The position numbers and the translations under genes were made by a program. Source: Psychroserpens damuponensis (GTDB taxonomy: Bacteria > Bacteroidota > Bacteroidia > Flavobacteriales > Flavobacteriaceae). Taken from it: DNA of 64,000 nt. The stretch lies in assembly GCF_000826655.1 (NCBI RefSeq), contig NZ_JXJO01000010.1, positions 124,001 through 188,000 of the forward strand. The letters run 5' to 3'. The notes beneath the pieces were generated by a model that did no database searches, had not been told where the DNA came from, and saw only the letters and a list, made by a program, of their open reading frames with translations. Shown here piece by piece: positions 1-64,000 of the stretch; position 1 is the first letter of the stretch; every line of letters starts with the position of its first letter.

Positions 1-81
1 GGCACCAGTTTCGGGATGTTTTATCATCCCAATGGTTCCGCCTGTATAGACTAATAATATGTTAGGTTGGTTTGCTACCAT
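1..81 (-). CDS. ansA: Type I L-asparaginase, N-terminal fragment (runs off the window)
   Basis: Only the first 27 codons are present. On the minus strand they begin MVANQPNILLVYTGGTIGM, which holds the TGGTIG motif with the catalytic threonine of the asparaginase/glutaminase family. Members hydrolyse L-asparagine to aspartate and ammonia, and type I forms are cytoplasmic. The ATG (79-81) lies three bases after the stop of tatD, so the two are probably co-transcribed. The rest of the gene lies outside the window, so completeness cannot be judged. Confidence 0.85.
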   Translation of the reverse strand, partial: MVANQPNILLVYTGGTIGMIKHPETGA

Positions 82-84
82 AAG

Positions 85-852
85 TTATATTCCGAAGATA
101 TCTTTAGAGTTTTGAGTGGTAATTTCGGCAATTTTTTCTTCGGAAACGTTATAAATTTCGGCTAATTTCTCAACAACTTTAATGATGTAACTACTTTCAT
201 TACGTTTTCCTCGAAAGGGTTTTGGTGCTAAATAAGGAGCATCTGTCTCTAATACAATATGTTTCAAATCAATGGCATTCAAAAATTGATCTATTTTACC
301 GTTTTTGAATGTTGCTACACCTCCTATTCCTAATTTCATATTTAATGAAATGGCTTTTTGTGCTTGCTCTAATGTACCAGTGAAGCAATGAAAAATTCCG
401 AAGAGATCATCATCCATAACCTCATCAAGTACTTCAAAAATGTCATCAAAAGCCTCTCTACAATGAATAATAATAGGTAATTTATAGTGTTTTGCTAGTT
501 TAATTTGATGTTTAAAGGCTTCTTTTTGAATCTCTAAAGTTGTGGTATCCCAATATAAATCAATCCCTATTTCTCCTATTGCATAGAATGAACGTTTTGC
601 CAGCATCTCTTCTACGTGTTGTAACTCTGACTTATAATTTTCCTTCACCGAAGTTGGATGTAAACCCATCATTAAAAATACCTGCTCTGGATAATCAGCT
701 TCTAATTGCAGCATAGATTGTGTATGTGTAGCATCAATTGCAGGTATAAAAAATCTAGAAACCCCTTGCGAGATGGCACGTTGCATCATTTCGTCTCTAT
801 CGTCATCAAAAGCGTCGCTATATAAATGTGTATGTGTATCTGTAATTATCAT
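85..852 (-). CDS. tatD: TatD family metal-dependent hydrolase (DNase-like)
   Basis: A 255-residue TIM-barrel hydrolase of normal length. Visible metal ligands are the N-terminal HTH pair (TDTHTHL), the glutamate in GEIGIDLYW, the histidines in IIIHCRE and FHCFTGT, and the aspartate in LETDAPYLAP. Family members are Mg-dependent 3'-5' exo- or endonucleases. The open frame extends upstream to 1020, but the family starts at MIITDTHTHL, so the ATG at 850-852 is chosen. It precedes the asparaginase gene by three bases. The exact substrate cannot be told from sequence. Confidence 0.93.
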   Translation of the reverse strand: MIITDTHTHLYSDAFDDDRDEMMQRAISQGVSRFFIPAIDATHTQSMLQLEADYPEQVFLMMGLHPTSVKENYKSELQHVEEMLAKRSFYAIGEIGIDLYWDTTTLEIQKEAFKHQIKLAKHYKLPIIIHCREAFDDIFEVLDEVMDDDLFGIFHCFTGTLEQAQKAISLNMKLGIGGVATFKNGKIDQFLNAIDLKHIVLETDAPYLAPKPFRGKRNESSYIIKVVEKLAEIYNVSEEKIAEITTQNSKDIFGI

Positions 853-1032
853 TATAAACTCATGTTGAATTTTTGTTTCACTTGCAAAATTACCATTTTG
901 CACTCTAATTTTGTTCTTTTTTATAAACGTAGCGATGCTATGTTGACAAAAAACAACTTCATTATAGGACAAAAGCGAACTTCTCGGTATAAAACTAAAA
1001 CTCAACACGAGTTTAAGCAAAAAAAATAGAAT

Positions 1033-1040
1033 TATATTTG
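1033..1040 (+). promoter_or_regulatory. -7 box of the retropepsin-like protease promoter
   Basis: TATATTTG matches the Bacteroidota -7 consensus TAnnTTTG exactly and lies 16 bases before the ATG at 1057. Initiation would leave a leader of about ten bases. Confidence 0.6.
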
Positions 1041-1056
1041 CTTAAAATCTAGAGTA

Positions 1057-1497
1057 ATGGAAACTTTACAAGAGTACCTTATAAATAAAGGGTATACTAA
1101 AATCAAATTAAAATTAACTAAGACCAATCATTTTGAAATCAAAGCCAAAATAAACGGTGTAAAAGGAAACTTTATTTTAGATACTGGAGCATCGAGTTCT
1201 TGTGTTGGCTTTGAAGCTATTGATACTTTTAAACTCAATGCTAAAGACTCTAAAATAAAGGCAGCTGGTGCTGGAGCAACCGACATGCTTACTCAACTAT
1301 CTAAGAAAAATACGCTTAAAATTGGCAAATGGAAAAAAGATAAAGTCGTTTTAGTTTTATTCAATTTATCTCACGTCAACACAGCACTAACTGCCCATAA
1401 CGCACAACCTGTAGATGGCATTATAGGTGCCGATATTTTAAAAAAATCTAAGGCAGTTATAGACTACGAAAAAAAATATTTGTATTTAAAACTGTAG
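1057..1497 (+). CDS. Single-domain retropepsin-like aspartic protease
   Basis: The 146-residue product has the catalytic signature LDTGASSS around D42 and a second hydrophobic-Gly motif (DGIIGADIL) near residue 122. This is the layout of a single-domain clan AA aspartic protease that would act as a dimer. No signal peptide or membrane segment is seen, so it is probably cytoplasmic. It is transcribed divergently from tatD and lies 63 bp before a response regulator gene. The target is unknown; bacterial members of this clan are little studied. Confidence 0.75.
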   Translation: METLQEYLINKGYTKIKLKLTKTNHFEIKAKINGVKGNFILDTGASSSCVGFEAIDTFKLNAKDSKIKAAGAGATDMLTQLSKKNTLKIGKWKKDKVVLVLFNLSHVNTALTAHNAQPVDGIIGADILKKSKAVIDYEKKYLYLKL

Positions 1498-1560
1498 GAA
1501 AATATCATTTTATGTTAAAATCCCTTATATTTAAATTTAATCCCTGATTTTAATAGCAAC

Positions 1561-2196
1561 ATGTCAACGTCAATCATTATAGCAGATGATCATCCACTTA
1601 TTTTAAAAGGACTCAAAGATTTTTTAGTAGAAAAAGAATTTAATGTTATTGCTAGTGCAAAAAATGGCAAAGAGGCTTTAACTCTCATCAATGCTCATAA
1701 ACCAGATATTGCCATATTAGATATACAAATGCCTATCCTTACTGGATTGCAAGTGGCAGAGAAATGTAAAGAAGCCAATCTAGATACTAAAATTATTATA
1801 ATCACTTTTGAGAAAAGTGAAGCTATTTATAATAAGGCAAAATCGTTAGATATATATGGTTACATTTTAAAAGAGTTTGCTATTGAGGAACTAGAATACT
1901 GTATTTCTTGTGTTTTAAGAGAATACCATTATTTTAGTCCGGAGCTCATAGAATATATAGAAATCAAGAAAATCCCTGAGGCACTAAAAACCTTAACAGA
2001 TACCGAAATAAAAGTACTTAAACGCATTGCTGATAATAAAACGGCTAAAGAAATTGCTAATGATTTGTCCATTTCTGATAGAACCGTTGAAAAACACAAA
2101 AGTAATATACGAACTAAGCTCAAATTAGAATCTAAGGCCAATAGTATCGTATTGTATGCTAAAGCTCATGAAGAATTTTTAAATAAGTATGACTAG
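1561..2196 (+). CDS. Response regulator, NarL/LuxR family (orphan)
   Basis: The 211-residue protein has a receiver domain (residues 1-125) with the acidic pair D9-D10, phospho-acceptor D54 in AILDIQMP and lysine K104. A LuxR-type HTH follows at about 145-195 (LTDTEIKVLKRIADNKTAKEIA). It should bind DNA as a phosphorylated dimer. No histidine kinase gene is near. The tandem small-RNA units with palindromic operators start about 150 bp downstream, so this regulator is a natural candidate to control them; that link is inference. Confidence 0.92.
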   Translation: MSTSIIIADDHPLILKGLKDFLVEKEFNVIASAKNGKEALTLINAHKPDIAILDIQMPILTGLQVAEKCKEANLDTKIIIITFEKSEAIYNKAKSLDIYGYILKEFAIEELEYCISCVLREYHYFSPELIEYIEIKKIPEALKTLTDTEIKVLKRIADNKTAKEIANDLSISDRTVEKHKSNIRTKLKLESKANSIVLYAKAHEEFLNKYD

Positions 2197-2349
2197 AAGA
2201 TCATTGCGAGATAAACAAAATGTACTTTATTAAACGTATTACTCTACTTTGAGTACACAAAGTTGTCTACCTTTCATCAATATATTTATAAAAAAATTAG
2301 AGTATTAATGTCTAGGTTATTAGTAATTTCTGCGTTTTTTATTAAAAAC

Positions 2350-2363
2350 AGGTAAATATACCT
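2350..2363. promoter_or_regulatory. Imperfect palindromic operator of small-RNA unit A
   Basis: The sequence aggtaaatatacct has 5-base arms (aggta/tacct). It sits directly before TATTG, where the likely -33 TTG falls at 2365-2367, the same relative place as the perfect palindromes of units B and C. Confidence 0.45.
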
Positions 2364-2399
2364 ATTGTCAATATGAATAGAATTGAAGACATTTACACC

Positions 2400-2466
2400 G
2401 TTATTAATTTCTTAAGGGAGAATTTAATTTATAAGAAACTCTAGATCTTAAAGGTCTAGAGTTTTT
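2400..2466 (+). ncRNA. Small RNA unit A
   Basis: A predicted RNA of about 67 nt. It begins near gttattaa, eight bases after a TTTA box at 2392 that is spaced from the TTG at 2365 exactly as in unit B. The RNA carries a purine-rich ttaagggag segment and a possible ttctta/taagaa stem, and ends in a strong terminator. There is no open frame. It resembles units B and C in plan and in its first bases, which suggests paralogy. Confidence 0.5.
2439..2466 (+). terminator. Terminator of unit A
   Basis: A 10-bp stem (2439-2448 with 2452-2461) is followed by five T. One pair is T-G, a wobble in plus-strand RNA but a mismatch on the other strand, which supports plus-strand transcription. Confidence 0.75.
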
Positions 2467-2476
2467 CATATAAATC

Positions 2477-2526
2477 ATAAAACTTTAACAGTTTAAAATC
2501 AAAATATACGTAGAACTACGTATTGT
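2477..2526. repeat. 50-bp direct repeat, copy 1 (unit B promoter)
   Basis: Identical to 2634-2683 except for one base (C2483/T2640). It includes the perfect palindrome atacgtagaactacgtat (2506-2523; 8-bp arms, 2-bp centre) and ends at the TTG of the presumed -33 box. Confidence 0.9.
2506..2523. promoter_or_regulatory. Perfect 18-bp palindromic operator of unit B
   Basis: The sequence atacgtagaactacgtat has 8-base arms and abuts the -33 TTG (2523-2525). A TTTG core follows at 2550-2553. This position suits an activator that contacts RNA polymerase, such as a LuxR-family dimer. Confidence 0.6.
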
Positions 2527-2557
2527 TTGGTCATGATATAATACCGAAGTTTGCATT

Positions 2558-2622
2558 GCTATTAATCAATTTCCTTTTTACAAAGGATTAAAGCTCTAAG
2601 CCATATGGTTTAGAGCTTTTTT
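2558..2622 (+). ncRNA. Small RNA unit B
   Basis: A predicted RNA of about 65 nt that starts near gctattaa, eight bases after the start of the TTTG core. It contains a small hairpin (tccttt/aaagga) that encloses an AAAGGA segment, then the terminator. There is no coding potential. Start, length and layout match unit A. Confidence 0.55.
2590..2622 (+). terminator. Terminator of unit B
   Basis: A stem of about 14 bp (from 2590 to 2619) encloses a short loop and runs into T-rich sequence. A G-T pair is tolerated only in plus-strand RNA. Confidence 0.8.
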
Positions 2623-2633
2623 GTGTTTAAAAA

Positions 2634-2683
2634 ATAAAATTTTAACAGTTTAAAATCAAAATATACGTAGAACTACGTATTGT
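2634..2683. repeat. 50-bp direct repeat, copy 2 (unit C promoter)
   Basis: This is the second copy of the 2477-2526 repeat, exactly 157 bp away, with the palindrome at 2663-2680. The TTTG core at 2707-2710 keeps the same 157-bp offset, so the whole promoter was duplicated. Confidence 0.9.
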
Positions 2684-2716
2684 ATGACGTTGCTTTAATG
2701 ACGTACTTTGTACAAG

Positions 2717-2810
2717 AGTTATTAAGTTTAAAGGGATTTACTTTAAAGTAACTCTATTAATTAATTAGGGTATAAGGCTCTGGGACTCTTCATAATCCCA
2801 GAGTTTTATT
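2717..2810 (+). ncRNA. Small RNA unit C
   Basis: A predicted RNA of about 90 nt that starts near gttattaa. It has a 7-bp hairpin (tttaaag/ctttaaa) presenting a GGGATTTA-containing loop and a terminator with an 8-bp stem. It is longer than units A and B. Its terminator lies only about 33 bases before the ATG of a small membrane peptide, so it could instead be an attenuated leader of that gene. Confidence 0.5.
2778..2810 (+). terminator. Terminator of unit C
   Basis: The stem ctctggga/tcccagag (2778-2785 with 2796-2803) is followed by ttttatt. Confidence 0.75.
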
Positions 2811-2843
2811 TAAACAAAAACGTATAATTTAAAACGTACAAAA

Positions 2844-2954
2844 ATGGAAACGATGAAAAACAAACAAAGTCTTACCAATAGAATATTTATTGCTGGCTTA
2901 ATCTTTAGTGCCATTTTAATCATATCAATTAATATTCTCGTAAATTTTTTTTAG
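2844..2954 (+). CDS. 36-residue single-span membrane peptide
   Basis: The frame encodes METMKNKQSLTNRIFIAGL and continues with about twenty hydrophobic residues to INILVNFF, then TAG. A short basic head followed by one membrane segment is typical of small regulatory membrane proteins. The ATG at 2853 is an alternative start. A strong terminator lies 30 bp downstream. No -7 box is obvious after the unit C terminator, so read-through from unit C is possible. No family is recognised. Confidence 0.5.
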   Translation: METMKNKQSLTNRIFIAGLIFSAILIISINILVNFF

Positions 2955-2983
2955 TTAGTTATTAGTTATTTTTTATTAGGGAG

Positions 2984-3019
2984 AAAAAGCGCAACACTAT
3001 TTATGGGTTGCGCTTTTTT
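2984..3019 (+). terminator. Terminator after the small membrane peptide
   Basis: The stem aaaaagcgcaac/gttgcgcttttt encloses a loop of about 11 bases and continues into a T tract. Confidence 0.8.
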
Positions 3020-3097
3020 AAAAAAGAAAGACCGCTTACTAAGTAAGCAGTCTCTCAATAAACTTAAATTAAATAACCGTTCAACTTTATCTAATTT
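3020..3097 (-). ncRNA. Possible minus-strand small RNA
   Basis: On the minus strand an exact -7 box TAAATTTG (3104-3111) is followed by about 75 bases without a gene, then a hairpin (3029-3053) and a T-rich tail. The hairpin has an A-C mismatch on the plus strand that becomes a G-U pair on the minus strand, which supports this orientation. No clear -33 TTG is present. It could also be only a leader or terminator remnant. Confidence 0.35.
3058..3097. repeat. Repeat of about 40 bp, copy 1
   Basis: The block starts aaacttaaatta, continues taaccgttcaac and ends tctaatt. It recurs with small gaps at 3848-3880. Both copies lie upstream of genes for exported proteins (3204 and 3890). Confidence 0.7.
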
Positions 3098-3203
3098 AGA
3101 CTTCAAATTTACAAAATAGTTACCTAAGCATAACTTTGATTACGGTTTAAACGTAATATTATATGTAATTTTATTATAGCTTTAAAGAAAAAAACATAGC
3201 CTT

Positions 3204-3773
3204 ATGAAATCACTTTTAAAAACAAAACTTAACCAATCAGTAATATTTCTTTTCTTCATTTGTTTATTTACAGCCTGTAAAAATGATGATGACAATCCAC
3301 CACAAAACCCAATAGACCAATTGCCACCTATGACACAAACGGGAGAGCAAACATTTGGTTGCCTTATTAATGGAGAACCTTTTATACCGCCAAGTTTTGG
3401 CAGTAATGCTCCTAATGCTTTTTATCAATTTGTAGATGGCGCTTACACACTTGGGATTTCTGCAAGAAATAATAGCTCAATTGGTTTACAGTCGATAATA
3501 ATTGGTGGAATCGATATTGTAAATATTAATGAAATCACCTATGATTTGGAATCATTCTCAATTGGTAATCTTTATGGCTTATATGATTTGGTTTTGGATG
3601 AGAATTCAGAAACATATTACACTAATGAAAATTATCCAGGAACATTAACAATTACAAATTTTGACAATCAAAATTTTATTATATCAGGGACATTTGAATT
3701 TATAGTTTTAGATGATGATGGCAACGAAATTAATATCACAGACGGTAGATTCGATTTAAACTTCACTAATTAA
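3204..3773 (+). CDS. Lipoprotein, DUF6252-like
   Basis: The 189-residue protein has a lipoprotein signal peptide ending in the lipobox LFTAC, so Cys25 should be lipidated. A negatively charged stretch (KNDDDNPP) follows, which resembles a lipoprotein export signal for the cell surface in Bacteroidota. The mature part begins TFGCLINGEPFIPP, a pattern typical of DUF6252 proteins, and is predicted to be beta-rich. No enzymatic motif is seen. The family assignment is from memory of this motif. Confidence 0.65.
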   Translation: MKSLLKTKLNQSVIFLFFICLFTACKNDDDNPPQNPIDQLPPMTQTGEQTFGCLINGEPFIPPSFGSNAPNAFYQFVDGAYTLGISARNNSSIGLQSIIIGGIDIVNINEITYDLESFSIGNLYGLYDLVLDENSETYYTNENYPGTLTITNFDNQNFIISGTFEFIVLDDDGNEINITDGRFDLNFTN

Positions 3774-3847
3774 TCCTAAAAACAATCCAAAATGACTTAG
3801 CTTAAAAAATAACAAAAGACAATCTATTTTATAAACTCTCTTCTAAC

Positions 3848-3880
3848 AAACTTAAATTATTAACCGTTCAACATCTAATT
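3848..3880. repeat. Repeat of about 40 bp, copy 2
   Basis: Second copy of the 3058-3097 block. It ends only ten bases before the ATG at 3890, so here it forms part of the leader of the hydrolase gene. Confidence 0.7.
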
Positions 3881-3889
3881 CAACTATTT

Positions 3890-6800
3890 ATGAAAATCCT
3901 TAAACACACATTAAAAAGCCTTTTTGGTTTGGTATTATTATTTTTCACTACTTCAACCAAAGCTCAAACCATCAATACCACATTAGCTCAAGATATCAAT
4001 AACGTATTTAGCCTTTTAGAAAAAAATCGAATACCTCACAACATCCTTTTAGATTATGGTTTTGACCGTATTGATGTGGCAAGTTTTGATGGCGTACTAC
4101 GTACAGATAACTATATAGGTTTAGAACGCTATGGTCAAATTTATAATGCTTTGGTATCTTCTGCAACAGCAGTAAATGTTAGTGGATTTGAACCTCCAAG
4201 TCAAGAACTTACAGAGTGGCAAACTTTACAAAAACAAAAAAATGACTTAGCTAAAATGAGTAATAAGGCATCTGTGATACTTAATGGGTTGCTCTACAAA
4301 TATTCTAAAATTAACTCTAATGCGCTTGCAAATAACAAAATACAAGTCATTAATGGCAAGTATGATGATAAATACAAAAGAGGTGCTTGGCAAAATCCTT
4401 ATGATGTACATACAGCATTTGCTATAAGTGCTCCCATATTATATATCAACAAACCGCAAGTAGAAGTATCTTTACCTGCCACACTTTGGCATAGCAATAC
4501 TACAATTACTAATCTAGATATAGATTTTGGTGATGGTAATGGGTACAAAAGTATTTTAAATAACACCACTGCGAATACAACATATACTAATATTGGAACT
4601 TATGATTGGACTTATCGTGTACAATTAAGTAATGGACAATATAAATATTGTCGACAAAAAGTTAAGGTAACTCAAGTAGATAATAGTGCTCAGGCTAGAA
4701 ATCCTGCTTGTGGCCAATTGGATATTGAAGAAATTACAGCATCAAAATCTTACCAAGGGGTATTTGGTACAGCGACTTTACAGATTGCTTATGGTTCTGC
4801 AGATTGTCAATTGCGTAATCCATTGATTATTGCAGAAGGTTTAGATACGGGATTATTGGCGCAGGCAGGAAGTATTGGTGATAGTGATTATAATTCTTTT
4901 AGATTCTCAGTGTTAGCATCTCAAAGTCCAGATTTACAAGATTTAATAACGAACAATACAGCAATTGATTACGACATAGTATACGTCAACTGGGATAACG
5001 GTACAGATTTTATTCAACGTAACGCTTTTGTTTTAGAAGCAGTTATAGATTGGGTTAATACTAATAAAACAGGTAATGCACAAAATGTTGTACTCGGTCA
5101 AAGTATGGGCGGTTTAATTGCACGCTATGCCTTGCGTGATATGGAGAATAATAGTGAAGATCACGACACTAATTTATATATAAGTCATGATGCTCCTCAT
5201 CAAGGTGCGCATTTACCTCCTGGTATATTGCACATGGGAAGACATGTTGCGCATGAGTTTTTACAAACACCATTGGGTAATATTAATATACCCGTAGAAG
5301 GCGTTGGTAATTTAGGTCTAGCTACTATCAATGATTTGTTAGACGCACCAGCTATCAATCAAATGTTAATTAGTGGAGTTAATAGCAGTAGTAATAGAGA
5401 TGACACTGTGCATACCAATTGGCAAACAGAGCTTAATACCATGGGATATCCTCAGCAAACAAGAAATATAGCACTAAGTAATGCTAGCCACTGTGCAGAG
5501 CCACAAGGCTTAATTTCTAATCAAAGCTTACTTACAGTGACAGGAAATGGAGGTACAAGTGATTTTACAAGTTTAGTTGAGTTTTTCTTATTTCTTGGAC
5601 CTTTAGTCGGTGACTTTTTAAATGATACACCTACTTTTTTATTAGGGTTTCTTCCTGGTAACACATTACTTGACGCAGAGTTTAGGGTAAATGCTTTTCC
5701 ATCTTCTGGCATTTCTCGTGTATATAAGGGTAGATTAACGTACAAAAAAACGCTGTTATGGTTAGTCCCAATTACAAGAACAATTTTTGATGAATCTAAA
5801 AACTCTCAACCTGGAGATCTGTTTTTAGATAATTTTCCTGGAGGTGCTAATCCAAGTTCAGTAATTTTTAATGCTAGTGATTTTGAAGATAATTTCTTTT
5901 TTAATTATGGTTTTAATTTAGATGTTAATTTAGATTTTGATTTCATACCTGTGACTAGTGCATTAGATGTAGGTAGCGGAAATACTACTTTGACTAATGC
6001 TGATTATTTTAGAATTTACACATCTGCAAATCCTCCAACGGGTTCAAAAGCAATACCGTTTGACAGTTTTAGTACATCGTTAAATAACACAAGTACTAAC
6101 GAACCACATATTACATTTAATAGAAGAAATGGAGATTGGTTAGCAGCAGAATTAGATGTAGCAATAGCTGATTTTGATTTTGATTGCTCCTTTGTTTGTG
6201 ATGAGAACGCAATCTCAGGTTCAGGATTAATTTGCAATACTGCCACCTACTCAATTAACAGTACAGATATAACCAATATAGATTGGGATATCACACCTGT
6301 AAATGCTGGTACTATAACAGAGAATATTAATGATGTATCGCAGATTACAATCACTAGAGCTTTTGGATACAGTGGTACTGTTACTTTGAGTGCCTCAGTA
6401 GATACAAATCGTTGTGGTAATGATATTCCCTTAAGTAAAACTATACACTTTGGTCGTCCAACTGCTAATGGTTCAGTTCTTATTTTTGGTGATGCCGATT
6501 TAAATCCAGGACCAACTGACTCTGCGGTATTTACCGTAAATACAAATAATATGCAAGCTTGGAGTTCTATTGATTGGGTAATCTATAGTGGTTCTTACCC
6601 AAATGCTTCAATAAATTTTAATATTCAATCTACTGGCGGAAGTAATAAAACCGTTGTAGTTACAGCAGATGCATCAACACCAGAGGGTAGTTACTATATA
6701 CAGAGTAGAATTACAAACAGTTGTGGTTATTATCCTGTTGATAGAGTTTTTTATGTTAATGAAGCTGGTGATCCACAATTTTATCCACGAATGTCAAATA

Positions 6801-7051
6801 GCTATAGCGTTTATCCAAATCCATCAAAAGACATCGTAAACATTACTTCGATTAGCGACGAGAAAGAACAAACCAAAAAAGACACTAAAGTCTCTGGAGA
6901 ATTATTTGATGTTCTTGGGAAATCAAAACTAAAAGTTGATATGCAACACAATAAAGCTCAATTTTCAGTAGCAAGATTAAACCCTGGGGTATATGTGCTC
7001 AAAATTTATTTAGGAGAGCATATTGAAACACATCAGGTGTTAGTTAAATAA
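3890..7051 (+). CDS. T9SS-exported alpha/beta hydrolase (lipase/esterase-like)
   Basis: The 1053-residue protein starts with a signal peptide ending near TKAQT. A PKD-like segment (about residues 200-260) precedes an alpha/beta hydrolase core with the nucleophile motif GQSMGG (serine near 404) and a preceding YVNWDNG segment. Beta-rich repeats and a C-terminal T9SS sorting domain (SVYPNPSKD... to QVLVK) follow. It should cross the outer membrane by type IX secretion and be released or anchored. The substrate is unknown; ester or lipid hydrolysis fits the motif. Confidence 0.8.
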   Translation: MKILKHTLKSLFGLVLLFFTTSTKAQTINTTLAQDINNVFSLLEKNRIPHNILLDYGFDRIDVASFDGVLRTDNYIGLERYGQIYNALVSSATAVNVSGFEPPSQELTEWQTLQKQKNDLAKMSNKASVILNGLLYKYSKINSNALANNKIQVINGKYDDKYKRGAWQNPYDVHTAFAISAPILYINKPQVEVSLPATLWHSNTTITNLDIDFGDGNGYKSILNNTTANTTYTNIGTYDWTYRVQLSNGQYKYCRQKVKVTQVDNSAQARNPACGQLDIEEITASKSYQGVFGTATLQIAYGSADCQLRNPLIIAEGLDTGLLAQAGSIGDSDYNSFRFSVLASQSPDLQDLITNNTAIDYDIVYVNWDNGTDFIQRNAFVLEAVIDWVNTNKTGNAQNVVLGQSMGGLIARYALRDMENNSEDHDTNLYISHDAPHQGAHLPPGILHMGRHVAHEFLQTPLGNINIPVEGVGNLGLATINDLLDAPAINQMLISGVNSSSNRDDTVHTNWQTELNTMGYPQQTRNIALSNASHCAEPQGLISNQSLLTVTGNGGTSDFTSLVEFFLFLGPLVGDFLNDTPTFLLGFLPGNTLLDAEFRVNAFPSSGISRVYKGRLTYKKTLLWLVPITRTIFDESKNSQPGDLFLDNFPGGANPSSVIFNASDFEDNFFFNYGFNLDVNLDFDFIPVTSALDVGSGNTTLTNADYFRIYTSANPPTGSKAIPFDSFSTSLNNTSTNEPHITFNRRNGDWLAAELDVAIADFDFDCSFVCDENAISGSGLICNTATYSINSTDITNIDWDITPVNAGTITENINDVSQITITRAFGYSGTVTLSASVDTNRCGNDIPLSKTIHFGRPTANGSVLIFGDADLNPGPTDSAVFTVNTNNMQAWSSIDWVIYSGSYPNASINFNIQSTGGSNKTVVVTADASTPEGSYYIQSRITNSCGYYPVDRVFYVNEAGDPQFYPRMSNSYSVYPNPSKDIVNITSISDEKEQTKKDTKVSGELFDVLGKSKLKVDMQHNKAQFSVARLNPGVYVLKIYLGEHIETHQVLVK

Positions 7052-7069
7052 TAAAAATTAATATAAACC

Positions 7070-7102
7070 AAAAGCGTAATCTAAAATATAGATTACGCTT
7101 TT
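7070..7102. terminator. Bidirectional terminator between the hydrolase and sucB
   Basis: 13-base arms (aaaagcgtaatct and its complement) at 7070-7082 and 7090-7102 have A/T tails on both sides. The genes on either side converge here. Confidence 0.85.
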
Positions 7103-7137
7103 TGAGTTTTTATATTTCCGAAGAAAAGAAAATTAGT

Positions 7138-8412
7138 TTACATTTCTAATGCTCTCTTCACGTCGTTATCCATTAATAACTCTATTGGATTTTCTAAAGC
7201 CTCTTTAACTGCAACTAAGAAACCTACAGACTCTTTACCATCAATAATTCTATGATCGTAAGATAAAGCGACGTACATGATTGGTCTAATTTCTACATGA
7301 CCATCAATGGCTACTGGACGCTCTACAATATTGTGCATCCCTAAGATTCCACTTTGTGGTGGATTAATAATAGGCGTTGATAACATACTACCAAAAACAC
7401 CACCATTTGTAATGGTAAAGGTTCCACCTGTCATTTCATCAACTGTGATATCACCATCTCTAGCTCTGAGTGCTAAACGTTTTACTTCAGATTCTACACC
7501 TCTAAACGTTAAGTTTTCGGCATTTCTAATGACTGGTACCATTAATCCTTTTGGTCCTGATACTGCTATAGAAATATCAACAAAATCATAAGTTAACATT
7601 TGTTTACCGTCAATCATAGAATTAACAGCAGGATACATTTGTAATGCTCTCACAACAGCTAAAGAAAAGAAACTCATAAACCCAAGACTTACACCATGCT
7701 TAGCTTTAAAGTCTTCTTTATACTCTTTACGCAACGCAAAAATTGGTGACATATCAACTTCATTGAATGTCGTTAACATTGCAGTTGTATTTTTTGCTTC
7801 AACCAAACGCTCTGCCACTTTACGACGTAACATTGACATTTTACTGTGTGAACTACTACGGTTTCCTCCTGTAGGAGTTCCCATAGAAGGTACAGCATTA
7901 ACCGCATCGTCTTTTGTAATACGACCATCTTTTCCTGAACCAGAAATTGATGAAGCATCCATACCTTTTTCTGCCAATACTTTTTTAGCTGCAGGACTTG
8001 CTACTCCAGAAGCATATGTTTTTTGCGCTGGATTAGGTGCTTTTTCGTGATTCTCTTTATTTGGTGTCGCTTTTTGATCTTTTGCTACATCTTTTTCAGC
8101 ATTAGAATTTCCACCTTCATCTCCACCGTTATATGTGCTAGGAGCATCTTTAGCTGCATCACTACTTGGTTTTTCTGCACTAGTATCAATTAAACACACT
8201 ACAGCTCCAACCTCTACTGCATCACCTTCTTCGGCTTTGAGTGTGATGGTTCCGCTTGCTTCAGCAGGTAATTCTAATGTAGCTTTATCACTATCAACCT
8301 CTGCGATGGCTTGATCTTTTTCAACATAATCTCCATCTGCAACTAACCATTCTGCAATTTCTACCTCTGTGATTGACTCTCCTGGTGAAGGAACTTTCAT
8401 TTCTAAAATCAT
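7138..8412 (-). CDS. sucB: 2-oxoglutarate dehydrogenase E2, dihydrolipoyl succinyltransferase
   Basis: The 424-residue protein has an N-terminal lipoyl domain with the lipoylated lysine K43 in [13 protein letters not shown]. An acidic, Ala/Pro-rich linker, a peripheral-subunit-binding domain (about 140-175) and the catalytic acyltransferase domain follow, ending with the active-site motif [11 protein letters not shown]. It transfers the succinyl group to CoA in the TCA cycle. It lies 60 bp downstream of sucA on the same strand, so the two should be an operon. The E3 subunit gene is not nearby. Confidence 0.96.
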
Positions 8413-8472
8413 CGTTCTGTAATTTTATTTTAAGCGTTTGTTTCTGTTTCTATTTTGTAAATTCTTTGTAAT

Positions 8473-11229
8473 CTAGCGTTGATTGTTTTTTGATTTATCA
8501 AAAACATAATCAATCACTTCTTTATGACGTATTTTTGAACGCACACTACTTCCTGCTGCTGGTGCACCATATGGTCTACGTGTTGCTGCTCTAAATGTTT
8601 TGGCTTCATCTAAATGCATTAATATGTGACTATATGCTCCCATATTTCTTGGTTCTTCTTGTGCCCAAACAATATCATCTGCATTTTTATACTTCGCAAT
8701 AGCGTCTTTTATTTGTTGCTCTGGTAAAGGAAATAACTGTTCTACTCTTACCAATGCCACATCATCTCTTTTAAGGTCTTCGCGTTGCTCTAGTAAATCA
8801 TAGTAAAACTTACCTGTTACAAACACTAAAGTTTTTACCTTATCTGCTTTTGCTGTTGCATCATCAATGACCATTTGGAAGCTACCGTTAGCAAATTCAT
8901 CAACAGATGATACTACTAATGGATGACGCAATAAACTTTTTGGTGTAAATACAATTAAAGGTTTTCTAAACTCTGCCTTCATTTGTTTACGTAGTAAATG
9001 GTACATATTTGCAGGTGTTGTACAATCCATAACAAACATATTATCTTTTGCACACATTTGTAAATAACGTTCCATACGACCAGACGAGTGTTCTGCTCCT
9101 TGACCTTCATAACCATGAGGTAATAACATGACTAATCCGTTTTGAAGTTTCCATTTATCTTCTGCTGCGGAAATGTACTGATCTAACATAATTTGGGCGC
9201 CATTACTGAAATCTCCAAATTGTGCTTCCCAAATTACTAATGTTTTAGGACTTGCCATGGCATAACCGTAGTCAAAACCAACTACACCATATTCTGAAAG
9301 TAAAGAATTATAGATGAAGAATCTACCTTGTGTATCACTAATCTCATTAAGTAATAATATTTCTTCTTCACTATCTTCAACTTTAACAACCGCATGCCTA
9401 TGTGAAAATGTCCCACGTTCTACATCTTGACCAGAAATTCTCACATCATAACCTTCTTCTAACAATGTACCATAAGCCAAATGCTCTGCCATTGCCCAAT
9501 CTAGTTTGTCTTCATCAAACATTTTTTGACGCGATTGCACCAAACGTTCAATTTTACGAATGAATTTCTTATCCTTTGGTAAGTTAGAAATCACTTTTGT
9601 GATTTTAGCCAAACCATCTTTTGAAAATGTAGTATCAATAGATTGAAGCATTTTATCTTCAATTACTGTTTGATAGTCTACCCATTCATCTGCCATAAAA
9701 GGTGTAATGACAGTTTTATCTATTTTACGAGAATCTTCAAGGTTTTCTTCAAGTTTATCTTTGTATTGCTTTTCTAATTGTGCAACATGTGTATCATCAA
9801 TAATACCTTCGGCCATTAACTTTTCAGCATAGATATCTCTAGGGTTTTTATGCTTTGCAATGGCTTTGTATAATTTTGGTTGTGTAAATCGAGGTTCATC
9901 GCCTTCATTGTGACCATATTTTCTGTAGCCTAATAAATCAATAAACACATCGCGTTTAAATTTCATTCTAAAATGTAGCGCAAATAACATAGCGTGTACA
10001 ACTGCTTCAGCATCATCTGCATTAACATGAAGTACTGGTGATAATGTTACTTTACCAACATCAGTACAATAGGTACTTGATCTAGCATCTAAATAATTTG
10101 TTGTAAAACCAATTTGGTTATTCACCACAATATGAATAGTACCATTTGTTTTATAACCATCCAACTGTGCCATTTGCACAACTTCATATACAAGTCCTTG
10201 ACCTGCAATTGCAGCATCACCATGAACTACTATAGGTAGCACTTGAGAAGGGTTGTCTGAATATTTATCGTCTTGTTTTGCTCTTACAATCCCTTCTACA
10301 ACAGATCCTACTGTTTCAAGGTGAGAAGGGTTTGGCGCAATACTTAAATTAATTTTATGTCCACCTTCGGTATTACGATTACTCGTCCAACCTAAATGGT
10401 ATTTAACGTCGCCATCAAAAACTTCTTGTTCGTAATCTTTGCCATCAAACTCACTAAATATGTCTTTGGCACTTTTTCCGAAGATATTAGTCAATGTACT
10501 TAAACGACCACGATGTGCCATTCCCATGACAAACTCTTTAACTCCATGCTGCGCTGCATTTTCAACTAAGGAATCTAGAGCAGGAATTAACGACTCATTT
10601 CCTTCTAAAGAGAAACGCTTTTGACCCACATATTTGGTATGTAGAAAACTCTCAAAAGAAACTGCTTGGTTTAATTTTTTGAGAATATTCTTTTTTTCGT
10701 CGGGAGAAAAGTTAGGCTGATTATCGTTGATATTGAGTTTGTTTTGAATCCATTGAATTTCTTCAGGTTTTCTAATATACATGTACTCAACACCAATAGA
10801 ATCGCAATAAATGCTTTCTAGATGCCTAATGATTTCCTTTAAAGGTTGTTTACCAATCCCTAAAATTTCACCTGCATTAAAAGTCGTTTCTAAATCAGAA
10901 TTAGATAAACCAAAGTTCTCCAATTCTAATGTTGGTTCATATTGTCTACGATCTCTTACAGGATTTGTTTTGGTAAATAAATGACCACGACTCCTGTAAC
11001 CGTCAATAAGTTTCACCACTTGAAACTCTTTTTGAACATGCTCTGGAATTTGAGTAGAAACCACTTCTACACTTTCGTCTTCCATGCCATAGCTTTCGCT
11101 TCCAAAATCGTAACCTTGAAAAAAGGCTCTCCAACTTGGCTCAACAGAATCTGGGTTTTTTAAGTATTGGTCGTATAAATCAGCAAAATATGCTGTATGT
11201 GCTGCGTTTAAAAAAGAATATTTATCCAT
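8473..11229 (-). CDS. sucA: 2-oxoglutarate dehydrogenase E1
   Basis: The 918-residue protein is typical of thiamine-diphosphate-dependent E1o. It has the N-terminal E2-binding motif (NAAHTAYFADLYDQYLKNP), GMAHRGRLSTLTN, the TPP/Mg region VVHGDAAIAGQG and the transketolase-like C-terminal half (GYEGQGAEHSSGR). It decarboxylates 2-oxoglutarate and succinylates the E2 lipoyl group. The ATG at 11227-11229 matches the family start. It is first in the sucAB operon. Confidence 0.97.
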   Translation of the reverse strand: MDKYSFLNAAHTAYFADLYDQYLKNPDSVEPSWRAFFQGYDFGSESYGMEDESVEVVSTQIPEHVQKEFQVVKLIDGYRSRGHLFTKTNPVRDRRQYEPTLELENFGLSNSDLETTFNAGEILGIGKQPLKEIIRHLESIYCDSIGVEYMYIRKPEEIQWIQNKLNINDNQPNFSPDEKKNILKKLNQAVSFESFLHTKYVGQKRFSLEGNESLIPALDSLVENAAQHGVKEFVMGMAHRGRLSTLTNIFGKSAKDIFSEFDGKDYEQEVFDGDVKYHLGWTSNRNTEGGHKINLSIAPNPSHLETVGSVVEGIVRAKQDDKYSDNPSQVLPIVVHGDAAIAGQGLVYEVVQMAQLDGYKTNGTIHIVVNNQIGFTTNYLDARSSTYCTDVGKVTLSPVLHVNADDAEAVVHAMLFALHFRMKFKRDVFIDLLGYRKYGHNEGDEPRFTQPKLYKAIAKHKNPRDIYAEKLMAEGIIDDTHVAQLEKQYKDKLEENLEDSRKIDKTVITPFMADEWVDYQTVIEDKMLQSIDTTFSKDGLAKITKVISNLPKDKKFIRKIERLVQSRQKMFDEDKLDWAMAEHLAYGTLLEEGYDVRISGQDVERGTFSHRHAVVKVEDSEEEILLLNEISDTQGRFFIYNSLLSEYGVVGFDYGYAMASPKTLVIWEAQFGDFSNGAQIMLDQYISAAEDKWKLQNGLVMLLPHGYEGQGAEHSSGRMERYLQMCAKDNMFVMDCTTPANMYHLLRKQMKAEFRKPLIVFTPKSLLRHPLVVSSVDEFANGSFQMVIDDATAKADKVKTLVFVTGKFYYDLLEQREDLKRDDVALVRVEQLFPLPEQQIKDAIAKYKNADDIVWAQEEPRNMGAYSHILMHLDEAKTFRAATRRPYGAPAAGSSVRSKIRHKEVIDYVFDKSKNNQR

Positions 11230-11344
11230 AAAATGGTTGATGTCGTTTTCGCTTCAACAAAGTTTAACTCAAAAATACAACAATTACTAAAAATAGATAC
11301 CTTTTTGTTATATTTAAAACCATTTTTAACTCAAATTTAGAATT

Positions 11345-11878
11345 ATGAATATTTGTAAGCGTTTTAATCTCAAATATCAGTTTTTATTAGCCCTATTTAT
11401 GGGATTTACATTACAATCATTTTCACAGGTTGACAACCAAAAGAGTGATTTCTGGAATAATGTTCGGTTTGGAGGCGGTATTGGCTTGAGTTTTAGTGAT
11501 GGTTTTTTTAGCGGAACGCTAGCTCCAAGTGCCATTTATGATTTTAACGATCAATTTTCGTTAGGATTAGGACTTAACGGCACCTATAACAGTTTAAAAA
11601 ACTCCTATAATTCTACAATTTTTGGTGGTAGCATTATTAGTTTGTTTAATCCATTGCCAGAAATTCAATTATCTGGAGAGTTTGAGCAACTCAATGTGAA
11701 CCGATCATTTGATAACAATATATATGAAGACGAAAATTATTGGTATCCTGCTCTATTTTTAGGTGCAGGTTATAGAATGAATAACATTGCCATTGGCATT
11801 AGATACGATGTACTTTACGATAGAGACAAGAGTATTTATGCAGATCCTTGGGCTCCTTTTTTTAGAGTTTATTTTTAA
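11345..11878 (+). CDS. Small outer-membrane beta-barrel-like protein
   Basis: The 177-residue protein has a signal peptide (basic start, hydrophobic core, likely cleavage after QSFSQ). Alternating aromatic/glycine beta strands follow, ending in an aromatic residue (FFRVYF), as expected for an outer-membrane barrel. No catalytic motif is present. It is divergent from sucA. Homologues beside sucA may carry misleading 2-oxoglutarate-related names; nothing here supports an enzyme. Confidence 0.6.
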   Translation: MNICKRFNLKYQFLLALFMGFTLQSFSQVDNQKSDFWNNVRFGGGIGLSFSDGFFSGTLAPSAIYDFNDQFSLGLGLNGTYNSLKNSYNSTIFGGSIISLFNPLPEIQLSGEFEQLNVNRSFDNNIYEDENYWYPALFLGAGYRMNNIAIGIRYDVLYDRDKSIYADPWAPFFRVYF

Positions 11879-11916
11879 TTTTGACACGCGTGGTTATCAA
11901 TATTTATGTTTTACAA

Positions 11917-12267
11917 CTATGAATATTGATGTCTATACCAAACCTTTTGCCATTCACGTTGCAGGATTAAAAACGTAACTTCTTCAGATAATTTCAACAT
12001 ATCACTACCATCTAATTGTCTTACTTTTTCTTCGGAAACATCTACTATATAAAGTAAGTTTAAATACTCAACAAACTTTTCTTGTATCAATTTAAAAACC
12101 ACTTCGTGAAGCAGATATTTTAAACTAGAAGGCAAAATAGCTTCATCAAAATCTAGATCAATATTAGCCAACAAAAAGTCTTTATTTACTTGCTGAACAA
12201 GTTTATGATAGAGGTTTAATTCTTCGGTTTTTGAGATTAACTCTTCAAAATTTACGGGTAATTGCAT
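11917..12267 (-). CDS. Conserved hypothetical protein paired with polyprenyl synthase
   Basis: The 116-residue acidic helical protein has no signal peptide or known catalytic motif. Its ATG overlaps the last base of the upstream polyprenyl synthase stop codon (TAATG), so the two are translationally coupled. I do not recognise the family. The coupling suggests a linked or accessory role, but the sequence does not show one. Confidence 0.7.
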   Translation of the reverse strand: MQLPVNFEELISKTEELNLYHKLVQQVNKDFLLANIDLDFDEAILPSSLKYLLHEVVFKLIQEKFVEYLNLLYIVDVSEEKVRQLDGSDMLKLSEEVTFLILQREWQKVWYRHQYS

Positions 12268-13241
12268 TAGGTGTTTCTATTCATTAAATCATTACCAAAA
12301 GTTTTGAGTGCGGTTTTATTGGCTTCAGAAATTTTAAGTGAATCTAATACTGAGAATGCTTTTTTAGTATAGTTCTCAATTTCGGTTTTTGTTGCTTCGG
12401 CAGAACCACTAGAAACAAACAACTGTTTTACAGTCTCTATTTTCTCACTAGGATCTGAAGGATTTACACCATACAAATGCTCTAATTGTAAGGCATCATC
12501 TTGGCTAGAAAACTCTAAAGCTTTTAAATACAAATAGGTTTTTTTATTTTCAATAATATCACCTCCTACTTGTTTACCAAACGTTTTTGGATCTCCAAAA
12601 GCATCTAAATAATCGTCCTGTAATTGAAAGGCTATGCCTAAATATTTTCCGAAGTTATAAATAGAATCCTGACAATCTAGAGATGCATTAGCTACAATGG
12701 CTCCCATTTTCATGGCTGCACCAACTAAAACTGCTGTTTTATATTCTATCATTTTTAAATACTCGTCAATAGTAACATCATCTCGTGTTTCAAAATCGAC
12801 GTCATATTGTTGACCTTCACAAACCTCTAATGCTGTTTTGCTAAATAATTTTGCTAGCGCTTGAAACTGTTTTGGCTCATAATTTTCAAACAATTGGTAT
12901 GCTTTTATGAGCATAGCATCACCAGATAATATCCCTGTATTGATGTCCCACTTTTCATGAACTGTTGTTTGACCTCGTCGTAAAGGTGCATCATCCATAA
13001 TATCATCATGAACCAAAGAGAAATTATGAAATACCTCTATACTAAGCGCAGCATCTAATGCAACCTTATAATTGCAATCAAAAATTTCTGCAGTCATAAG
13101 CGTTAAAACAGGTCTTAATCGCTTACCTCCAAGTTGTAAAATGTAATTAATAGGTTCATAAAGATTTGATGGCTCTTTATGTGTTATAAATGCATTTAAA
13201 TAATCTATAAACGCATCTTGATATGATGAAATGTTTTGCAT
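12267..13241 (-). CDS. Polyprenyl (trans-prenyl) diphosphate synthase
   Basis: The 324-residue protein has both aspartate-rich motifs of trans-prenyltransferases: DDIMDDAPLRRGQ near residue 80 and QLQDDYLDAFGD near 205, plus GGKRLRP near residue 37. It condenses isopentenyl diphosphate onto allylic diphosphates, giving precursors for menaquinone or carotenoids. Small or medium residues before the first motif do not settle chain length. It is followed by a coupled small gene. Confidence 0.92.
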   Translation of the reverse strand: MQNISSYQDAFIDYLNAFITHKEPSNLYEPINYILQLGGKRLRPVLTLMTAEIFDCNYKVALDAALSIEVFHNFSLVHDDIMDDAPLRRGQTTVHEKWDINTGILSGDAMLIKAYQLFENYEPKQFQALAKLFSKTALEVCEGQQYDVDFETRDDVTIDEYLKMIEYKTAVLVGAAMKMGAIVANASLDCQDSIYNFGKYLGIAFQLQDDYLDAFGDPKTFGKQVGGDIIENKKTYLYLKALEFSSQDDALQLEHLYGVNPSDPSEKIETVKQLFVSSGSAEATKTEIENYTKKAFSVLDSLKISEANKTALKTFGNDLMNRNT

Positions 13242-13392
13242 GGTGCAAAAATAATGTAAAAACCTGATTTCGATCTATTATTTGGTTTCAGTTTAAACGA
13301 ATTTTTTGAATCTTTTAAAAAAACTAATGTTAGCAAAACAAAGGTCAAATAAACTAAAGTTACTCAAGGCTTTAAGATAAAAACAAAACTTT

Positions 13393-13420
13393 GGAAACTT
13401 TTTTTGTTTTTAAAGTTTCC
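13393..13420. promoter_or_regulatory. Palindromic operator in the efflux operon promoter
   Basis: 9-base arms ggaaacttt (13393-13401) and aaagtttcc (13412-13420) flank and cover the -33 TTG (13404-13406) and end just before the -7 box. A repressor bound here would block polymerase. The TetR protein encoded directly downstream is the obvious candidate. Confidence 0.65.
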
Positions 13421-13433
13421 TATTGTATTTTTG
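13404..13433 (+). promoter_or_regulatory. Promoter of the TetR-RND efflux operon
   Basis: TTG at 13404-13406, 19 bases, then TATTTTTG at 13426-13433, an exact TAnnTTTG box. Transcription should start near 13440, so the first usable ATG is 13443 and the leader is very short or absent. Confidence 0.75.
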
Positions 13434-13442
13434 CGCCAAATT

Positions 13443-14045
13443 ATGAGAGAAAAGATTATACATAAATCGGGAGAATTATTTTTAAACCTTGGGTTTAAAA
13501 GCGTTACTATGGATGATATCGCAAATGAAATGGGTATCTCCAAAAAAACTATATACGTTCATTTTCCGAATAAAACGAAATTAGTAGAAGCGGTTACGTT
13601 TAACTTTTTTGATACTATTTGTTATGGTATTGACAATATTTGTAATACGGCTGCCAACCCAATTGAAGAGTTATATTCTATTAAAATGTTTGTAATGCAG
13701 CATTTAAAGAATGAAAAATCATCACCTCAACATCAATTACAAAAATATTATCCTCAAATACACAGTGACTTAAAATTTAAGCAGTTTGAAAAGATGCATC
13801 AATCTGTACAAGAAAGTTTAGAACATGGTGTAAACACAGGTGTATTTAGAAATACTATTGACGTAGATTTTATCTCTCGCATGTATTTTACTGGTATGTC
13901 TGGTATTAAAGACAATATGTTTTTTCCACCAAAACAATATCAAATGGACTACTTAATGGAAAGTTATTTAGAATATCATTTACGTGCCATTGTTTCTGAA
14001 AAAGGAATGACCATACTCAACAATTTCATAAAAAACCAATCTTAA
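13443..14045 (+). CDS. TetR/AcrR family transcriptional repressor of the efflux operon
   Basis: The 200-residue protein has an N-terminal HTH (about residues 10-55; MDDIANEMGISKKTIYVHFPNKTKLV) and a variable C-terminal ligand domain. The open frame extends to 13404, but that would place the start inside the promoter, so the ATG at 13443 is taken. It is first in the operon, five bases before the TolC-like gene, and probably represses its own operon through the palindrome at 13393-13420. Confidence 0.9.
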   Translation: MREKIIHKSGELFLNLGFKSVTMDDIANEMGISKKTIYVHFPNKTKLVEAVTFNFFDTICYGIDNICNTAANPIEELYSIKMFVMQHLKNEKSSPQHQLQKYYPQIHSDLKFKQFEKMHQSVQESLEHGVNTGVFRNTIDVDFISRMYFTGMSGIKDNMFFPPKQYQMDYLMESYLEYHLRAIVSEKGMTILNNFIKNQS

Positions 14046-14049
14046 AAAA

Positions 14050-15372
14050 ATGAAACAAATTTTATTAATTCTATTACTCTTTTGCTTCCATCTTGGCTTC
14101 ACTCAAGACGAACCAACAAACTTTAGTTTACAAGAAGCTATAGATTATGCTTTAGAGAATAATAGACAAGTAAAAAATGCAGGTCGAGATATTGATGCTG
14201 CAATAAAACAAAAATGGGAAACCACAGCATCGGGTTTACCACAAATTGATGGTCAAATAAGCTACGTTAATAATGTAAAACAACAATTTCCTGGTATTGA
14301 TTTTAATGGAGATGGCCTTATTGATTTTGGAGCAAAACAGAATGTAACACCTTCTGTAACCTTAAATCAACTCATTTTTGATGGGTCTTATTTAGTAGGA
14401 TTACAATCTGCTAAAGTGTTTTTAGAAATTTCAGAAAACGCAAAAGTAAAAACCGATTTAGAGGTTAGAAAGAGTGTTATTAATGCCTACGGAAATGTGC
14501 TTTTAGCAGAAGAAAGTGTGCAAATTCTAAAACGTAATATTGATGTGCTTGAAAAAAACCTTAATGATATTACCAAAATATATGAAAACGGTTTAGATGA
14601 AGAGGAAAGCGTTGAGCAACTTCAAATAACACTTACTGGTGTAAAAAGTAATCTCAATAACACAAAACGACTAAAAGATATTGCATACCAAATGCTTAAC
14701 ATCACTTTAGGTTTAGATATAGAAAATGAAACTGTATTATCAGATTCTCTTGAAACTTTAACAATCATGAATATGCAGTTGGAGTTATTAGATAGTAATA
14801 CTAATGTAGAAAATACCATTGACTATAAAATTGCTAATAATAATAAAGTTTCAAAAGAGCTCTTAGTAAAACTAGAACAGAGTAAAATTCTACCAACTAT
14901 TAGCGGATTTGCAACGGCATCCTATATAGGTAACAATGAAAAATTTAGGTTTCTTAACAGTAATCAAGCTTGGGCAGGAACAGCTGCTTTTGGTGTAAAT
15001 ATGAACATTCCCATTTTTGGTTCTGGATTAAAAAGTGCCAGAGCACAGCGAGCAAAAATAGAATTAGAAAAAGCCGAAGATGATTTAACCGAAACCGAAC
15101 AAACACTTAAACTACAAATAGCCTCTGCAAAAAGCGATTTTAGATTTGCTATTGAAGACTACGACAATAAAAAGAAAAACCTAGCGCTTGCTGAGCGTAT
15201 TGAAAACAAAAATCAAACTAAATTTTTTGAAGGTATCGCTTCAAGTTTTGAACTTAGACAAGCGCAAACTCAATTATATGCTGCGCAACAAGAATTGCTT
15301 CAAGCCATGCTTGATGTAATCAATTCAAAAGCAGAATTAGAAACCGTATTAAACTCACCAATCAACAATTAA
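14050..15372 (+). CDS. TolC family outer membrane efflux protein
   Basis: The 440-residue protein has a signal peptide (cleavage near GFTQD) and the duplicated outer membrane efflux domain with long coiled-coil helices (repeated SLQEAIDYAL-type and AQTQLYAAQQELLQA segments). It forms the trimeric exit duct of the tripartite pump with the next two genes. Spacing to the adaptor gene is 12 bp. Confidence 0.92.
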   Translation: MKQILLILLLFCFHLGFTQDEPTNFSLQEAIDYALENNRQVKNAGRDIDAAIKQKWETTASGLPQIDGQISYVNNVKQQFPGIDFNGDGLIDFGAKQNVTPSVTLNQLIFDGSYLVGLQSAKVFLEISENAKVKTDLEVRKSVINAYGNVLLAEESVQILKRNIDVLEKNLNDITKIYENGLDEEESVEQLQITLTGVKSNLNNTKRLKDIAYQMLNITLGLDIENETVLSDSLETLTIMNMQLELLDSNTNVENTIDYKIANNNKVSKELLVKLEQSKILPTISGFATASYIGNNEKFRFLNSNQAWAGTAAFGVNMNIPIFGSGLKSARAQRAKIELEKAEDDLTETEQTLKLQIASAKSDFRFAIEDYDNKKKNLALAERIENKNQTKFFEGIASSFELRQAQTQLYAAQQELLQAMLDVINSKAELETVLNSPINN

Positions 15373-15384
15373 ACACCATAATCA

Positions 15385-16575
15385 ATGAAACACATATATG
15401 CCATTCTAATTGCAACCTTAATTTTAGTCTCATGTTCTGGAGATAAAAAAAACTCTGTAGAAAGTGTTATAGAAAAAGGTAATTTAGAAACTATTAGACA
15501 AAAAAGAGGAGAGCTCGTTGTTGAGCAAGAAGCTCTTGACGATAAAATAAAGTTATTGGATGAGAAAATAAAAGCCTTAGACACAACTAAACATGTGCCT
15601 TTGATTACAACATTTAAGGCAAAGACAGAGGTTTTTGATCATGTTTTAGAATTACAAGGAAATGTAACTACAAAAAACCTGTTAACAATAACACCAGAGT
15701 ATAATGGTATTTTAACACATGTCTATGTGAAAGAAGGTCAAAAAGTAAGCAAAGGACAATTACTTGCTAAAATTGATGATGGTGGTTTAAGCCAACAAAT
15801 AGCTCAATTAAAAATTCAAGCTGATTTAGCAAAAACAACTTTTGAACGTCAAAAACGACTTTGGGACCAAAAGATAGGTAGCGAAATTCAATACCTACAA
15901 GCAAAATCTAGCTATGAATCTCAACAAGAGGCTGTGAATCAAATCAACAAACAAATTAATAAAACTGTGGTTAGAGCTCCATTCTCAGGAACTATTGATG
16001 ACGTTATCACAGAACAAGGAAGTGTTGTAGGTGCTGGACAAACACAATTAATGCGTATTGTAAATTTAGACGATATGTATATTGAAACAGAAGTACCTGA
16101 ACGCTATGTTGCCAATGTTGTAGAAGGTAAAAAAGTAACGGTAGAGCTACCCGTTTTAGGAAAAACTATTGAAACCAAAATACGTCAAGCTGGAGACGTT
16201 ATCAATCCTGCCAACAGAACCTTTAAAGCAGAAATTGAAATTCCTAATACAGATAAAAGCATAAAACCTAATCTTACTGCACGATTAAAAATAAATGATT
16301 ACACAAATGAAAGTGCACTTTTAATCCCTCAAAGTGTGATTTCAGAAAATGCAGACGGTGAGCAATATGTATATGTGGTTACCGATAAAAACGCAAATGG
16401 TATTGGTGTCACAACACGTGTAATTATTGAAACTGGTAAAACCCAAGGTGATAATATTGAAGTACTTAGTGGTATTAAAAATGGTACAGAAATTATTAAA
16501 GAAGGTGCTAGAAGTGTGAGAGACGGACAGTCTGTAGAGGTGATTGAATATAAAGAAACCGAAGGCAATGACTAA
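15385..16575 (+). CDS. RND efflux periplasmic adaptor (membrane fusion) lipoprotein
   Basis: The 396-residue protein has a lipobox ending in LVSCS, so it is anchored by lipid. A coiled coil (about 30-70), the biotinyl-lipoyl hairpin (ITPEYNGILTHVYVKEGQKV), an alpha-hairpin and a beta-barrel domain (VRAPFSGTIDDVITEQGSVV) follow. It links the RND permease to the TolC-like duct. Its stop overlaps the permease start by eight bases. Confidence 0.92.
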   Translation: MKHIYAILIATLILVSCSGDKKNSVESVIEKGNLETIRQKRGELVVEQEALDDKIKLLDEKIKALDTTKHVPLITTFKAKTEVFDHVLELQGNVTTKNLLTITPEYNGILTHVYVKEGQKVSKGQLLAKIDDGGLSQQIAQLKIQADLAKTTFERQKRLWDQKIGSEIQYLQAKSSYESQQEAVNQINKQINKTVVRAPFSGTIDDVITEQGSVVGAGQTQLMRIVNLDDMYIETEVPERYVANVVEGKKVTVELPVLGKTIETKIRQAGDVINPANRTFKAEIEIPNTDKSIKPNLTARLKINDYTNESALLIPQSVISENADGEQYVYVVTDKNANGIGVTTRVIIETGKTQGDNIEVLSGIKNGTEIIKEGARSVRDGQSVEVIEYKETEGND

Positions 16576-19500
16576 AAACAAAAACAATAAAAGTATAGAT
16601 AAAGAATTTGGTTTGTCATCGTGGGCAATTAATAATAAAACCACGATGTATGTGCTAATTGCCGTATTTTTCTATCTAGGTATTTCTGCATTTTTTAGTA
16701 TGCCTAGAGAGAATTTTCCTGAGGTTAATGAAACCAAAATCTATGTGAGTACTGTATTTCCTGGTAATACAGCTGAAGATATAGAAAAACTAGTTACAGA
16801 TGCCTTAGAAGACAAGCTAAAAACAGTGAGTAATGTTGTAGAAATCACCTCTACTTCTCAAGAAGATTACTCTATGCTCATTGTAGAGTTTGATGAACAT
16901 ATTAGTGTTGATCAAGCCAAACAAAAGGTAAAAGATGAAATTGACAGTGAAACTTCTGGTGAAGATTGGCCAACATTTAATGGCGCAAAAGTAGAACCCG
17001 ATGTGTTTGAACTGAGCCTTTCTGAAGAAATGCCAATCCTTAACATCAATATCTCTGGTGATTATCCTATTGAAAAATTAAAAGAATATGCTGAGTTTCT
17101 TCAAGATGAAATTGAAGATTTACAAGAAATTAAAAAAGCAGATATTCGTGGAGCTCAAGAAAAAGAAGTTGAAGTTGCCGTAGATATTTATAAAATGATG
17201 GCTGCTAAAGTCACTTTTTCAGATATTATCAATTCTATAAATGGTGGCAACATGACCATGTCTGCTGGAAATCTTAAAGCCAGTGGTCAACGTCGTACCA
17301 TTAGAATTTTAGGTGAAATAGAAAAACCTTCTGAGTTAGAAAATTTTGTTGTTAAAGCCGAAAACGGAAATCCAATCTATCTTAAAGATGTAGCTACAGT
17401 ATCATTTTCAGAAAAAGACAAAACCACGTTTGCTAGAAAATCTGGAAAACCCGTAGTCATGCTCGATGTTAAAAAACGAGCAGGAAAAAACATGGTGGCT
17501 GCAGCAGAGCAAATTCAGGTGATTGTTGAAAATGCTAAAGCTGAAGAATTTCCGCAGGATTTAGAAGTAACAATTACCAATGATCAATCTCCTGTGACGA
17601 TTGGCCAAGTTGATGATTTAGTAAATAATATCATTTTTGGTGTAATATTAGTTGTAACTGTATTAATGTTCTTTTTAGGTTTTAAAAACGCTCTTTTTGT
17701 TGGTTTTGCAATTCCTATGTCTATGTTTATGTCACTCATGATTTTGAGTTTTATAGGCTATAGCTTAAATACAATGGTGCTTTTTGGACTCATAATGGGT
17801 CTAGGAATGCTTGTAGATAACGGTATTGTTGTTGTAGAAAATGTTTATCGTTTAATGGAAGACGAAGGCATGAGCAGATTTGAAGCTGCCAAAAAAGGAA
17901 TTGGAGAAATTGCATTTCCTATTATTATATCTACTGCAACAACGGTTGCAGCATTTGTACCTTTAGCATTATGGCCAGGCATTATGGGTGAGTTTATGAA
18001 AATACTACCTATAACATTAGCCATTGTATTAGGATCGTCTTTAATCGTTGCAATTTTCTTTAACTCTGTTTTAGTGTCTCGATTTATGACTATTGAAGAT
18101 AAAGATATGCCGTTGAGTCAAATCATTAGAACAACGATTATTGTTGCCCTTATAGGTGTTTTAATTCTATTATTTGGTGGCACTTATAGAGGTTTAGGAA
18201 CCGTTATGATTTTTACAGCCATCATGCTTTGGGCTTATCGATTTTTTATTAGAAAATGGGCCAATAACTTCCAAAGACACACACTTGTGAAGTTAGAAAA
18301 CTGGTATGAACGTCAATTAAGAGGAGCACTTTCTAAAAAACGTCCTTACATTTTAAGTATTGGTACGTTTCTCTTACTGATTGCTGCTTTTATTGCCTTC
18401 GGAATTTCACTTGGAACTCAACGTACTAAAGTTGAATTTTTCCCAGATAATAAACCAAATCAAATCATTGTCTATATCGAATATCCGCAAGGTACAGCCA
18501 TTGAAAAAACAAATGCTATTACCTCTCAAATTGAGAAACGTGTTTTTGATGTTATCAATCAAGACAAATACATGGACAATGGTAGAAATTTCATGGTAGA
18601 AAGCGCTGTATCTCAAGTAGGAGAAGGTGCTGGAAATCCGCAAACTGATGGAGGATCTGCTGCCGAAATGCCTCATAAAGCAAAAATTACTGCTTCTATG
18701 AGAGAATTTAAATATAGACGTGGTGAAGATAGTGAACAATTGCGCCAAAAGGTGCAAGAAGCATTAGTTGGTATTTATCCAGGTGTATTAATTTCAGTAG
18801 AAAAAGATGTTAATGGTCCACCTGCTGGTGCGCCAATTAATATTGAAATTGAAGGTGATGATTATAACGAGCTTATTGCCACTGCAGAGCAAATGCGTGA
18901 GTTTATAAACTCTAAAAACATACCAGGAATTGATGAACTTAAAATTGATGTCAACAAGGACAAACCAACAATGCAAGTTCAAGTAGATCGCGAAAAAGCC
19001 GGAGAATTAGGCATAAGTGCTTCACAAGTAGGTCAACAATTACGTAATTCAATATTTGGAGCTAAAGCCGGTATTTATAAAGAAGATGGTGATGATTTTG
19101 ATATTTATATTCGTTTCAACGAAGAAAATAGATATAATACTAGTGCTTTATTTAATCAAAACATTACGTTTAGAGATAATACTGGTCAGGTTAAAGAAAT
19201 CCCTTTATCAACGGTTGCAAAGCAAAAAAATAACTCTGGATTTAGCGCCATTAAGCACAAGGACACCAAACGTGTGGTAACTGTGTATTCTGCAATGGCT
19301 CCTGGTTATACTGATGCTGGTGCCATTGTTACTCAAATACAAAGTGAAATGAAGAGTTATAAAGGACTTCCTGAAACTATCAAAATTGATTATACAGGTC
19401 AAATTGAAGAGCAAAACAAGCAAATGCTATTTTTAATGGGTGCGTTTTTCACTGGTCTTGGATTAATTTTCTTCATTTTAATATTTCAGTTTAATTCCAT

Positions 19501-20083
19501 ATCAAAACCTACAATAATAATGATAGCGATATTCTTGAGTTTTATTGGTGTTTTTGGAGGTATCGTAATTTCTGGTAGCGCCTTTGTTATTATGATGACT
19601 ATGGTTGGTATTATTTCCCTTGCTGGTATTGTGGTTAATAATGGTGTGGTTTTACTAGATTACGCTCAGTTATTGATTGATAGAAAGAAAAACGAATTAG
19701 ATCTCGGTAAAGACGCCTTTTTAAATGATGAAGATCTTTTTGAAAGCATTGTAACCGCTGGTAAAGCACGTTTAAGACCCGTACTATTAACAGCAATTAC
19801 CACCATTTTAGGGTTAATTCCTTTGGCCATTGGTCTAAATATTAATTTCTTCACACTATTTGCCGATTTCGATCCTAATATTTATAAGGGTGGAGACAAC
19901 GTAGTGTTTTGGGGACCATTGGCTTGGACAGTTATTTATGGTTTGCTTATCGCAACTTTTTTAACCTTAATTGTGGTTCCTATTTTATTCTTTTTATCAA
20001 TGCGCCTTAAAATGTGGATGCGCACTAAATTTGGTAAAGAAGATAGTGAAATTAGTGAGCCAACACCTACATTAGAATCTTAG
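16568..20083 (+). CDS. RND family efflux permease (AcrB/MexF-like)
   Basis: The 1171-residue inner-membrane transporter has the RND layout: one N-terminal span, a large periplasmic loop, a six-span block, and the repeat of all of this. The motif GLIMGLGMLVDNGIVVVENVYR carries the proton-relay aspartate. Drugs or other amphiphiles are expelled using the proton gradient. An earlier in-frame ATG at 16544 lies deep in the adaptor gene; the ATG at 16568 gives the usual short N-terminal tail. The substrate cannot be deduced. Confidence 0.94.
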   Translation: MTKNKNNKSIDKEFGLSSWAINNKTTMYVLIAVFFYLGISAFFSMPRENFPEVNETKIYVSTVFPGNTAEDIEKLVTDALEDKLKTVSNVVEITSTSQEDYSMLIVEFDEHISVDQAKQKVKDEIDSETSGEDWPTFNGAKVEPDVFELSLSEEMPILNINISGDYPIEKLKEYAEFLQDEIEDLQEIKKADIRGAQEKEVEVAVDIYKMMAAKVTFSDIINSINGGNMTMSAGNLKASGQRRTIRILGEIEKPSELENFVVKAENGNPIYLKDVATVSFSEKDKTTFARKSGKPVVMLDVKKRAGKNMVAAAEQIQVIVENAKAEEFPQDLEVTITNDQSPVTIGQVDDLVNNIIFGVILVVTVLMFFLGFKNALFVGFAIPMSMFMSLMILSFIGYSLNTMVLFGLIMGLGMLVDNGIVVVENVYRLMEDEGMSRFEAAKKGIGEIAFPIIISTATTVAAFVPLALWPGIMGEFMKILPITLAIVLGSSLIVAIFFNSVLVSRFMTIEDKDMPLSQIIRTTIIVALIGVLILLFGGTYRGLGTVMIFTAIMLWAYRFFIRKWANNFQRHTLVKLENWYERQLRGALSKKRPYILSIGTFLLLIAAFIAFGISLGTQRTKVEFFPDNKPNQIIVYIEYPQGTAIEKTNAITSQIEKRVFDVINQDKYMDNGRNFMVESAVSQVGEGAGNPQTDGGSAAEMPHKAKITASMREFKYRRGEDSEQLRQKVQEALVGIYPGVLISVEKDVNGPPAGAPINIEIEGDDYNELIATAEQMREFINSKNIPGIDELKIDVNKDKPTMQVQVDREKAGELGISASQVGQQLRNSIFGAKAGIYKEDGDDFDIYIRFNEENRYNTSALFNQNITFRDNTGQVKEIPLSTVAKQKNNSGFSAIKHKDTKRVVTVYSAMAPGYTDAGAIVTQIQSEMKSYKGLPETIKIDYTGQIEEQNKQMLFLMGAFFTGLGLIFFILIFQFNSISKPTIIMIAIFLSFIGVFGGIVISGSAFVIMMTMVGIISLAGIVVNNGVVLLDYAQLLIDRKKNELDLGKDAFLNDEDLFESIVTAGKARLRPVLLTAITTILGLIPLAIGLNINFFTLFADFDPNIYKGGDNVVFWGPLAWTVIYGLLIATFLTLIVVPILFFLSMRLKMWMRTKFGKEDSEISEPTPTLES

Positions 20084-20128
20084 AATACGATAAAGACCTT
20101 TTGTTACAGAAGGTGTGATTAATAGCAG

Positions 20129-20156
20129 GAAAGCCTTGACAATTGTCAAGGCTTTC
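20129..20156. terminator. Perfect 28-bp palindrome, probable bidirectional terminator
   Basis: The palindrome (positions 20129-20156, centre acaattgt) has no unpaired bases. It lies between the converging efflux permease and TlpA-like genes. The T tail is short, so it could also bind a protein. Confidence 0.65.
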
Positions 20157-20215
20157 TAATTTATATGGCTTTAATTTCTCTTCGGAAATGTAACTAGGTC
20201 ATAACCCTATTTAAT

Positions 20216-21529
20216 TTACTTTAAAATAGCTTTTAAAGCTTCTGCATCATAAGGCTTTGCGATTATAGTTTTATTTTGATCTAATAAGAAAAAAGAAGGC
20301 GTTGACTCTACTCCATAGGCATTAGAAATTGGGTTGTCCCATTTCCCTAATCCTAGAACATGGATAAAGTTTTGATATTCTCCAATCATTTTTTGCCAGC
20401 TCTCTGCATCATCTTCTAAACCTATAGCGATAACCGTTACATCTTTTTTATCTGCCAGTATAGCTTTCACTTTAGGTAACTCTTCAAGGCAATGACCACA
20501 CGTACTGCTCCAAAATATGATTAAATATTGCTTAGATTTTTCAAAATCATATAAAGTAGATGAAATCGTCATACCATCATCATTATATGATAAATCAAAG
20601 TTCGAGGCTTTATTACCAATTGCATTGTTTTTATAAACCACCAACTTCTCTTTAAGCGCTTCATAATTAGTAAGTTCTGCTAACTCTAAGAGATATTTAT
20701 CTGTAACATAATTTGCTAATTCTGAGTTTTCCATGCCTTTAAAACGTCTCCAAATCATTTCAAATAAAATGATTTTTATTTCTGTATTGCCGTCACCAAT
20801 TTTTGACATTAAGCTATCAACGTCCTTTTTATAAACGTCATTGCTAGTATTTGAAGACATTCCGAAGATATAAGCCATTACACGCTCCACCAAAAAATCT
20901 GAACTTTGTAACAATTGATTTTCAAAATCTACGTGCTCTAAATAGGTGCGTTTTAAATTTTTTGAATAAGTTGATAAATCCTCAAAGCCTTTTGGTATAT
21001 AAGGAGAGTTGGCTTTCACAAATACCGAAGCCATGCTCCCTTTAGTTGTATCTTCATAAGCAGCTTGCGTATCGCTCAAGGTTTTTATAATGTCTGAAAA
21101 CGCTTTTTTATCTGTACTTTCTTGAGTATAAAAATTACTAATGGTTCTATTAATCATGTCCATACTTTTAATATAAGAAGCCCAAAGCTTATTCTCATTA
21201 CTCGCTGTAAATTCTAAACCTTTATCTAAATTAAAAGTAAAAGCAACAGACTCTTTTCCGTTATAAATAAAATCGAAATTATTGTCTTCAGGAGGCAATG
21301 CATAGACTATTTTATAAATTCCTGGTGTTGATGTAGAATCAAAAGGAATACTAAAACTACCATCTTCACTTAATTGTGCTCTATTTATATAATCTGAACT
21401 TGTTGAAGTCACATGATACAAAAACGCGTAGGTGTAATCTTTAGCTGGTGTAAAAACACCATCAATACGATGCTGAGCAAAAATAAAAGAGGGAATTAAG
21501 GCAAGTAATAATACTAATTTTTTCATCAA
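20216..21529 (-). CDS. TlpA-like thiol-disulfide protein with N-terminal DUF4369-like domain
   Basis: The 437-residue exported protein has a signal peptide (LALIPSFIFAQ), an N-terminal beta-rich DUF4369-like region and a C-terminal thioredoxin fold with the redox motif WSSTCGHCLEELP near residue 335. It should act in the periplasm in thiol redox or cytochrome maturation. A cis-proline loop (GVESTPSFFLLD) is present. ATG codons at residues 1 and 2 both suit. It stands alone, convergent with the efflux operon. Confidence 0.85.
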   Translation of the reverse strand: MMKKLVLLLALIPSFIFAQHRIDGVFTPAKDYTYAFLYHVTSTSSDYINRAQLSEDGSFSIPFDSTSTPGIYKIVYALPPEDNNFDFIYNGKESVAFTFNLDKGLEFTASNENKLWASYIKSMDMINRTISNFYTQESTDKKAFSDIIKTLSDTQAAYEDTTKGSMASVFVKANSPYIPKGFEDLSTYSKNLKRTYLEHVDFENQLLQSSDFLVERVMAYIFGMSSNTSNDVYKKDVDSLMSKIGDGNTEIKIILFEMIWRRFKGMENSELANYVTDKYLLELAELTNYEALKEKLVVYKNNAIGNKASNFDLSYNDDGMTISSTLYDFEKSKQYLIIFWSSTCGHCLEELPKVKAILADKKDVTVIAIGLEDDAESWQKMIGEYQNFIHVLGLGKWDNPISNAYGVESTPSFFLLDQNKTIIAKPYDAEALKAILK

Positions 21530-21696
21530 AATTTTAATTAAATTCCTGTGTGGAATGGGTTTTATATTGTGTTTTAAAAGGTCACTAAAACCTTACTTTA
21601 ATTCATTTCCAAATATCAAGCCAAATATCATGATTTCATCTATGAGACCAAATTAACATGCTATGAACTGCTCGTTTTACTTAAAAACAAAACGGT

Positions 21697-24600
21697 CTAC
21701 ATGTTTTGTAACTTACTTAATGCTTGTTGCACAGATTTAATTTGTTCAAAAGTTAAAAGTAAACGTAAACCATTTCTAGTTTGTTTCTCTTTCATTTTAC
21801 ACGCTCTTGGATGCGTTTGAACAAATTGTAACAATTTGGTAAAATTAGCACTTTGATAAAATGCACTTTGTTGATCATTGATAAAATAGCCTACAAAACG
21901 CCCTTTTTTCATTATAATTTTCTCTAATCCTATTTTTTTAGCTACCCATTTAATACGAACACTATTAAATAAATCTATCACTTGAATAGGTAATTCACCA
22001 AAACGATCTATGATTTCAGATTCAAATTTTTGAAGTTCTTTTTCGTCTTTCAAAGTGTTTAATTTGGTATATAAATTTAAACGCTCTGTAATATTATTCA
22101 CATAGTCATCAGGAAAAAGCAGTTCAAAGTCAGTATCAATAGTGATTTCTTTAACATACTCTTTTTCTTTGCCATCATCTTGATATAAATCTTTGAACTC
22201 ATTCTCTTTAAGTTCATCAATAGCTTCACTTAATATTTTTTGGTAGGTATCAAATCCTATATCGTTTATAAAGCCACTTTGCTCTCCTCCTAATAAATCT
22301 CCAGCACCTCTAATTTCAAGATCTTTCATAGCAATGTTAAATCCGCTACCTAAGGCAGTAAACTCCTCTAAAGCCGTGATTCGTTTACGAGCATCTGTAG
22401 TCATTGCAGAATACTCAGGAGTAATAAAATAACAAAACGCCTTTTTATTACTTCTACCTACACGTCCACGCATTTGATGCAAATCACTCAATCCAAAATT
22501 ATTGGCATTATTAATAAAAATGGTATTGGCATTTGGCACATCCAATCCACTTTCTATAATTGTTGTACTTACCAAAACATCAAACTCACCATTCATAAAT
22601 GAAAGCATTAATGCTTCTAACTTTTTACCATCTAATTGTCCATGTCCAATCCCAATTTTAGCATCTGGCACCAAACGTTGTATCATGCCAGCAACTTCTT
22701 TAATATTCTCAATACGGTTATGAATAAAGAACACTTGTCCGCCACGTTGAATCTCATAAGTTACGGCATCTCTAATAGTTTCTTCGCCAAAACGAATAAC
22801 ATGACTTTCAATTGGGTATCTATTTGGTGGCGCAGTGTTTATAACCGATAAATCTCGTGCTGCCATTAAACTAAATTGCAACGTTCTAGGTATTGGTGTT
22901 GCAGTTAATGTCAATACATCTACATTATCTTTTATAGTTTTAAGTTTTTCTTTTACCGCAACACCAAATTTTTGTTCCTCATCAACAATAAGTAATCCAA
23001 GGTCTTTAAATTTCACTTTTTTATTAACCAATTGGTGTGTCCCAATGATGATATCAACGTGACCTTTTTCTAATTTTTCGAGGGTTTCTCTTTTTTCTTT
23101 TGCGGTTCTAAAACGATTTACATAATCTACAGTAACCGGAAAATCTTTAAGACGCTCACTAAATGTTTTATGATGTTGATATGCTAAAATTGTTGTTGGC
23201 ACTAAAACGGCAACTTGTTTACCATTATCAACAGCTTTAAAAGCGGCACGAATAGCGACTTCAGTTTTACCAAAACCTACATCACCACAAACAAGACGAT
23301 CCATTGGTCGTTCACTTTCCATATCTGCTTTGATATCTGCAGTAGATGTGATTTGATCTGGAGTGTCTTCATAAATAAAGGATGCCTCTAATTCGTGTTG
23401 CAAATAACTATCAGGCCTATATTGATAGCCTTTTTCTAATTTACGCTTAGCATACACTTCAATTAAATTAAACGCAATCTCTTTTACTCTAGATTTTGTT
23501 TTTTGCTTAAGTGTTTTCCAAGCTTTACTTCCTAATTTGTAGATTTTTGGTGGTTTCCCATCCTTACCGTTAAACTTCGTAATTTTATGAAGCGAATGTA
23601 TACTTAAATACAACACATCACGCTCACCATACACTAATTTAATTGCCTCTTGTTTTTTACCTTCAACATCTATTTTTTGTAAACCACCAAACTTTCCAAT
23701 ACCATGGTCAATATGAGTTACATAATCGCCAATATCAAGGTTTGTTAGTTCTTTTAACGTAATGGCTTGCTTTTTAGCGTAACCATTTTTAAGTTGAAAC
23801 TTATGATAACGTTCAAAAATTTGATGATCTGTATAACAGGTTATTTTTTGGTCATGATCTATGAATCCTTGATATAATGAGAGTACAATTGTTTTATAAT
23901 GTACATCTTGCTCTACATCATCAAAAATATCATGAAAGCGTTTGGCTTGCTGTTCACTAACACAAGCAATGTAATTGGTATAACCTCTATCATGATGTAG
24001 ATTTAGGTCTTCAATTAGTAAATTAAATTGCTTATTAAATGACGGTTGAGGCGTTATATTAAATTCTATTTTCTCTTCGGAAAACAAACTAGTTGACCCA
24101 AATTCGACCAAACTAAAGTCCAATAATTGACGTTTCAATTCTTCTTGATTACAAAAAAGTTCTTCTGGCGCTGAATGTTTAATCTCTGAAGATAAATTTT
24201 TGAATGCTTCTTCTGCTTTTCCGAAGAAATCATCAATTCTAGAAAACAGTAAATCTGTATTTTTTGAAAATACTACTGTTTTTTGCGCAATATATTTTAG
24301 AAAACTCTGTCGGCTTTCATCTAAAAATTTATTCGCAACATTTGGTATGATCCCTATTTTTTTAATTTGCTCAGTAGAGAGTTGTGTTTCTACATCAAAC
24401 GTTCTAATACTATCGACATCATCACCAAAAAATTCAATACGATAAGGCTCATCATGAGAAAAAGAAAATACATCAACAATACCGCCTCGCACTGAAAACT
24501 CTCCAGGCTCAGTTACAAAATCTACACGTTTAAACTTGTATTCAAATAATACTTCATTTACAAAATCTAGCGATAGTTCATCATTAACCGCAATTTTTAA

Positions 24601-25050
24601 GGTGTTCTTTTCTAACTCCCTACGTGTGACCACTTTTTCAAAGAGTGCATCAGGATAAGTGACTATTACAGCCGGTTTTTTACGAGAATTAATTCGATTT
24701 AAAACCTCAGCTCTTAGCAGCACATTTGCATTATCGGTTTGCTCAATTTGATAAGGTCTACGATAACTTCCTGGATAGAACAACACATCCTTATCGCCTA
24801 GTAATGCTTCTAAATCATTAAGATAAAAAGCAGCTTCTTCTTTATCATTAAAAATGAGTAAAAAAGGGAGCTTGGTAGATTTAAAACTTTCACTTAAAAC
24901 GAGTGATAATGCTGAACCTACAAGACCTTTTAAGTGTACTTTATTCTTAGATTTAAGGGTTGCAGAAGGTTCAAAATTGGCAATAGCAGTTTGCAGATTT
25001 TGCATTTGCAAAGTCTGTGCATAAGTTTGCGAGAGACTAGATTTACTCAA
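21697..25050 (-). CDS. mfd: Transcription-repair coupling factor Mfd
   Basis: The 1117-residue protein has the Mfd order: UvrB-like N-terminal part, RNA-polymerase-interacting CarD-like domain (LDIGDYVTHIDHGIGKF), RecG-like helicase core with Walker A GDVGFGKTE near residue 587 and DEEQ box (LLIVDEEQKFGV), then a TRCF C-terminal domain. It frees stalled polymerase and recruits UvrA. The start is odd: the frame opens with TTG at 25050, while the nearest ATG (25055) is out of frame and meets TGA two codons later. An in-frame ATG at 25005 is the alternative. Confidence 0.95.
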   Translation of the reverse strand: MSKSSLSQTYAQTLQMQNLQTAIANFEPSATLKSKNKVHLKGLVGSALSLVLSESFKSTKLPFLLIFNDKEEAAFYLNDLEALLGDKDVLFYPGSYRRPYQIEQTDNANVLLRAEVLNRINSRKKPAVIVTYPDALFEKVVTRRELEKNTLKIAVNDELSLDFVNEVLFEYKFKRVDFVTEPGEFSVRGGIVDVFSFSHDEPYRIEFFGDDVDSIRTFDVETQLSTEQIKKIGIIPNVANKFLDESRQSFLKYIAQKTVVFSKNTDLLFSRIDDFFGKAEEAFKNLSSEIKHSAPEELFCNQEELKRQLLDFSLVEFGSTSLFSEEKIEFNITPQPSFNKQFNLLIEDLNLHHDRGYTNYIACVSEQQAKRFHDIFDDVEQDVHYKTIVLSLYQGFIDHDQKITCYTDHQIFERYHKFQLKNGYAKKQAITLKELTNLDIGDYVTHIDHGIGKFGGLQKIDVEGKKQEAIKLVYGERDVLYLSIHSLHKITKFNGKDGKPPKIYKLGSKAWKTLKQKTKSRVKEIAFNLIEVYAKRKLEKGYQYRPDSYLQHELEASFIYEDTPDQITSTADIKADMESERPMDRLVCGDVGFGKTEVAIRAAFKAVDNGKQVAVLVPTTILAYQHHKTFSERLKDFPVTVDYVNRFRTAKEKRETLEKLEKGHVDIIIGTHQLVNKKVKFKDLGLLIVDEEQKFGVAVKEKLKTIKDNVDVLTLTATPIPRTLQFSLMAARDLSVINTAPPNRYPIESHVIRFGEETIRDAVTYEIQRGGQVFFIHNRIENIKEVAGMIQRLVPDAKIGIGHGQLDGKKLEALMLSFMNGEFDVLVSTTIIESGLDVPNANTIFINNANNFGLSDLHQMRGRVGRSNKKAFCYFITPEYSAMTTDARKRITALEEFTALGSGFNIAMKDLEIRGAGDLLGGEQSGFINDIGFDTYQKILSEAIDELKENEFKDLYQDDGKEKEYVKEITIDTDFELLFPDDYVNNITERLNLYTKLNTLKDEKELQKFESEIIDRFGELPIQVIDLFNSVRIKWVAKKIGLEKIIMKKGRFVGYFINDQQSAFYQSANFTKLLQFVQTHPRACKMKEKQTRNGLRLLLTFEQIKSVQQALSKLQNM

Positions 25051-25066
25051 GACATTTTATTTTATA

Positions 25067-25074
25067 CAAATATA
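25067..25074 (-). promoter_or_regulatory. -7 box of mfd
   Basis: On the minus strand TATATTTG matches TAnnTTTG exactly, 17 bases before the TTG start codon. The transcript would have a leader of about ten bases. Confidence 0.6.
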
Positions 25075-25095
25075 AAATTTTTGTGCTATACACTA

Positions 25096-25126
25096 TTGTT
25101 AAAATGTTTTAATACGACTATCTTTG
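25096..25126 (+). promoter_or_regulatory. Promoter of the TerB-like gene
   Basis: TTG (25096-25098), 20 bases, then TATCTTTG (25119-25126), an exact -7 box, 21 bases before the ATG. Confidence 0.75.
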
Positions 25127-25147
25127 TGCCACTAAAAAACAAGATAT

Positions 25148-25579
25148 ATGTCATTTGCAGATTTATTTGATAGCGGATTTAAAAAACGAAACGAAGACCA
25201 TTTTGCAGCAATTGTTAGAGTTGCTATGGACGATGGAATAATTACCGAAGAAGAAAAAGCATTTTTAGACCGTTTGGCAAGACGATTAGATATAGGCGAA
25301 AATGATTATGCTACCATCTTAAAAGATTATAAAACGCACCCTATTAACCCACCAACATCATACGATAATCGTTTAGAGCGTTTATATGACTTATCACGTA
25401 TGGTTTATGTAGATCACATTAAAGGAGATCATGAAGAAATCGTATTGCGTAAAATCGCTGTAGGTTTAGGTTTTTCTTCGGAAAACGTAAAATACTTGGT
25501 TGATAAGGCTTTGACATTAGTAAATAATGGTGTAGACTTAGACACGTTTATGGAAGAGATTAAAACCATGAATAGATAA
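25148..25579 (+). CDS. TerB-like protein
   Basis: The 143-residue all-helical protein shows the TerB pattern: MDDGIITEEEKAFLDRLARRLDI near residue 30 with conserved acidic residues that could bind metal. A role in tellurite resistance should not be assumed; most stand-alone TerB-domain proteins have unknown or stress-related roles. It is monocistronic, divergent from mfd and ends at a bidirectional terminator shared with fbp. Confidence 0.75.
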   Translation: MSFADLFDSGFKKRNEDHFAAIVRVAMDDGIITEEEKAFLDRLARRLDIGENDYATILKDYKTHPINPPTSYDNRLERLYDLSRMVYVDHIKGDHEEIVLRKIAVGLGFSSENVKYLVDKALTLVNNGVDLDTFMEEIKTMNR

Positions 25580-25622
25580 TACTCTTTTTATATTCTGAAC
25601 AATATCAGAATGAATTTATAAC

Positions 25623-25652
25623 AAAAAAGCCACTTTAATTAGTGGCTTTTTT
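25623..25652. terminator. Bidirectional terminator between terB-like gene and fbp
   Basis: 12-base arms aaaaaagccact (25623-25634) and agtggctttttt (25641-25652) lie between convergent genes. Confidence 0.9.
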
Positions 25653-25676
25653 ATGAACTTAATTTTGATTTAGCTA

Positions 25677-26681
25677 TTATGCATTACGCATAAACTCCTC
25701 GGCTTTTTCTACCATGTTTTTGCTTCCGCAGATAAAAGGCACACGTTGATGAAGCTCTGTTGGTTCAATATCCATAATTCTAGTAAAACCATCACTTGCT
25801 TTACCAGAAGCTTGCTCTGCTATAAATGCCATAGGATTACATTCATAAAGCAAACGCAATTTACCAACAGAATTTTTTGAACTTTTAGGATACAAATAAA
25901 TACCTCCTTTAATCATATTTCTATGCACATCTGAAACTAAAGAACCAATATAACGACTTGTATATGGACGATCTCCTTCCTCTTGCTGGCAGTATTTGAT
26001 ATAGTTTTTTATGCCTTGAGGGAAATGAATATAATTACCTTCATTAACCGAGTAAATTTTACCATCTTCAGGAAATTTCATATCTGGATGCGATAAGTAA
26101 AACGTACCTATGGCAGGATTTAATGTAAACCCGTTAACACCATCACCAGTAGTGTATACAATCATGGTAGATGTACCATAAACCACGTATCCTGCTGCGA
26201 CTTGCTGATTTCCTTTTTGAAGAAAATCTTCAATTGTTACAGGAGTTCCAACAGGTGTCACACGTCTGTAAATTGAAAAAATGGTTCCTACAGATACATT
26301 AACATCTATATTTGAAGACCCATCTAACGGATCTATTAATACAATATATTTGTTTTGATTATTTTCATCCTGACTATTAATAGCAATAAAATCATCTTCC
26401 TCTTCACTTGCAATACCACAAACAATGTTACGTTTAGTCATTGTTTGGATAAACTTGTCATTAGCATAAACATCTAGTTTTTGCTGATCTTCACCTTGAA
26501 TATTAGTATCACCTGCAGCACCAATTATATCTACAAGACCTGCTTTATTCACTTCATGATTTACCACTTTTGCAGCTAAACGTATAGAGTTTATAAGTCT
26601 GGATAATTCACCAGAAGTATATTTAAAAGACGATTGATTTTCTATGATAAATTCTCCTAGCGTTTGATTTTTTCGAGACAT
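25677..26681 (-). CDS. fbp: Fructose-1,6-bisphosphatase class I
   Basis: The 334-residue protein has the class I signature: metal-binding [21 protein letters not shown], the EEDDF segment and [18 protein letters not shown] with substrate and AMP-site residues. It hydrolyses fructose-1,6-bisphosphate in gluconeogenesis. Length and start ([11 protein letters not shown]) fit the family. Confidence 0.97.
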
Positions 26682-26773
26682 ATGGCATGGTTGTTTTTAC
26701 AAATATCTCATTTTTTTGTTCAACTACAACGATTTCGAGTATTTATTGTGTCATAAAATAACTTAGTTTGAAC

Positions 26774-26781
26774 TATATTTG
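26774..26781 (+). promoter_or_regulatory. -7 box of the GNAT-aspartate kinase operon
   Basis: TATATTTG is an exact TAnnTTTG match 16 bases before the ATG. The best TTG (26746-26748) is 25 bases upstream, rather far. Confidence 0.5.
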
Positions 26782-26796
26782 AACTAAAGAAAAATT

Positions 26797-27276
26797 ATGA
26801 CTTTTTCCATTAGAGAAGCGACTAATACAGATATGTCAAGAGTATTAGAACTCATACATGAATTGGCGGTATTTGAAAAAGAGCCTGATGCTGTAGAAAT
26901 CACAGTAGAAGATTTGCAAAAAGGTGCTTTTGAAACTCCAAAGCAGTTTGTGTGCTTTGTGGCCGATTGTGAAGGTACCATAGAAGGCATCGCTTTAGTA
27001 TATAATCGATTTTCTACCTGGAAAGGCTCTGTATTGCACTTAGAAGACCTAATTGTTAGTCAAAATATGAGAGGAACAGGATTAGGTACTGCCCTTTTAG
27101 ATACAGTTGTAAAATATGGTCATAGTTTAGGCGTTAAACGTATATGCTGGGAAGTTATTGACTGGAATGAACCTGCCATTACATTCTACGAAAAAAAGGG
27201 CGCAAATGTAAAGCGAGATTGGGATATTGTACATCTTAATGAAGACGCAATAAAAAACTATATATCAAATATTTAG
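26797..27276 (+). CDS. GNAT family N-acetyltransferase
   Basis: The 159-residue protein has the acetyl-CoA-binding motif (VSQNMRGTGLGTALLDTVV) and the EPAITFYEKKGA C-terminal motif. It is closest in style to the diamine (spermidine/spermine-like) acetyltransferase subgroup. It is cytoplasmic. One base separates its stop from the aspartate kinase ATG, so the two are co-transcribed. Confidence 0.88.
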   Translation: MTFSIREATNTDMSRVLELIHELAVFEKEPDAVEITVEDLQKGAFETPKQFVCFVADCEGTIEGIALVYNRFSTWKGSVLHLEDLIVSQNMRGTGLGTALLDTVVKYGHSLGVKRICWEVIDWNEPAITFYEKKGANVKRDWDIVHLNEDAIKNYISNI

Positions 27277-27277
27277 C

Positions 27278-28528
27278 ATGCAAGTATTTAAATTTGGAGG
27301 TGCATCTGTAAAAAATGCCGAAGGTGTAAAAAATTTAGCATCAGTTTTAAAGCAAGTTGGTTATCAAAATACGCTAGTCGTTGTCTCTGCAATGGGTAAA
27401 ATGACCAATGCTTTAGAGTTGGTTATTAAAAACTATTTTGAGAATAAAAGTGAATTACAAAATTCAATACAAGACGTAAAAACATATCATAATGAGATAT
27501 TATTAGATCTTTTTGACAACCCACAGCATCAAATATTTAAACACGTAGCTTCTATATTTGCAGATTTAGAAGGATTTTTTCTTCGGAATAAATCACCAGA
27601 TTATAATTTTGTTTACGACCAAGTTATTGGGTTTGGAGAGCTCACCTCTACCACGATTATAAGTACTTATCTTAATGAAATCGGGCTTAAAAACAATTGG
27701 TTAGATGTACGCGAATTTATTAAAACAGATGATTATTACCGACGATCTAACGTTGATTGGGATCAAACACAAGCCAATATAAAAAACAACTTTGATACTA
27801 CTATTTTAAATATAACCCAAGGGTTTTTAGGCAGTGATGCCAATAACTTTACAACTACATTAGGTCGCGAAGGAAGTGATTATACAGCAGCGATTTTTGC
27901 GTATTGCCTCAATGCCGAAAGCGTCACCATTTGGAAAGATGTACCAGGTGTTTTAAACGCAGATCCTCGTTACTTTGAAAACGCACAATTACTAAATAAC
28001 ATATCGTACAGAGAAGCTATAGAATTAGCATTTTATGGAGCTTCAGTGATTCATCCTAAAACGTTGCAACCGTTACAGCAAAAGGAAATTCCATTATTTG
28101 TAAAATCATTTTTAAATCCAAAAAATGCAGGAACACGAGTTGGTAAAGGAATTGGAATAGAACCTAACATACCTTGTTTTATTGTTAAAAAGAATCAGGT
28201 TTTAATCTCTTTATCATCTTTAGATTTTAGCTATATCGTTGAAGACAATATCAGTGAAATTTTTAAATTATTACACCTGTACAAAATGAAGGTTGATGTC
28301 ATTCAAAATTCTGCCATTAGCTTTTCGGTATGTTTTGAAAATACGTATGACAATTTAGAACGTTTACTGCAGCATTTAAAAGCAAAATTTAAAGTCACAA
28401 TTAATGACAATGTGAGTCTTTATACTGTAAGACATTATAACGAACAGGCAATTGCTTCGATAGAAAAAGATAAAGAACTACTTTTAAAGCAGTTAACTCA
28501 TGAAACAATTCAAATTGTAACACAATAA
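27278..28528 (+). CDS. Aspartate kinase (monofunctional)
   Basis: The 416-residue protein starts with the kinase motif VFKFGGASVKNAEG and has the substrate loop TTLGREGSDYTAAIFA, typical of aspartate kinases, followed by a shortened ACT-like regulatory region (DLDFSYI-type segment near 310). It phosphorylates aspartate, the first step to lysine, threonine and methionine. No homoserine dehydrogenase domain is attached. Confidence 0.93.
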   Translation: MQVFKFGGASVKNAEGVKNLASVLKQVGYQNTLVVVSAMGKMTNALELVIKNYFENKSELQNSIQDVKTYHNEILLDLFDNPQHQIFKHVASIFADLEGFFLRNKSPDYNFVYDQVIGFGELTSTTIISTYLNEIGLKNNWLDVREFIKTDDYYRRSNVDWDQTQANIKNNFDTTILNITQGFLGSDANNFTTTLGREGSDYTAAIFAYCLNAESVTIWKDVPGVLNADPRYFENAQLLNNISYREAIELAFYGASVIHPKTLQPLQQKEIPLFVKSFLNPKNAGTRVGKGIGIEPNIPCFIVKKNQVLISLSSLDFSYIVEDNISEIFKLLHLYKMKVDVIQNSAISFSVCFENTYDNLERLLQHLKAKFKVTINDNVSLYTVRHYNEQAIASIEKDKELLLKQLTHETIQIVTQ

Positions 28529-28644
28529 CCTGAACTTCATTTTATCAAATTCAGGGCATAAAATGGGAAATTTTCAGTAGAAAAAAAACGTGAAGATGAG
28601 TTCATCAAAAGATTTACTATTTTTACCATTACTACCAATCAAAT

Positions 28645-30477
28645 ATGACCAAAAAACAAGACACAGGATTAGTTACTGCAAAAGAAGTTGCAACAGCAAT
28701 TAACGCTGGCAAATATGGCTTTGTAGGAACATTTTTTGGTTGGGTATTAATGAAAGTTCTAAAAATATCTACACTCAATAAAATCTATAAACGAAACAAA
28801 CACCTCAGCGATGGTGAATTTTTAGATGGTATTCTAGAGGATTTTCAAATAAAATTTGAAATCCCTGAAGAAGATTTAAAACGACTCCCAAAAGATGGTG
28901 CTTATATCACAGTTTCTAATCATCCACTTGGTGGCATTGATGGTATTTTATTGCTCAAATTAATGATTGAGCAGCGTGAAGATTTTAAAATTATAGCCAA
29001 TTTCTTACTACATAGAATTGAACCTCTAAAACCATACATCATGCCTGTCAACCCTTTTGAAGACAGAAAAGATGTGAAATCTAGTATTGCCGGATTTAAA
29101 AATGCAATTTTACATATAAGAAATGGACATCCATTAGGCGTGTTTCCTGCAGGTGAAGTATCAACCTATAGAGATGGCAAATTAGTTGTTGATAAACCAT
29201 GGGAAGAGGCAGCAATGAAATTGATTCAAAAAGCAGAAGTTCCTGTTGTACCTATTTATTTTCATGCTAAAAACAGTAAATTATTTTATAAACTCTCCAA
29301 AATAAGTGATACGTTTAGAACTGCAAAATTACCATCAGAATTACTAACTCAAAAAAACAGAGTAATTAAAGTGAGAATTGGTCGTGCGATTTCTGTAAAT
29401 GATCAAAAAGAACACAAATCGTTATCCGATTTTTCAGATTTTATAAGACGTAAAACCTATATTTTATCAAATTCTTTCGAAGAAAAATCTAAAATTTTAG
29501 ATAATATCTCTAACACATTAAAACCACCTGCAAAACCACCAAAGCGTATTGTTGGATCTGTAAGTGCAGAAAAAATGGCTGCTGAAGTAGAGGCTCTAAA
29601 AAAAGGAAATTTTAGACTGCTAGAAAGTAAAAATTACGAGGTATATTTAACCGAAGCTAAACTCATCCCTAACATACTTCATGAAATTGGTCGTTTACGA
29701 GAAATTACATTTAGAGAAATTGGAGAAGGCACCAACGAAGCTATAGATTTAGATAGTTTTGACACGTATTATCACCACATGTTTTTATGGGATACAGAAA
29801 CTAAAAAAATTGCTGGTGCTTATAGAATGGGATTAGGCTCTAAAATTTTTGAACGTTATGGTATTGATGGTTTTTACTTACAAGACTTGTTTAGGTTTGA
29901 ACCAGAACTCTATAAAATGATGAGCGAATCTATTGAAATGGGTCGCGCCTTTATCATTAAAGAATACCAACAAAAACCAATGCCTTTATTTTTACTTTGG
30001 AAAGGTATCGTACACACCACACTTCGTCATCCAGAACATAAATACTTAATTGGTGGTGTAAGTATTAGTGATCAATTTTCAAACTTTTCAAAATCTCTAA
30101 TGATAGAGTTTATGAAATCTCATTATTACGACCCTTATGTGGCGCAATATGTGCATCCTAAAAAAGAATTTAAAGTAAAACTAAAAGATGCCGACAAAGA
30201 TTTTGTTTTTGACGAAACCGAAGCCGATTTAAACAAGTTTGATAAAATTATAGACGAGATAGAACCTGGAGCTTTACGTTTACCTGTACTTCTAAAAAAA
30301 TATATAAAGCAAAATGCTAGACTTGTTGCTTTTAATGTAGATCCATTGTTTAATAACTCGGTAGATGGATTGATGTACATTAAAATTGCAGATTTACCAG
30401 AAAGCACTGTTAAACCAGTAATGGAAGAGTTTCAAGCTGAGTTAGAGCGTAAATTCTCAGGTCATAATGAAGACTAA
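28645..30477 (+). CDS. Bifunctional acyltransferase, OlsF-like (aminolipid synthesis)
   Basis: The 610-residue protein joins two domains. The N-terminal PlsC-type O-acyltransferase has NHPLGGIDG near residue 92 and FPAGEVSTYRDG further on. The C-terminal hemolysin/GNAT-type N-acyltransferase (about 320-540) has LREITFREIGEGTNEAIDLD. This order matches OlsF of Flavobacterium johnsoniae and Serratia, which makes ornithine lipid alone. In this group glycine or serine-glycine lipids are also possible. The next gene starts eleven bases before this one ends. Confidence 0.8.
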   Translation: MTKKQDTGLVTAKEVATAINAGKYGFVGTFFGWVLMKVLKISTLNKIYKRNKHLSDGEFLDGILEDFQIKFEIPEEDLKRLPKDGAYITVSNHPLGGIDGILLLKLMIEQREDFKIIANFLLHRIEPLKPYIMPVNPFEDRKDVKSSIAGFKNAILHIRNGHPLGVFPAGEVSTYRDGKLVVDKPWEEAAMKLIQKAEVPVVPIYFHAKNSKLFYKLSKISDTFRTAKLPSELLTQKNRVIKVRIGRAISVNDQKEHKSLSDFSDFIRRKTYILSNSFEEKSKILDNISNTLKPPAKPPKRIVGSVSAEKMAAEVEALKKGNFRLLESKNYEVYLTEAKLIPNILHEIGRLREITFREIGEGTNEAIDLDSFDTYYHHMFLWDTETKKIAGAYRMGLGSKIFERYGIDGFYLQDLFRFEPELYKMMSESIEMGRAFIIKEYQQKPMPLFLLWKGIVHTTLRHPEHKYLIGGVSISDQFSNFSKSLMIEFMKSHYYDPYVAQYVHPKKEFKVKLKDADKDFVFDETEADLNKFDKIIDEIEPGALRLPVLLKKYIKQNARLVAFNVDPLFNNSVDGLMYIKIADLPESTVKPVMEEFQAELERKFSGHNED

Positions 30478-31465
30478 ATTACTATCAGTTTTTCTTATTT
30501 TATATATTTCAATTTCACATTCTCAAATATTTTCTGGAACTGTTTTAGACACAGCTACCAATAAACCATTGGAATCTGTTAGTGTCTATTTTGACAATAC
30601 AACTATAGGTACGTCAACCGATGATAAAGGATATTTTAGTATTGAATATACAGATGCTGTTCAATCTACTTTGGTCATTTCATTTTTAGGATATGAAAAA
30701 ATATTCATTGCAGACTATCGCAGTAAAGATGACATCAAAATTTTATTAAAAGAGTCAGCAAACGAACTAGACATCGTAGTAATTGACGCAGATGACGGTA
30801 TGTCAAGAGAATTAAAGCTGAAGAAGTTTAAAAGAGAATTTCTAGGCAAATCTGAAAATGGGAAATCCTGTAAAATTCTTAATGAAGATGATATTAAATT
30901 ACGCTATAATAAGCGTGACAAAACAATAACCGCCTGGAGCAATACACCTATTATAGTTAAAAACAAAAACTTAAAGTATGAGGTAAGCTTTGAAATTATT
31001 GATTTTGAAATGACATTAGGAATTTGGGGAGCATCATCTGTTGTATATACTGGAACCTCGTTTTTTAAAGACTTAGACCCTAAAAAAAAGAAACGTACTT
31101 CTAAAAACAGACAAAGCGCTTATGATGGTTCTGTTCAACATTTTATAAGAGCATTATATAATAAGCAATTAGAAGACAAAGGTTATATTTTTGGAGTTGA
31201 AGGATTTGTAGTAAATCCCTACGACTATTTTATCATGTCTAAAGCCAATTCTAACGGTATAAAAACAGTAGCGTTAAAAGAAAAATTAGATATCTTTTAT
31301 AAAGGCACCATTGAATCTATAATACAAACCGAAGTTCAATATTTCAAAATCGATAAATTTGGAAATTACTCACCAATACAAGATGTTCTTTTTGGTGGTA
31401 ACATGGGTAGTCAACGTGTTGGTGATTCTTTACCCTTAAATTATGGACTTGACACTATTGAATAA
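30467..31465 (+). CDS. Exported protein with carboxypeptidase-like regulatory domain
   Basis: The 332-residue protein has a signal peptide (ILYISISHSQ). A CarboxypepD_reg-like beta sandwich (about 20-100) follows with FSGTVLDTATNKPLESVSVYF and the conserved LVISFLGY. The rest shows no known motif. Such domains often sit at the start of TonB-dependent proteins, but no plug or barrel follows. Its overlap with the acyltransferase gene implies co-transcription. Confidence 0.75.
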   Translation: MKTKLLSVFLILYISISHSQIFSGTVLDTATNKPLESVSVYFDNTTIGTSTDDKGYFSIEYTDAVQSTLVISFLGYEKIFIADYRSKDDIKILLKESANELDIVVIDADDGMSRELKLKKFKREFLGKSENGKSCKILNEDDIKLRYNKRDKTITAWSNTPIIVKNKNLKYEVSFEIIDFEMTLGIWGASSVVYTGTSFFKDLDPKKKKRTSKNRQSAYDGSVQHFIRALYNKQLEDKGYIFGVEGFVVNPYDYFIMSKANSNGIKTVALKEKLDIFYKGTIESIIQTEVQYFKIDKFGNYSPIQDVLFGGNMGSQRVGDSLPLNYGLDTIE

Positions 31466-31468
31466 AAA

Positions 31469-31496
31469 AAGCCAGAACAAATAACATTCTGGCTTC
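31469..31496. terminator. Terminator after the acyltransferase operon
   Basis: 9-base arms aagccagaa (31469-31477) and ttctggctt (31488-31496) lie just after the stop at 31465; A/T tails on both sides suit the convergent gene too. Confidence 0.75.
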
Positions 31497-31530
31497 TTAG
31501 CTTTATAACGTATCTTTAAATACAATTTCA

Positions 31531-32010
31531 TTAAATCCCTTTAAACCAATCTTGAAACTGGTTTCCTAGTAAAAATACAGGTTTCTTTTCTCCGCTTAAT
31601 GATCCTATCAAACTCATAATCCACATTGCAACAGGTAAAATCCATGCAATAAGATTAACAACAGGTATTAAACCACAAACAAATCCTAGAAGCATAATAC
31701 CTAAAACTTGACGCACATAAAATGAACCATATTCTGTTTTATTAGAACTATTCATAACAATAGCAATAATCCATCCTATAAGTGTAATATGTGCAATAAT
31801 AGCAACGTTTTTACCATCACTTAAAACATCTTTTGCATCATCTGCAAATTCTTTGGCTGAAGTTTTAGCATCATTAGCAAACTCTTTTGCATCATCACTA
31901 AATTCTTTAGCAGAACTACTAATTTTTTCTCCTGCTCTTTTTGCGCCATCTTTTGCATCACCTATCATATCATCAAGGTCGTCACTCAAATTTTTATTAT
32001 CGTCAGACAT
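31531..32010 (-). CDS. DUF4870-like membrane protein with repetitive charged head
   Basis: The 159-residue protein has a hydrophilic N-terminal third (about residues 1-62) with repeating units such as AKEFSDDAKEFANDAK, likely a long amphipathic helix. Three or so membrane segments follow (VAIIAHITLIGWIIAIVM; VLGIMLLGFVCGLIPVVNLIAW; VAMWIMSLIGSL), typical of DUF4870/Tic20-like proteins. The function of the family is unknown. The repeat head is unusual for it. Confidence 0.7.
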   Translation of the reverse strand: MSDDNKNLSDDLDDMIGDAKDGAKRAGEKISSSAKEFSDDAKEFANDAKTSAKEFADDAKDVLSDGKNVAIIAHITLIGWIIAIVMNSSNKTEYGSFYVRQVLGIMLLGFVCGLIPVVNLIAWILPVAMWIMSLIGSLSGEKKPVFLLGNQFQDWFKGI

Positions 32011-32109
32011 ATTAATTGTATTTTAACGGTTAGGGTATAAATTTAATAAAATTGCGTTAACTGTAAGCTTTTATTTATAAGTAGTTAAAGTTAACAAATT
32101 GTTACAGTA

Positions 32110-32496
32110 CTATTTGAAAGCTTGATCTATAGGTTCCCAAAGTTCTATTTTATTGCCTTCATTATCTAAAATCCAACCAAATTTACCATAATCATACTCT
32201 TGCATATCTCCAACAATTGTGACGCCTTCCTCCTTTAAAGTTGCTAATAATTCTTTCAAATTTTCAACACGATAGTTAAACATAAACTCTTTTTTAGAAG
32301 GCTCAAAGTAATTGGTATCCTCCTTAAAAGGGCTCCATTGTGTAGAGCATTCTTTACCATCATTATCTTTCCACCAAAATGTACTACCATAATCATCGGT
32401 ATTAAATCCTAGATGTTTATTATACCAATCTTTTGAGGCTTTTGGATCTTTGGTTTTAAAGAATAGACCACCTATTCCTGTGACTCTTTTTTTCAT
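32110..32496 (-). CDS. VOC family (glyoxalase/bleomycin-resistance fold) protein
   Basis: The 128-residue protein has a vicinal oxygen chelate fold: GIGGLFFKTKDPKASKDWYNKHLGF at the start and GNKIELWEPID at the end, which supplies a metal-ligand glutamate. Members act as isomerases or dioxygenases, or sequester antibiotics. The substrate is not inferable. Confidence 0.8.
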   Translation of the reverse strand: MKKRVTGIGGLFFKTKDPKASKDWYNKHLGFNTDDYGSTFWWKDNDGKECSTQWSPFKEDTNYFEPSKKEFMFNYRVENLKELLATLKEEGVTIVGDMQEYDYGKFGWILDNEGNKIELWEPIDQAFK

Positions 32497-32585
32497 CGCA
32501 TATCTATTTTCAGTCCTACAAATGCAGGAGACTTAATTAAACTCTTTTTTATGACTTCGGAAATGTAACTACATCACCAATTCTT

Positions 32586-33041
32586 TTATTTTTTTATAGC
32601 AGTTTCGTAAATTTCAATCCATTCTTCAACAGACATTTTACTTAACAACTGCTCAATTAGGTCGTAAGGTATATCCTCCATTTTTTTAAAACGCACACAA
32701 CTTTTACCCATATCTAGTTTATACTTACAATGCTTAGGATACTCAGCTACAAACCAATCATACAACTCTTTTTTAGCGTACAAACCAGAATGGTATAAAG
32801 CAATAAAGTTTTTTTGCGATGCCAAATTGATAAATGGCAATGGCGGAAAAGGTTTACAGTGATACCCATTTGGATAGATAGATTTTGGCACATAATAGGC
32901 CAACATACCATATCCCATTCCAGCCTCTAGGCCTTTTGGCATATGCTTTATAATAAGATTGTTTAATTTGGTAATTGGTGCTTTTCTATCGTCTGGTAAT
33001 TGGTTAATATACTCTTCTGGAGTTGTTGCTTTAGAGGTCAT
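32586..33041 (-). CDS. DUF1801 domain protein
   Basis: The 151-residue cytoplasmic protein has the DUF1801 pattern (EYINQLPDDRKAPITKL at the start, LPFINLASQKNFIALYHSGLYA in the middle and GKSCVRFKKMEDIP near the end). The family has a YdhG-like fold with no proven enzymatic role. It stands 26 bp downstream of the dehydrogenase gene, on the same strand. Confidence 0.8.
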   Translation of the reverse strand: MTSKATTPEEYINQLPDDRKAPITKLNNLIIKHMPKGLEAGMGYGMLAYYVPKSIYPNGYHCKPFPPLPFINLASQKNFIALYHSGLYAKKELYDWFVAEYPKHCKYKLDMGKSCVRFKKMEDIPYDLIEQLLSKMSVEEWIEIYETAIKK

Positions 33042-33066
33042 AATTAGATGTATTGATTATTTAAAG

Positions 33067-34002
33067 TTAACAAAATTCTACTTTTATTTTATCTACAATG
33101 GTTTGCGCTAATTTCTCTTTGCTCTCAATAGTCCAACCTGCAACATGAGGTGTTAAAATCACATTTTCTGCAGCAATGAGATACTTAAAAGCATTTGGCA
33201 TCTCTGTGGTAAATAAGTTTTCAAACGATGATTTTTCGTATTCTAAAACATCTAATCCTGCGCCTAATATTTTACCGGTTTCTAAAGCTGAAACTAAATC
33301 GTTGGTCACCACACTTTTTCCTCTAGCTGTATTTATAAGCCAGAACGATTTTTTAAAACCATCGATAAATTCAGAATTAATCATATTAATAGTTAAAGGC
33401 GTTTCTGGTGTATGTAAACTTAACACATCGGCTTTATTTTGAAGTTCTTTTAATGAGACTTGTTTTGCATTTTCATCACCTACATTTTCTTTAAGATCAT
33501 AACAGAGCACCTCAACATCAAATCCTCTAAGTTTTTTAGCAAAGGCTTTTCCCATATTGCCATAACCAATGAGACCAACGATTTTTCCGTCAAGTTCTAG
33601 TCCGCGGTTTTCTTCTCGTTGCCATTTGCCTAGACGCACGTCGCGATCTGCTGTATTGAGTTTATTAAAAAGAGACAATACCATTGCCAAACTATGTTCT
33701 CCTACAGCATTGCGATTACCCTCTGGAGCAGCAATAAGTTTAATGCCTTTATGCGCTGCGTACTCACAATCTATGTTTTCTAACCCTGCACCAACACGAC
33801 CAATAAATTTTAAGTGTTTTGCAGCATCTAAAAATGGTGCATCAATTTTAAATCGGCTTCGTATGATAAATCCGTCGTATTGATGAATTTTGTTTTCTAT
33901 AGCCTCTTTTGGTGACGTGTAGTCTTCATCGTTGGTATATCCTAAAGCATTGAGTTGCTCAATGAGTAGAGGATGATTTTGGTCTAAGTGGAGTATTTTC
34001 AT
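33067..34002 (-). CDS. D-isomer-specific 2-hydroxyacid dehydrogenase (SerA-like)
   Basis: The 311-residue protein has the NAD-binding motif GLIGYGNMGKAFA near residue 140, the catalytic arginine in NTARGKSVV and the histidine in LTPHVAGWT. It reduces or oxidises 2-hydroxyacids; phosphoglycerate dehydrogenase is the closest named member but there is no ACT domain. The frame opens at a TTG (34017), but the ATG at 34002 (MKILHLDQNHP) is the normal start. Confidence 0.88.
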   Translation of the reverse strand: MKILHLDQNHPLLIEQLNALGYTNDEDYTSPKEAIENKIHQYDGFIIRSRFKIDAPFLDAAKHLKFIGRVGAGLENIDCEYAAHKGIKLIAAPEGNRNAVGEHSLAMVLSLFNKLNTADRDVRLGKWQREENRGLELDGKIVGLIGYGNMGKAFAKKLRGFDVEVLCYDLKENVGDENAKQVSLKELQNKADVLSLHTPETPLTINMINSEFIDGFKKSFWLINTARGKSVVTNDLVSALETGKILGAGLDVLEYEKSSFENLFTTEMPNAFKYLIAAENVILTPHVAGWTIESKEKLAQTIVDKIKVEFC

Positions 34003-34095
34003 GATAATTTCCTGCAAAGGCTGGAATATGTTTTAATGTTTAGTATTAATACTGTGATGCTGAAACGGGTTTAGCATGACGTGACGCGTAAACTT

Positions 34096-34461
34096 CTATA
34101 TTTCGGGATATTCAGTTTGCGTCATTTCGTCTTTTACGGTTCCTGTGTGTGCTGTACTGAGTTTTTCAAATAAAAGCAAATGCACTTCTTCACCATTTTT
34201 AGTTGAGGGATTATGCTCTACACCTTTGGGAACAACAATAAGTTCTCCTTCATTTACAACCTCTGTTCTATCTCTAAATTGCATGTATAAGGTCCCTTTT
34301 ACAACTTGAAATAACTCATCTTCATCCTCATGACTATGCCATACAAACTCGCCTTTTATTTTGGCGAGAATAACTTGCATATTATCAACAGTAGCAATAC
34401 GATGCGGATGCCAATGTTTTGAGAAGAGTTGGTGTTTGTCTTTGATATTAATGGACTTCAT
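34096..34461 (-). CDS. Small cupin domain protein
   Basis: The 121-residue single-domain cupin has motif 1 (VWHSHEDEDELFQVVKGTL) and motif 2 (GELIVVPKGVEHNP) with the expected His and Glu metal ligands. It could be a sugar or amino-acid isomerase, dioxygenase or sensor. An upstream TTG in frame (34467) is less likely than the ATG at 34461. Confidence 0.82.
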   Translation of the reverse strand: MKSINIKDKHQLFSKHWHPHRIATVDNMQVILAKIKGEFVWHSHEDEDELFQVVKGTLYMQFRDRTEVVNEGELIVVPKGVEHNPSTKNGEEVHLLLFEKLSTAHTGTVKDEMTQTEYPEI

Positions 34462-34499
34462 AAACAATAGAATTTATGACATTAAAATTACGAATTTTT

Positions 34500-34575
34500 G
34501 CGTTAGTGATGGAGCAATTGTTGGAGCTCCTCGCAGAGAGCGACTTGCGAGAGCACGACCTACAAGGGAACGCCC
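34500..34575. repeat. GC-rich dispersed-repeat-like block
   Basis: This 76-bp block is far richer in G+C than its surroundings. It begins gcgttag and ends gggaacgccc, so its ends are inverted (gcgtt/aacgc), and holds inner complementary runs (gagctcc, ctcgcagagagcgacttgcgag). It resembles a REP-like intergenic repeat that I recall from flavobacterial genomes with GGGCGTTCCC and CTAACGC ends; that match is from memory. No other copy is seen in the window. Confidence 0.5.
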
Positions 34576-34586
34576 AAAATAAAATT

Positions 34587-35957
34587 TTAGAACCCAATAA
34601 TTAATCCCGAAAGCACAAAAAACAAGTAAATACCAAGTATATCATTACTGGTTGTAATAAATGGACCAGTTGCAATGGCTGGATCGATGCCACGCTTATC
34701 TAAAATGATAGGCACAAAGGTGCCAACGAGTGCTGCTACTACAATTACAGACATCATTGAGAGGGCAATTGCTAAGCTTTCGGTTGGATCTTGACCTATA
34801 ATAAAACCAAATAAAATGACGAGAATTGCCAAAACAAAACCATTAATAAGACTAAGTCCTACTTCTTTTAACAATCGACTTCCCATACTGCCTCTAACAT
34901 TATCATTTGCTATACCTTGAACAATAATAGCACTAGATTGTACACCTACATTTCCTGCCATTGCGGCAATTAATGGTGTGTAGAAAAAGAGTGATGGTAC
35001 GGTTTCCATGATGTTTTCAAAACCTTTCATGATAAACACACTACCTAAACCTCCAAAAAGCCCTAAAACCAGCCATGGCAATCGTGCTTTGGTGAGTTCT
35101 AATATACTATCATCTGCCTCAACATCTCCTGTAATACCAGCTGCCATTTGGTAATCTTTTTCTGCTTCTTCTTTTAAAACATCAACGATATCATCAATGG
35201 TAATTCTGCCTAAAAGGGTATGGCTATCATCAATAACAGGAATGGCTTCCAAATCGTATTTGGACATTACTTTAGCAACATCTTCTACATCATCATTAAC
35301 ATTGACAGAGTCGACAGTTTCTTTTAAAATATCTGCAATTTTATGATCGCTTTTGGCAACAATTAAATCTTTAAGTGATAAGCGACCAATGAGTTTTTCT
35401 TCTTTATTTACGACATAAATAGAATGCACTCTAGTGACCTCTTTTGCTTGAGCTCTTATGCGACGCAAACATCCTGCAACGGTCCAGGTTTCATAAACTT
35501 TTACGAGCTCTTTTGCCATTAAACTACCTGCAGTATCGTCTTCATAGGTAAGTAATTCTGTAATTTCTTCTCTATGCTCATCATCTTCAATTTGAGAAAT
35601 TACTTGAGCTTGACGCTCTTCAGACAGCTCGGCAATCATATCTGCAGCATCATCGGTATCTAGCTCTTCTACTTCTTCGGCAATTTCTTTTGCGGTAAGG
35701 TTTTTTAGTATTTTTTCTCGTGTATCCTCATCGAGTTCCATAAGGATTTCTGACGTTGTTTCAGAATCGAGAAGTTTAATAACATACACCGAATCATCTA
35801 GATCTAATTCGTCAAGAATCTCTGCAACATCGGCAAAATGAAATTCATGAAGCACACGCTTAAGCTCTTTATCATCTTTAGTTTCGATGCAAAGCTCTAC
35901 CTGCTCAATGAGTTCATCTGTGAGTTCAAATTGACTATTTTCTCTTTCTTCGATCAT
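34587..35957 (-). CDS. mgtE: Magnesium transporter MgtE
   Basis: The 456-residue protein has the MgtE order: acidic N domain (superhelix), CBS pair (about 140-260; IYVVNKEEKLIGRLSLKDLI and AIPVIDDSHTLLGRITIDDI) and five membrane helices. The transport signature PLIAAMAGNVGVQSSAIIVQGIA is intact. It is a Mg2+-gated channel in the inner membrane. It follows rsmA by 38 bp on the same strand, a common flavobacterial pairing. Confidence 0.96.
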   Translation of the reverse strand: MIEERENSQFELTDELIEQVELCIETKDDKELKRVLHEFHFADVAEILDELDLDDSVYVIKLLDSETTSEILMELDEDTREKILKNLTAKEIAEEVEELDTDDAADMIAELSEERQAQVISQIEDDEHREEITELLTYEDDTAGSLMAKELVKVYETWTVAGCLRRIRAQAKEVTRVHSIYVVNKEEKLIGRLSLKDLIVAKSDHKIADILKETVDSVNVNDDVEDVAKVMSKYDLEAIPVIDDSHTLLGRITIDDIVDVLKEEAEKDYQMAAGITGDVEADDSILELTKARLPWLVLGLFGGLGSVFIMKGFENIMETVPSLFFYTPLIAAMAGNVGVQSSAIIVQGIANDNVRGSMGSRLLKEVGLSLINGFVLAILVILFGFIIGQDPTESLAIALSMMSVIVVAALVGTFVPIILDKRGIDPAIATGPFITTSNDILGIYLFFVLSGLIIGF

Positions 35958-35995
35958 AAAATCGTACTGCTATTTTCTTCGGAAATGTAAACTGC

Positions 35996-36784
35996 TTAAT
36001 TAGCGTCTGTTTCAATAAGTTTTGTAAGCTCTAAAAACGAATCTACGCTTAGTTGCTCTGGACGTTTGCCAAAGATAACATTTGCTTTTAAATTATCTGA
36101 AAGATTAAAGCTTTTTAAGCTGTTTCGCAACGTTTTTCTACGCTGTTGAAATGCCGTTTTTACCACTCTAAAAAATAATTTTTCATCAACTGGTAATGTA
36201 AAATTTTCTTTTCGTTTAAGTCGTAACACTCCTGAGTCTACTCTAGGTGGTGGAGTAAATACGGTTGGAGGCACTGTAAATAGATATTCAGCTTCATAAA
36301 AAGCCTGTGTTAATACAGATAGTATACCATACACTTTTGAGCCTTCTTTTGAGCAAATGCGCGCTGCCACTTCTTTTTGAAACATCCCTGAAAATTCTGG
36401 GATTTGCTCACGCATTTCTAAGGTTTTAAATACAATTTGGGTAGAAATATTATAAGGAAAATTACCAATAATAGCAAAAGGCTCATGACCAAAAATTTGA
36501 GTTAAATCATGTTTTAAAAAATCTTTTTCATGAACACGATCGGCCAAATTGAGATAGTTGGCTTTGAGATATTCTACAGATTCTGTATCAATTTCAATCA
36601 CATGTGTTTTAACATCCTTTTGAAGCAAGTATTTTGTCAACACACCTGTTCCTGGACCAATTTCTAAAACTTGCTTATAGCCTTCTAATGATAAAGTATC
36701 GGCAATATCTTTTGCAATTTGCTCATCGTTTAAGAAATGCTGACCTAAGTGTTTTTTTGCTTTGACTTGATGGTTGTTTGACAC
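35996..36784 (-). CDS. rsmA: 16S rRNA dimethyladenosine transferase RsmA (KsgA)
   Basis: The 262-residue protein has [18 protein letters not shown], the SAM-binding motif [15 protein letters not shown] and the NFPYNIST active-site motif. It dimethylates the two adenosines in 16S helix 45. The start is GTG (36782-36784), since no ATG occurs between it and LGQHF; this gives the usual short N-terminal tail. Confidence 0.96.
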
Positions 36785-36926
36785 GTTTTTTATTTTAATT
36801 TTTTCTTCTACTTTTTATGTTCTCAAAGCGTCGTTATAGTTACTCTATTGTGATTACACCTTTGCAATCTAATATCTATTTTAAAGCTCTCAAAACTAAA
36901 AACTCTTTACGCAACATATGTATTAC

Positions 36927-37253
36927 TTAAGTAAACTTTACATTAAATTCATCTACTATTTGAAGCTCTGTTCTAAAAGCGAGCATTTTATCGGCGAATT
37001 TCACAAGACCTTCTTGACGTAATTTATCGGCATCTTCTTTATAATACGCATCTAAGGCTTCTCGAGAATACGAACGATATTGCACTGAGTATGTTTGCCC
37101 ACCCATATCTTCTTCTACCATGACTTGAGTTAGTGTTGCTTTTTCAAATTTACCTGTTCCTAACACCTTAGGAATATGGTCGGTTTTCATCCATTCTAAC
37201 CATTCGGTATGGACTGAATCGTCTATGTTTATTGTGATGTTGTAGATTATCAT
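36927..37253 (-). CDS. DUF4286 family protein
   Basis: The 108-residue protein begins MIIYNITINIDDSVHTEWLEWM, the standard start of DUF4286, and keeps the YSVQYRSYSREALDAY segment. It has a ferredoxin-like alpha+beta pattern with no known function. Longer starts (ATG 37286, TTG 37289) add residues not typical of the family. Confidence 0.82.
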   Translation of the reverse strand: MIIYNITINIDDSVHTEWLEWMKTDHIPKVLGTGKFEKATLTQVMVEEDMGGQTYSVQYRSYSREALDAYYKEDADKLRQEGLVKFADKMLAFRTELQIVDEFNVKFT

Positions 37254-37487
37254 GCTTTTCTTTATCGTTTGTAGTAAATTTCGCATCAAGCGCGTAATGT
37301 CAATTTCTTATAACGCTTTTGCAAATAACAGAAGTTATTCGTCGTCATCAAAGGGTTTTATTATTTTTTGATAAGATAAGCCTTATTTTTCCAAAAGTTG
37401 AATGGATAGTTTGTTTATTGGTAATGTAAATCCAAAAATGATTTATACTAATTTTTATATATAAGAATAAACATTACCAACTGAATA

Positions 37488-39269
37488 CTAATTTATCGCA
37501 TCACCACGCAACATCCTAAAGCGTTTTCTGGCTTCAATAAAGTAGATACTATCTTCGTGATTAAAAATAATGTTCTCGTAGAGTGCTTTAGCTTTATCGG
37601 GTTGTGCTAATTGGTTTTGGTAGAGTTCTGCTAAGTAAAAATGTGCATCATCTGCAAGAATTTCGTCTCTATAGTTTGCGATGATATATTCGTAATTAGC
37701 GACTGCTTTCTCTATTTGTTTAGTTTTTTCGTAGAGTTTGGCTTGCATGTATAAGGCTTGATCTTCTATGGTTTCGCCTTTATGCTCAGTTAGAATTTTA
37801 TCTAAAAGCGTAATGGCTTCGTTGTTTTTATTTTGAAACGACATCAAATCTGCTTTCGAATATAATTTTAAAGCCGTTTGTAAGGAGTCTTCATCTTTAT
37901 TATCGCTAATAAGCAGTTTTAACTCTAAAGCATCATTAGCAATTAATTGCGATGTTGAAGATTTTAAGATTTTTAGTTGTGATTCTGCCCACTCAAAATC
38001 GCCTTTATAATAACTTGTTTTTGCTACTTTAAAACGTGCTTCTTGAGAAATGGTACTGTTTTTTAAATTGGCTTGAATTTGCGTATAATAGATCAAAGCT
38101 TCATTAAAGCGTTCTTGAAACACGAGAATATCTCCTAATTTCAACTTTACGGTTGCTGCTTGAAAGCTTGATAAATTTAGTTTGAGGCTCTTTTTTAAAA
38201 AATCGCTAGCTTCTTTTGGTTGCTGTTTATTGAAGGCTATAAAATTTCCGTAGGCAATTTGAAGCGCAATGGTTTGCTCATATTTTCCATATTCGAAAAA
38301 TAATTTATTAAATTTTTCATCAATGGTTTTAAGTTGTTTTTTATCAGTTTCTGCAAGGTCAATCTCAATTTCTAGCATATATTGATGTGCTTTTAATATG
38401 GTGTTGATGTCTTGAGAGTTATCTAACACAAACTCAAAAACAGAATTTGCTGTGTTGTAATCTTTTTGTTTTACCGTTGTTAAAGCCAGGTCTAAAATAC
38501 GACTCAAACTCTCTTTAGATCTACGATACAATGCTTTTTCTTGAATAAACGCTTTATTGTATTCTTTTTGCTGAATATACAACCAGCTCAACATATCGTT
38601 CCAATACGGTTGTGGGTTAGATTGCGATTTTTTGAGTAATAATGTTCTTAGTGTTTGATTGTTTTCAATTTCCTTATTTTCTGAAACAAAATCACTAAAT
38701 GCTCGTTTGGCAGTATTTAGAAACTCAGGTTTCGTTTCTATATAATCTAAATAATTTGAAAAAAGTAGCTCTATATTACCTAGCTCACCATAAATACGTG
38801 CCATTGGCATATTAAAATTATAATCTGGATTTAACTCCATCCCCTTTTTATAGGTTTGAAGTGCTTCATCTAATAAAGAATGATCTTCAAATTTTTTTGC
38901 TATAGCGTACGTATAACTTGGTCTTTCTTCAACTTTTACTATGGCTTCTTTATAGTATTTGTGTGCTAAATCTAAACTATCCATTAGTTGATAATTATAG
39001 CCAAGGTCCACTAGTAGAGGCGGATAATTAATTTCTTTCATACGTTTAGAGATCTCCAATTGTGCTTCATCATAGCGCTCTAATTGTTGTAAGGTTTCAA
39101 TAATTTTATAAACGTATTTTGAGCTTTTTTTAGTATCGTTAAGTTTTTGGTAGGAGATTAATGCTTTATCAAATTCACCACGTTTAAAGTAGTCATCAGC
39201 CAATTGTTCGCTTTGCGAAAACATAAGACCACATGATAACACTATTAAACAGATAATTATTTGACGCAT
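37488..39269 (-). CDS. Exported TPR repeat protein
   Basis: The 593-residue protein has a signal peptide (MRQIIICLIVLSCGLMFSQ) and many tetratricopeptide repeats over most of its length, for example DYFKRGEFDKALISYQKLND and DAHFYLAELYQNQLAQPDKAKALYENII. It is probably a periplasmic or outer-membrane-linked scaffold. A ten-residue extension to 39299 would bury the signal peptide, so the ATG at 39269 is chosen. Confidence 0.85.
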   Translation of the reverse strand: MRQIIICLIVLSCGLMFSQSEQLADDYFKRGEFDKALISYQKLNDTKKSSKYVYKIIETLQQLERYDEAQLEISKRMKEINYPPLLVDLGYNYQLMDSLDLAHKYYKEAIVKVEERPSYTYAIAKKFEDHSLLDEALQTYKKGMELNPDYNFNMPMARIYGELGNIELLFSNYLDYIETKPEFLNTAKRAFSDFVSENKEIENNQTLRTLLLKKSQSNPQPYWNDMLSWLYIQQKEYNKAFIQEKALYRRSKESLSRILDLALTTVKQKDYNTANSVFEFVLDNSQDINTILKAHQYMLEIEIDLAETDKKQLKTIDEKFNKLFFEYGKYEQTIALQIAYGNFIAFNKQQPKEASDFLKKSLKLNLSSFQAATVKLKLGDILVFQERFNEALIYYTQIQANLKNSTISQEARFKVAKTSYYKGDFEWAESQLKILKSSTSQLIANDALELKLLISDNKDEDSLQTALKLYSKADLMSFQNKNNEAITLLDKILTEHKGETIEDQALYMQAKLYEKTKQIEKAVANYEYIIANYRDEILADDAHFYLAELYQNQLAQPDKAKALYENIIFNHEDSIYFIEARKRFRMLRGDAIN

Positions 39270-39388
39270 ATTATATTCTAATTTATGTAAATATAACATT
39301 TCCTCTAACTAGATAATGTGAATGTTTTTATAATTAATAGTTTTTAGGTTCTTAATGAATTCAAAACCTTTAAACACTTTCAAAAAAA

Positions 39389-39414
39389 AATGCCTAAACA
39401 TGAGTTTAGGCATT
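39389..39414 (-). terminator. Minus-strand terminator
   Basis: 11-base arms aatgcctaaac (39389-39399) and gtttaggcatt (39404-39414) are followed on the minus strand by about eight T. Confidence 0.8.
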
Positions 39415-39509
39415 ACCGACAAAATAAATGTGCTATTAATCAATTCTTTACAATATGATTCAGTTATTCTGTTTGGCTTTTCTTAAAGCTATATAAATAA
39501 AATAAAATT

Positions 39510-39578
39510 TTAAAGAAAAACTTTACTTGCCATAACTACTAATGCAACTAGTGGTACAATTCGTTTTACATTTTTCAT
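39510..39578 (-). CDS. Possible 22-residue hydrophobic peptide
   Basis: The frame reads MKNVKRIVPLVALVVMAS and ends KVFL, then stop: a basic head and one membrane-like helix. It lies between the serS stop and a strong terminator, which suggests a transcript dedicated to it. No Shine-Dalgarno or clear -33 box is seen, and length alone gives no proof of coding. Confidence 0.4.
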   Translation of the reverse strand: MKNVKRIVPLVALVVMASKVFL

Positions 39579-39794
39579 AATTTAATAGGTTGGTTCGCAT
39601 TTGGAGTACTAACTTCTTAATTAAAATTTAAAAAACAAAAAAAAGCGCCAAAAATTCGTTGAACAACGTCTTTTTTTAGCATTTAAACGATATTAAATTT
39701 ATTTTTCCTACAAACACCACAATATTGGTCATTATTTTTAATACTAAATTTATGTCCCAATTTTGTCATCAATACTAAACTATGTAACGGTTGA

Positions 39795-41063
39795 TTATAT
39801 TTTATCGAAACCTGTATATGGTATTAAAACTTCAGGTATATTAATACCATCTTCGGTTTGGTAATTCTCTAAAATACCAGCTAGAACTCTAGGCAAAGCT
39901 AATGAACTACCATTTAAGGTATGAGCTAACTCATTTTTACCATTACTATTTTTAAAACGTAAGCGCAAACGATTGGCTTGGTAAGATTCAAAATTAGAAA
40001 CACTAGAGATTTCTAACCAACGATCTTGAGCTGTAGAAAACACTTCAAAATCATAGGTCATTGCAGATGGAAAACCAGTATCTCCACCACACAAACGTAA
40101 AATCCTATAAGGTAATTTTAATTCCTTTAAAATGCCTTTAACGTGATCAATCATACCTTCAAATGCTTTGTATGAATTATCTGGATGCTCGACACGAATA
40201 ATTTCGACTTTATCAAATTGGTGTAATCTATTTAAGCCTCTAACGTGTGCACCGTAACTTCCTGCTTCACGTCTAAAACATGGTGTATATCCCGTAATAC
40301 CGATTGGCAAATCACTTTCTGCTAATAATACGTCTCTAAACACATTGGTTCCTGGAACTTCGGCTGTTGGGATTAAATATAAATCATCACGAGAGTCATG
40401 ATACATTTGACCTTCTTTGTCTGGTAATTGACCAGTACCATAACATGAGGCTTCATTTACTAAATGAGGTAATTGGTACTCAGTATAACCAGCTTCGGTA
40501 TTTTTATCTAAAAAATAAGCAATTAAAGCGCGTTGTAATCTTGCGCCTTTTCCTTTATATACAGGAAAACCAGCACCAGCAATTTTATTACCTAATTCAA
40601 AATCTATGATATCGTATTTTTTTGCTAATTCCCAATGAGGCATAGCAGCATCATGAAGTTTAGGAATCTCACCTTCGCTGAAAATTTCTTCATTATCTTC
40701 GTCTGAGTTCCCTTTTGGAACGCTTTCATGAGGCACATTTGGAATTTGGTATAATAACTGAGTAAGCGCATCAGTCTTTTCATTAAGTTGATCACTTAAC
40801 GTTTTAGAGCTTTCTTTGAGTGTTGCAGTTTTTTCTTTTAATGCATTAGCTTCGGCAGCTTTTCCTGTTTTATATAATTCACCAATTTGCTTTGAGATCG
40901 CATTAGATTCTGCAAGTGTATTATCCAATTGGGTTTGCAATTGTCTACGTTCTTCATCAAGCGAAATTACATCATCAATCATTTGAGTGGCATCGATATT
41001 TCGTTTTACCAAACCTTTGATAACATCTTCTTTGTGTTCTCTTATAAAAGCAACTTGTAACAT
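39795..41063 (-). CDS. serS: Seryl-tRNA synthetase
   Basis: The 422-residue protein has the N-terminal coiled-coil arm (about 25-105) that binds tRNA-Ser and a class II core with motif 2 (TPCFRREAGSYGAHVRGLNR) and motif 3 (NGSSLALPRVLAGILEN). It charges tRNA-Ser. It is third in the run ribF, HTTM gene, serS on the minus strand. Confidence 0.97.
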   Translation of the reverse strand: MLQVAFIREHKEDVIKGLVKRNIDATQMIDDVISLDEERRQLQTQLDNTLAESNAISKQIGELYKTGKAAEANALKEKTATLKESSKTLSDQLNEKTDALTQLLYQIPNVPHESVPKGNSDEDNEEIFSEGEIPKLHDAAMPHWELAKKYDIIDFELGNKIAGAGFPVYKGKGARLQRALIAYFLDKNTEAGYTEYQLPHLVNEASCYGTGQLPDKEGQMYHDSRDDLYLIPTAEVPGTNVFRDVLLAESDLPIGITGYTPCFRREAGSYGAHVRGLNRLHQFDKVEIIRVEHPDNSYKAFEGMIDHVKGILKELKLPYRILRLCGGDTGFPSAMTYDFEVFSTAQDRWLEISSVSNFESYQANRLRLRFKNSNGKNELAHTLNGSSLALPRVLAGILENYQTEDGINIPEVLIPYTGFDKI

Positions 41064-41136
41064 AATTATATTCTAATTTATGCACCTTAACGTTTTGAAA
41101 AGGTGTCTATTTTGAAACGTCAAAATTAATAAATTG

Positions 41137-42459
41137 TTAGTTATTCTTGTCTAGATTTGAAGGTAAAATCCAATCATGATGTTTAAAGGGATTCCATTTC
41201 TCATTTGCGAGATCTACCTTAGGATCAATAAACTGTTTAATTTGCCTACCATTAACACTTACATAGGCATTTACATGCACTTCTACATCCATTCCTTTTT
41301 TAGCATAAATAGATTTTAAACGTTGAGCAAACTGCCACATAACATCAGGTTTGCTACTAACAGATCTTATTTGTTTTTTAGTTAAATAATCATTTAACTT
41401 AACTCGTATTTTTGTCTGCGTCCCTTTATCTACAACAGTAAAACTAGTTGTTGCGCTTTTAGTTCGTAGCATCATTCTCCATGACAATCTATGACCTTCT
41501 TCTGTCCATAATACATTATCCTGAATAAAATGCTGCCTCAAAGGTAATGCGATTTGAGCCACAAAATACAGCACAAATACGGTTTTAAAAGCAGTGGCAT
41601 AGGATGGAATTTCAATTTTTTCTACGGAAAATAATGGCTTTCGTTTTAGAAATAGCTTTTGAATAACTTTAGGTTCAAAAAAGAACACTGCAAAGGCTAA
41701 TGACAAATACGGAAATATCCCAACTTGAAAGATAAATGAGTTAAACAGATGGAAAAAAATGGAAGCGAAGAATGCTAATTTCCTAGTTCGCTTCAAGAGT
41801 AAAAGCGGAATTATGAGTCCGTCAAATAGAATTCCGCCATAGGCTACCAAATAATGGACAAATTTTTGCTGCAGCACATTTCCGACGAGAACATAATGCT
41901 TTTTGCTTTTCATCAATAATTCTGGCACTGTGAGATCTAACCAATCTGGATACATTTTAGCAATTGATGCGTACGTATACAAGATGAATAATTGCAAAAT
42001 AAAAACCAAGCGACACCAATTAGGCATAGAATTACTTTGTATACTTGGGTTTTGCTTCACATCAATTGAGGCATATGTATTAGCTGGTAAAAACACCATG
42101 ATAGCACTTAAAATCATTAAAAAATAATAATGATTATTATACGATGATTTTTGCATTAGGTACGTTGTAGCCCAAAACAACGTGAAGGTGATCATACTAA
42201 TTCTATACTTATAGCCAAGCATTACAAACAAGCCACAAATACCCATAATTACAAAGTGAGCATACATCCATTCACCTTGTATGGCTTGAAGAAAATCGAA
42301 ACCTATAAAGTTAAAAGTGAATTCTGGTTCTACGAGAGTTCTTCTTGTCCAACCCGTAAAAATTGCTCCTATACTTTCTAAAAAAATAAGCGCTCCAAAT
42401 AAGATTCTAAAAACGATAAGTCCACTATTATCTATATGTTTAAACAGTAGTTTATTCAT
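41137..42459 (-). CDS. HTTM domain membrane protein
   Basis: The 440-residue protein is of the HTTM (vitamin K-dependent gamma-carboxylase-like) type: several hydrophobic spans in the first 300 residues with FRILFGALIFLESIGAIFTGW at the start and SWRMMLRTK further on. A soluble C-terminal part follows. In bacteria the reaction is unknown. Its ATG overlaps the end of ribF by eight bases. Confidence 0.85.
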   Translation of the reverse strand: MNKLLFKHIDNSGLIVFRILFGALIFLESIGAIFTGWTRRTLVEPEFTFNFIGFDFLQAIQGEWMYAHFVIMGICGLFVMLGYKYRISMITFTLFWATTYLMQKSSYNNHYYFLMILSAIMVFLPANTYASIDVKQNPSIQSNSMPNWCRLVFILQLFILYTYASIAKMYPDWLDLTVPELLMKSKKHYVLVGNVLQQKFVHYLVAYGGILFDGLIIPLLLLKRTRKLAFFASIFFHLFNSFIFQVGIFPYLSLAFAVFFFEPKVIQKLFLKRKPLFSVEKIEIPSYATAFKTVFVLYFVAQIALPLRQHFIQDNVLWTEEGHRLSWRMMLRTKSATTSFTVVDKGTQTKIRVKLNDYLTKKQIRSVSSKPDVMWQFAQRLKSIYAKKGMDVEVHVNAYVSVNGRQIKQFIDPKVDLANEKWNPFKHHDWILPSNLDKNN

Positions 42460-43381
42460 TATAATTAGATATTAGTTTTAGGGCCTCTAGCTTATCTTTT
42501 TGAAGTTGTTTTTTAAGCAAATCAATTGAATCAAATTTAAATTCATGTCTTAAACGATGTAGAATTTCAATTTTTAGAGTTGTATCGTAAAGGTTTTGAT
42601 TTAAGTTAAAAAAGTGAACTTCAACCGCATGTTTATGATCTTTAAATGTTGGATTTTTACCAATGTTCATCATCCCATAAATGGTTTCACCATCAATTAA
42701 GGATTTAACTACAAATACACCATCTTTAGGTATTAATTTATAAGTTTCATTGATATGAATATTTGCGGTAGGAAAGTTTAAAGTTCTTCCAACACCTTTT
42801 CCTTTAATAACGGTTCCCGAAATAAAGTACGGATAGCCTAGAAAAGAATTGGCAGTTTCAATATCTCCATCTAAAAGTGATTGTCTTATTTTGGTTGAAC
42901 TTACTGCAACGTCTTTTATATCTTGAGCCGAAATTTCTTCGACGGTAAAATCGTATTGCTGTCCAAAGGTTTTTAGGTCGTCAATATTTGCGGTTCTATT
43001 TTTTCCGAAGTGATGATCATAACCTATAATAATATGTTTGGCATTTAGCTCATCTACGAGAATTTGCTTTACATAATCTTGAGCAGATAAATCTGAGAAC
43101 GCTTTAGTAAATTTTTTAATAACTATTTGGTCTAAACCAAATTGAGATAACACGTGTTTTCGTTCATTAATAGCATGTAATAATTTAATATCAAAATCTG
43201 GCTGCAATACCATTCTAGGATGCGGAAAAAAAGTGAGCACTATAGATTTTAAATCATTCTTTTTACCCGTTTCTACTAGTCGTTTAAGTATTTTTTGGTG
43301 ACCAATATGAACACCATCAAAGGTGCCTATTGTAATTACAGATGGTTGTTTATGCTCGATATTTTTGGTATTTGTTTTCAG
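42452..43381 (-). CDS. ribF: Bifunctional riboflavin kinase/FAD synthetase
   Basis: The product has an FMN adenylyltransferase domain with TIGTFDGVHIGHQ and a riboflavin kinase domain with GKGVGRTLNFPTANI. It turns riboflavin into FMN and FAD. The frame is open from 43384, but there is no ATG, GTG or TTG until a GTG at 43240, which lies after the nucleotide-binding motif and so cannot be the start. The length of relatives points to the CTG near 43381 (about 309 residues). A non-standard start or a damaged start codon is implied. Confidence 0.85.
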   Translation of the reverse strand: MKTNTKNIEHKQPSVITIGTFDGVHIGHQKILKRLVETGKKNDLKSIVLTFFPHPRMVLQPDFDIKLLHAINERKHVLSQFGLDQIVIKKFTKAFSDLSAQDYVKQILVDELNAKHIIIGYDHHFGKNRTANIDDLKTFGQQYDFTVEEISAQDIKDVAVSSTKIRQSLLDGDIETANSFLGYPYFISGTVIKGKGVGRTLNFPTANIHINETYKLIPKDGVFVVKSLIDGETIYGMMNIGKNPTFKDHKHAVEVHFFNLNQNLYDTTLKIEILHRLRHEFKFDSIDLLKKQLQKDKLEALKLISNYNE

Positions 43382-43623
43382 TACCTATTTTTTTGTAAAA
43401 ATAGTTATTTGCCTTCTTAAAAATGAAAGTAGCGCACAATAATTAAATAAGCTTGATATGTTTATTCACTCTTTCAAAGATGGAGAACTCAAAATAATTA
43501 ATAAAATATCAACACATTCTAACTTTTATTATCACAAAAGTGTTTATTTCTCTAATTGAGAGACCCATTTATTACTTTTTTTTAGATATTTTTACAAATC
43601 TTATAATTTTTAAAATAAAAATC

Positions 43624-45681
43624 ATGAAACGAAAAATTACAATAACGAAATTTTTAATGTTTGCATTAACATTATTAATGAGTTACTCTTCGTATGCACA
43701 ACAGAGAACATGTGCTACTGACGAGTACATGGCAGAGGCTCTCAAGAACCCTGTATATGCTGCACAATACGAAGCAGATCAACAGAAATTTCAAGCTGAA
43801 CTTGCTAGAAGAGCTAATGGAGATTATAGCCAAAGAGGCTCAACAATTACGATACCTGTTGCGGTTCACTTTCCATCAGGAAATGAAGCAGACAGAGCAT
43901 GTCTTGTTGCTTTAGCACAAAGTCAAGTAGATGTATTAAATGCAGATTATACCGCTACAAATGCCGATGTTGTAAATTGGGCAGCTGCTAGTGTTTTTTA
44001 TCCTGGTTTACAACCTGGCGCTGCTAATATTTCTTTTTGTTTAGCAACATCAAATCACCCTGAAGGCATTGACCCAGATCTAATTGAAGGAGAGCCAGCT
44101 GTAACTATTGGTTATAATTTTGCAAATGGCGCAGGCTTTCCTGAACAAGATGCTAATTGGGCTGGTTATATGAACTTTTTAATTAAAGATATTGGACCAG
44201 GACTTTTAGGATACTCTCCTTTAGGTGGAAATTTAACTAATGGTGGAGCCGTAGTTATGAACTTAGAAACTTTTGGTACTAGTTCTGATTGTACTGGTTC
44301 TAATATTGGACCACAAGCTCCTTTTAACTTAGGACGTACGGTAACTCATGAACTTGGACACTTTTATAGTTTAGGACACCCTTGGGGTAATGATCAAAAC
44401 GTAAGTTGTGCATCAGATGATGGTTTTGCAGATACACCAAACACAGGTCAACAAACCTATAATTGCCCAACACCAGGATCTTTAAATGCTTGTTCTGCTC
44501 CACAAAAAATTCTATCAATGAATTATATGGATTATGTAAATGATGCATGTATGTATATGTTTACACCAAATCAAATGAGTGCGGTTGATGCCTACGTATC
44601 AAGTGTTATTGCACCTGGTATTAAGCCAGGAGTTTGTGAACCAGCAGTTCCTGGATTTAACATAGCCTCTTCTGGAGATGATACAATCTTAAGTTGTCCT
44701 ACAACAGATAATCAAGTGAGTTTTGATTTTTCTTATTCAACTGTAATGGGCTTTAATGAAACTACAACATTTACTGCAACGGGAGTTCCTGCAGGTGCAA
44801 CAGCTACTTTTTCTCCAGCTAATCTAAATTCTGATGGTAATGTTACTATGACAATTAACAATATTAACCTAACGGCTGAAGGAGATTATACAATTACAGT
44901 TACTGGTACTTCTACACCAAGTAACGTTACTGAATCAGTAGATGTTGTTTTAGAAAATAATTGTGTAGAAACTGTTTGTGATGATTATGTTGCTACAGGA
45001 CTACCAGTTGTTATATCTGCTTCAGGTTCGAATGATTATACCTCTACTATAACGATAACTGATGATTTACCAGTTGAAGATGTAAATGTTACTGTAAATA
45101 TAGATCATGATTGGATTAGAGATATTAGGGTAACACTAACAAGTCCTAACGGAACAGAAGTTATACTTACTAACAATATTGGTCTTGATGGAGCAGGAGA
45201 ATATTTAAATACAATATTTGATCAAGAAGCTAGCTTAGCTATAGAAGATCAAGTTTCTCCTTTTTCTGGTACATTTACACCATTAGAAGATTTATCAGTA
45301 ATTTATGGTGAAATGTCTGCTGGTGACTGGGTTTTAACTGTCACAGATCTTTTCAATATCGATGGTGGTAATTTTAATGCATTTGAATTAGAACTATGTC
45401 TTGAGTCACCATTAAGTGTTGATGAATTTGGATTTGAAGATTTTGCAATTTTCCCTAATCCAAATGAGGGAGAGTTTACAATAAAATTAAATTCTAATTC
45501 TGGAAATGCAATCAATGTAGATGTCTACGACATTAGAGGTCGTAATATTTATAACAACTCTTATAACAATGGTTTCAACTTTAACCAAACAGTGAAATTA
45601 AACAATGTGCAATCTGGATTATACTTAGTAAGTATTTCAGATGGTGATAAAAATATCACTAGAAAGATTGTTGTAGAATAA
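43624..45681 (+). CDS. T9SS-exported M43-like metalloprotease with P domain
   Basis: The 685-residue protein has a signal peptide (ending SSYAQQ) and a zinc site THELGHFYSLGHPW near residue 241, with a Met-turn-like SMNYMDY. An Ig-like segment, a proprotein-convertase P domain (about 460-590; VEDVNVTVNIDHDWIRDIRVTLTSP) and a C-terminal T9SS sorting tail (FAIFPNPNEGEF... to RKIVVE) follow. It should be a secreted endopeptidase of the cytophagalysin type. An open frame extends to 43540, but the signal peptide begins at 43624. Confidence 0.88.
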   Translation: MKRKITITKFLMFALTLLMSYSSYAQQRTCATDEYMAEALKNPVYAAQYEADQQKFQAELARRANGDYSQRGSTITIPVAVHFPSGNEADRACLVALAQSQVDVLNADYTATNADVVNWAAASVFYPGLQPGAANISFCLATSNHPEGIDPDLIEGEPAVTIGYNFANGAGFPEQDANWAGYMNFLIKDIGPGLLGYSPLGGNLTNGGAVVMNLETFGTSSDCTGSNIGPQAPFNLGRTVTHELGHFYSLGHPWGNDQNVSCASDDGFADTPNTGQQTYNCPTPGSLNACSAPQKILSMNYMDYVNDACMYMFTPNQMSAVDAYVSSVIAPGIKPGVCEPAVPGFNIASSGDDTILSCPTTDNQVSFDFSYSTVMGFNETTTFTATGVPAGATATFSPANLNSDGNVTMTINNINLTAEGDYTITVTGTSTPSNVTESVDVVLENNCVETVCDDYVATGLPVVISASGSNDYTSTITITDDLPVEDVNVTVNIDHDWIRDIRVTLTSPNGTEVILTNNIGLDGAGEYLNTIFDQEASLAIEDQVSPFSGTFTPLEDLSVIYGEMSAGDWVLTVTDLFNIDGGNFNAFELELCLESPLSVDEFGFEDFAIFPNPNEGEFTIKLNSNSGNAINVDVYDIRGRNIYNNSYNNGFNFNQTVKLNNVQSGLYLVSISDGDKNITRKIVVE

Positions 45682-45701
45682 TTTTAATATAATCTTTTAT
45701 C

Positions 45702-45733
45702 AAAAGGAGAGGCTATTTTTAGTCTCTCCTTTT
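45702..45733 (+). terminator. Terminator between the two metalloprotease genes
   Basis: 10-base arms aaaaggagag (45702-45711) and ctctcctttt (45724-45733) are followed by T. Confidence 0.85.
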
Positions 45734-45814
45734 TTAATTTTTAAAAACAAATATTTTTGTTGTTTTTAGTAAATCTGCAATGAATAGAATATTTTTATAT
45801 AAAAAAATTTAATT

Positions 45815-48800
45815 ATGAAAACAAAATTATACCACTTGTTATCTTTTTCTTTCTTACTAGCATCTCTTTCTTTAAATGCCCAAGAAAGTCAATGGCAGAA
45901 AACTCAATTTATTGAAGGTACCCAAGGTGTCTCACTACAAGGTTTAAACCAAAAACACTATTCAGTTTTTAATTTAGATATAGAAAAAATTAAACAGCAA
46001 CTTACCAATGCTCCTTTGAGGCAGCAGTCTCAAGGATACTCCAACACACTCGTTAGCTTTCCTAGTATTAATGGTAAACTACAACAATACCGTATAGTAG
46101 AAACTTCTATTTTTTCTTCGGAAGACAATGCAGCACAACACCCAAATATTAAAACTTATTTAGGCTTTAATACAGGTAATTCAAGCACAAGAATACGTTT
46201 TAGCATTACACCTTTAGGTCTTAAAGCAATGATTTCTGAGCCAGGAAAAGAAGTTGTTTACATACAACCAGTTACTAAAGTATCTAATGGTCAATATTTA
46301 ATTTATAATAAACGAGCAGAGATTAACGCATCTAATACTTATGAATGTTTAACCGAAGACATTGACATTTCAAAAACAATTACCAATAATCAAATATCAA
46401 GAGATGCCAACGACCAAGTTTTAAGAACCTTTAGAATGGCAATGTCTGTAACATCAGAGTACACCAATTTTTGGGATGATGGAGACAACTCTAATGGCAA
46501 TGCACAGGAAGACGCTTTAGCTCAATTGGTTTCAACATTAAATAGAACCAATGAGGTCTTTGAAGTAGACATGGCAATTACATTTTTATTAGTAGATACA
46601 CTAGATGATCCTGCTCTAGACCTAGTGTACTCTGGAACAGATCCTTACGGAAACAATTTAAATGGAGATTTACAATCAAATCTAACAGCTACTGTTGGAG
46701 AAGGAGACTATGATATTGGACATCTTTTGGACTTTGGAGGTAATAACGGTAATGCAGGATGTATAGGTTGTGTTTGCGAAAGCGGAAAAGGAAGTGGTTT
46801 TTCCTCACATTCATTTGCCGATAATGATGGAGGCCCTTTTATGGCCGACTTTTTTGACATAGATTATGTGCCACACGAAATAGGACATCAAATGGGAGCA
46901 AATCACACATATTCTTATAATTCTGAACAAACAGGTGTAAATGTTGAGCCTGGAAGCGGAACAACTATCATGGGTTACGCAGGTATTACAGGAGGAAATG
47001 ATGTTCAAGATCATAGCGATCCTTACTTTCATTATGCGAGTATTGATCAAATTCTTGACAATGTAACTAGTGGAGCTAATCAATGCGCTATCGTTACAAA
47101 CATAACCAACAATCCACCAATTGCAAATGCTGGCAATGATTTTACCATACCTATGGGAACCGCTTTTATTTTAAAAGGCGCAGCTACAGATGATAATTCG
47201 GGAGATATTTTAACCTACACTTGGGAACAAATTGATGACGGCATAACCACTAACGGAAGTTTTGGCCCAAATAAAACTACAGGAGCTGTTTGGCGATCTA
47301 GACCTCCTAGCATTTCACCTAATAGATATATGCCAATTTTAAACAGAGTATTAAATGGGCAATTGACAGAATCTAACCCTGTTGAAACTACTGAAAACAC
47401 ATCTTGGGAGACCGTATCTACAGTTAGTAGAAATTTAAATTTCGCGCTTACTGTGAGAGATCGATCTGATGCAGGAGGTGTTGGTCAAATGCCTCAAACA
47501 GATTTTGATGAAATGATAGTAACTGTAGATGACACCTCTGGACCTTTTACTGTTACGTCTCAAAGTACAAATGAAAATTGGGATGCAGGCTCAACCCAAA
47601 CTATTACTTGGGATGTTGCAGGAACAAATACAGGATCTGTTAATACACCAACTGTAAATATTCTCTTATCTGTAGATGGCGGACAAACTTTCCCTTTTAT
47701 AATGGCCTCCAATGTTCCTAATGATGGCTCTCACAGTGTAACTGTACCAATAACAGGTGGAGACACTAGTATGGCTAGAATAATTGTTGAAGGAAACAAT
47801 AATATTTTTTATGCTGTTAACTCAAGTAGTTTTTCCATACAAGAATCAGAATTTGTTATTACATTAGATGATTCATCTGTTAATATTTGCCAACCAGATA
47901 ATGCTATTTACAATTTCACGTACAACACATTTCTCGGTTTTAATGATCCTTCTACTTTTTCTGTAGTTGGATTACCTGCAGGAGTAACAGCAGTAATAAA
48001 TCCTTTAACCGCTACAACAAATGGTACCACCGGAACAATAACAGTATCTGGAACAAACACCTTACCTGTTGGGAGTTATAATTTTACTTTTCAAGGGACA
48101 TCTGGCACTATAACAAAATCAGTAGATGCAACACTAAATATATTTAGCCCTACATTAGATCCTGTGACGCTAGTAAGCCATGCAAATGGAGCTATTGATG
48201 TGCCAGCCGATGGTACTTTAGAGTGGGATTTAAATACTAATGCTCAAGATTATTTAATTGAAATTGCTACTGACGCAAGTTTTAATTCTATCATTGAGAC
48301 TGCAACTACTATGTCTAATTCTTACGTAACTTCTAATTTAGGTGCAAATACAGAATATTTTTGGAGAGTAACAGCTTCTAACCAATGTGCAACTGCTATA
48401 CCATCTTCTACATTTAGTTTTACAACTGCTAATTTAACGTGTGATGTTTTTATAGACGACATAGCTCAAAGCATTTCACCTAATGGAGCAGGCAACACCA
48501 TTACCTCTACTATAAATATTGGACCTAATTTTCCACTTACTGATGTCAATGTCGTTATTGATATAAATCATACATGGGTTGGAGATTTAGATATTACATT
48601 AACAAGTCCTGCTGGTACTGTGATTGAATTAACATCAGACAACGGGTTTAACGGTGACAATTATACCGATACGGTGTTTGATCAAGAAGGCACTGATGGC
48701 TCCATTGTTGATGGAGCTGCACCTTTTACAGGTAGTTATATTCCTGAAGGAGACTTATCAACTTTGAATGGCGAAATGTCTGGTGGAGACTGGATTCTTA

Positions 48801-49150
48801 CTGTTGTTGATGATGCTAACGCAGATGGTGGTACTTTTAATAGTTTTAGCTTAGCGCTTTGTGTACAAGGAACACTTTCTGTAGATGACTTAGACAGCAA
48901 TTTTTCTGAGTTTTTAGTATACCCAAATCCAAACAATGGTTCATTTAACATAAAACTAAACAGTGTATCAAATAATGACATTGATATTTCTGTATTTGAT
49001 ATAAGAGGAAGACAAATTTACAACAACCTTTATAAAAGTTCTCCTCGTTTTAATAAGGTTATTAGTTTAGAAAATGTTCAATCTGGAGTTTATCTTGTGC
49101 AAGTAAGCAATGGCTTAAACAAACAAACTAAAAAAATTATAGTCAATTAA
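45815..49150 (+). CDS. T9SS-exported reprolysin-like metalloprotease
   Basis: The 1111-residue protein has a signal peptide (ending LSLNAQE), a propeptide region and a metzincin core with VPHEIGHQMGANHTYS near residue 353, the HExxHxxGxxH zinc signature, plus a Met turn (TIMGYAG). Ig- and fibronectin-like segments, a P domain (about 882-1018) and a T9SS tail (FLVYPNPNNGSF... to KKIIVN) follow. P domain and tail resemble those of the gene before it, so the two share module ancestry. It is probably a secreted protease. Confidence 0.88.
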   Translation: MKTKLYHLLSFSFLLASLSLNAQESQWQKTQFIEGTQGVSLQGLNQKHYSVFNLDIEKIKQQLTNAPLRQQSQGYSNTLVSFPSINGKLQQYRIVETSIFSSEDNAAQHPNIKTYLGFNTGNSSTRIRFSITPLGLKAMISEPGKEVVYIQPVTKVSNGQYLIYNKRAEINASNTYECLTEDIDISKTITNNQISRDANDQVLRTFRMAMSVTSEYTNFWDDGDNSNGNAQEDALAQLVSTLNRTNEVFEVDMAITFLLVDTLDDPALDLVYSGTDPYGNNLNGDLQSNLTATVGEGDYDIGHLLDFGGNNGNAGCIGCVCESGKGSGFSSHSFADNDGGPFMADFFDIDYVPHEIGHQMGANHTYSYNSEQTGVNVEPGSGTTIMGYAGITGGNDVQDHSDPYFHYASIDQILDNVTSGANQCAIVTNITNNPPIANAGNDFTIPMGTAFILKGAATDDNSGDILTYTWEQIDDGITTNGSFGPNKTTGAVWRSRPPSISPNRYMPILNRVLNGQLTESNPVETTENTSWETVSTVSRNLNFALTVRDRSDAGGVGQMPQTDFDEMIVTVDDTSGPFTVTSQSTNENWDAGSTQTITWDVAGTNTGSVNTPTVNILLSVDGGQTFPFIMASNVPNDGSHSVTVPITGGDTSMARIIVEGNNNIFYAVNSSSFSIQESEFVITLDDSSVNICQPDNAIYNFTYNTFLGFNDPSTFSVVGLPAGVTAVINPLTATTNGTTGTITVSGTNTLPVGSYNFTFQGTSGTITKSVDATLNIFSPTLDPVTLVSHANGAIDVPADGTLEWDLNTNAQDYLIEIATDASFNSIIETATTMSNSYVTSNLGANTEYFWRVTASNQCATAIPSSTFSFTTANLTCDVFIDDIAQSISPNGAGNTITSTINIGPNFPLTDVNVVIDINHTWVGDLDITLTSPAGTVIELTSDNGFNGDNYTDTVFDQEGTDGSIVDGAAPFTGSYIPEGDLSTLNGEMSGGDWILTVVDDANADGGTFNSFSLALCVQGTLSVDDLDSNFSEFLVYPNPNNGSFNIKLNSVSNNDIDISVFDIRGRQIYNNLYKSSPRFNKVISLENVQSGVYLVQVSNGLNKQTKKIIVN

Positions 49151-49173
49151 ATTACAAATGTTGTATTATAAAA

Positions 49174-49200
49174 AAAAGGAAGCTTTAACAGCTTCCTTTT
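49174..49200. terminator. Bidirectional terminator between the reprolysin gene and pth
   Basis: 11-base arms aaaaggaagct (49174-49184) and agcttcctttt (49190-49200) lie between convergent genes, with A and T tracts outside; the pth stop lies in the T tract. Confidence 0.85.
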
Positions 49201-49201
49201 T

Positions 49202-49768
49202 TTATTTACCATTAAACGTGTTCATGGTATTTTGTATTCCTGCCAAACCAAAAGATTTAATTAGCTCTATAGATTTTTCAAAACGCTCTGGCAACTTACT
49301 ATATTCGTCCTCAGTCCATTCACCTAAAACATAATCTACTTGCCGTCCTTTACTAAATTCATCGCTGATACCAAATCTAAACCTATTATATTTCGTGGTT
49401 TGCAAGGTATGCTGAATGTCTTTTAGACCATTGTGTCCTCCATCGCTACCTTTAGTTTTAACTCTAATGTTTCCGAAGGGAAGGTTTAAATCGTCTGTAA
49501 TTACGAGCAAGTTCTCTTGTGGTATTTTTTCTTTTGTTAACCAATATTGCACTGCTTTTCCGCTTAAATTCATGTACGTACTAGGCTTTAAAAGAATAAA
49601 CGTTCTTCCCTTAATTTTGTAGGTTGTTATATCTCCAAGTTTTTGAGTTTCGAAAGTAAGGGCTTCTTTATGAGCTAAAGCATCTAAGATTTTAAAGCCT
49701 ATATTATGCCTTGTATTTGTATATTTTTCGCCAATGTTGCCTAACCCAACAATAAGAAATTTTTTCAT
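49202..49768 (-). CDS. pth: Peptidyl-tRNA hydrolase
   Basis: The 188-residue protein has the family motifs: GLGNIGEKYTNTRHNIGFKILD with the catalytic histidine, LLKPSTYMNLSGKAV, and KGSDGGHNGLKDI. It releases tRNA from dropped peptidyl-tRNA. It follows rplY on the same strand, a usual arrangement. Confidence 0.96.
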   Translation of the reverse strand: MKKFLIVGLGNIGEKYTNTRHNIGFKILDALAHKEALTFETQKLGDITTYKIKGRTFILLKPSTYMNLSGKAVQYWLTKEKIPQENLLVITDDLNLPFGNIRVKTKGSDGGHNGLKDIQHTLQTTKYNRFRFGISDEFSKGRQVDYVLGEWTEDEYSKLPERFEKSIELIKSFGLAGIQNTMNTFNGK

Positions 49769-49877
49769 AGGATCTTTTTCTTCTACATCAAATGATGCAG
49801 ATTTATTATTAAATAGGTTACGTATAAATTTCCAGATAATATTTACATTTAGTTGTACTACTACTTTTCAAAAATAA

Positions 49878-49909
49878 AAAAGCATTCTAAATAAATAGAA
49901 TGCTTTTTA
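49878..49909 (-). terminator. Terminator after rplY
   Basis: 13-base arms aaaaagcattcta (49878-49890) and tagaatgcttttt (49897-49909) lie 22 bp past the rplY stop, with T-rich sequence on the minus strand. Confidence 0.8.
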
Positions 49910-49930
49910 ATATTGTAGAACAAAATATGT

Positions 49931-50575
49931 TTATTCTTTTACTGCAGCTGCATCATCAGTTTCAGTTGAAGGCACTCCTCCATCTTCACCTTCAGTTTCA
50001 TCTTCATCGTCATCATCATCAATAACAGCAGTTCTAGCAGTTTTAATTTGCACTACTACTGTGTTATCTGCATGAAGTAATTCGTATCCTTCTCCTTCTA
50101 AAGCGGTAACATATAGTTTACCACCAATTTTAAGAGGTGTGATATCTGCTTCTAAGAAATCTGGTAAATTTTTAGGTAAAGCTTTTACTCTTAATTTACG
50201 TCTGTTTTTACGAAGAATACCTCCATTTAAAACTCCTCTAGATGTTCCTATAATATGTACAGGAATATCCATTGCAATTTCTTTGTCTTCAAATAAACGG
50301 TAGAAATCTACATGTAGAATTCTATCTGTTACTGGGTGAAATTGGATGTCTTGTAAAACAGCATCATAAGTTTCACCATTTTCTATGGCAATCACAACTG
50401 TATGCGCATTAGGCGTGTATACAAGTTTAGAAAAAGCCAATTCTGGTGCAGAGAAATGCACGTTTTGGTCTCCTCCGTATAATACGCAAGGAACCTGACC
50501 AGCATTACGTAAAGCCTTCGTTGCCTTCTTGCCTACGCTTTCTCTTTGAGATCCATTGATTGTAATTGATTTCAT
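49931..50575 (-). CDS. rplY: 50S ribosomal protein L25 (general stress protein Ctc type)
   Basis: The 214-residue protein has the N-terminal 5S-rRNA-binding L25 domain (about 1-95) and the C-terminal beta domain of the long TL5/Ctc form, ending in a strongly acidic tail ([14 protein letters not shown]). It binds 5S rRNA in the large subunit. It follows prs by about 100 bp. Confidence 0.93.
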
Positions 50576-50674
50576 TTAAAAAAATTTATAATTATTATTA
50601 ATACTCATTTTTATAACCGTAGTAAAAAATACACTTTGGTTGTAAAGCTCATTTCTAGTAGCTGAGCTAAAAAG

Positions 50675-51616
50675 CTACATTAAAAACTTCGAGCTGATAG
50701 ATCTATTAAAATGCACATTATGCATTACTTCTGCGAATAAATCAGCACAGCTTAAAACTCTAATTTTTTCACTTTTTTGTTTGAGCGGAATTGAATCTGT
50801 TACGATCAACTCTTCTAGTTTAGAGTTTTCTAGTTTATTATATGCTTCACCTGATAAAATAGGATGTGTACAAATAGCTCTTACACTAAGTGCTCCTTTT
50901 TCCATCATTAAATCTGCTGCCTTGGTTAATGTTCCTGCTGTATCTACCATATCATCTACCAATACGACATTTTTTCCAGTAACATCTCCAATTAATTCCA
51001 TATGAGAAATCACATTAGCTTTTGCACGTTGCTTATAGCAAATAACCACATCACTTTCTAAGGCTTTAGAATACGCATAAGCACGTTTTGATCCACCCAT
51101 ATCTGGAGAAGCAATAGTTAGATTTTCTAAATTAAGTGATTTTAAATATGGTAAAAATATCGTTGATGCAAACAAATGATCTACTGGTTTCTCAAAGAAA
51201 CCCTGTATTTGATCTGCATGCAAATCCATAGTAATGATACGCGTTGCACCTGCAGCTTCTAACATTTTTGCTACTAATTTTGCAGCGATAGGAACTCTAG
51301 GTTTATCTTTACGATCTTGTCTTGCCCAACCAAAATAAGGTAAAACAGCGGTAATGTGTCTTGCCGATGCTCGTTTTGCAGCATCAATCATCAACAACAT
51401 TTCCATTAAATTTTCTGGTCCAGGATGCGTAGAACCAATAATGAAAGTACGTGCACCTCTAATAGATTCTTCGTATGATGGCTGAAATTCACCATCACTA
51501 TATGTTGATGTAATAACATTACCTAAAGGCGCACCAAAGGTTGTAGCGATTTTCTCGGCAAGTTCTTTACTTTGTCCGCATGCAAATATTTTTGCTTCTG
51601 TCACTCCGTTTGGCAT
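50675..51616 (-). CDS. prs: Ribose-phosphate pyrophosphokinase
   Basis: The 313-residue protein has the PRPP synthetase features: DLHADQIQGFF near residue 130 and the PRPP-binding loop VVLVDDMVDTAGTL near 220. It makes PRPP for nucleotide, His and Trp synthesis. It is first of a prs-rplY-pth run and divergent from the tRNA-Leu gene. Confidence 0.96.
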   Translation of the reverse strand: MPNGVTEAKIFACGQSKELAEKIATTFGAPLGNVITSTYSDGEFQPSYEESIRGARTFIIGSTHPGPENLMEMLLMIDAAKRASARHITAVLPYFGWARQDRKDKPRVPIAAKLVAKMLEAAGATRIITMDLHADQIQGFFEKPVDHLFASTIFLPYLKSLNLENLTIASPDMGGSKRAYAYSKALESDVVICYKQRAKANVISHMELIGDVTGKNVVLVDDMVDTAGTLTKAADLMMEKGALSVRAICTHPILSGEAYNKLENSKLEELIVTDSIPLKQKSEKIRVLSCADLFAEVMHNVHFNRSISSKFLM

Positions 51617-51740
51617 TGGTAATGAATTATTTGTGTTAATAAGACACGCTTTATTTTAACGAGGTGCAAATTTAGGAATTTATTTGAACTGAAAAAGCAT
51701 AAAACCTACTATTTTTGACAGATTGTAATAAATTATTTTA

Positions 51741-51748
51741 TAATTTTG
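51741..51748 (+). promoter_or_regulatory. -7 box of tRNA-Leu
   Basis: TAATTTTG is an exact TAnnTTTG match 13 bases before the tRNA. Possible TTG boxes are at 51715 (23-base gap) and 51723 (15-base gap). Confidence 0.6.
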
Positions 51749-51760
51749 CAGTCTGAAAAC

Positions 51761-51842
51761 GCTCAAGTGGTGGAATTGGTAGACACGTTGGATTCAAAAT
51801 CCAATGTCGCGAGACGTGTGGGTTCGATTCCCACCTTGAGTA
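51761..51842 (+). tRNA. tRNA-Leu (CAA anticodon)
   Basis: A class II tRNA with the long variable arm. The acceptor strand gctcaag pairs with cttgagt (one G-U), the D arm contains aattggtagac, the anticodon stem is ttgga/tccaa around loop ttcaaaa (anticodon CAA), and the T arm is gtggg/cccac around ttcgatt. CCA is not encoded. Its 3' end serves as the attachment site of the integrated element, and the insertion keeps the gene intact. Confidence 0.95.
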
Positions 51843-51843
51843 C
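51823..51843. repeat. attL: 21-bp tRNA 3'-end core of the integrated element
   Basis: The last bases of tRNA-Leu from ttcgattccc to gagtac are repeated exactly at 58111-58131. The repeat marks the left junction. Confidence 0.9.
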
Positions 51844-51860
51844 TTATTTAATGTTTATTG

Positions 51861-51899
51861 AACCTTAATAGCTTGAAAAACAGTTGTTAAGGTTTTTTT
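51861..51899 (+). terminator. Terminator now serving tRNA-Leu, supplied by the element
   Basis: Arms aaccttaa (51861-51868) and ttaaggtt (51887-51894) are followed by a T run. It lies inside attL. The original tRNA terminator appears to be at 58135-58168. Confidence 0.6.
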
Positions 51900-51911
51900 A
51901 TAGCTTATTTT

Positions 51912-51930
51912 TGTACGGTTATTGTATTGT
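51912..51930. repeat. Arm-type repeat, left copy
   Basis: tgtacggttattgtattgt matches 57962-57980 at 17 of 19 bases in the same orientation. Each copy lies inside the element, 69 and 131 bp from the cores, as expected for integrase or Xis arm-binding sites. Confidence 0.6.
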
Positions 51931-52193
51931 GGGATTGGTTAAGGGGGGGGGTGTGTCCTGAATTACATTTCTATCATTTTACCAGCATAATTATTTGAAG
52001 TTTTCGAAGCTATTTGTTTATAGCTATCAATAATATTTGTTAATAACTCAATATGAATAGTAGATAAATTGTAATTCCTGAATAACATTTATAGTATAGT
52101 TGTTAATGTCATTTTGCCACTAATTAAATAAGCCATTCTAACGACGTTGTTAGTTTAGATAGTAGTTTGTATGGTCTTTCTTGCTGGTGCGTG

Positions 52194-52234
52194 AGTGGCT
52201 GGCTGTGTGCGTGTTGCGTGTGTTCTGGTGCGTG
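52194..52234. repeat. TGCGTG cluster in a GT-rich block
   Basis: TGCGTG occurs at 52198, 52208, 52215 and 52229, and the decamer ctggtgcgtg occurs twice (52194, 52225). The composition is unlike the AT-rich surroundings. Confidence 0.6.
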
Positions 52235-52518
52235 CTTATGTAGGTAGTAAATAATAATAGTTATCTGTAGTATATAAGTCTTAGGGTTAAGATGTAACTA
52301 CTTGATAATGTGATAGTTAAAAAGGTACTTTCAGAGGTAACTACCTAATAGGCAATATGTTCTAGCCTGCGTTAAGCATACACTTAGCGTATATTTCAAC
52401 CTTGTTATATTGGTCGTTATAGATAAAAACTATCATAAATATATTTTATCATTGAATATAACTATAATAAGGGTTTTAGCTGGCTTTAGGTGTGATGTAA
52501 CAAATAAATATAACAAGC

Positions 52519-52558
52519 AAAAAAAAGCCTGCTATCGTAATGATAACAAGCCTTTTTT
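52519..52558 (-). terminator. Terminator of the element operon
   Basis: A long hairpin with A/T-rich outer arms. Its A-C mismatches on the plus strand become G-U pairs in minus-strand RNA, which fits termination of the leftward genes ending at 52576. Confidence 0.65.
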
Positions 52559-52575
52559 CAAACAGTCTGACAAAT

Positions 52576-52722
52576 CTAAGTTCTAAACATAATTATTAAG
52601 ACTCCTTCATCTGTTACGATTGGATTCGTTTTAATTTTATAATTATCTGCTGCCGCCTCATCAATTTCAATCTGTAAATCTTCGGCTAAGTGCTTAACGA
52701 TTATCTTATACTCTGGCGCCAT
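52576..52722 (-). CDS. Hypothetical 48-residue element protein
   Basis: The frame reads MAPEYKIIVKHLAEDLQIEI and ends in VLIIMFRT. The composition is protein-like, with acidic and alternating hydrophobic residues. Its ATG lies inside the end of the next small gene (17-base overlap), a sign of coupled translation. A terminator follows 18 bp after the stop. No family is recognised. Confidence 0.5.
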   Translation of the reverse strand: MAPEYKIIVKHLAEDLQIEIDEAAADNYKIKTNPIVTDEGVLIIMFRT

Positions 52723-52858
52723 CTTTTACCATTTTTATTTGATATTCCTTACCAATTTTTAGAACGTTCCCAACTGGGCTAAAACCTTTTGCATTGTGTT
52801 TTATTATTTCATGCTCAAGAGCTGTTTGTGTTTCTGCTGTGAGTGTTATATCTTCCAT
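52706..52858 (-). CDS. Hypothetical 50-residue element protein
   Basis: The frame reads MEDITLTAETQTALEHEIIK and ends KMVKDGARV. Its ATG lies one base past the stop of the 221-residue gene, so it belongs to the same transcript. The short strand-helix-strand look could suit a small DNA- or protein-binding factor; nothing specific is recognised. Confidence 0.5.
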   Translation of the reverse strand: MEDITLTAETQTALEHEIIKHNAKGFSPVGNVLKIGKEYQIKMVKDGARV

Positions 52859-52859
52859 G

Positions 52860-53525
52860 TTATTTAATATCTAAAATTGCGTTATAATTAAGTTCATAGC
52901 TTTTTAAATCTCTATCTAAAGACTTTACACATTTGCCGCATCCTGTCAATACATCTGCGTATGTGTTTTTCATTTTTCTACTTGCTTTTACAAAGTCCTC
53001 AATTGATGAAATTTTATCTATTTGGTTTTGATTAGTAGCGTATAATTTAAAAAACTCACTATCGACTGTAATTTTATAGCTATCTTTTAAAATACTTAGA
53101 AAGTCATCAATACAATATTCTTTTTTTGTAGGTGCTTCGGGGTGGCTTACTCTTTCAAAATTTTTTTCATAGGTCTCTTTTGAAAACCAGTAGTCGTGAT
53201 TTTGAGTATAAAAGTAGTGTTTAATATCAAGTAGCTTTTTGTATCTATTTTCAAGTTCTGTTAATTCATCTGTGTCAATATTGCATAAGATTAACCATTG
53301 TTCAAAATCTGCTTCAGGTATTCTCTGTTGCATCTTCTTTTTTTGATAGTCTTCAAATATTGTCACAAAATTACCGTCCTTTAAATCTGATAGCTTTAAT
53401 TTATGATCTACTTTTTGAGCTGTTAGTTCACTCTTTACGGCTTCCAGTAGTTCGGGAATAGCTTCTATTTTCTTGATAAACCTTTGCTGATAGTCTTCAT
53501 CATGGTGTAGTAATTGCTTTGTCAT
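52860..53525 (-). CDS. Hypothetical 221-residue element protein
   Basis: A charged, helical, cytoplasmic protein with several cysteines, including a CGKC pair near residue 196 (TGCGKCVKSLDRDL). No known domain is recognised. It follows the repeat-rich gap at 53526-53857 and begins a three-gene run with two tiny genes. As the main gene outside the integration-replication block it is the likeliest cargo, possibly interfering with phage or controlling packaging; this is speculation. Confidence 0.6.
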   Translation of the reverse strand: MTKQLLHHDEDYQQRFIKKIEAIPELLEAVKSELTAQKVDHKLKLSDLKDGNFVTIFEDYQKKKMQQRIPEADFEQWLILCNIDTDELTELENRYKKLLDIKHYFYTQNHDYWFSKETYEKNFERVSHPEAPTKKEYCIDDFLSILKDSYKITVDSEFFKLYATNQNQIDKISSIEDFVKASRKMKNTYADVLTGCGKCVKSLDRDLKSYELNYNAILDIK

Positions 53526-53857
53526 TTTTGTAATTGCCTTATTCAGGTCTTTGTTCGTGCCACTTTTTATTTATTCGTGGCTATTGTTTATAATATGTTA
53601 ATATGTGTTGCGGGTAATTGTGGCAATAACTAGGGCGGGCGTATATGATGGTGCATTTTGTTGAATTTTGTAAAATGTTAGGAGAGTTAATGGAATAGTA
53701 AAAACTTACTGTATATAAAAGTGTATTTATACATACATAGACTTATAATTTAATTAACTATCCTAACTATTAGTGTTTAAGTGCTTGTTTGTTAGAGGTT
53801 TACGTTTGTTAGGTGAGGTTAAAAACGTTAATTTCACCTAACTTTTTAAGTAATACC
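53526..53857. other. Gap with GTTAGG repeats, candidate replication origin
   Basis: The gap carries GTTAGG or its complement at 53677, 53762, 53808 and 53837, a further copy at 53857 running into the helicase end, and a GTTAGA variant at 53791. A hairpin with 9-base arms gttaggtga/tcacctaac spans 53808-53842. It adjoins the helicase gene, where satellite and plasmid origins often lie. No gene is seen. Confidence 0.5.
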
Positions 53858-55345
53858 CTAACTGTTTGAGAGCAAATCGGGCTGTTTAATTATTACGTGT
53901 GTTTTATTGCCGCCTCCAGTCTTTGTTTCTAAAATTAACCCTTGACTATTAGAAAATTCGTTTAGCCATTTCAGTACTGTTTTAGAAGCATTTGAGCTGT
54001 ATTTTGCGTATCTGTCGGGGAGTATCTCTTTTGTTAGATTACTAAGAATATACCATTTGTCAAGCTCCATGACGTTGTTAGTAAAGTTTACAAACTCCTT
54101 GCTTGTCGAATTGCTAAACATCACTTTTACAATTTCAGGATTTTCGTATTCTATTAAGCCATGCTTTAAAAATACTTGAGCGCAATGGATCATATAAGCA
54201 TAAAAATTATTCCATTGGCTTTTGTTCCAGTCATCAAATAACGTTTTATTAAAATCATCATAAGGAGTGTATTGGCTGTCGTAATGATTATTTATTGTCA
54301 ATCTAAAAATGCGGTTCTTGTCGCTCGAATTATTACTACCTAATCGATAATTCGTAATAATCATTATATGTGGTGCATACTCATAAGGAATTGTACATCC
54401 AACTTTTGAACGTCCTTTTATTTCAACATCAATTCCGCTTTTCAGTTCGTGCAGTTTAGGAATAGGAAAATTTTTAGGAGCATCTCCAAAAATGAAAATA
54501 TCTTGTTGCTGGGTTATTGACTGAAAAGGAAAATTTATATTTATGTTTTCGCCAGATTCAAAGCCAACATTTAAAACCTGCTTGAGAGATTCTCTAAATA
54601 TACCGTCTTTTCCACTTTGCCCGCTTTTACTGTTAATGGTTAAACTGTTTTCATCTGATACAATAAATATTGTTTTTTGTCTTTTGTCTTTACGTCGGTG
54701 CATTTGAAAGCCTTTAAGGGACTTTATACTTAATAGGTGCTTATTGCCGTTTGTAGTGTGTTCGTCAAATTTTTTAATGTCGCTTTCGTTTGCATCTGCT
54801 GTTGTTATATCGTAATCAAAATCTATAATTTTTGAAGCATCGATATAAGTTTTACTTTTTGCAAATTGGCTGTAACTTTCTGTTGTAATTTCTTTACTAG
54901 TAACTTTTACGATAGTGTTTCTAAAAAACAACCTTGTTATTGCTTTAGGATCTCTATATTCTTTTAGTTCAAATGGTGGTAATATACCGACTACATGAGT
55001 TTCTTTTTTAATATGTCTATTTATAGCAATATTAAGTTTGTTTAAAACGTCGTTACTTTGAGAGCTATATTTTTGATGAATATCGAGTATGAATTTTGCA
55101 ATTTCATCTTTTGTGAAGCCACTGTATTTAATACCATTGTGATATAAACAAAATTGAGGTTGCCCGTATATAGTTTCTTGATAAAAACCTATTAGAGTTA
55201 ATGCAGTTGCAACCTCTATTGTATTTACAATAATCTTTGCCTTATCAAGTGCGTAACTGTTTATAAATAAGTTTTTTTCGCTATCTTTACCTTGTAAATC
55301 CTCTAAAAGATTATTAAGGCATTTGGTGTGTGTAGTGTATACCAT
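53858..55345 (-). CDS. SF3-type replicative helicase (DUF5906-like), no primase domain
   Basis: The 495-residue protein has a C-terminal SF3 helicase: a P-loop-like NSKSGQSGKDG (238-248), a Walker-B region QDIFIFGDAPKNF (281-293), the motif-C region SGIDVEIKGRSKVG to IMIITNYRL with its asparagine, and the arginine-rich SDKNRIFRLTINNHYD. This pattern is typical of phage/satellite replication helicases in Bacteroidota. The P-loop has Asp where Ser/Thr is usual. The N-terminal 200 residues show no recognised primase motif. It lies six bases after the HTH gene. Confidence 0.75.
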   Translation of the reverse strand: MVYTTHTKCLNNLLEDLQGKDSEKNLFINSYALDKAKIIVNTIEVATALTLIGFYQETIYGQPQFCLYHNGIKYSGFTKDEIAKFILDIHQKYSSQSNDVLNKLNIAINRHIKKETHVVGILPPFELKEYRDPKAITRLFFRNTIVKVTSKEITTESYSQFAKSKTYIDASKIIDFDYDITTADANESDIKKFDEHTTNGNKHLLSIKSLKGFQMHRRKDKRQKTIFIVSDENSLTINSKSGQSGKDGIFRESLKQVLNVGFESGENININFPFQSITQQQDIFIFGDAPKNFPIPKLHELKSGIDVEIKGRSKVGCTIPYEYAPHIMIITNYRLGSNNSSDKNRIFRLTINNHYDSQYTPYDDFNKTLFDDWNKSQWNNFYAYMIHCAQVFLKHGLIEYENPEIVKVMFSNSTSKEFVNFTNNVMELDKWYILSNLTKEILPDRYAKYSSNASKTVLKWLNEFSNSQGLILETKTGGGNKTHVIIKQPDLLSNS

Positions 55346-55351
55346 TTGCCT

Positions 55352-55630
55352 TTATTTTTTTAGTGCCACAATTGAAGCCTCCACCTCTGAACGCTTGTAT
55401 AATACTCTTCCAGCTACCTGATACGCTTGCAACGTTCCACGCTTTGTGTAGTTATGTACACTCGATACATCCACCTTTAAAAGTGCTGCTACTTCGTGCC
55501 TTGTTAAATACTCGGTTGGTTGCTTCGGTTCAAAGTTTTGTTTGAAGTTTTCTAATTGATTTTTTACGCCCTCTAAAATAGAATTTTGAAGTTCTTGAGG
55601 TGTAATTTGTACGAATTGAATTTGTGCCAT
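55352..55630 (-). CDS. HTH protein, excisionase/AlpA-like
   Basis: The 92-residue protein has a MerR-like winged helix (residues 40-90): TEYLTRHEVAALLKVDVSSVHNYTKRGTLQAYQVAGRVLY, as in excisionase-family and AlpA-type regulators. It may control integration/excision and the downstream helicase gene, which starts six bases after its stop. Two TCCGATTTAT copies lie 50-80 bp upstream and may be its operators. Confidence 0.8.
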   Translation of the reverse strand: MAQIQFVQITPQELQNSILEGVKNQLENFKQNFEPKQPTEYLTRHEVAALLKVDVSSVHNYTKRGTLQAYQVAGRVLYKRSEVEASIVALKK

Positions 55631-55680
55631 TGTAATTGAATTTATTGTTATTAATAGTGCTAAATAACAACCGTTTCAAT

Positions 55681-55714
55681 TCCGATTTATGGCAGTTTTT
55701 TCCGATTTATCGGA
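55681..55714. promoter_or_regulatory. Paired operator-like repeats before the HTH gene
   Basis: tccgatttat occurs at 55681-55690 and 55701-55710, 20 bp apart (two helical turns). The second copy extends into the palindrome tccgatttatcgga (6-base arms). The site is 51 bp upstream of the HTH start. Confidence 0.5.
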
Positions 55715-55730
55715 GGTGCAGTATTTTAGT

Positions 55731-56555
55731 TTAATTTAGTTTAAAGATGTTATTAAAATTATTTTCTCTATTGCTATTGGTGCATTTACTTAAGGCGTAA
55801 AAACATCCTTTACTGTCAAAATTATCATAATTTTTTTCTGTTATAAATTCGGTACTTAATAACCATTTCATAAAATCTGAATGACTTGTATGATGAATTA
55901 ATTCTTCATATTTTAAACGTTGAAATAAATAGCTGTAATCGAGATAAGGTTCTATGATATGTTTTTCTGTAAATTCAATAAATTGGTTATAGGTTTCTAT
56001 CTTTTTAAAAATATGAATTGCGTTTTCGGGTATTGGTTTTAATCCGTTTTCATTTGCCACTTTTCCAGCTTCATCCGCTTCAATTCCTTTTAATATTTTG
56101 GCTTCAATTAGTTCAGCGTGTTCAATAAATTTTTTCGGTGTATCGTTACCATCTAAATCAAAATCAAAGGCGTTTTCTATTTCGTTTATGTCTGCTTTAT
56201 TAACTTTATTAAGTTTGGCTTTGACTTCATTCAGAAACTTACTTTTTTTAATAATCTTATTTACTTTTTCGGGTTTTAGTTCCGTTGTTTTGGCAAATAA
56301 AATAGCATCATTAATAGTACTATCTATTTCAAAATAAATTGATGTTTGATTGTCTTTGTCTGTTTGTTCAGGATCAAAACTTTTAAGATTATCATATAAT
56401 TCAGAAAGTACACCATAAGCATCATTTTTATAGGTGTTTGGGTGCGCTTGCATAACGTTTAGATAGTTGTTATACAATTCTGTTTCTTTGTCGTTTAAAT
56501 CAATTCCTTTGGCTTTTTTAGCCTTTGCCGTTTCTAAAATTTGTACGTTACCCAT
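55731..56555 (-). CDS. Hypothetical 274-residue element protein
   Basis: An acidic, mostly helical cytoplasmic protein without recognised motifs. It begins MGNVQILETAKAKKAKGIDL and is rich in Glu, Lys and Asn. Its ATG is three bases after the integrase stop, so the two are co-transcribed. Bacteroidota elements often have an unknown protein between integrase and excisionase; a recombination accessory role is possible but unproven. Confidence 0.65.
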   Translation of the reverse strand: MGNVQILETAKAKKAKGIDLNDKETELYNNYLNVMQAHPNTYKNDAYGVLSELYDNLKSFDPEQTDKDNQTSIYFEIDSTINDAILFAKTTELKPEKVNKIIKKSKFLNEVKAKLNKVNKADINEIENAFDFDLDGNDTPKKFIEHAELIEAKILKGIEADEAGKVANENGLKPIPENAIHIFKKIETYNQFIEFTEKHIIEPYLDYSYLFQRLKYEELIHHTSHSDFMKWLLSTEFITEKNYDNFDSKGCFYALSKCTNSNRENNFNNIFKLN

Positions 56556-56558
56556 TAC

Positions 56559-57926
56559 TTATTGATTTGATGCGTTTTTAATTACTGTGAATTGTGTTTC
56601 TTTTTTGTCTTCTAACTTTTTATAATAATCATTAAAGGTGTCTAAGTGTTCTTCGCTTTCTTTTTGAACGTATTGTAAAAATGTAGCATATTTTTTATGT
56701 CCTGTTACTTTCATAATACTTTGATGTGGCAATTCATTAAAATGTAGAGTTGCAAAGGTTCTGCGCCCTGTATGGGTACTTATGTATTCGTATTTAGGTC
56801 TTAATTTTTTTTCTAAACGGTTGGTCTTCTTGTTTCTCAATTTGCCTAATATTAGATTGTCAATTTCAGCGAGTTTACAAATATCTTTGAAGTGCTTATT
56901 TAGTTTCTGTTGACTTACTTTGTATGGTAGTCCGTTTTTGTATATTTCTTTAACGGCTGGTAAAACAGGAATAACAACTTTTTTTCCTGTCTTAATTTGC
57001 TTGAGTTCTATTTTATAATTATCTCCATCTTTTTTAAAATTCTCTTTAATCATTCCGTTTAGTAAATCGTTACCTCTTTGTCCTGTATAGATAGCGAGTA
57101 GTAACCATTTGCGAGCGTTTAAAAAGGCTTTCGATTCAAAGTTATAGTTTTGTATCTTTTGTATGTCTTCAAGCGTTAAAGTGATTACGTCGGTGTCCTC
57201 GTCGTATGTGTTAACGGTTTTTATTTCTAACTTATCTAAGTCGTTAGCGGTTTCAACTTTCTTTGATGCTTTATTTATTACCGTTTTTAGTATTGAAACT
57301 TTTTTTACTGCGGTGTTGTGTGAGTATTTTTCATTAATCTTTAACCATTCAAAGAAGTCATTAAACCAATCTTTATTAAGGCTTTTTATTTTGGTAGTCT
57401 CAAAGTCCTGATATCTTTTTATAACGTTCCTAATGTCGTTATATCCTTTAATTGTGTTTTTAGATAGTCCTACTGTGTTTTTTGATGTTTCTATATTGTC
57501 GGCATTATCAATAATGTAGTCAATCCAGTAAGACAAGTATTTTGCTTTAGGATCTATTTTTTTAGGGTTGTAGTATTTCTCAAGTTCTTTATTTAACCAA
57601 TCTGAATTTATTGATATAATTTCTTTGTCATTTTTAAACGATTCTAATAAGTGATTTTCGATGCTTAATAATTTCTTATCAATTTCGGGTTTTAGGTTTT
57701 TATTTGTGCCACTTACACCTCGTTTGTTTTGAGTTTCCCAATATTCTTTGGTCACTTCTAATTCAATTTTAGCGTTTAGAGTGACGTCGGTATATGGTAC
57801 TTCTTTTGATTCTTTGGATTTTCTGACTTTTACAGTTGATGGTGTGCTGTAGTCTCTATAAAGAAAACGTATTGTTAATGGTGCTTTCTTTTTTGTTGAA
57901 CGATAATAAAAATTAACTGTTGCCAT
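56559..57926 (-). CDS. Tyrosine recombinase/integrase
   Basis: The 455-residue protein has an arm-binding N-terminal domain, a SAM-like core-binding domain (about 130-230) and the catalytic domain with YTGQRGNDL (first Arg), THTGRRTFATLHF (His/Arg) and VTGHKKYATFLQYVQ (His and nucleophile Tyr). It should insert the element at the tRNA-Leu 3' end. A TTG six codons upstream (57944) is in frame, but the -7 box at 57947-57954 favours the ATG at 57926. Confidence 0.93.
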   Translation of the reverse strand: MATVNFYYRSTKKKAPLTIRFLYRDYSTPSTVKVRKSKESKEVPYTDVTLNAKIELEVTKEYWETQNKRGVSGTNKNLKPEIDKKLLSIENHLLESFKNDKEIISINSDWLNKELEKYYNPKKIDPKAKYLSYWIDYIIDNADNIETSKNTVGLSKNTIKGYNDIRNVIKRYQDFETTKIKSLNKDWFNDFFEWLKINEKYSHNTAVKKVSILKTVINKASKKVETANDLDKLEIKTVNTYDEDTDVITLTLEDIQKIQNYNFESKAFLNARKWLLLAIYTGQRGNDLLNGMIKENFKKDGDNYKIELKQIKTGKKVVIPVLPAVKEIYKNGLPYKVSQQKLNKHFKDICKLAEIDNLILGKLRNKKTNRLEKKLRPKYEYISTHTGRRTFATLHFNELPHQSIMKVTGHKKYATFLQYVQKESEEHLDTFNDYYKKLEDKKETQFTVIKNASNQ

Positions 57927-57946
57927 GATAAGTTGGTTTTGCAATA

Positions 57947-57954
57947 CAAAAATA
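57947..57954 (-). promoter_or_regulatory. -7 box of the integrase gene
   Basis: On the minus strand TATTTTTG matches TAnnTTTG exactly. Transcription would start near 57940, just before the ATG at 57926. The arm repeat at 57962-57980 lies next to it, so bound integrase could repress its own gene. Confidence 0.55.
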
Positions 57955-57961
57955 CAAAATC

Positions 57962-57980
57962 TGTACGGTAGTTGTATTGT
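57962..57980. repeat. Arm-type repeat, right copy
   Basis: tgtacggtagttgtattgt matches 51912-51930 at 17 of 19 bases, in the same orientation, near the integrase promoter. Confidence 0.6.
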
Positions 57981-58110
57981 AAACTTGCATTAAATTAGAT
58001 TTTATTGCATTTATTTAGATTATTGATTTTTATTAATATTGTGTAAAGTACTGAAAATGAGTAGTTTTATTATTGTTTGTGGTTTAATGGGATTGAACGA
58101 AATGCAAAGT

Positions 58111-58131
58111 TTCGATTCCCACCTTGAGTAC
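58111..58131. repeat. attR: 21-bp core of the integrated element
   Basis: Exact copy of 51823-51843, the tRNA-Leu 3' end. The bases upstream do not form a tRNA. Confidence 0.9.
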
Positions 58132-58134
58132 CAG

Positions 58135-58168
58135 AAAAGGTTCTAATTTAATATTAGAGCCTTTTTTA
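58135..58168 (+). terminator. Displaced original terminator of tRNA-Leu
   Basis: A 13-bp stem (58135-58147 with 58153-58165, one G-U pair on the plus strand) is followed by T. It directly follows attR, so before insertion it lay four bases after the tRNA 3' end. Confidence 0.8.
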
Positions 58169-58222
58169 TTTTATATAATTAGCTTTACGATGTATACTAC
58201 AACATCAAATCATGTAATTTTT

Positions 58223-58262
58223 AGTTACATTTTCACAAACTCGCTAATTAAATGTAACTTTG
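58223..58262 (+). promoter_or_regulatory. HupE-like gene promoter with inverted repeat
   Basis: agttacattt (58223-58232) and aaatgtaact (58250-58259) form 10-base arms, 17 bases apart, and overlap the exact -7 box TAACTTTG (58255-58262). A regulator may bind here. No TTG lies at the normal distance. Confidence 0.5.
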
Positions 58263-58317
58263 ATACAACACCAACTTAACCAAACATTTTATTTAGTAAC
58301 ACCCAAATCCCATAACT

Positions 58318-58908
58318 ATGATAGACCAATTTCTGTCAAATTTTCAAAATGGTGTATACCACATTGTAAACATAAAAGCTTACGATCACATTTTATTTTT
58401 AATCGTGCTTACTGTTCCTTATTTATTTAAGGACTGGAAACGTGTATTTATTCTCATAACAACATTTACCGCTAGTCATTGCATCTCATTAACATTATCA
58501 ACATATGATATTATTAATGTCAACCTTAAATTGATTGAGTTTTTAATTCCTATATCCATAATAACAGTCGCATTATTTAATGTGTTTACTACTGGCAAAA
58601 AATCTCATGGCACCACCTTTGGGTTGGTGTTTTTTGCGACTTTATTTTTTGGATTAATTCATGGTTTAGGGTTTATTGATACGTTAGAGCGTATTACTTC
58701 TTCTTCGGAAAATAAGCTACTCGCACTTTTTGAAGTTGGATTAGGCATGGAAGTTGGACAACTTTTCATAGCTTTTATTATTATCTTTTTAAGTTTTCTA
58801 TGTCAAACTATTTTTAGGTTTTCAAAACGAGATTGGGTGATGGTAACCTCATCGATTGTTGTAGGTTTTGTTTTACCAACCCTAATTAACAGCGACTTAT
58901 TTTCTTAA
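58318..58908 (+). CDS. HupE/UreJ-like membrane protein
   Basis: The 196-residue protein has about six membrane spans with the family pattern: YDHILFLIVLTVPY, FTASHCISLTLS and FFGLIHGLGFIDTLE, which carry conserved Asp and His residues that may bind metal. Family members move nickel or other metals, but no hydrogenase or urease genes are nearby, so the substrate is open. Confidence 0.75.
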   Translation: MIDQFLSNFQNGVYHIVNIKAYDHILFLIVLTVPYLFKDWKRVFILITTFTASHCISLTLSTYDIINVNLKLIEFLIPISIITVALFNVFTTGKKSHGTTFGLVFFATLFFGLIHGLGFIDTLERITSSSENKLLALFEVGLGMEVGQLFIAFIIIFLSFLCQTIFRFSKRDWVMVTSSIVVGFVLPTLINSDLFS

Positions 58909-59062
58909 AAAATCAGGTTGATAATATACGTTTGATAAAACTTAAACGTTATGAAAGTCTTAAAACATGACCTAGATTTTTAATAATTATTACATTTGAA
59001 ATATAACTTTAATGGTTGAGTTGATATTTCCGAAGAAAACTCAAAACCACTAAACCTAGAAA

Positions 59063-59494
59063 ATGTCTCAAAAAAAACAATTACGTTACGATAAAGCTTA
59101 CTTAAGAATTGCGAAAGAATGGGGAAAACTCTCTCATTGCAAACGCAAGCAAGTTGGTGCCATAATAGTAAAGGACAGAATGATTATATCAGACGGTTTT
59201 AATGGCACTCCAACTGGTTTTGAAAACTATTGTGAAGATGACGAAGGCTATACAAAATGGTACGTGTTACACGCTGAAGCTAACGCCATTTTAAAGGTTG
59301 CTGCTTCAACACAATCTTGCAAAGGCGCTACGTTATACATTACGCTATCACCTTGTAAAGATTGCAGCAAACTCATACACCAAGCCGGAATTATAAGGGT
59401 TGTTTACCAACAAGGTTATAAAGACAATTCTGGATTAGAATTTTTAGAAAAAGCAGGTATTGAGCTAGAATTAATTGAAGATATAAACGCATAA
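59063..59494 (+). CDS. Deoxycytidylate deaminase family (ComEB-like)
   Basis: The 143-residue protein has the zinc site of the cytidine/dCMP deaminase family: HAEANAIL and TLSPCKDCSKLI. It converts dCMP to dUMP for thymidylate synthesis. Its stop codon directly abuts the ATG of the S41 protease gene. Confidence 0.92.
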   Translation: MSQKKQLRYDKAYLRIAKEWGKLSHCKRKQVGAIIVKDRMIISDGFNGTPTGFENYCEDDEGYTKWYVLHAEANAILKVAASTQSCKGATLYITLSPCKDCSKLIHQAGIIRVVYQQGYKDNSGLEFLEKAGIELELIEDINA

Positions 59495-61120
59495 ATGGCA
59501 TTCCAAAAAAAATACATACCACTTATTATTGGTGTTGCAATCGCGGCAGGTATTTTTATTGGAGGAAAATTAAACTTTACTGATACTTCAGATCGCTTAT
59601 TTACTTCAAACAGTAAAAAAGACAAACTCAACAGACTCATAGACTATATAGATTACGAATATGTTGACAATGTAAACACAGATAGCATCGTAGATGTCAC
59701 TGTTAATGGCATTCTTGATAATCTAGATCCGCATTCTACCTATATTCCAAAGAGTGAATTAGAGCGTGTTACCAATAACATGAAAGGTGATTTTGTTGGA
59801 TTAGGCGTTAACTTTTATACGTATAATGACACTATAGCTGTGATTAAAACGGTTAAAGATGGTCCAAGTGAAAAGGCAGGCATTAAAGCTGGTGATCGTA
59901 TTATTATGGCAGATGGTGATTCTATCTTCGGAAAACAATGGAGTAACGCAGATATTATTTCCAAATTAAAAGGAGAAGAAGGCTCTAAAGTAAAACTTAC
60001 AATTTATAGACGAGGAGAAAAAGAACTCATAGAGCTGAAAGTGAAACGCGATATTATTCCGATTGAAAGTGTAGACGCAGCCTACATGCTTACCGATAAT
60101 TTGGGTTATATAAAAATCAATCGCTTTGCAGAGTCTACCTATAAAGAGTTTAAGCATGCTTTAGACATGCTTCAAGATCAAGGTGCAACACAGTTAGCCT
60201 TAGATTTACGAGATAATCCAGGTGGATTTTTGGGTATTGCAGAACAAATTGTTGATGAATTTTTAGAAGACGACAAACTTATTTTGTTTACAAAAAACAA
60301 AACAGGTAAAGTTGAAAAAAGCTATGCCACAGGAAAAGGAGATTTTGAAGAAGGTGACGTATATATTTTAATTAATGAAAGTTCGGCTTCTGCAAGCGAA
60401 ATAGTTGCGGGCGCCTTACAAGACAATGACAAAGGCACCATTGTTGGTCGACGTAGTTACGGCAAAGGGTTAGTACAACGCGAAATGTCGTTAGGCGATG
60501 GTAGCGCAGTGAGGTTAACAGTTTCTAGATACTACACACCTACTGGTCGCTCTATTCAAAGACCTTATGACAATGGTAAAAACAATGATTATTATAAAGA
60601 TTATTATAAACGTGCAAAAAGTGGTGAATTTGAAGATGCAGAGCAAATAAAAATAGCAGACTCTTTAAAATTCACAACACCAAAAGGCAAAGTCGTTTAT
60701 GGTGGTGGTGGCATAATACCTGATGTGTTTGTGCCAATGAATGCATCCATACACAATGAAACTTTAGAATATTTGAGACGTCGAGAATACATTAGCAATT
60801 TTGTTTTTGAAGAATTAGATAAAGACCGAAGTGTTTATCATAATGTTACCGCTAACGATTTTATAGCAAATTTTGAAATTAGCGATGATATCGTAATTAA
60901 GTTTCAAGACTTTGTAAATCAAAAAGAGAATACCAACCTCACATTTGTTGCTTATTATAAGCAAATGAAACGTTTAATAAAATCTGAATTAGCTCAACAA
61001 CTCTACGGAAGCACTATTGCTGAAAAAATTATTAATGAAGGTGATGATATGGTTGAAGAGGTCATTTTATTAAGTCGAGGCAATTATTATTTTGAGGTAG
61101 ATCTTAATGAAGATCACTAA
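59495..61120 (+). CDS. C-terminal processing protease, S41 family
   Basis: The 541-residue protein has an N-terminal membrane anchor/signal (YIPLIIGVAIAAGIFIGG), a PDZ domain (about 95-180; KDGPSEKAGIKAGDRIIMADG) and an S41 core with nucleophile serine in NESSASASEIVAGAL near residue 300 and lysine in RRSYGKGLVQ near 324. It trims periplasmic proteins at exposed C-termini. Its last four bases overlap the convergent flavoprotein gene. Confidence 0.93.
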   Translation: MAFQKKYIPLIIGVAIAAGIFIGGKLNFTDTSDRLFTSNSKKDKLNRLIDYIDYEYVDNVNTDSIVDVTVNGILDNLDPHSTYIPKSELERVTNNMKGDFVGLGVNFYTYNDTIAVIKTVKDGPSEKAGIKAGDRIIMADGDSIFGKQWSNADIISKLKGEEGSKVKLTIYRRGEKELIELKVKRDIIPIESVDAAYMLTDNLGYIKINRFAESTYKEFKHALDMLQDQGATQLALDLRDNPGGFLGIAEQIVDEFLEDDKLILFTKNKTGKVEKSYATGKGDFEEGDVYILINESSASASEIVAGALQDNDKGTIVGRRSYGKGLVQREMSLGDGSAVRLTVSRYYTPTGRSIQRPYDNGKNNDYYKDYYKRAKSGEFEDAEQIKIADSLKFTTPKGKVVYGGGGIIPDVFVPMNASIHNETLEYLRRREYISNFVFEELDKDRSVYHNVTANDFIANFEISDDIVIKFQDFVNQKENTNLTFVAYYKQMKRLIKSELAQQLYGSTIAEKIINEGDDMVEEVILLSRGNYYFEVDLNEDH

Positions 61121-61719
61121 ACCTTATCATGTATTTTAGTTTGCTTACCATCATTCCAGAGTGTTAGAATATCTGTAGCTACTTGCGCTCCGCTTCCAGA
61201 TGCGATAGCAAATTGGCTCCTCCAACCAGCTAAGGTTCCTGCAACATACAAACCGTTATCAACTAAATGATCTTCATTTTTTAACCATATACGATCTTTT
61301 TCTATGGCAGCTCTTGGATGTGGTTCTACATAACTTTCAAACCCTTGTATGGTTAACAAATTTGTATAACCCACAGCAATAACAACGAGTTTTGACTGGT
61401 ATGAACCTTTATTTGTCGTAATTGTAAAACCTTCCGCAGTACGTAAAACAGAAGTTACTTTTTCACTATCTATTTGTTCAACATGAGGATACAATTGTTT
61501 TAACTGTTTTGTACCGCTTTCTAAAATATCTGCACCTAAAGTACCAGGAGTTAATCCCAATACATTATTAAATAATGCGTTTTGCAAATGCGATGTTTTT
61601 TGATGCGTCACAATTGCAATCTGCTTATCTGCCGCAAATGGTTTTGGTTTTGCCGACCCTAAAACTAAAGCACAAGACATTCCTGCTGCTCCACCTCCTA
61701 TAATTAAAACATCATACAT
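61117..61719 (-). CDS. Short FAD-dependent oxidoreductase (thioredoxin-reductase fold)
   Basis: The 200-residue protein has an N-terminal FAD dinucleotide-binding motif IIGGGAAGMSCALVLG and the closing motif GLYVAGTLAG. The NADPH domain and the CxxC of thioredoxin reductase are missing; it is about two thirds of the normal length with no sign of a frameshift, so it is a short form and not a broken gene. The upstream small membrane gene overlaps it by one base. Confidence 0.75.
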   Translation of the reverse strand: MYDVLIIGGGAAGMSCALVLGSAKPKPFAADKQIAIVTHQKTSHLQNALFNNVLGLTPGTLGADILESGTKQLKQLYPHVEQIDSEKVTSVLRTAEGFTITTNKGSYQSKLVVIAVGYTNLLTIQGFESYVEPHPRAAIEKDRIWLKNEDHLVDNGLYVAGTLAGWRSQFAIASGSGAQVATDILTLWNDGKQTKIHDKV

Positions 61720-61928
61720 TATTGTCGTCCTTTAAGTTTGTCATCTACACGCTTTGATAATCTTAACACTTGTAGTAAAATAATAGCACATAAAGACGTA
61801 AGTATTGTAATTAAAGCAATAATACTTTGACCTTCAAAAAGATTATTAAAATTTAGCATTGTTGTGTTATAGATAATTAGTCCTACAGCAATAATGGTTA
61901 CTATTATGGTAAAATATTTCATATACAA
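61719..61928 (-). CDS. 69-residue membrane protein
   Basis: Two hydrophobic segments (YFTIIVTIIAVGLIIYNTTM and IIALITILTSLCAIILLQVL) and a basic tail (RLSKRVDDKLKGRQ). It is coupled to the flavoprotein gene by a one-base stop/start overlap (TAATG), so they may work together at the membrane. No family is recognised. Confidence 0.65.
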   Translation of the reverse strand: MYMKYFTIIVTIIAVGLIIYNTTMLNFNNLFEGQSIIALITILTSLCAIILLQVLRLSKRVDDKLKGRQ

Positions 61929-62011
61929 ATTGTATTAAATGGTCGCATGAGTTTACTCTATGCTAAGGCACATAACTCAAACTCACACGTGCCATATACT
62001 GATTTTTTCAT

Positions 62012-62605
62012 TTAAGCCATCTCAAAGAGTGCTTTAATATTTTGTGCAAATAATTTAACTGCAATAGCTAAAAGTATCACACCAAATACTTTACGAATAA
62101 TATTAATCCCGTTTTGACCAATCATTCGCTCAATCCTTGATGAGGTTTTTAACACTATAAAGATAATGATTACATTTAGTATAACTGCAATAATGATATT
62201 TTCAATTCTATATTCTGCACGTAACGACAATAATGTTGTTAAACTTCCTGGTCCTGCAATTAACGGAAAAGCCAAAGGAAAAACAGAAGCCGTCATTGTT
62301 GAACTTTCATCTTGCTTATATAAGGTAATACCAAGAATCATTTCTAAAGCGATAAAAAATAGAATAAATGCACCAGCTACAGCAAATGAATTTACTCCAA
62401 CGCCTAAAAAGGATAAAATAGTTTGACCTAAAAACAAAAAGACGATCATAATAATACCTGCAATGGTAGATGCTTTTCCACTTTCTATATGTCCTACCTT
62501 TTTACGCAAATCGATAATAATTGGAATATTACCAATAATATCAATCACCGCAAATAAGATCATAAATGCCGTAAAAATCTCCTTGAAATTTAATTGTATG
62601 TCCAT
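62012..62605 (-). CDS. MarC family integral membrane protein
   Basis: The 197-residue protein has six membrane spans, with DIIGNIPIIIDL in the first and FPLAFPLIAGPGSLTTLLSL in the middle, the family signature. MarC proteins are widespread, but their transport role is unproven; the old drug-resistance link was withdrawn. The TTG at 62614 is possible but the ATG at 62605 is better. Confidence 0.88.
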   Translation of the reverse strand: MDIQLNFKEIFTAFMILFAVIDIIGNIPIIIDLRKKVGHIESGKASTIAGIIMIVFLFLGQTILSFLGVGVNSFAVAGAFILFFIALEMILGITLYKQDESSTMTASVFPLAFPLIAGPGSLTTLLSLRAEYRIENIIIAVILNVIIIFIVLKTSSRIERMIGQNGINIIRKVFGVILLAIAVKLFAQNIKALFEMA

Positions 62606-62676
62606 GATTTTCAAATTTTCGGCAAAAGTAGGTCTTTATAACAAATATTCAACATTAAAAAATCGTAAAGTTTACC

Positions 62677-62684
62677 TACTTTTG
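62677..62684 (+). promoter_or_regulatory. -7 box of the DUF3109 gene
   Basis: TACTTTTG is an exact TAnnTTTG match 28 bases before the ATG; no good TTG is found upstream. Confidence 0.5.
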
Positions 62685-62711
62685 TTTTTATAAATTATAG
62701 CATTTAACTGC

Positions 62712-63281
62712 ATGTTTCAACTAGGTAAAACAATCGTTTCAGAAGATATTATTGATAAAGATTTTGTCTGCAACTTATCGGCTTGTAAAGGCGCATGTTG
62801 TATAGATGGTGACGCAGGAGCTCCTTTAGATGCTTCGGAAATTGAAATACTCAAAGACATTTATCCAAAAGTAAAACCGTTTTTACGTCAAGAAGGCATT
62901 GAAGCTATTGAACAACAAGGCACACATATCACGACAACTTTTGGTGACTTTGAAACACCTTTAATTAATGATGCAGACTGTGCTTATGTTATTTTTGATG
63001 ATAAAAAAACAGCGCTCTGTGGCATAGAAGAAGCTTATAACCAAGGCATAATCTCTTGGAAAAAACCAGTGTCTTGCCATTTATATCCTATTCGTGTAAA
63101 AGATTATTCTGAATTTTCTGCCGTTAATTATGACAAATGGGATATTTGCGATGATGCTTGTTCTCTTGGCAAAGAATTACAAGTACCTATTTACAAATTT
63201 GTAAAAGAAGCATTAATTAGAAAGTTTGGGGAAGATTGGTATACTGAGTTGGAGAAGGTCGCTGAAAAAATGAAAAGCTAA
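62712..63281 (+). CDS. DUF3109 cysteine-rich protein
   Basis: The 189-residue cytoplasmic protein has a regular cysteine pattern: CNLSACKGACC near residue 21, DADCAYVIF, ALCGIEEAY, VSCHLYPIRV and WDICDDACSLG. This pattern suits a metal or Fe-S cluster, like YkgJ-type proteins. The reaction is unknown. Divergent from the MarC gene. Confidence 0.85.
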   Translation: MFQLGKTIVSEDIIDKDFVCNLSACKGACCIDGDAGAPLDASEIEILKDIYPKVKPFLRQEGIEAIEQQGTHITTTFGDFETPLINDADCAYVIFDDKKTALCGIEEAYNQGIISWKKPVSCHLYPIRVKDYSEFSAVNYDKWDICDDACSLGKELQVPIYKFVKEALIRKFGEDWYTELEKVAEKMKS

Positions 63282-63582
63282 CAATTAAGTTGCTTAAACC
63301 AATTTATAAGTATTATAAAGTTCTAGCAGAACAACACTTAAGTTCTGTGATTAGAATCTCACTAAAATTCTAGCCGCACCTAAGCTTTTTTTACAAACGT
63401 AAAACAGAAGTAATGCTTCTAGAAATCGTTGAAATTATTAAATCAAATTATAAAAGTGATAGAGAAACTTAAGTAAGTTTCTTATAAATAGTATATTAGA
63501 CTTTTTTAAAAGCTATAATCTAAACCTATAAGTCTATTTTTGATAGGTTTTTGAATTAAGTATTTGAAAACTGACTCTATTT
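63282..63582. other. Intergenic region before the last gene
   Basis: About 300 AT-rich bases with no gene. A hairpin agaaactt/aagtttct lies near 63463-63482 without a T tract. Nothing else is seen. Confidence 0.5.
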
Positions 63583-64000
63583 ATGAAATACATTTATCTT
63601 ACTTTAAGTTTACTTTTATGTTTTAGTACTTTGCCTGCCCAAACAACCTGGCAAGAGTACACAAAAATCGCAGATTCACTGCAAGTACAATTTCAATTTA
63701 AAAATGCTATAGAACCACGAGAGAAAGCAATTGAATTAGCTGCGGTAAATCAAAAAGATACTATTCCGTTTTTAAATTTGTTGTTAGCAATGAGTAAAAA
63801 TGAACTCAATGTTGACAATCCTGAAATTAATAAACCAATTTATAAGGAACTTCAATCTCAAATTTTAGAACTCGAAGCTCGCAACGCAAAACCAGAAAGA
63901 CTTTACCAAGCTTATAGACGCATGTATATTATTGCGCATAATTTTATTCGCAACATGGAAGATACAGATGTCTATGTTGGTAAATCTATAGCGTATCATT
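63583..64000 (+). CDS. Exported protein of unknown type, 5' part only
   Basis: 139 complete codons are present. The signal peptide is clear: MKYIYLTLSLLLCFSTLPAQ with cleavage after AQ. The following residues (YTKIADSLQVQFQFKNAIEPREKAIELA) look like the start of tetratricopeptide helices. A TPR or CHAT-type protein is possible, but the gene runs off the window and the domain cannot be settled. Confidence 0.6.
   Translation, partial: MKYIYLTLSLLLCFSTLPAQTTWQEYTKIADSLQVQFQFKNAIEPREKAIELAAVNQKDTIPFLNLLLAMSKNELNVDNPEINKPIYKELQSQILELEARNAKPERLYQAYRRMYIIAHNFIRNMEDTDVYVGKSIAYH

Follow-up and report, generated by a model that had tools for sequence, protein, structure and literature searches.

What do short RNA units do when they lie in tandem directly behind the gene of a LuxR-type response regulator (RR)? 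The question is raised by the 3.9-Mb draft assembly of the marine bacterium Psychroserpens damuponensis, of which we analysed one stretch of 64,000 nucleotides (the window). Here an RR gene is followed by three tandem units, an ORF for a 36-aa peptide and a terminator (Table 1). A preliminary description, made from the sequence of the window alone, had proposed three units in a row, each with an operator, a TTG, a TTTG-like box, a short RNA and a terminator, and direct reading confirmed this plan. The link of the array to the RR directly upstream was absent from that description and is added here.

Table 1. Features of the RR locus and its array (positions in the window).
Feature	Position	Strand	Sequence or character	Basis
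Putative sRNA target site in RR leader	1541-1557	+	TCCCT 1541-1545, TTAATAGC 1550-1557; RR start codon 1561	
RR gene	1561-2196	+	211 aa, REC + GerE/LuxR HTH; presumed array activator	Pfam
Operator, unit 1	2349-2364	+	variant CAGGTAAATATACCTA	sequence reading
-7 element, unit 1	2392-2395	+	TTTA	sequence reading
Type A sRNA (predicted)	~2400-2466	+	single-stranded 5' part, hairpin with AGGGAGAAUU, terminator	folding, alignment, covariance model
Operator, unit 2	2507-2522	+	TACGTAGAACTACGTA	genome searches
-7 element, unit 2	2550-2553	+	TTTG	spacing search
Type B sRNA (predicted)	~2558-2622	+	GCUAUUAAUCAAUUUCCUUUU hairpin, terminator	folding, alignment
Operator, unit 3	2664-2679	+	TACGTAGAACTACGTA, identical to unit 2	genome searches
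-7 element, unit 3	2707-2710	+	TTTG	spacing search
Type C RNA (predicted)	~2715-2811	+	two AGGG motifs, terminator-like stem, weak U-tract	folding, alignment
36-aa single-TM peptide ORF	2844-2954	+	METMKNKQSLTNRIFIAGLIFSAILIISINILVNFF	sequence reading
Fourth motif and strong terminator, 3' of peptide ORF	2976-3018	+	TTAGGGAG	reading, folding
Putative operator at PAS-LuxR loci (other genomes)			TACTCAATTTGAGTA	

Layout of the array and its predicted transcripts

In all three units, the end of the operator lies 27 nt from the TTTR box with a TTG between them; the preliminary description had given the TTG-to-box spacing as 27 bases. The regions upstream of units 2 and 3 form a 92-nt repeat of 80% identity. 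The excerpt of PMC9723704 gives TAnnTTTG as the Bacteroidetes sigma-A promoter consensus. The array promoters are of a TTG/TTTR type; the TTTG-like box is present at its fixed distance, and the TA part of the consensus is often degenerate. According to the ORF list, 2197-3203 holds no plus-strand ORF of 40 aa or more. Unit 3 probably leads into the membrane-peptide ORF, and the type C RNA would be an sRNA and/or the leader of that ORF. The peptide has no Pfam match, and peptides judged by eye to resemble it occupy the same position in other genomes. Farther downstream, two genes (189 and 1053 aa, within 3204-7051) separate the array from a convergent gene at 7138-8412, dehydrogenase acyltransferase-like by reading, which in many relatives lies close behind the array. 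The window contains 10 matches to CTATTAATNA against 2.4 expected, and reading of its CTATTAAT places outside the array revealed no unit-like sequence.

The predicted RNAs (~65-97 nt) gave folding z scores of -4.26, -5.55 and -4.13 for units 1, 2 and 3 (folding of unit 3 began at 2717), with 0 of 200 shuffles as good in each case. The shared purine core and the strong terminators of the preliminary description each stood in part. AGGGA or AGGG is found in types A and C, in or beside the hairpin loop, and again behind the peptide, but unit 2 carries a CCUUU/AAAGG hairpin instead and has no AGGGA; the terminators of units 1 and 2 are complete, but the U-tract of unit 3 is weak.

To assess covariation, we aligned 22 of the 28 units of type A, 21 of the 22 of type B and 14 of the 20 of type C; near-identical and badly cut units and, for type C, five divergent ones had been omitted. 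Because short sequence patterns served to gather the units, the constancy of these patterns among the aligned sequences partly reflects how the units were chosen, especially in the initial 14 nt of type B. The 13-bp terminator of type A has nine doubly changed pairs among 22 sequences, and the 5' stem beside UAGGG has none. Doubly changed pairs number 5 of 13 in the type B terminator and 2 of 28 in type C. In a Flavobacteriaceae-wide set of 46 hand-picked sequences, the values are 11 of 13 for the terminator and 1 of 6 for the 5' stem.

Recurrence behind the response regulator and beyond it

Conservation in close relatives, on which the preliminary description had proposed to judge the units, is extensive. 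The operator TACGTANNNNTACGTA occurs at five places in the P. damuponensis genome with no control matches, and in 33 of the 57 genomes searched, this one included, where controls gave 0-3 matches per genome. The 16-mer CAGGTAAATATACCTA, exact or with one change, precedes a type A unit in G018, G004, G007, G010, G005, G014 and G011. When the operator was followed by 27 nt and TTTR, the search returned 89 matches, spread over 22 of 23 Psychroserpens genomes with P. damuponensis among them, and none in controls, although some of the 89 may not be promoters, being reverse readings over the RR stop codon or lacking the TTG. The same 22 genomes possess an RR ortholog at E <= 1.3e-83; the exception, G022, has no operator-spacing match and no RR ortholog, its best RR match being at 2.2e-17. 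Across 25 loci read, the order in most species is RR, types A, B and C, and then the peptide, with one to three type A copies except in G006, which has none; type B comes first in G016, and G003 and G021 depart from the usual order. Many species have their first operator overlapping the stop codon of the RR gene. Overall, conservation, fixed spacing and covarying terminators give good support to the earlier prediction of three plus-strand, operator-controlled sRNA units.

Pfam analysis of the RR identified Response_reg (E 8.4e-26) and GerE (E 2.1e-15) domains. Its named relatives, from 11 loci, comprise seven Psychroserpens records, Arcticiflavibacter, a Flavobacteriaceae MAG, Xanthomarina and Bizionia, and RR orthologs stand directly upstream of arrays in other genomes. 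A covariance search over Flavobacteriaceae, as suggested previously, extended this picture: model R1, built on the type A RNA of unit 1, gave 99 matches in 69 of 299 genomes and 57 of 236 genera. For seventy of these matches, in 55 genomes, an RR match stands 49-677 nt upstream on the same strand, and for 36 of the seventy the distance is at most 70 nt. The RR protein search detected 139 of the 299 genomes at E <= 1e-40, 122 of these at 1e-53 or better, and co-occurrence counts among the 299 were 59 for RR with R1, 10 for R1 alone and 63 for RR alone. R1 misses many units: when 20 loci with only the RR were read, unit-like sequences stood behind operators in 11, of which two are atypical, and were absent from nine. 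Model R3, under stricter filters, matched 5 of 395 genomes in a draw from the phylum and 7 of 296 in a draw from the order, and its only match beyond Flavobacteriaceae was weak (G037, E 8.6e-4). TACGTA sites directly 3' of the gene were seen for two of five more distant RR homologs read. Two RR paralogs (43-45% identical), at L101 and L102, have differently arranged TACGTA sites behind them, along with large proteins that look secreted.

Forty R1 loci were read, the second 20 being drawn from matches away from an RR. The first 20 comprised 17 with the RR, one contig start with operators and two behind a PAS-LuxR protein. Among the second 20, seven lie behind a PAS-LuxR protein, two behind a 221-aa protein (both in G027), three have TACGTA-type operators with no RR in the stretch, and one (L207) is RNA-like with no recognised operator. 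Five matches were rejected as apparently false on reading (L208, L210, L212, L219 and L220) and two are uncertain (L215 and L218). In all, 24 of the 29 R1 matches not behind an RR were read, the remaining five being in G241, G197, G106, G322 and G276.

The loci with other regulators retain the same RNA. All nine PAS-LuxR loci show a palindrome TACTCA..TGAGTA with a TTG, then TTTR after exactly 27 nt and, 4 nt further on, the same RNA body, present as a single unit, and no peptide was seen in the stretch read. The one PAS-LuxR protein tested against Pfam contains PAS_3 and GerE domains. In G027, the RNA units follow a 221-aa protein and sites resembling TTACGG-N4-CCGTAA; the protein looks REC-HTH-like by eye and gave no Response_reg match in Pfam. 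The RNA body is therefore common to these loci, while regulator and operator are exchanged, and the presence of this body behind PAS-LuxR genes with another operator makes further inputs and targets likely.

The operator also stands before protein genes. With its exact spacing it precedes lipoprotein-like genes in G000, G016 and G015 (L008:2730-4367 (+), L143 and L145), the frame of the G016 gene being interrupted near its start; these genes are possible further members of the regulon. In single species (L144, L146, L153 and L154), operator and spacing precede genes for a SIR2-TPR protein, a DNA/RNA non-specific endonuclease, an animal-haem-peroxidase-like protein (lacking the TTG) and a protein with a ricin-B-type lectin match below the cut-off, all of which look antagonism- or defence-like. 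At L009 (operator 2841-2856, minus strand), the downstream gene has an in-frame TAA just past the signal peptide and is either a pseudogene or the product of a sequencing error. At L010 (operator 3010, minus strand), the mRNA leader TTTGTCTTGCTATTAATCAATTTTT before the ATG resembles the sRNA 5' end, although the operator does not stand at the array spacing.

Complementarity to the regulator's own leader

Which messages might these RNAs act on? Tentative suggestions had been that their purine cores act through the anti-Shine-Dalgarno sequence or as sponges. Pairing of AGGGAG with the 16S tail, done by hand, gave at most 6 bp, one of them a wobble, and was rejected. The conserved RNA blocks AGGGA and GCUAUUA are instead the reverse complements of TCCCT and TAATAGC, two motifs of the RR leader.

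Both motifs are strongly over-represented there. When 65 leaders from loci with the array were set against dinucleotide shuffles, with the Psychroserpens clade weighted as one genome, TCCCT ranked first of 588 5-mers (42 of 65 leaders) and TAATAGC first of 1754 7-mers (31 of 65). Both still rank first with a weight of one per genus group (37 groups), at 21.3 versus 3.05 expected for TCCCT and 17.0 versus 0.67 for TAATAGC. Within control stretches of the RR gene, TCCCT is not above chance; TAATAGC reaches 6.3 versus 0.21 expected in the first 60 nt of the gene, where it ranks 54th, and is absent at +300. TCCCT or TAATAG occurs in 22 of 23 leaders inside the Psychroserpens clade and in 30 of 42 outside it. 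At array-less loci, TCCCT or TTAATAG was found in 0 of 18 leaders versus 52 of 67 array-bearing ones, a contrast that is confounded because the RR there closely follows another ORF and has no leader of its own.

Predicted duplex energies, calculated irrespective of site accessibility, point to the same region. The comparison covered 51 starts, namely 50 of the window's 57 ORFs (seven overlapping ones were omitted) and the peptide. The RR start ranks first for type A (-19.2 versus -13.2 kcal/mol for the next) and for type C (-22.4 versus -19.5 kcal/mol), and fourth for type B. Over 22 genomes each, duplexes with the RR start have modest mean z scores of -1.08 (type A) and -1.01 (type B). At the peptide start, type A shows no pairing signal (mean z 0.41, n=16), and type B shows some (mean z -1.22, n=17).

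In genomes whose RNA loop reads GAGAG, the leaders have TCCCT in 0 of 9 cases versus 42 of 56, and CTCTC is more frequent, in 4 of 9 versus 2 of 56. The set was edited by hand on reading (G135 out, G203 in), the unedited counts being 1 of 9 versus 41 of 56 for TCCCT and 3 of 9 versus 3 of 56 for CTCTC, and the nine genomes may be one clade.

Other observations set bounds on this correspondence. Where a leader holds both TCCCT and TAATAG, TCCCT comes first in 15 and the order is reversed in eight, so that no single continuous antiparallel duplex is possible for the reversed order. Neither TTAATAG nor TCCCT is present in 15 of 67 array-bearing leaders. TCCCT and TAATAG are likewise absent from the 110-nt leaders of all nine PAS-LuxR loci and from the 150-nt leaders of both G027 loci, and feedback on those regulators was accordingly rejected. 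Furthermore, G199 and G263 carry the RNA behind PAS-LuxR and have no RR match at E <= 1e-40, so feedback on the RR is not its sole function.

A probable feedback circuit and its alternatives

We consider it probable that the RR activates sRNAs which repress its own translation. The active LuxR-type RR would bind palindromic TACGTA-type operators immediately before each promoter's TTG, a location that fits a class II activator position, and would thereby turn on, rather than repress, the tandem sRNAs together with the small membrane peptide. In the cell, the sRNA 5' end (GCUAUUAA) and the loop AGGGA would pair with UUAAUAGC and UCCCU just before the RR start codon, and this pairing would presumably block RR translation and close a negative feedback loop. 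The peptide may be an extra output at the membrane. Since the RNAs match the start region of the RR message, they probably switch their own activator off. This account is incomplete, given the reversed order in 8 of 23 leaders, the 15 of 67 leaders with neither motif and the two genomes with no RR match at E <= 1e-40; it is likely that there are further targets or that two sRNA molecules act on one leader.

The nearest parallel lies in Vibrio, where, in the excerpt of PMC4211561, the response regulator LuxO activates several related Qrr sRNAs, encoded at distal sites, that pair with and reduce its own mRNA. The likeness is one of mechanism, not homology: here, too, related RR-linked sRNAs are complementary to the start region of that RR's mRNA. 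In contrast to Qrr, the array is tandem and sits behind a LuxR-type regulator. LuxO is an NtrC-type sigma54 activator and the Qrr RNAs depend on Hfq, whereas the RR of this locus combines REC and GerE domains and its promoters are of the sigma-A-like TTG/TTTR type. We know of no Hfq in the phylum Bacteroidota, and of few sRNA circuits there. Tandem sRNAs with common ends are described in the same excerpt for OmrA/OmrB of E. coli and other siblings (PMC4211561). The present units differ in having no Rfam match and in belonging to another phylum. OmrA and OmrB are controlled by OmpR and feed back on ompR.

Comparison with Rfam 15, also foreseen in the preliminary description, placed the units in no family: at the gathering score, none was matched, the window yielding one tRNA only (at 51761) and 20 related loci three tRNAs only. 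A permissive search of the window gave sub-threshold matches only. Among these, FopS (RF04319) reached 19.8 bits where its gathering score is 56, and this match (minus strand, 3020-3075) does not fall in any of the three units; to judge from its name, this family of Bacteroidetes resembles the array in comprising paralogous sRNAs in the phylum. In Flavobacterium psychrophilum, Rfp18 is a conserved flavobacterial sRNA for which a third stem-loop is described and metalloprotease targets are predicted (excerpt of PMC9723704). In these described features it differs from the array RNAs, and the excerpt mentions no linked regulator. In the open-licence literature, the scope of our search, we found no description of this array.

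A second plan for a LuxR-type regulator that drives several sRNAs is that of GacA, which controls multiple GGA-bearing RNAs (RsmX/Y/Z); RsmY/Z and CsrB titrate a CsrA-type protein. The array RNAs could accordingly be decoys for a GGGA- or UAGGG-binding protein, with the loops exposing the motif and tandem copies raising the dose, and the AGGG of types A and C, like that 3' of the peptide, would suit this role. Two protein families were searched at E <= 0.001 in the P. damuponensis genome, and neither CsrA/RsmA (0 matches; 3 of 14 control genomes were positive) nor RRM_1 proteins were detected, which sets the locus apart from the GacA/Rsm system. A decoy role, moreover, leaves the conserved 5' GCUAUUAA unexplained, does not extend to type B, which lacks the motif, and would make the RR-leader complementarity a coincidence. 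We regard it, and with it the earlier sponge proposal, as unlikely.

Loci that lack the RNAs bear on another alternative. At nine of them (G121, G200, G277, G107, G122, G072, G117, G187 and G120), a TACGT-containing palindrome-like site and a promoter precede the peptide ORF, most with a short leader or none. The units might thus be chiefly leaders or attenuators of a small-peptide transcript, duplicated relics with no function in trans, and type C, with its weak U-tract, does run into the peptide ORF. Types A and B, however, have promoters of their own and complete covarying terminators, and behind PAS-LuxR genes the RNA stands as a single unit with no peptide in the stretch read; this reading therefore appears quite improbable. 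Least likely of all is that the leader motifs are an antisense or DNA-level element rather than a site of sRNA pairing, since the reverse strand of the RR leader, which does read like the sRNA 5' part (CTATTAAT..AGGGA), has no conserved promoter and no terminator hairpin in the leaders read by eye.

To return to sRNA feedback on the RR, its distribution suggests how it might have arisen. In RNA-less loci the RR follows a long ORF, which in both cases tested encodes a TPR-HisKA_3-HATPase kinase. A kinase-end pattern was matched upstream in 14 of 18 array-less loci (four had no assignment), and an aspartyl-protease end in 59 of 67 array-bearing loci (eight had none; G192, counted in the 67, is intermediate by eye). 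The array is thus found mostly where the RR gene is not adjacent to the kinase gene, and sRNA feedback may therefore have replaced operon coupling. The broader proposal, which we hold to be about evenly balanced, is that the RNAs form a Flavobacteriaceae sRNA family outside Rfam that serves as a plug-in feedback device: one RNA body would be coupled to at least two and probably three regulators by different operators, with identical promoter spacing for two of them, and would converge on one RR leader, and the device may have taken the place of operon coupling. A single 1.5-kb locus, found again in many genera, contains the regulator, the operators, the sRNAs and a predicted target, and it opens to direct test both the action of base-pairing sRNAs in these bacteria and the rewiring of a kinase-regulator pair via RNA.
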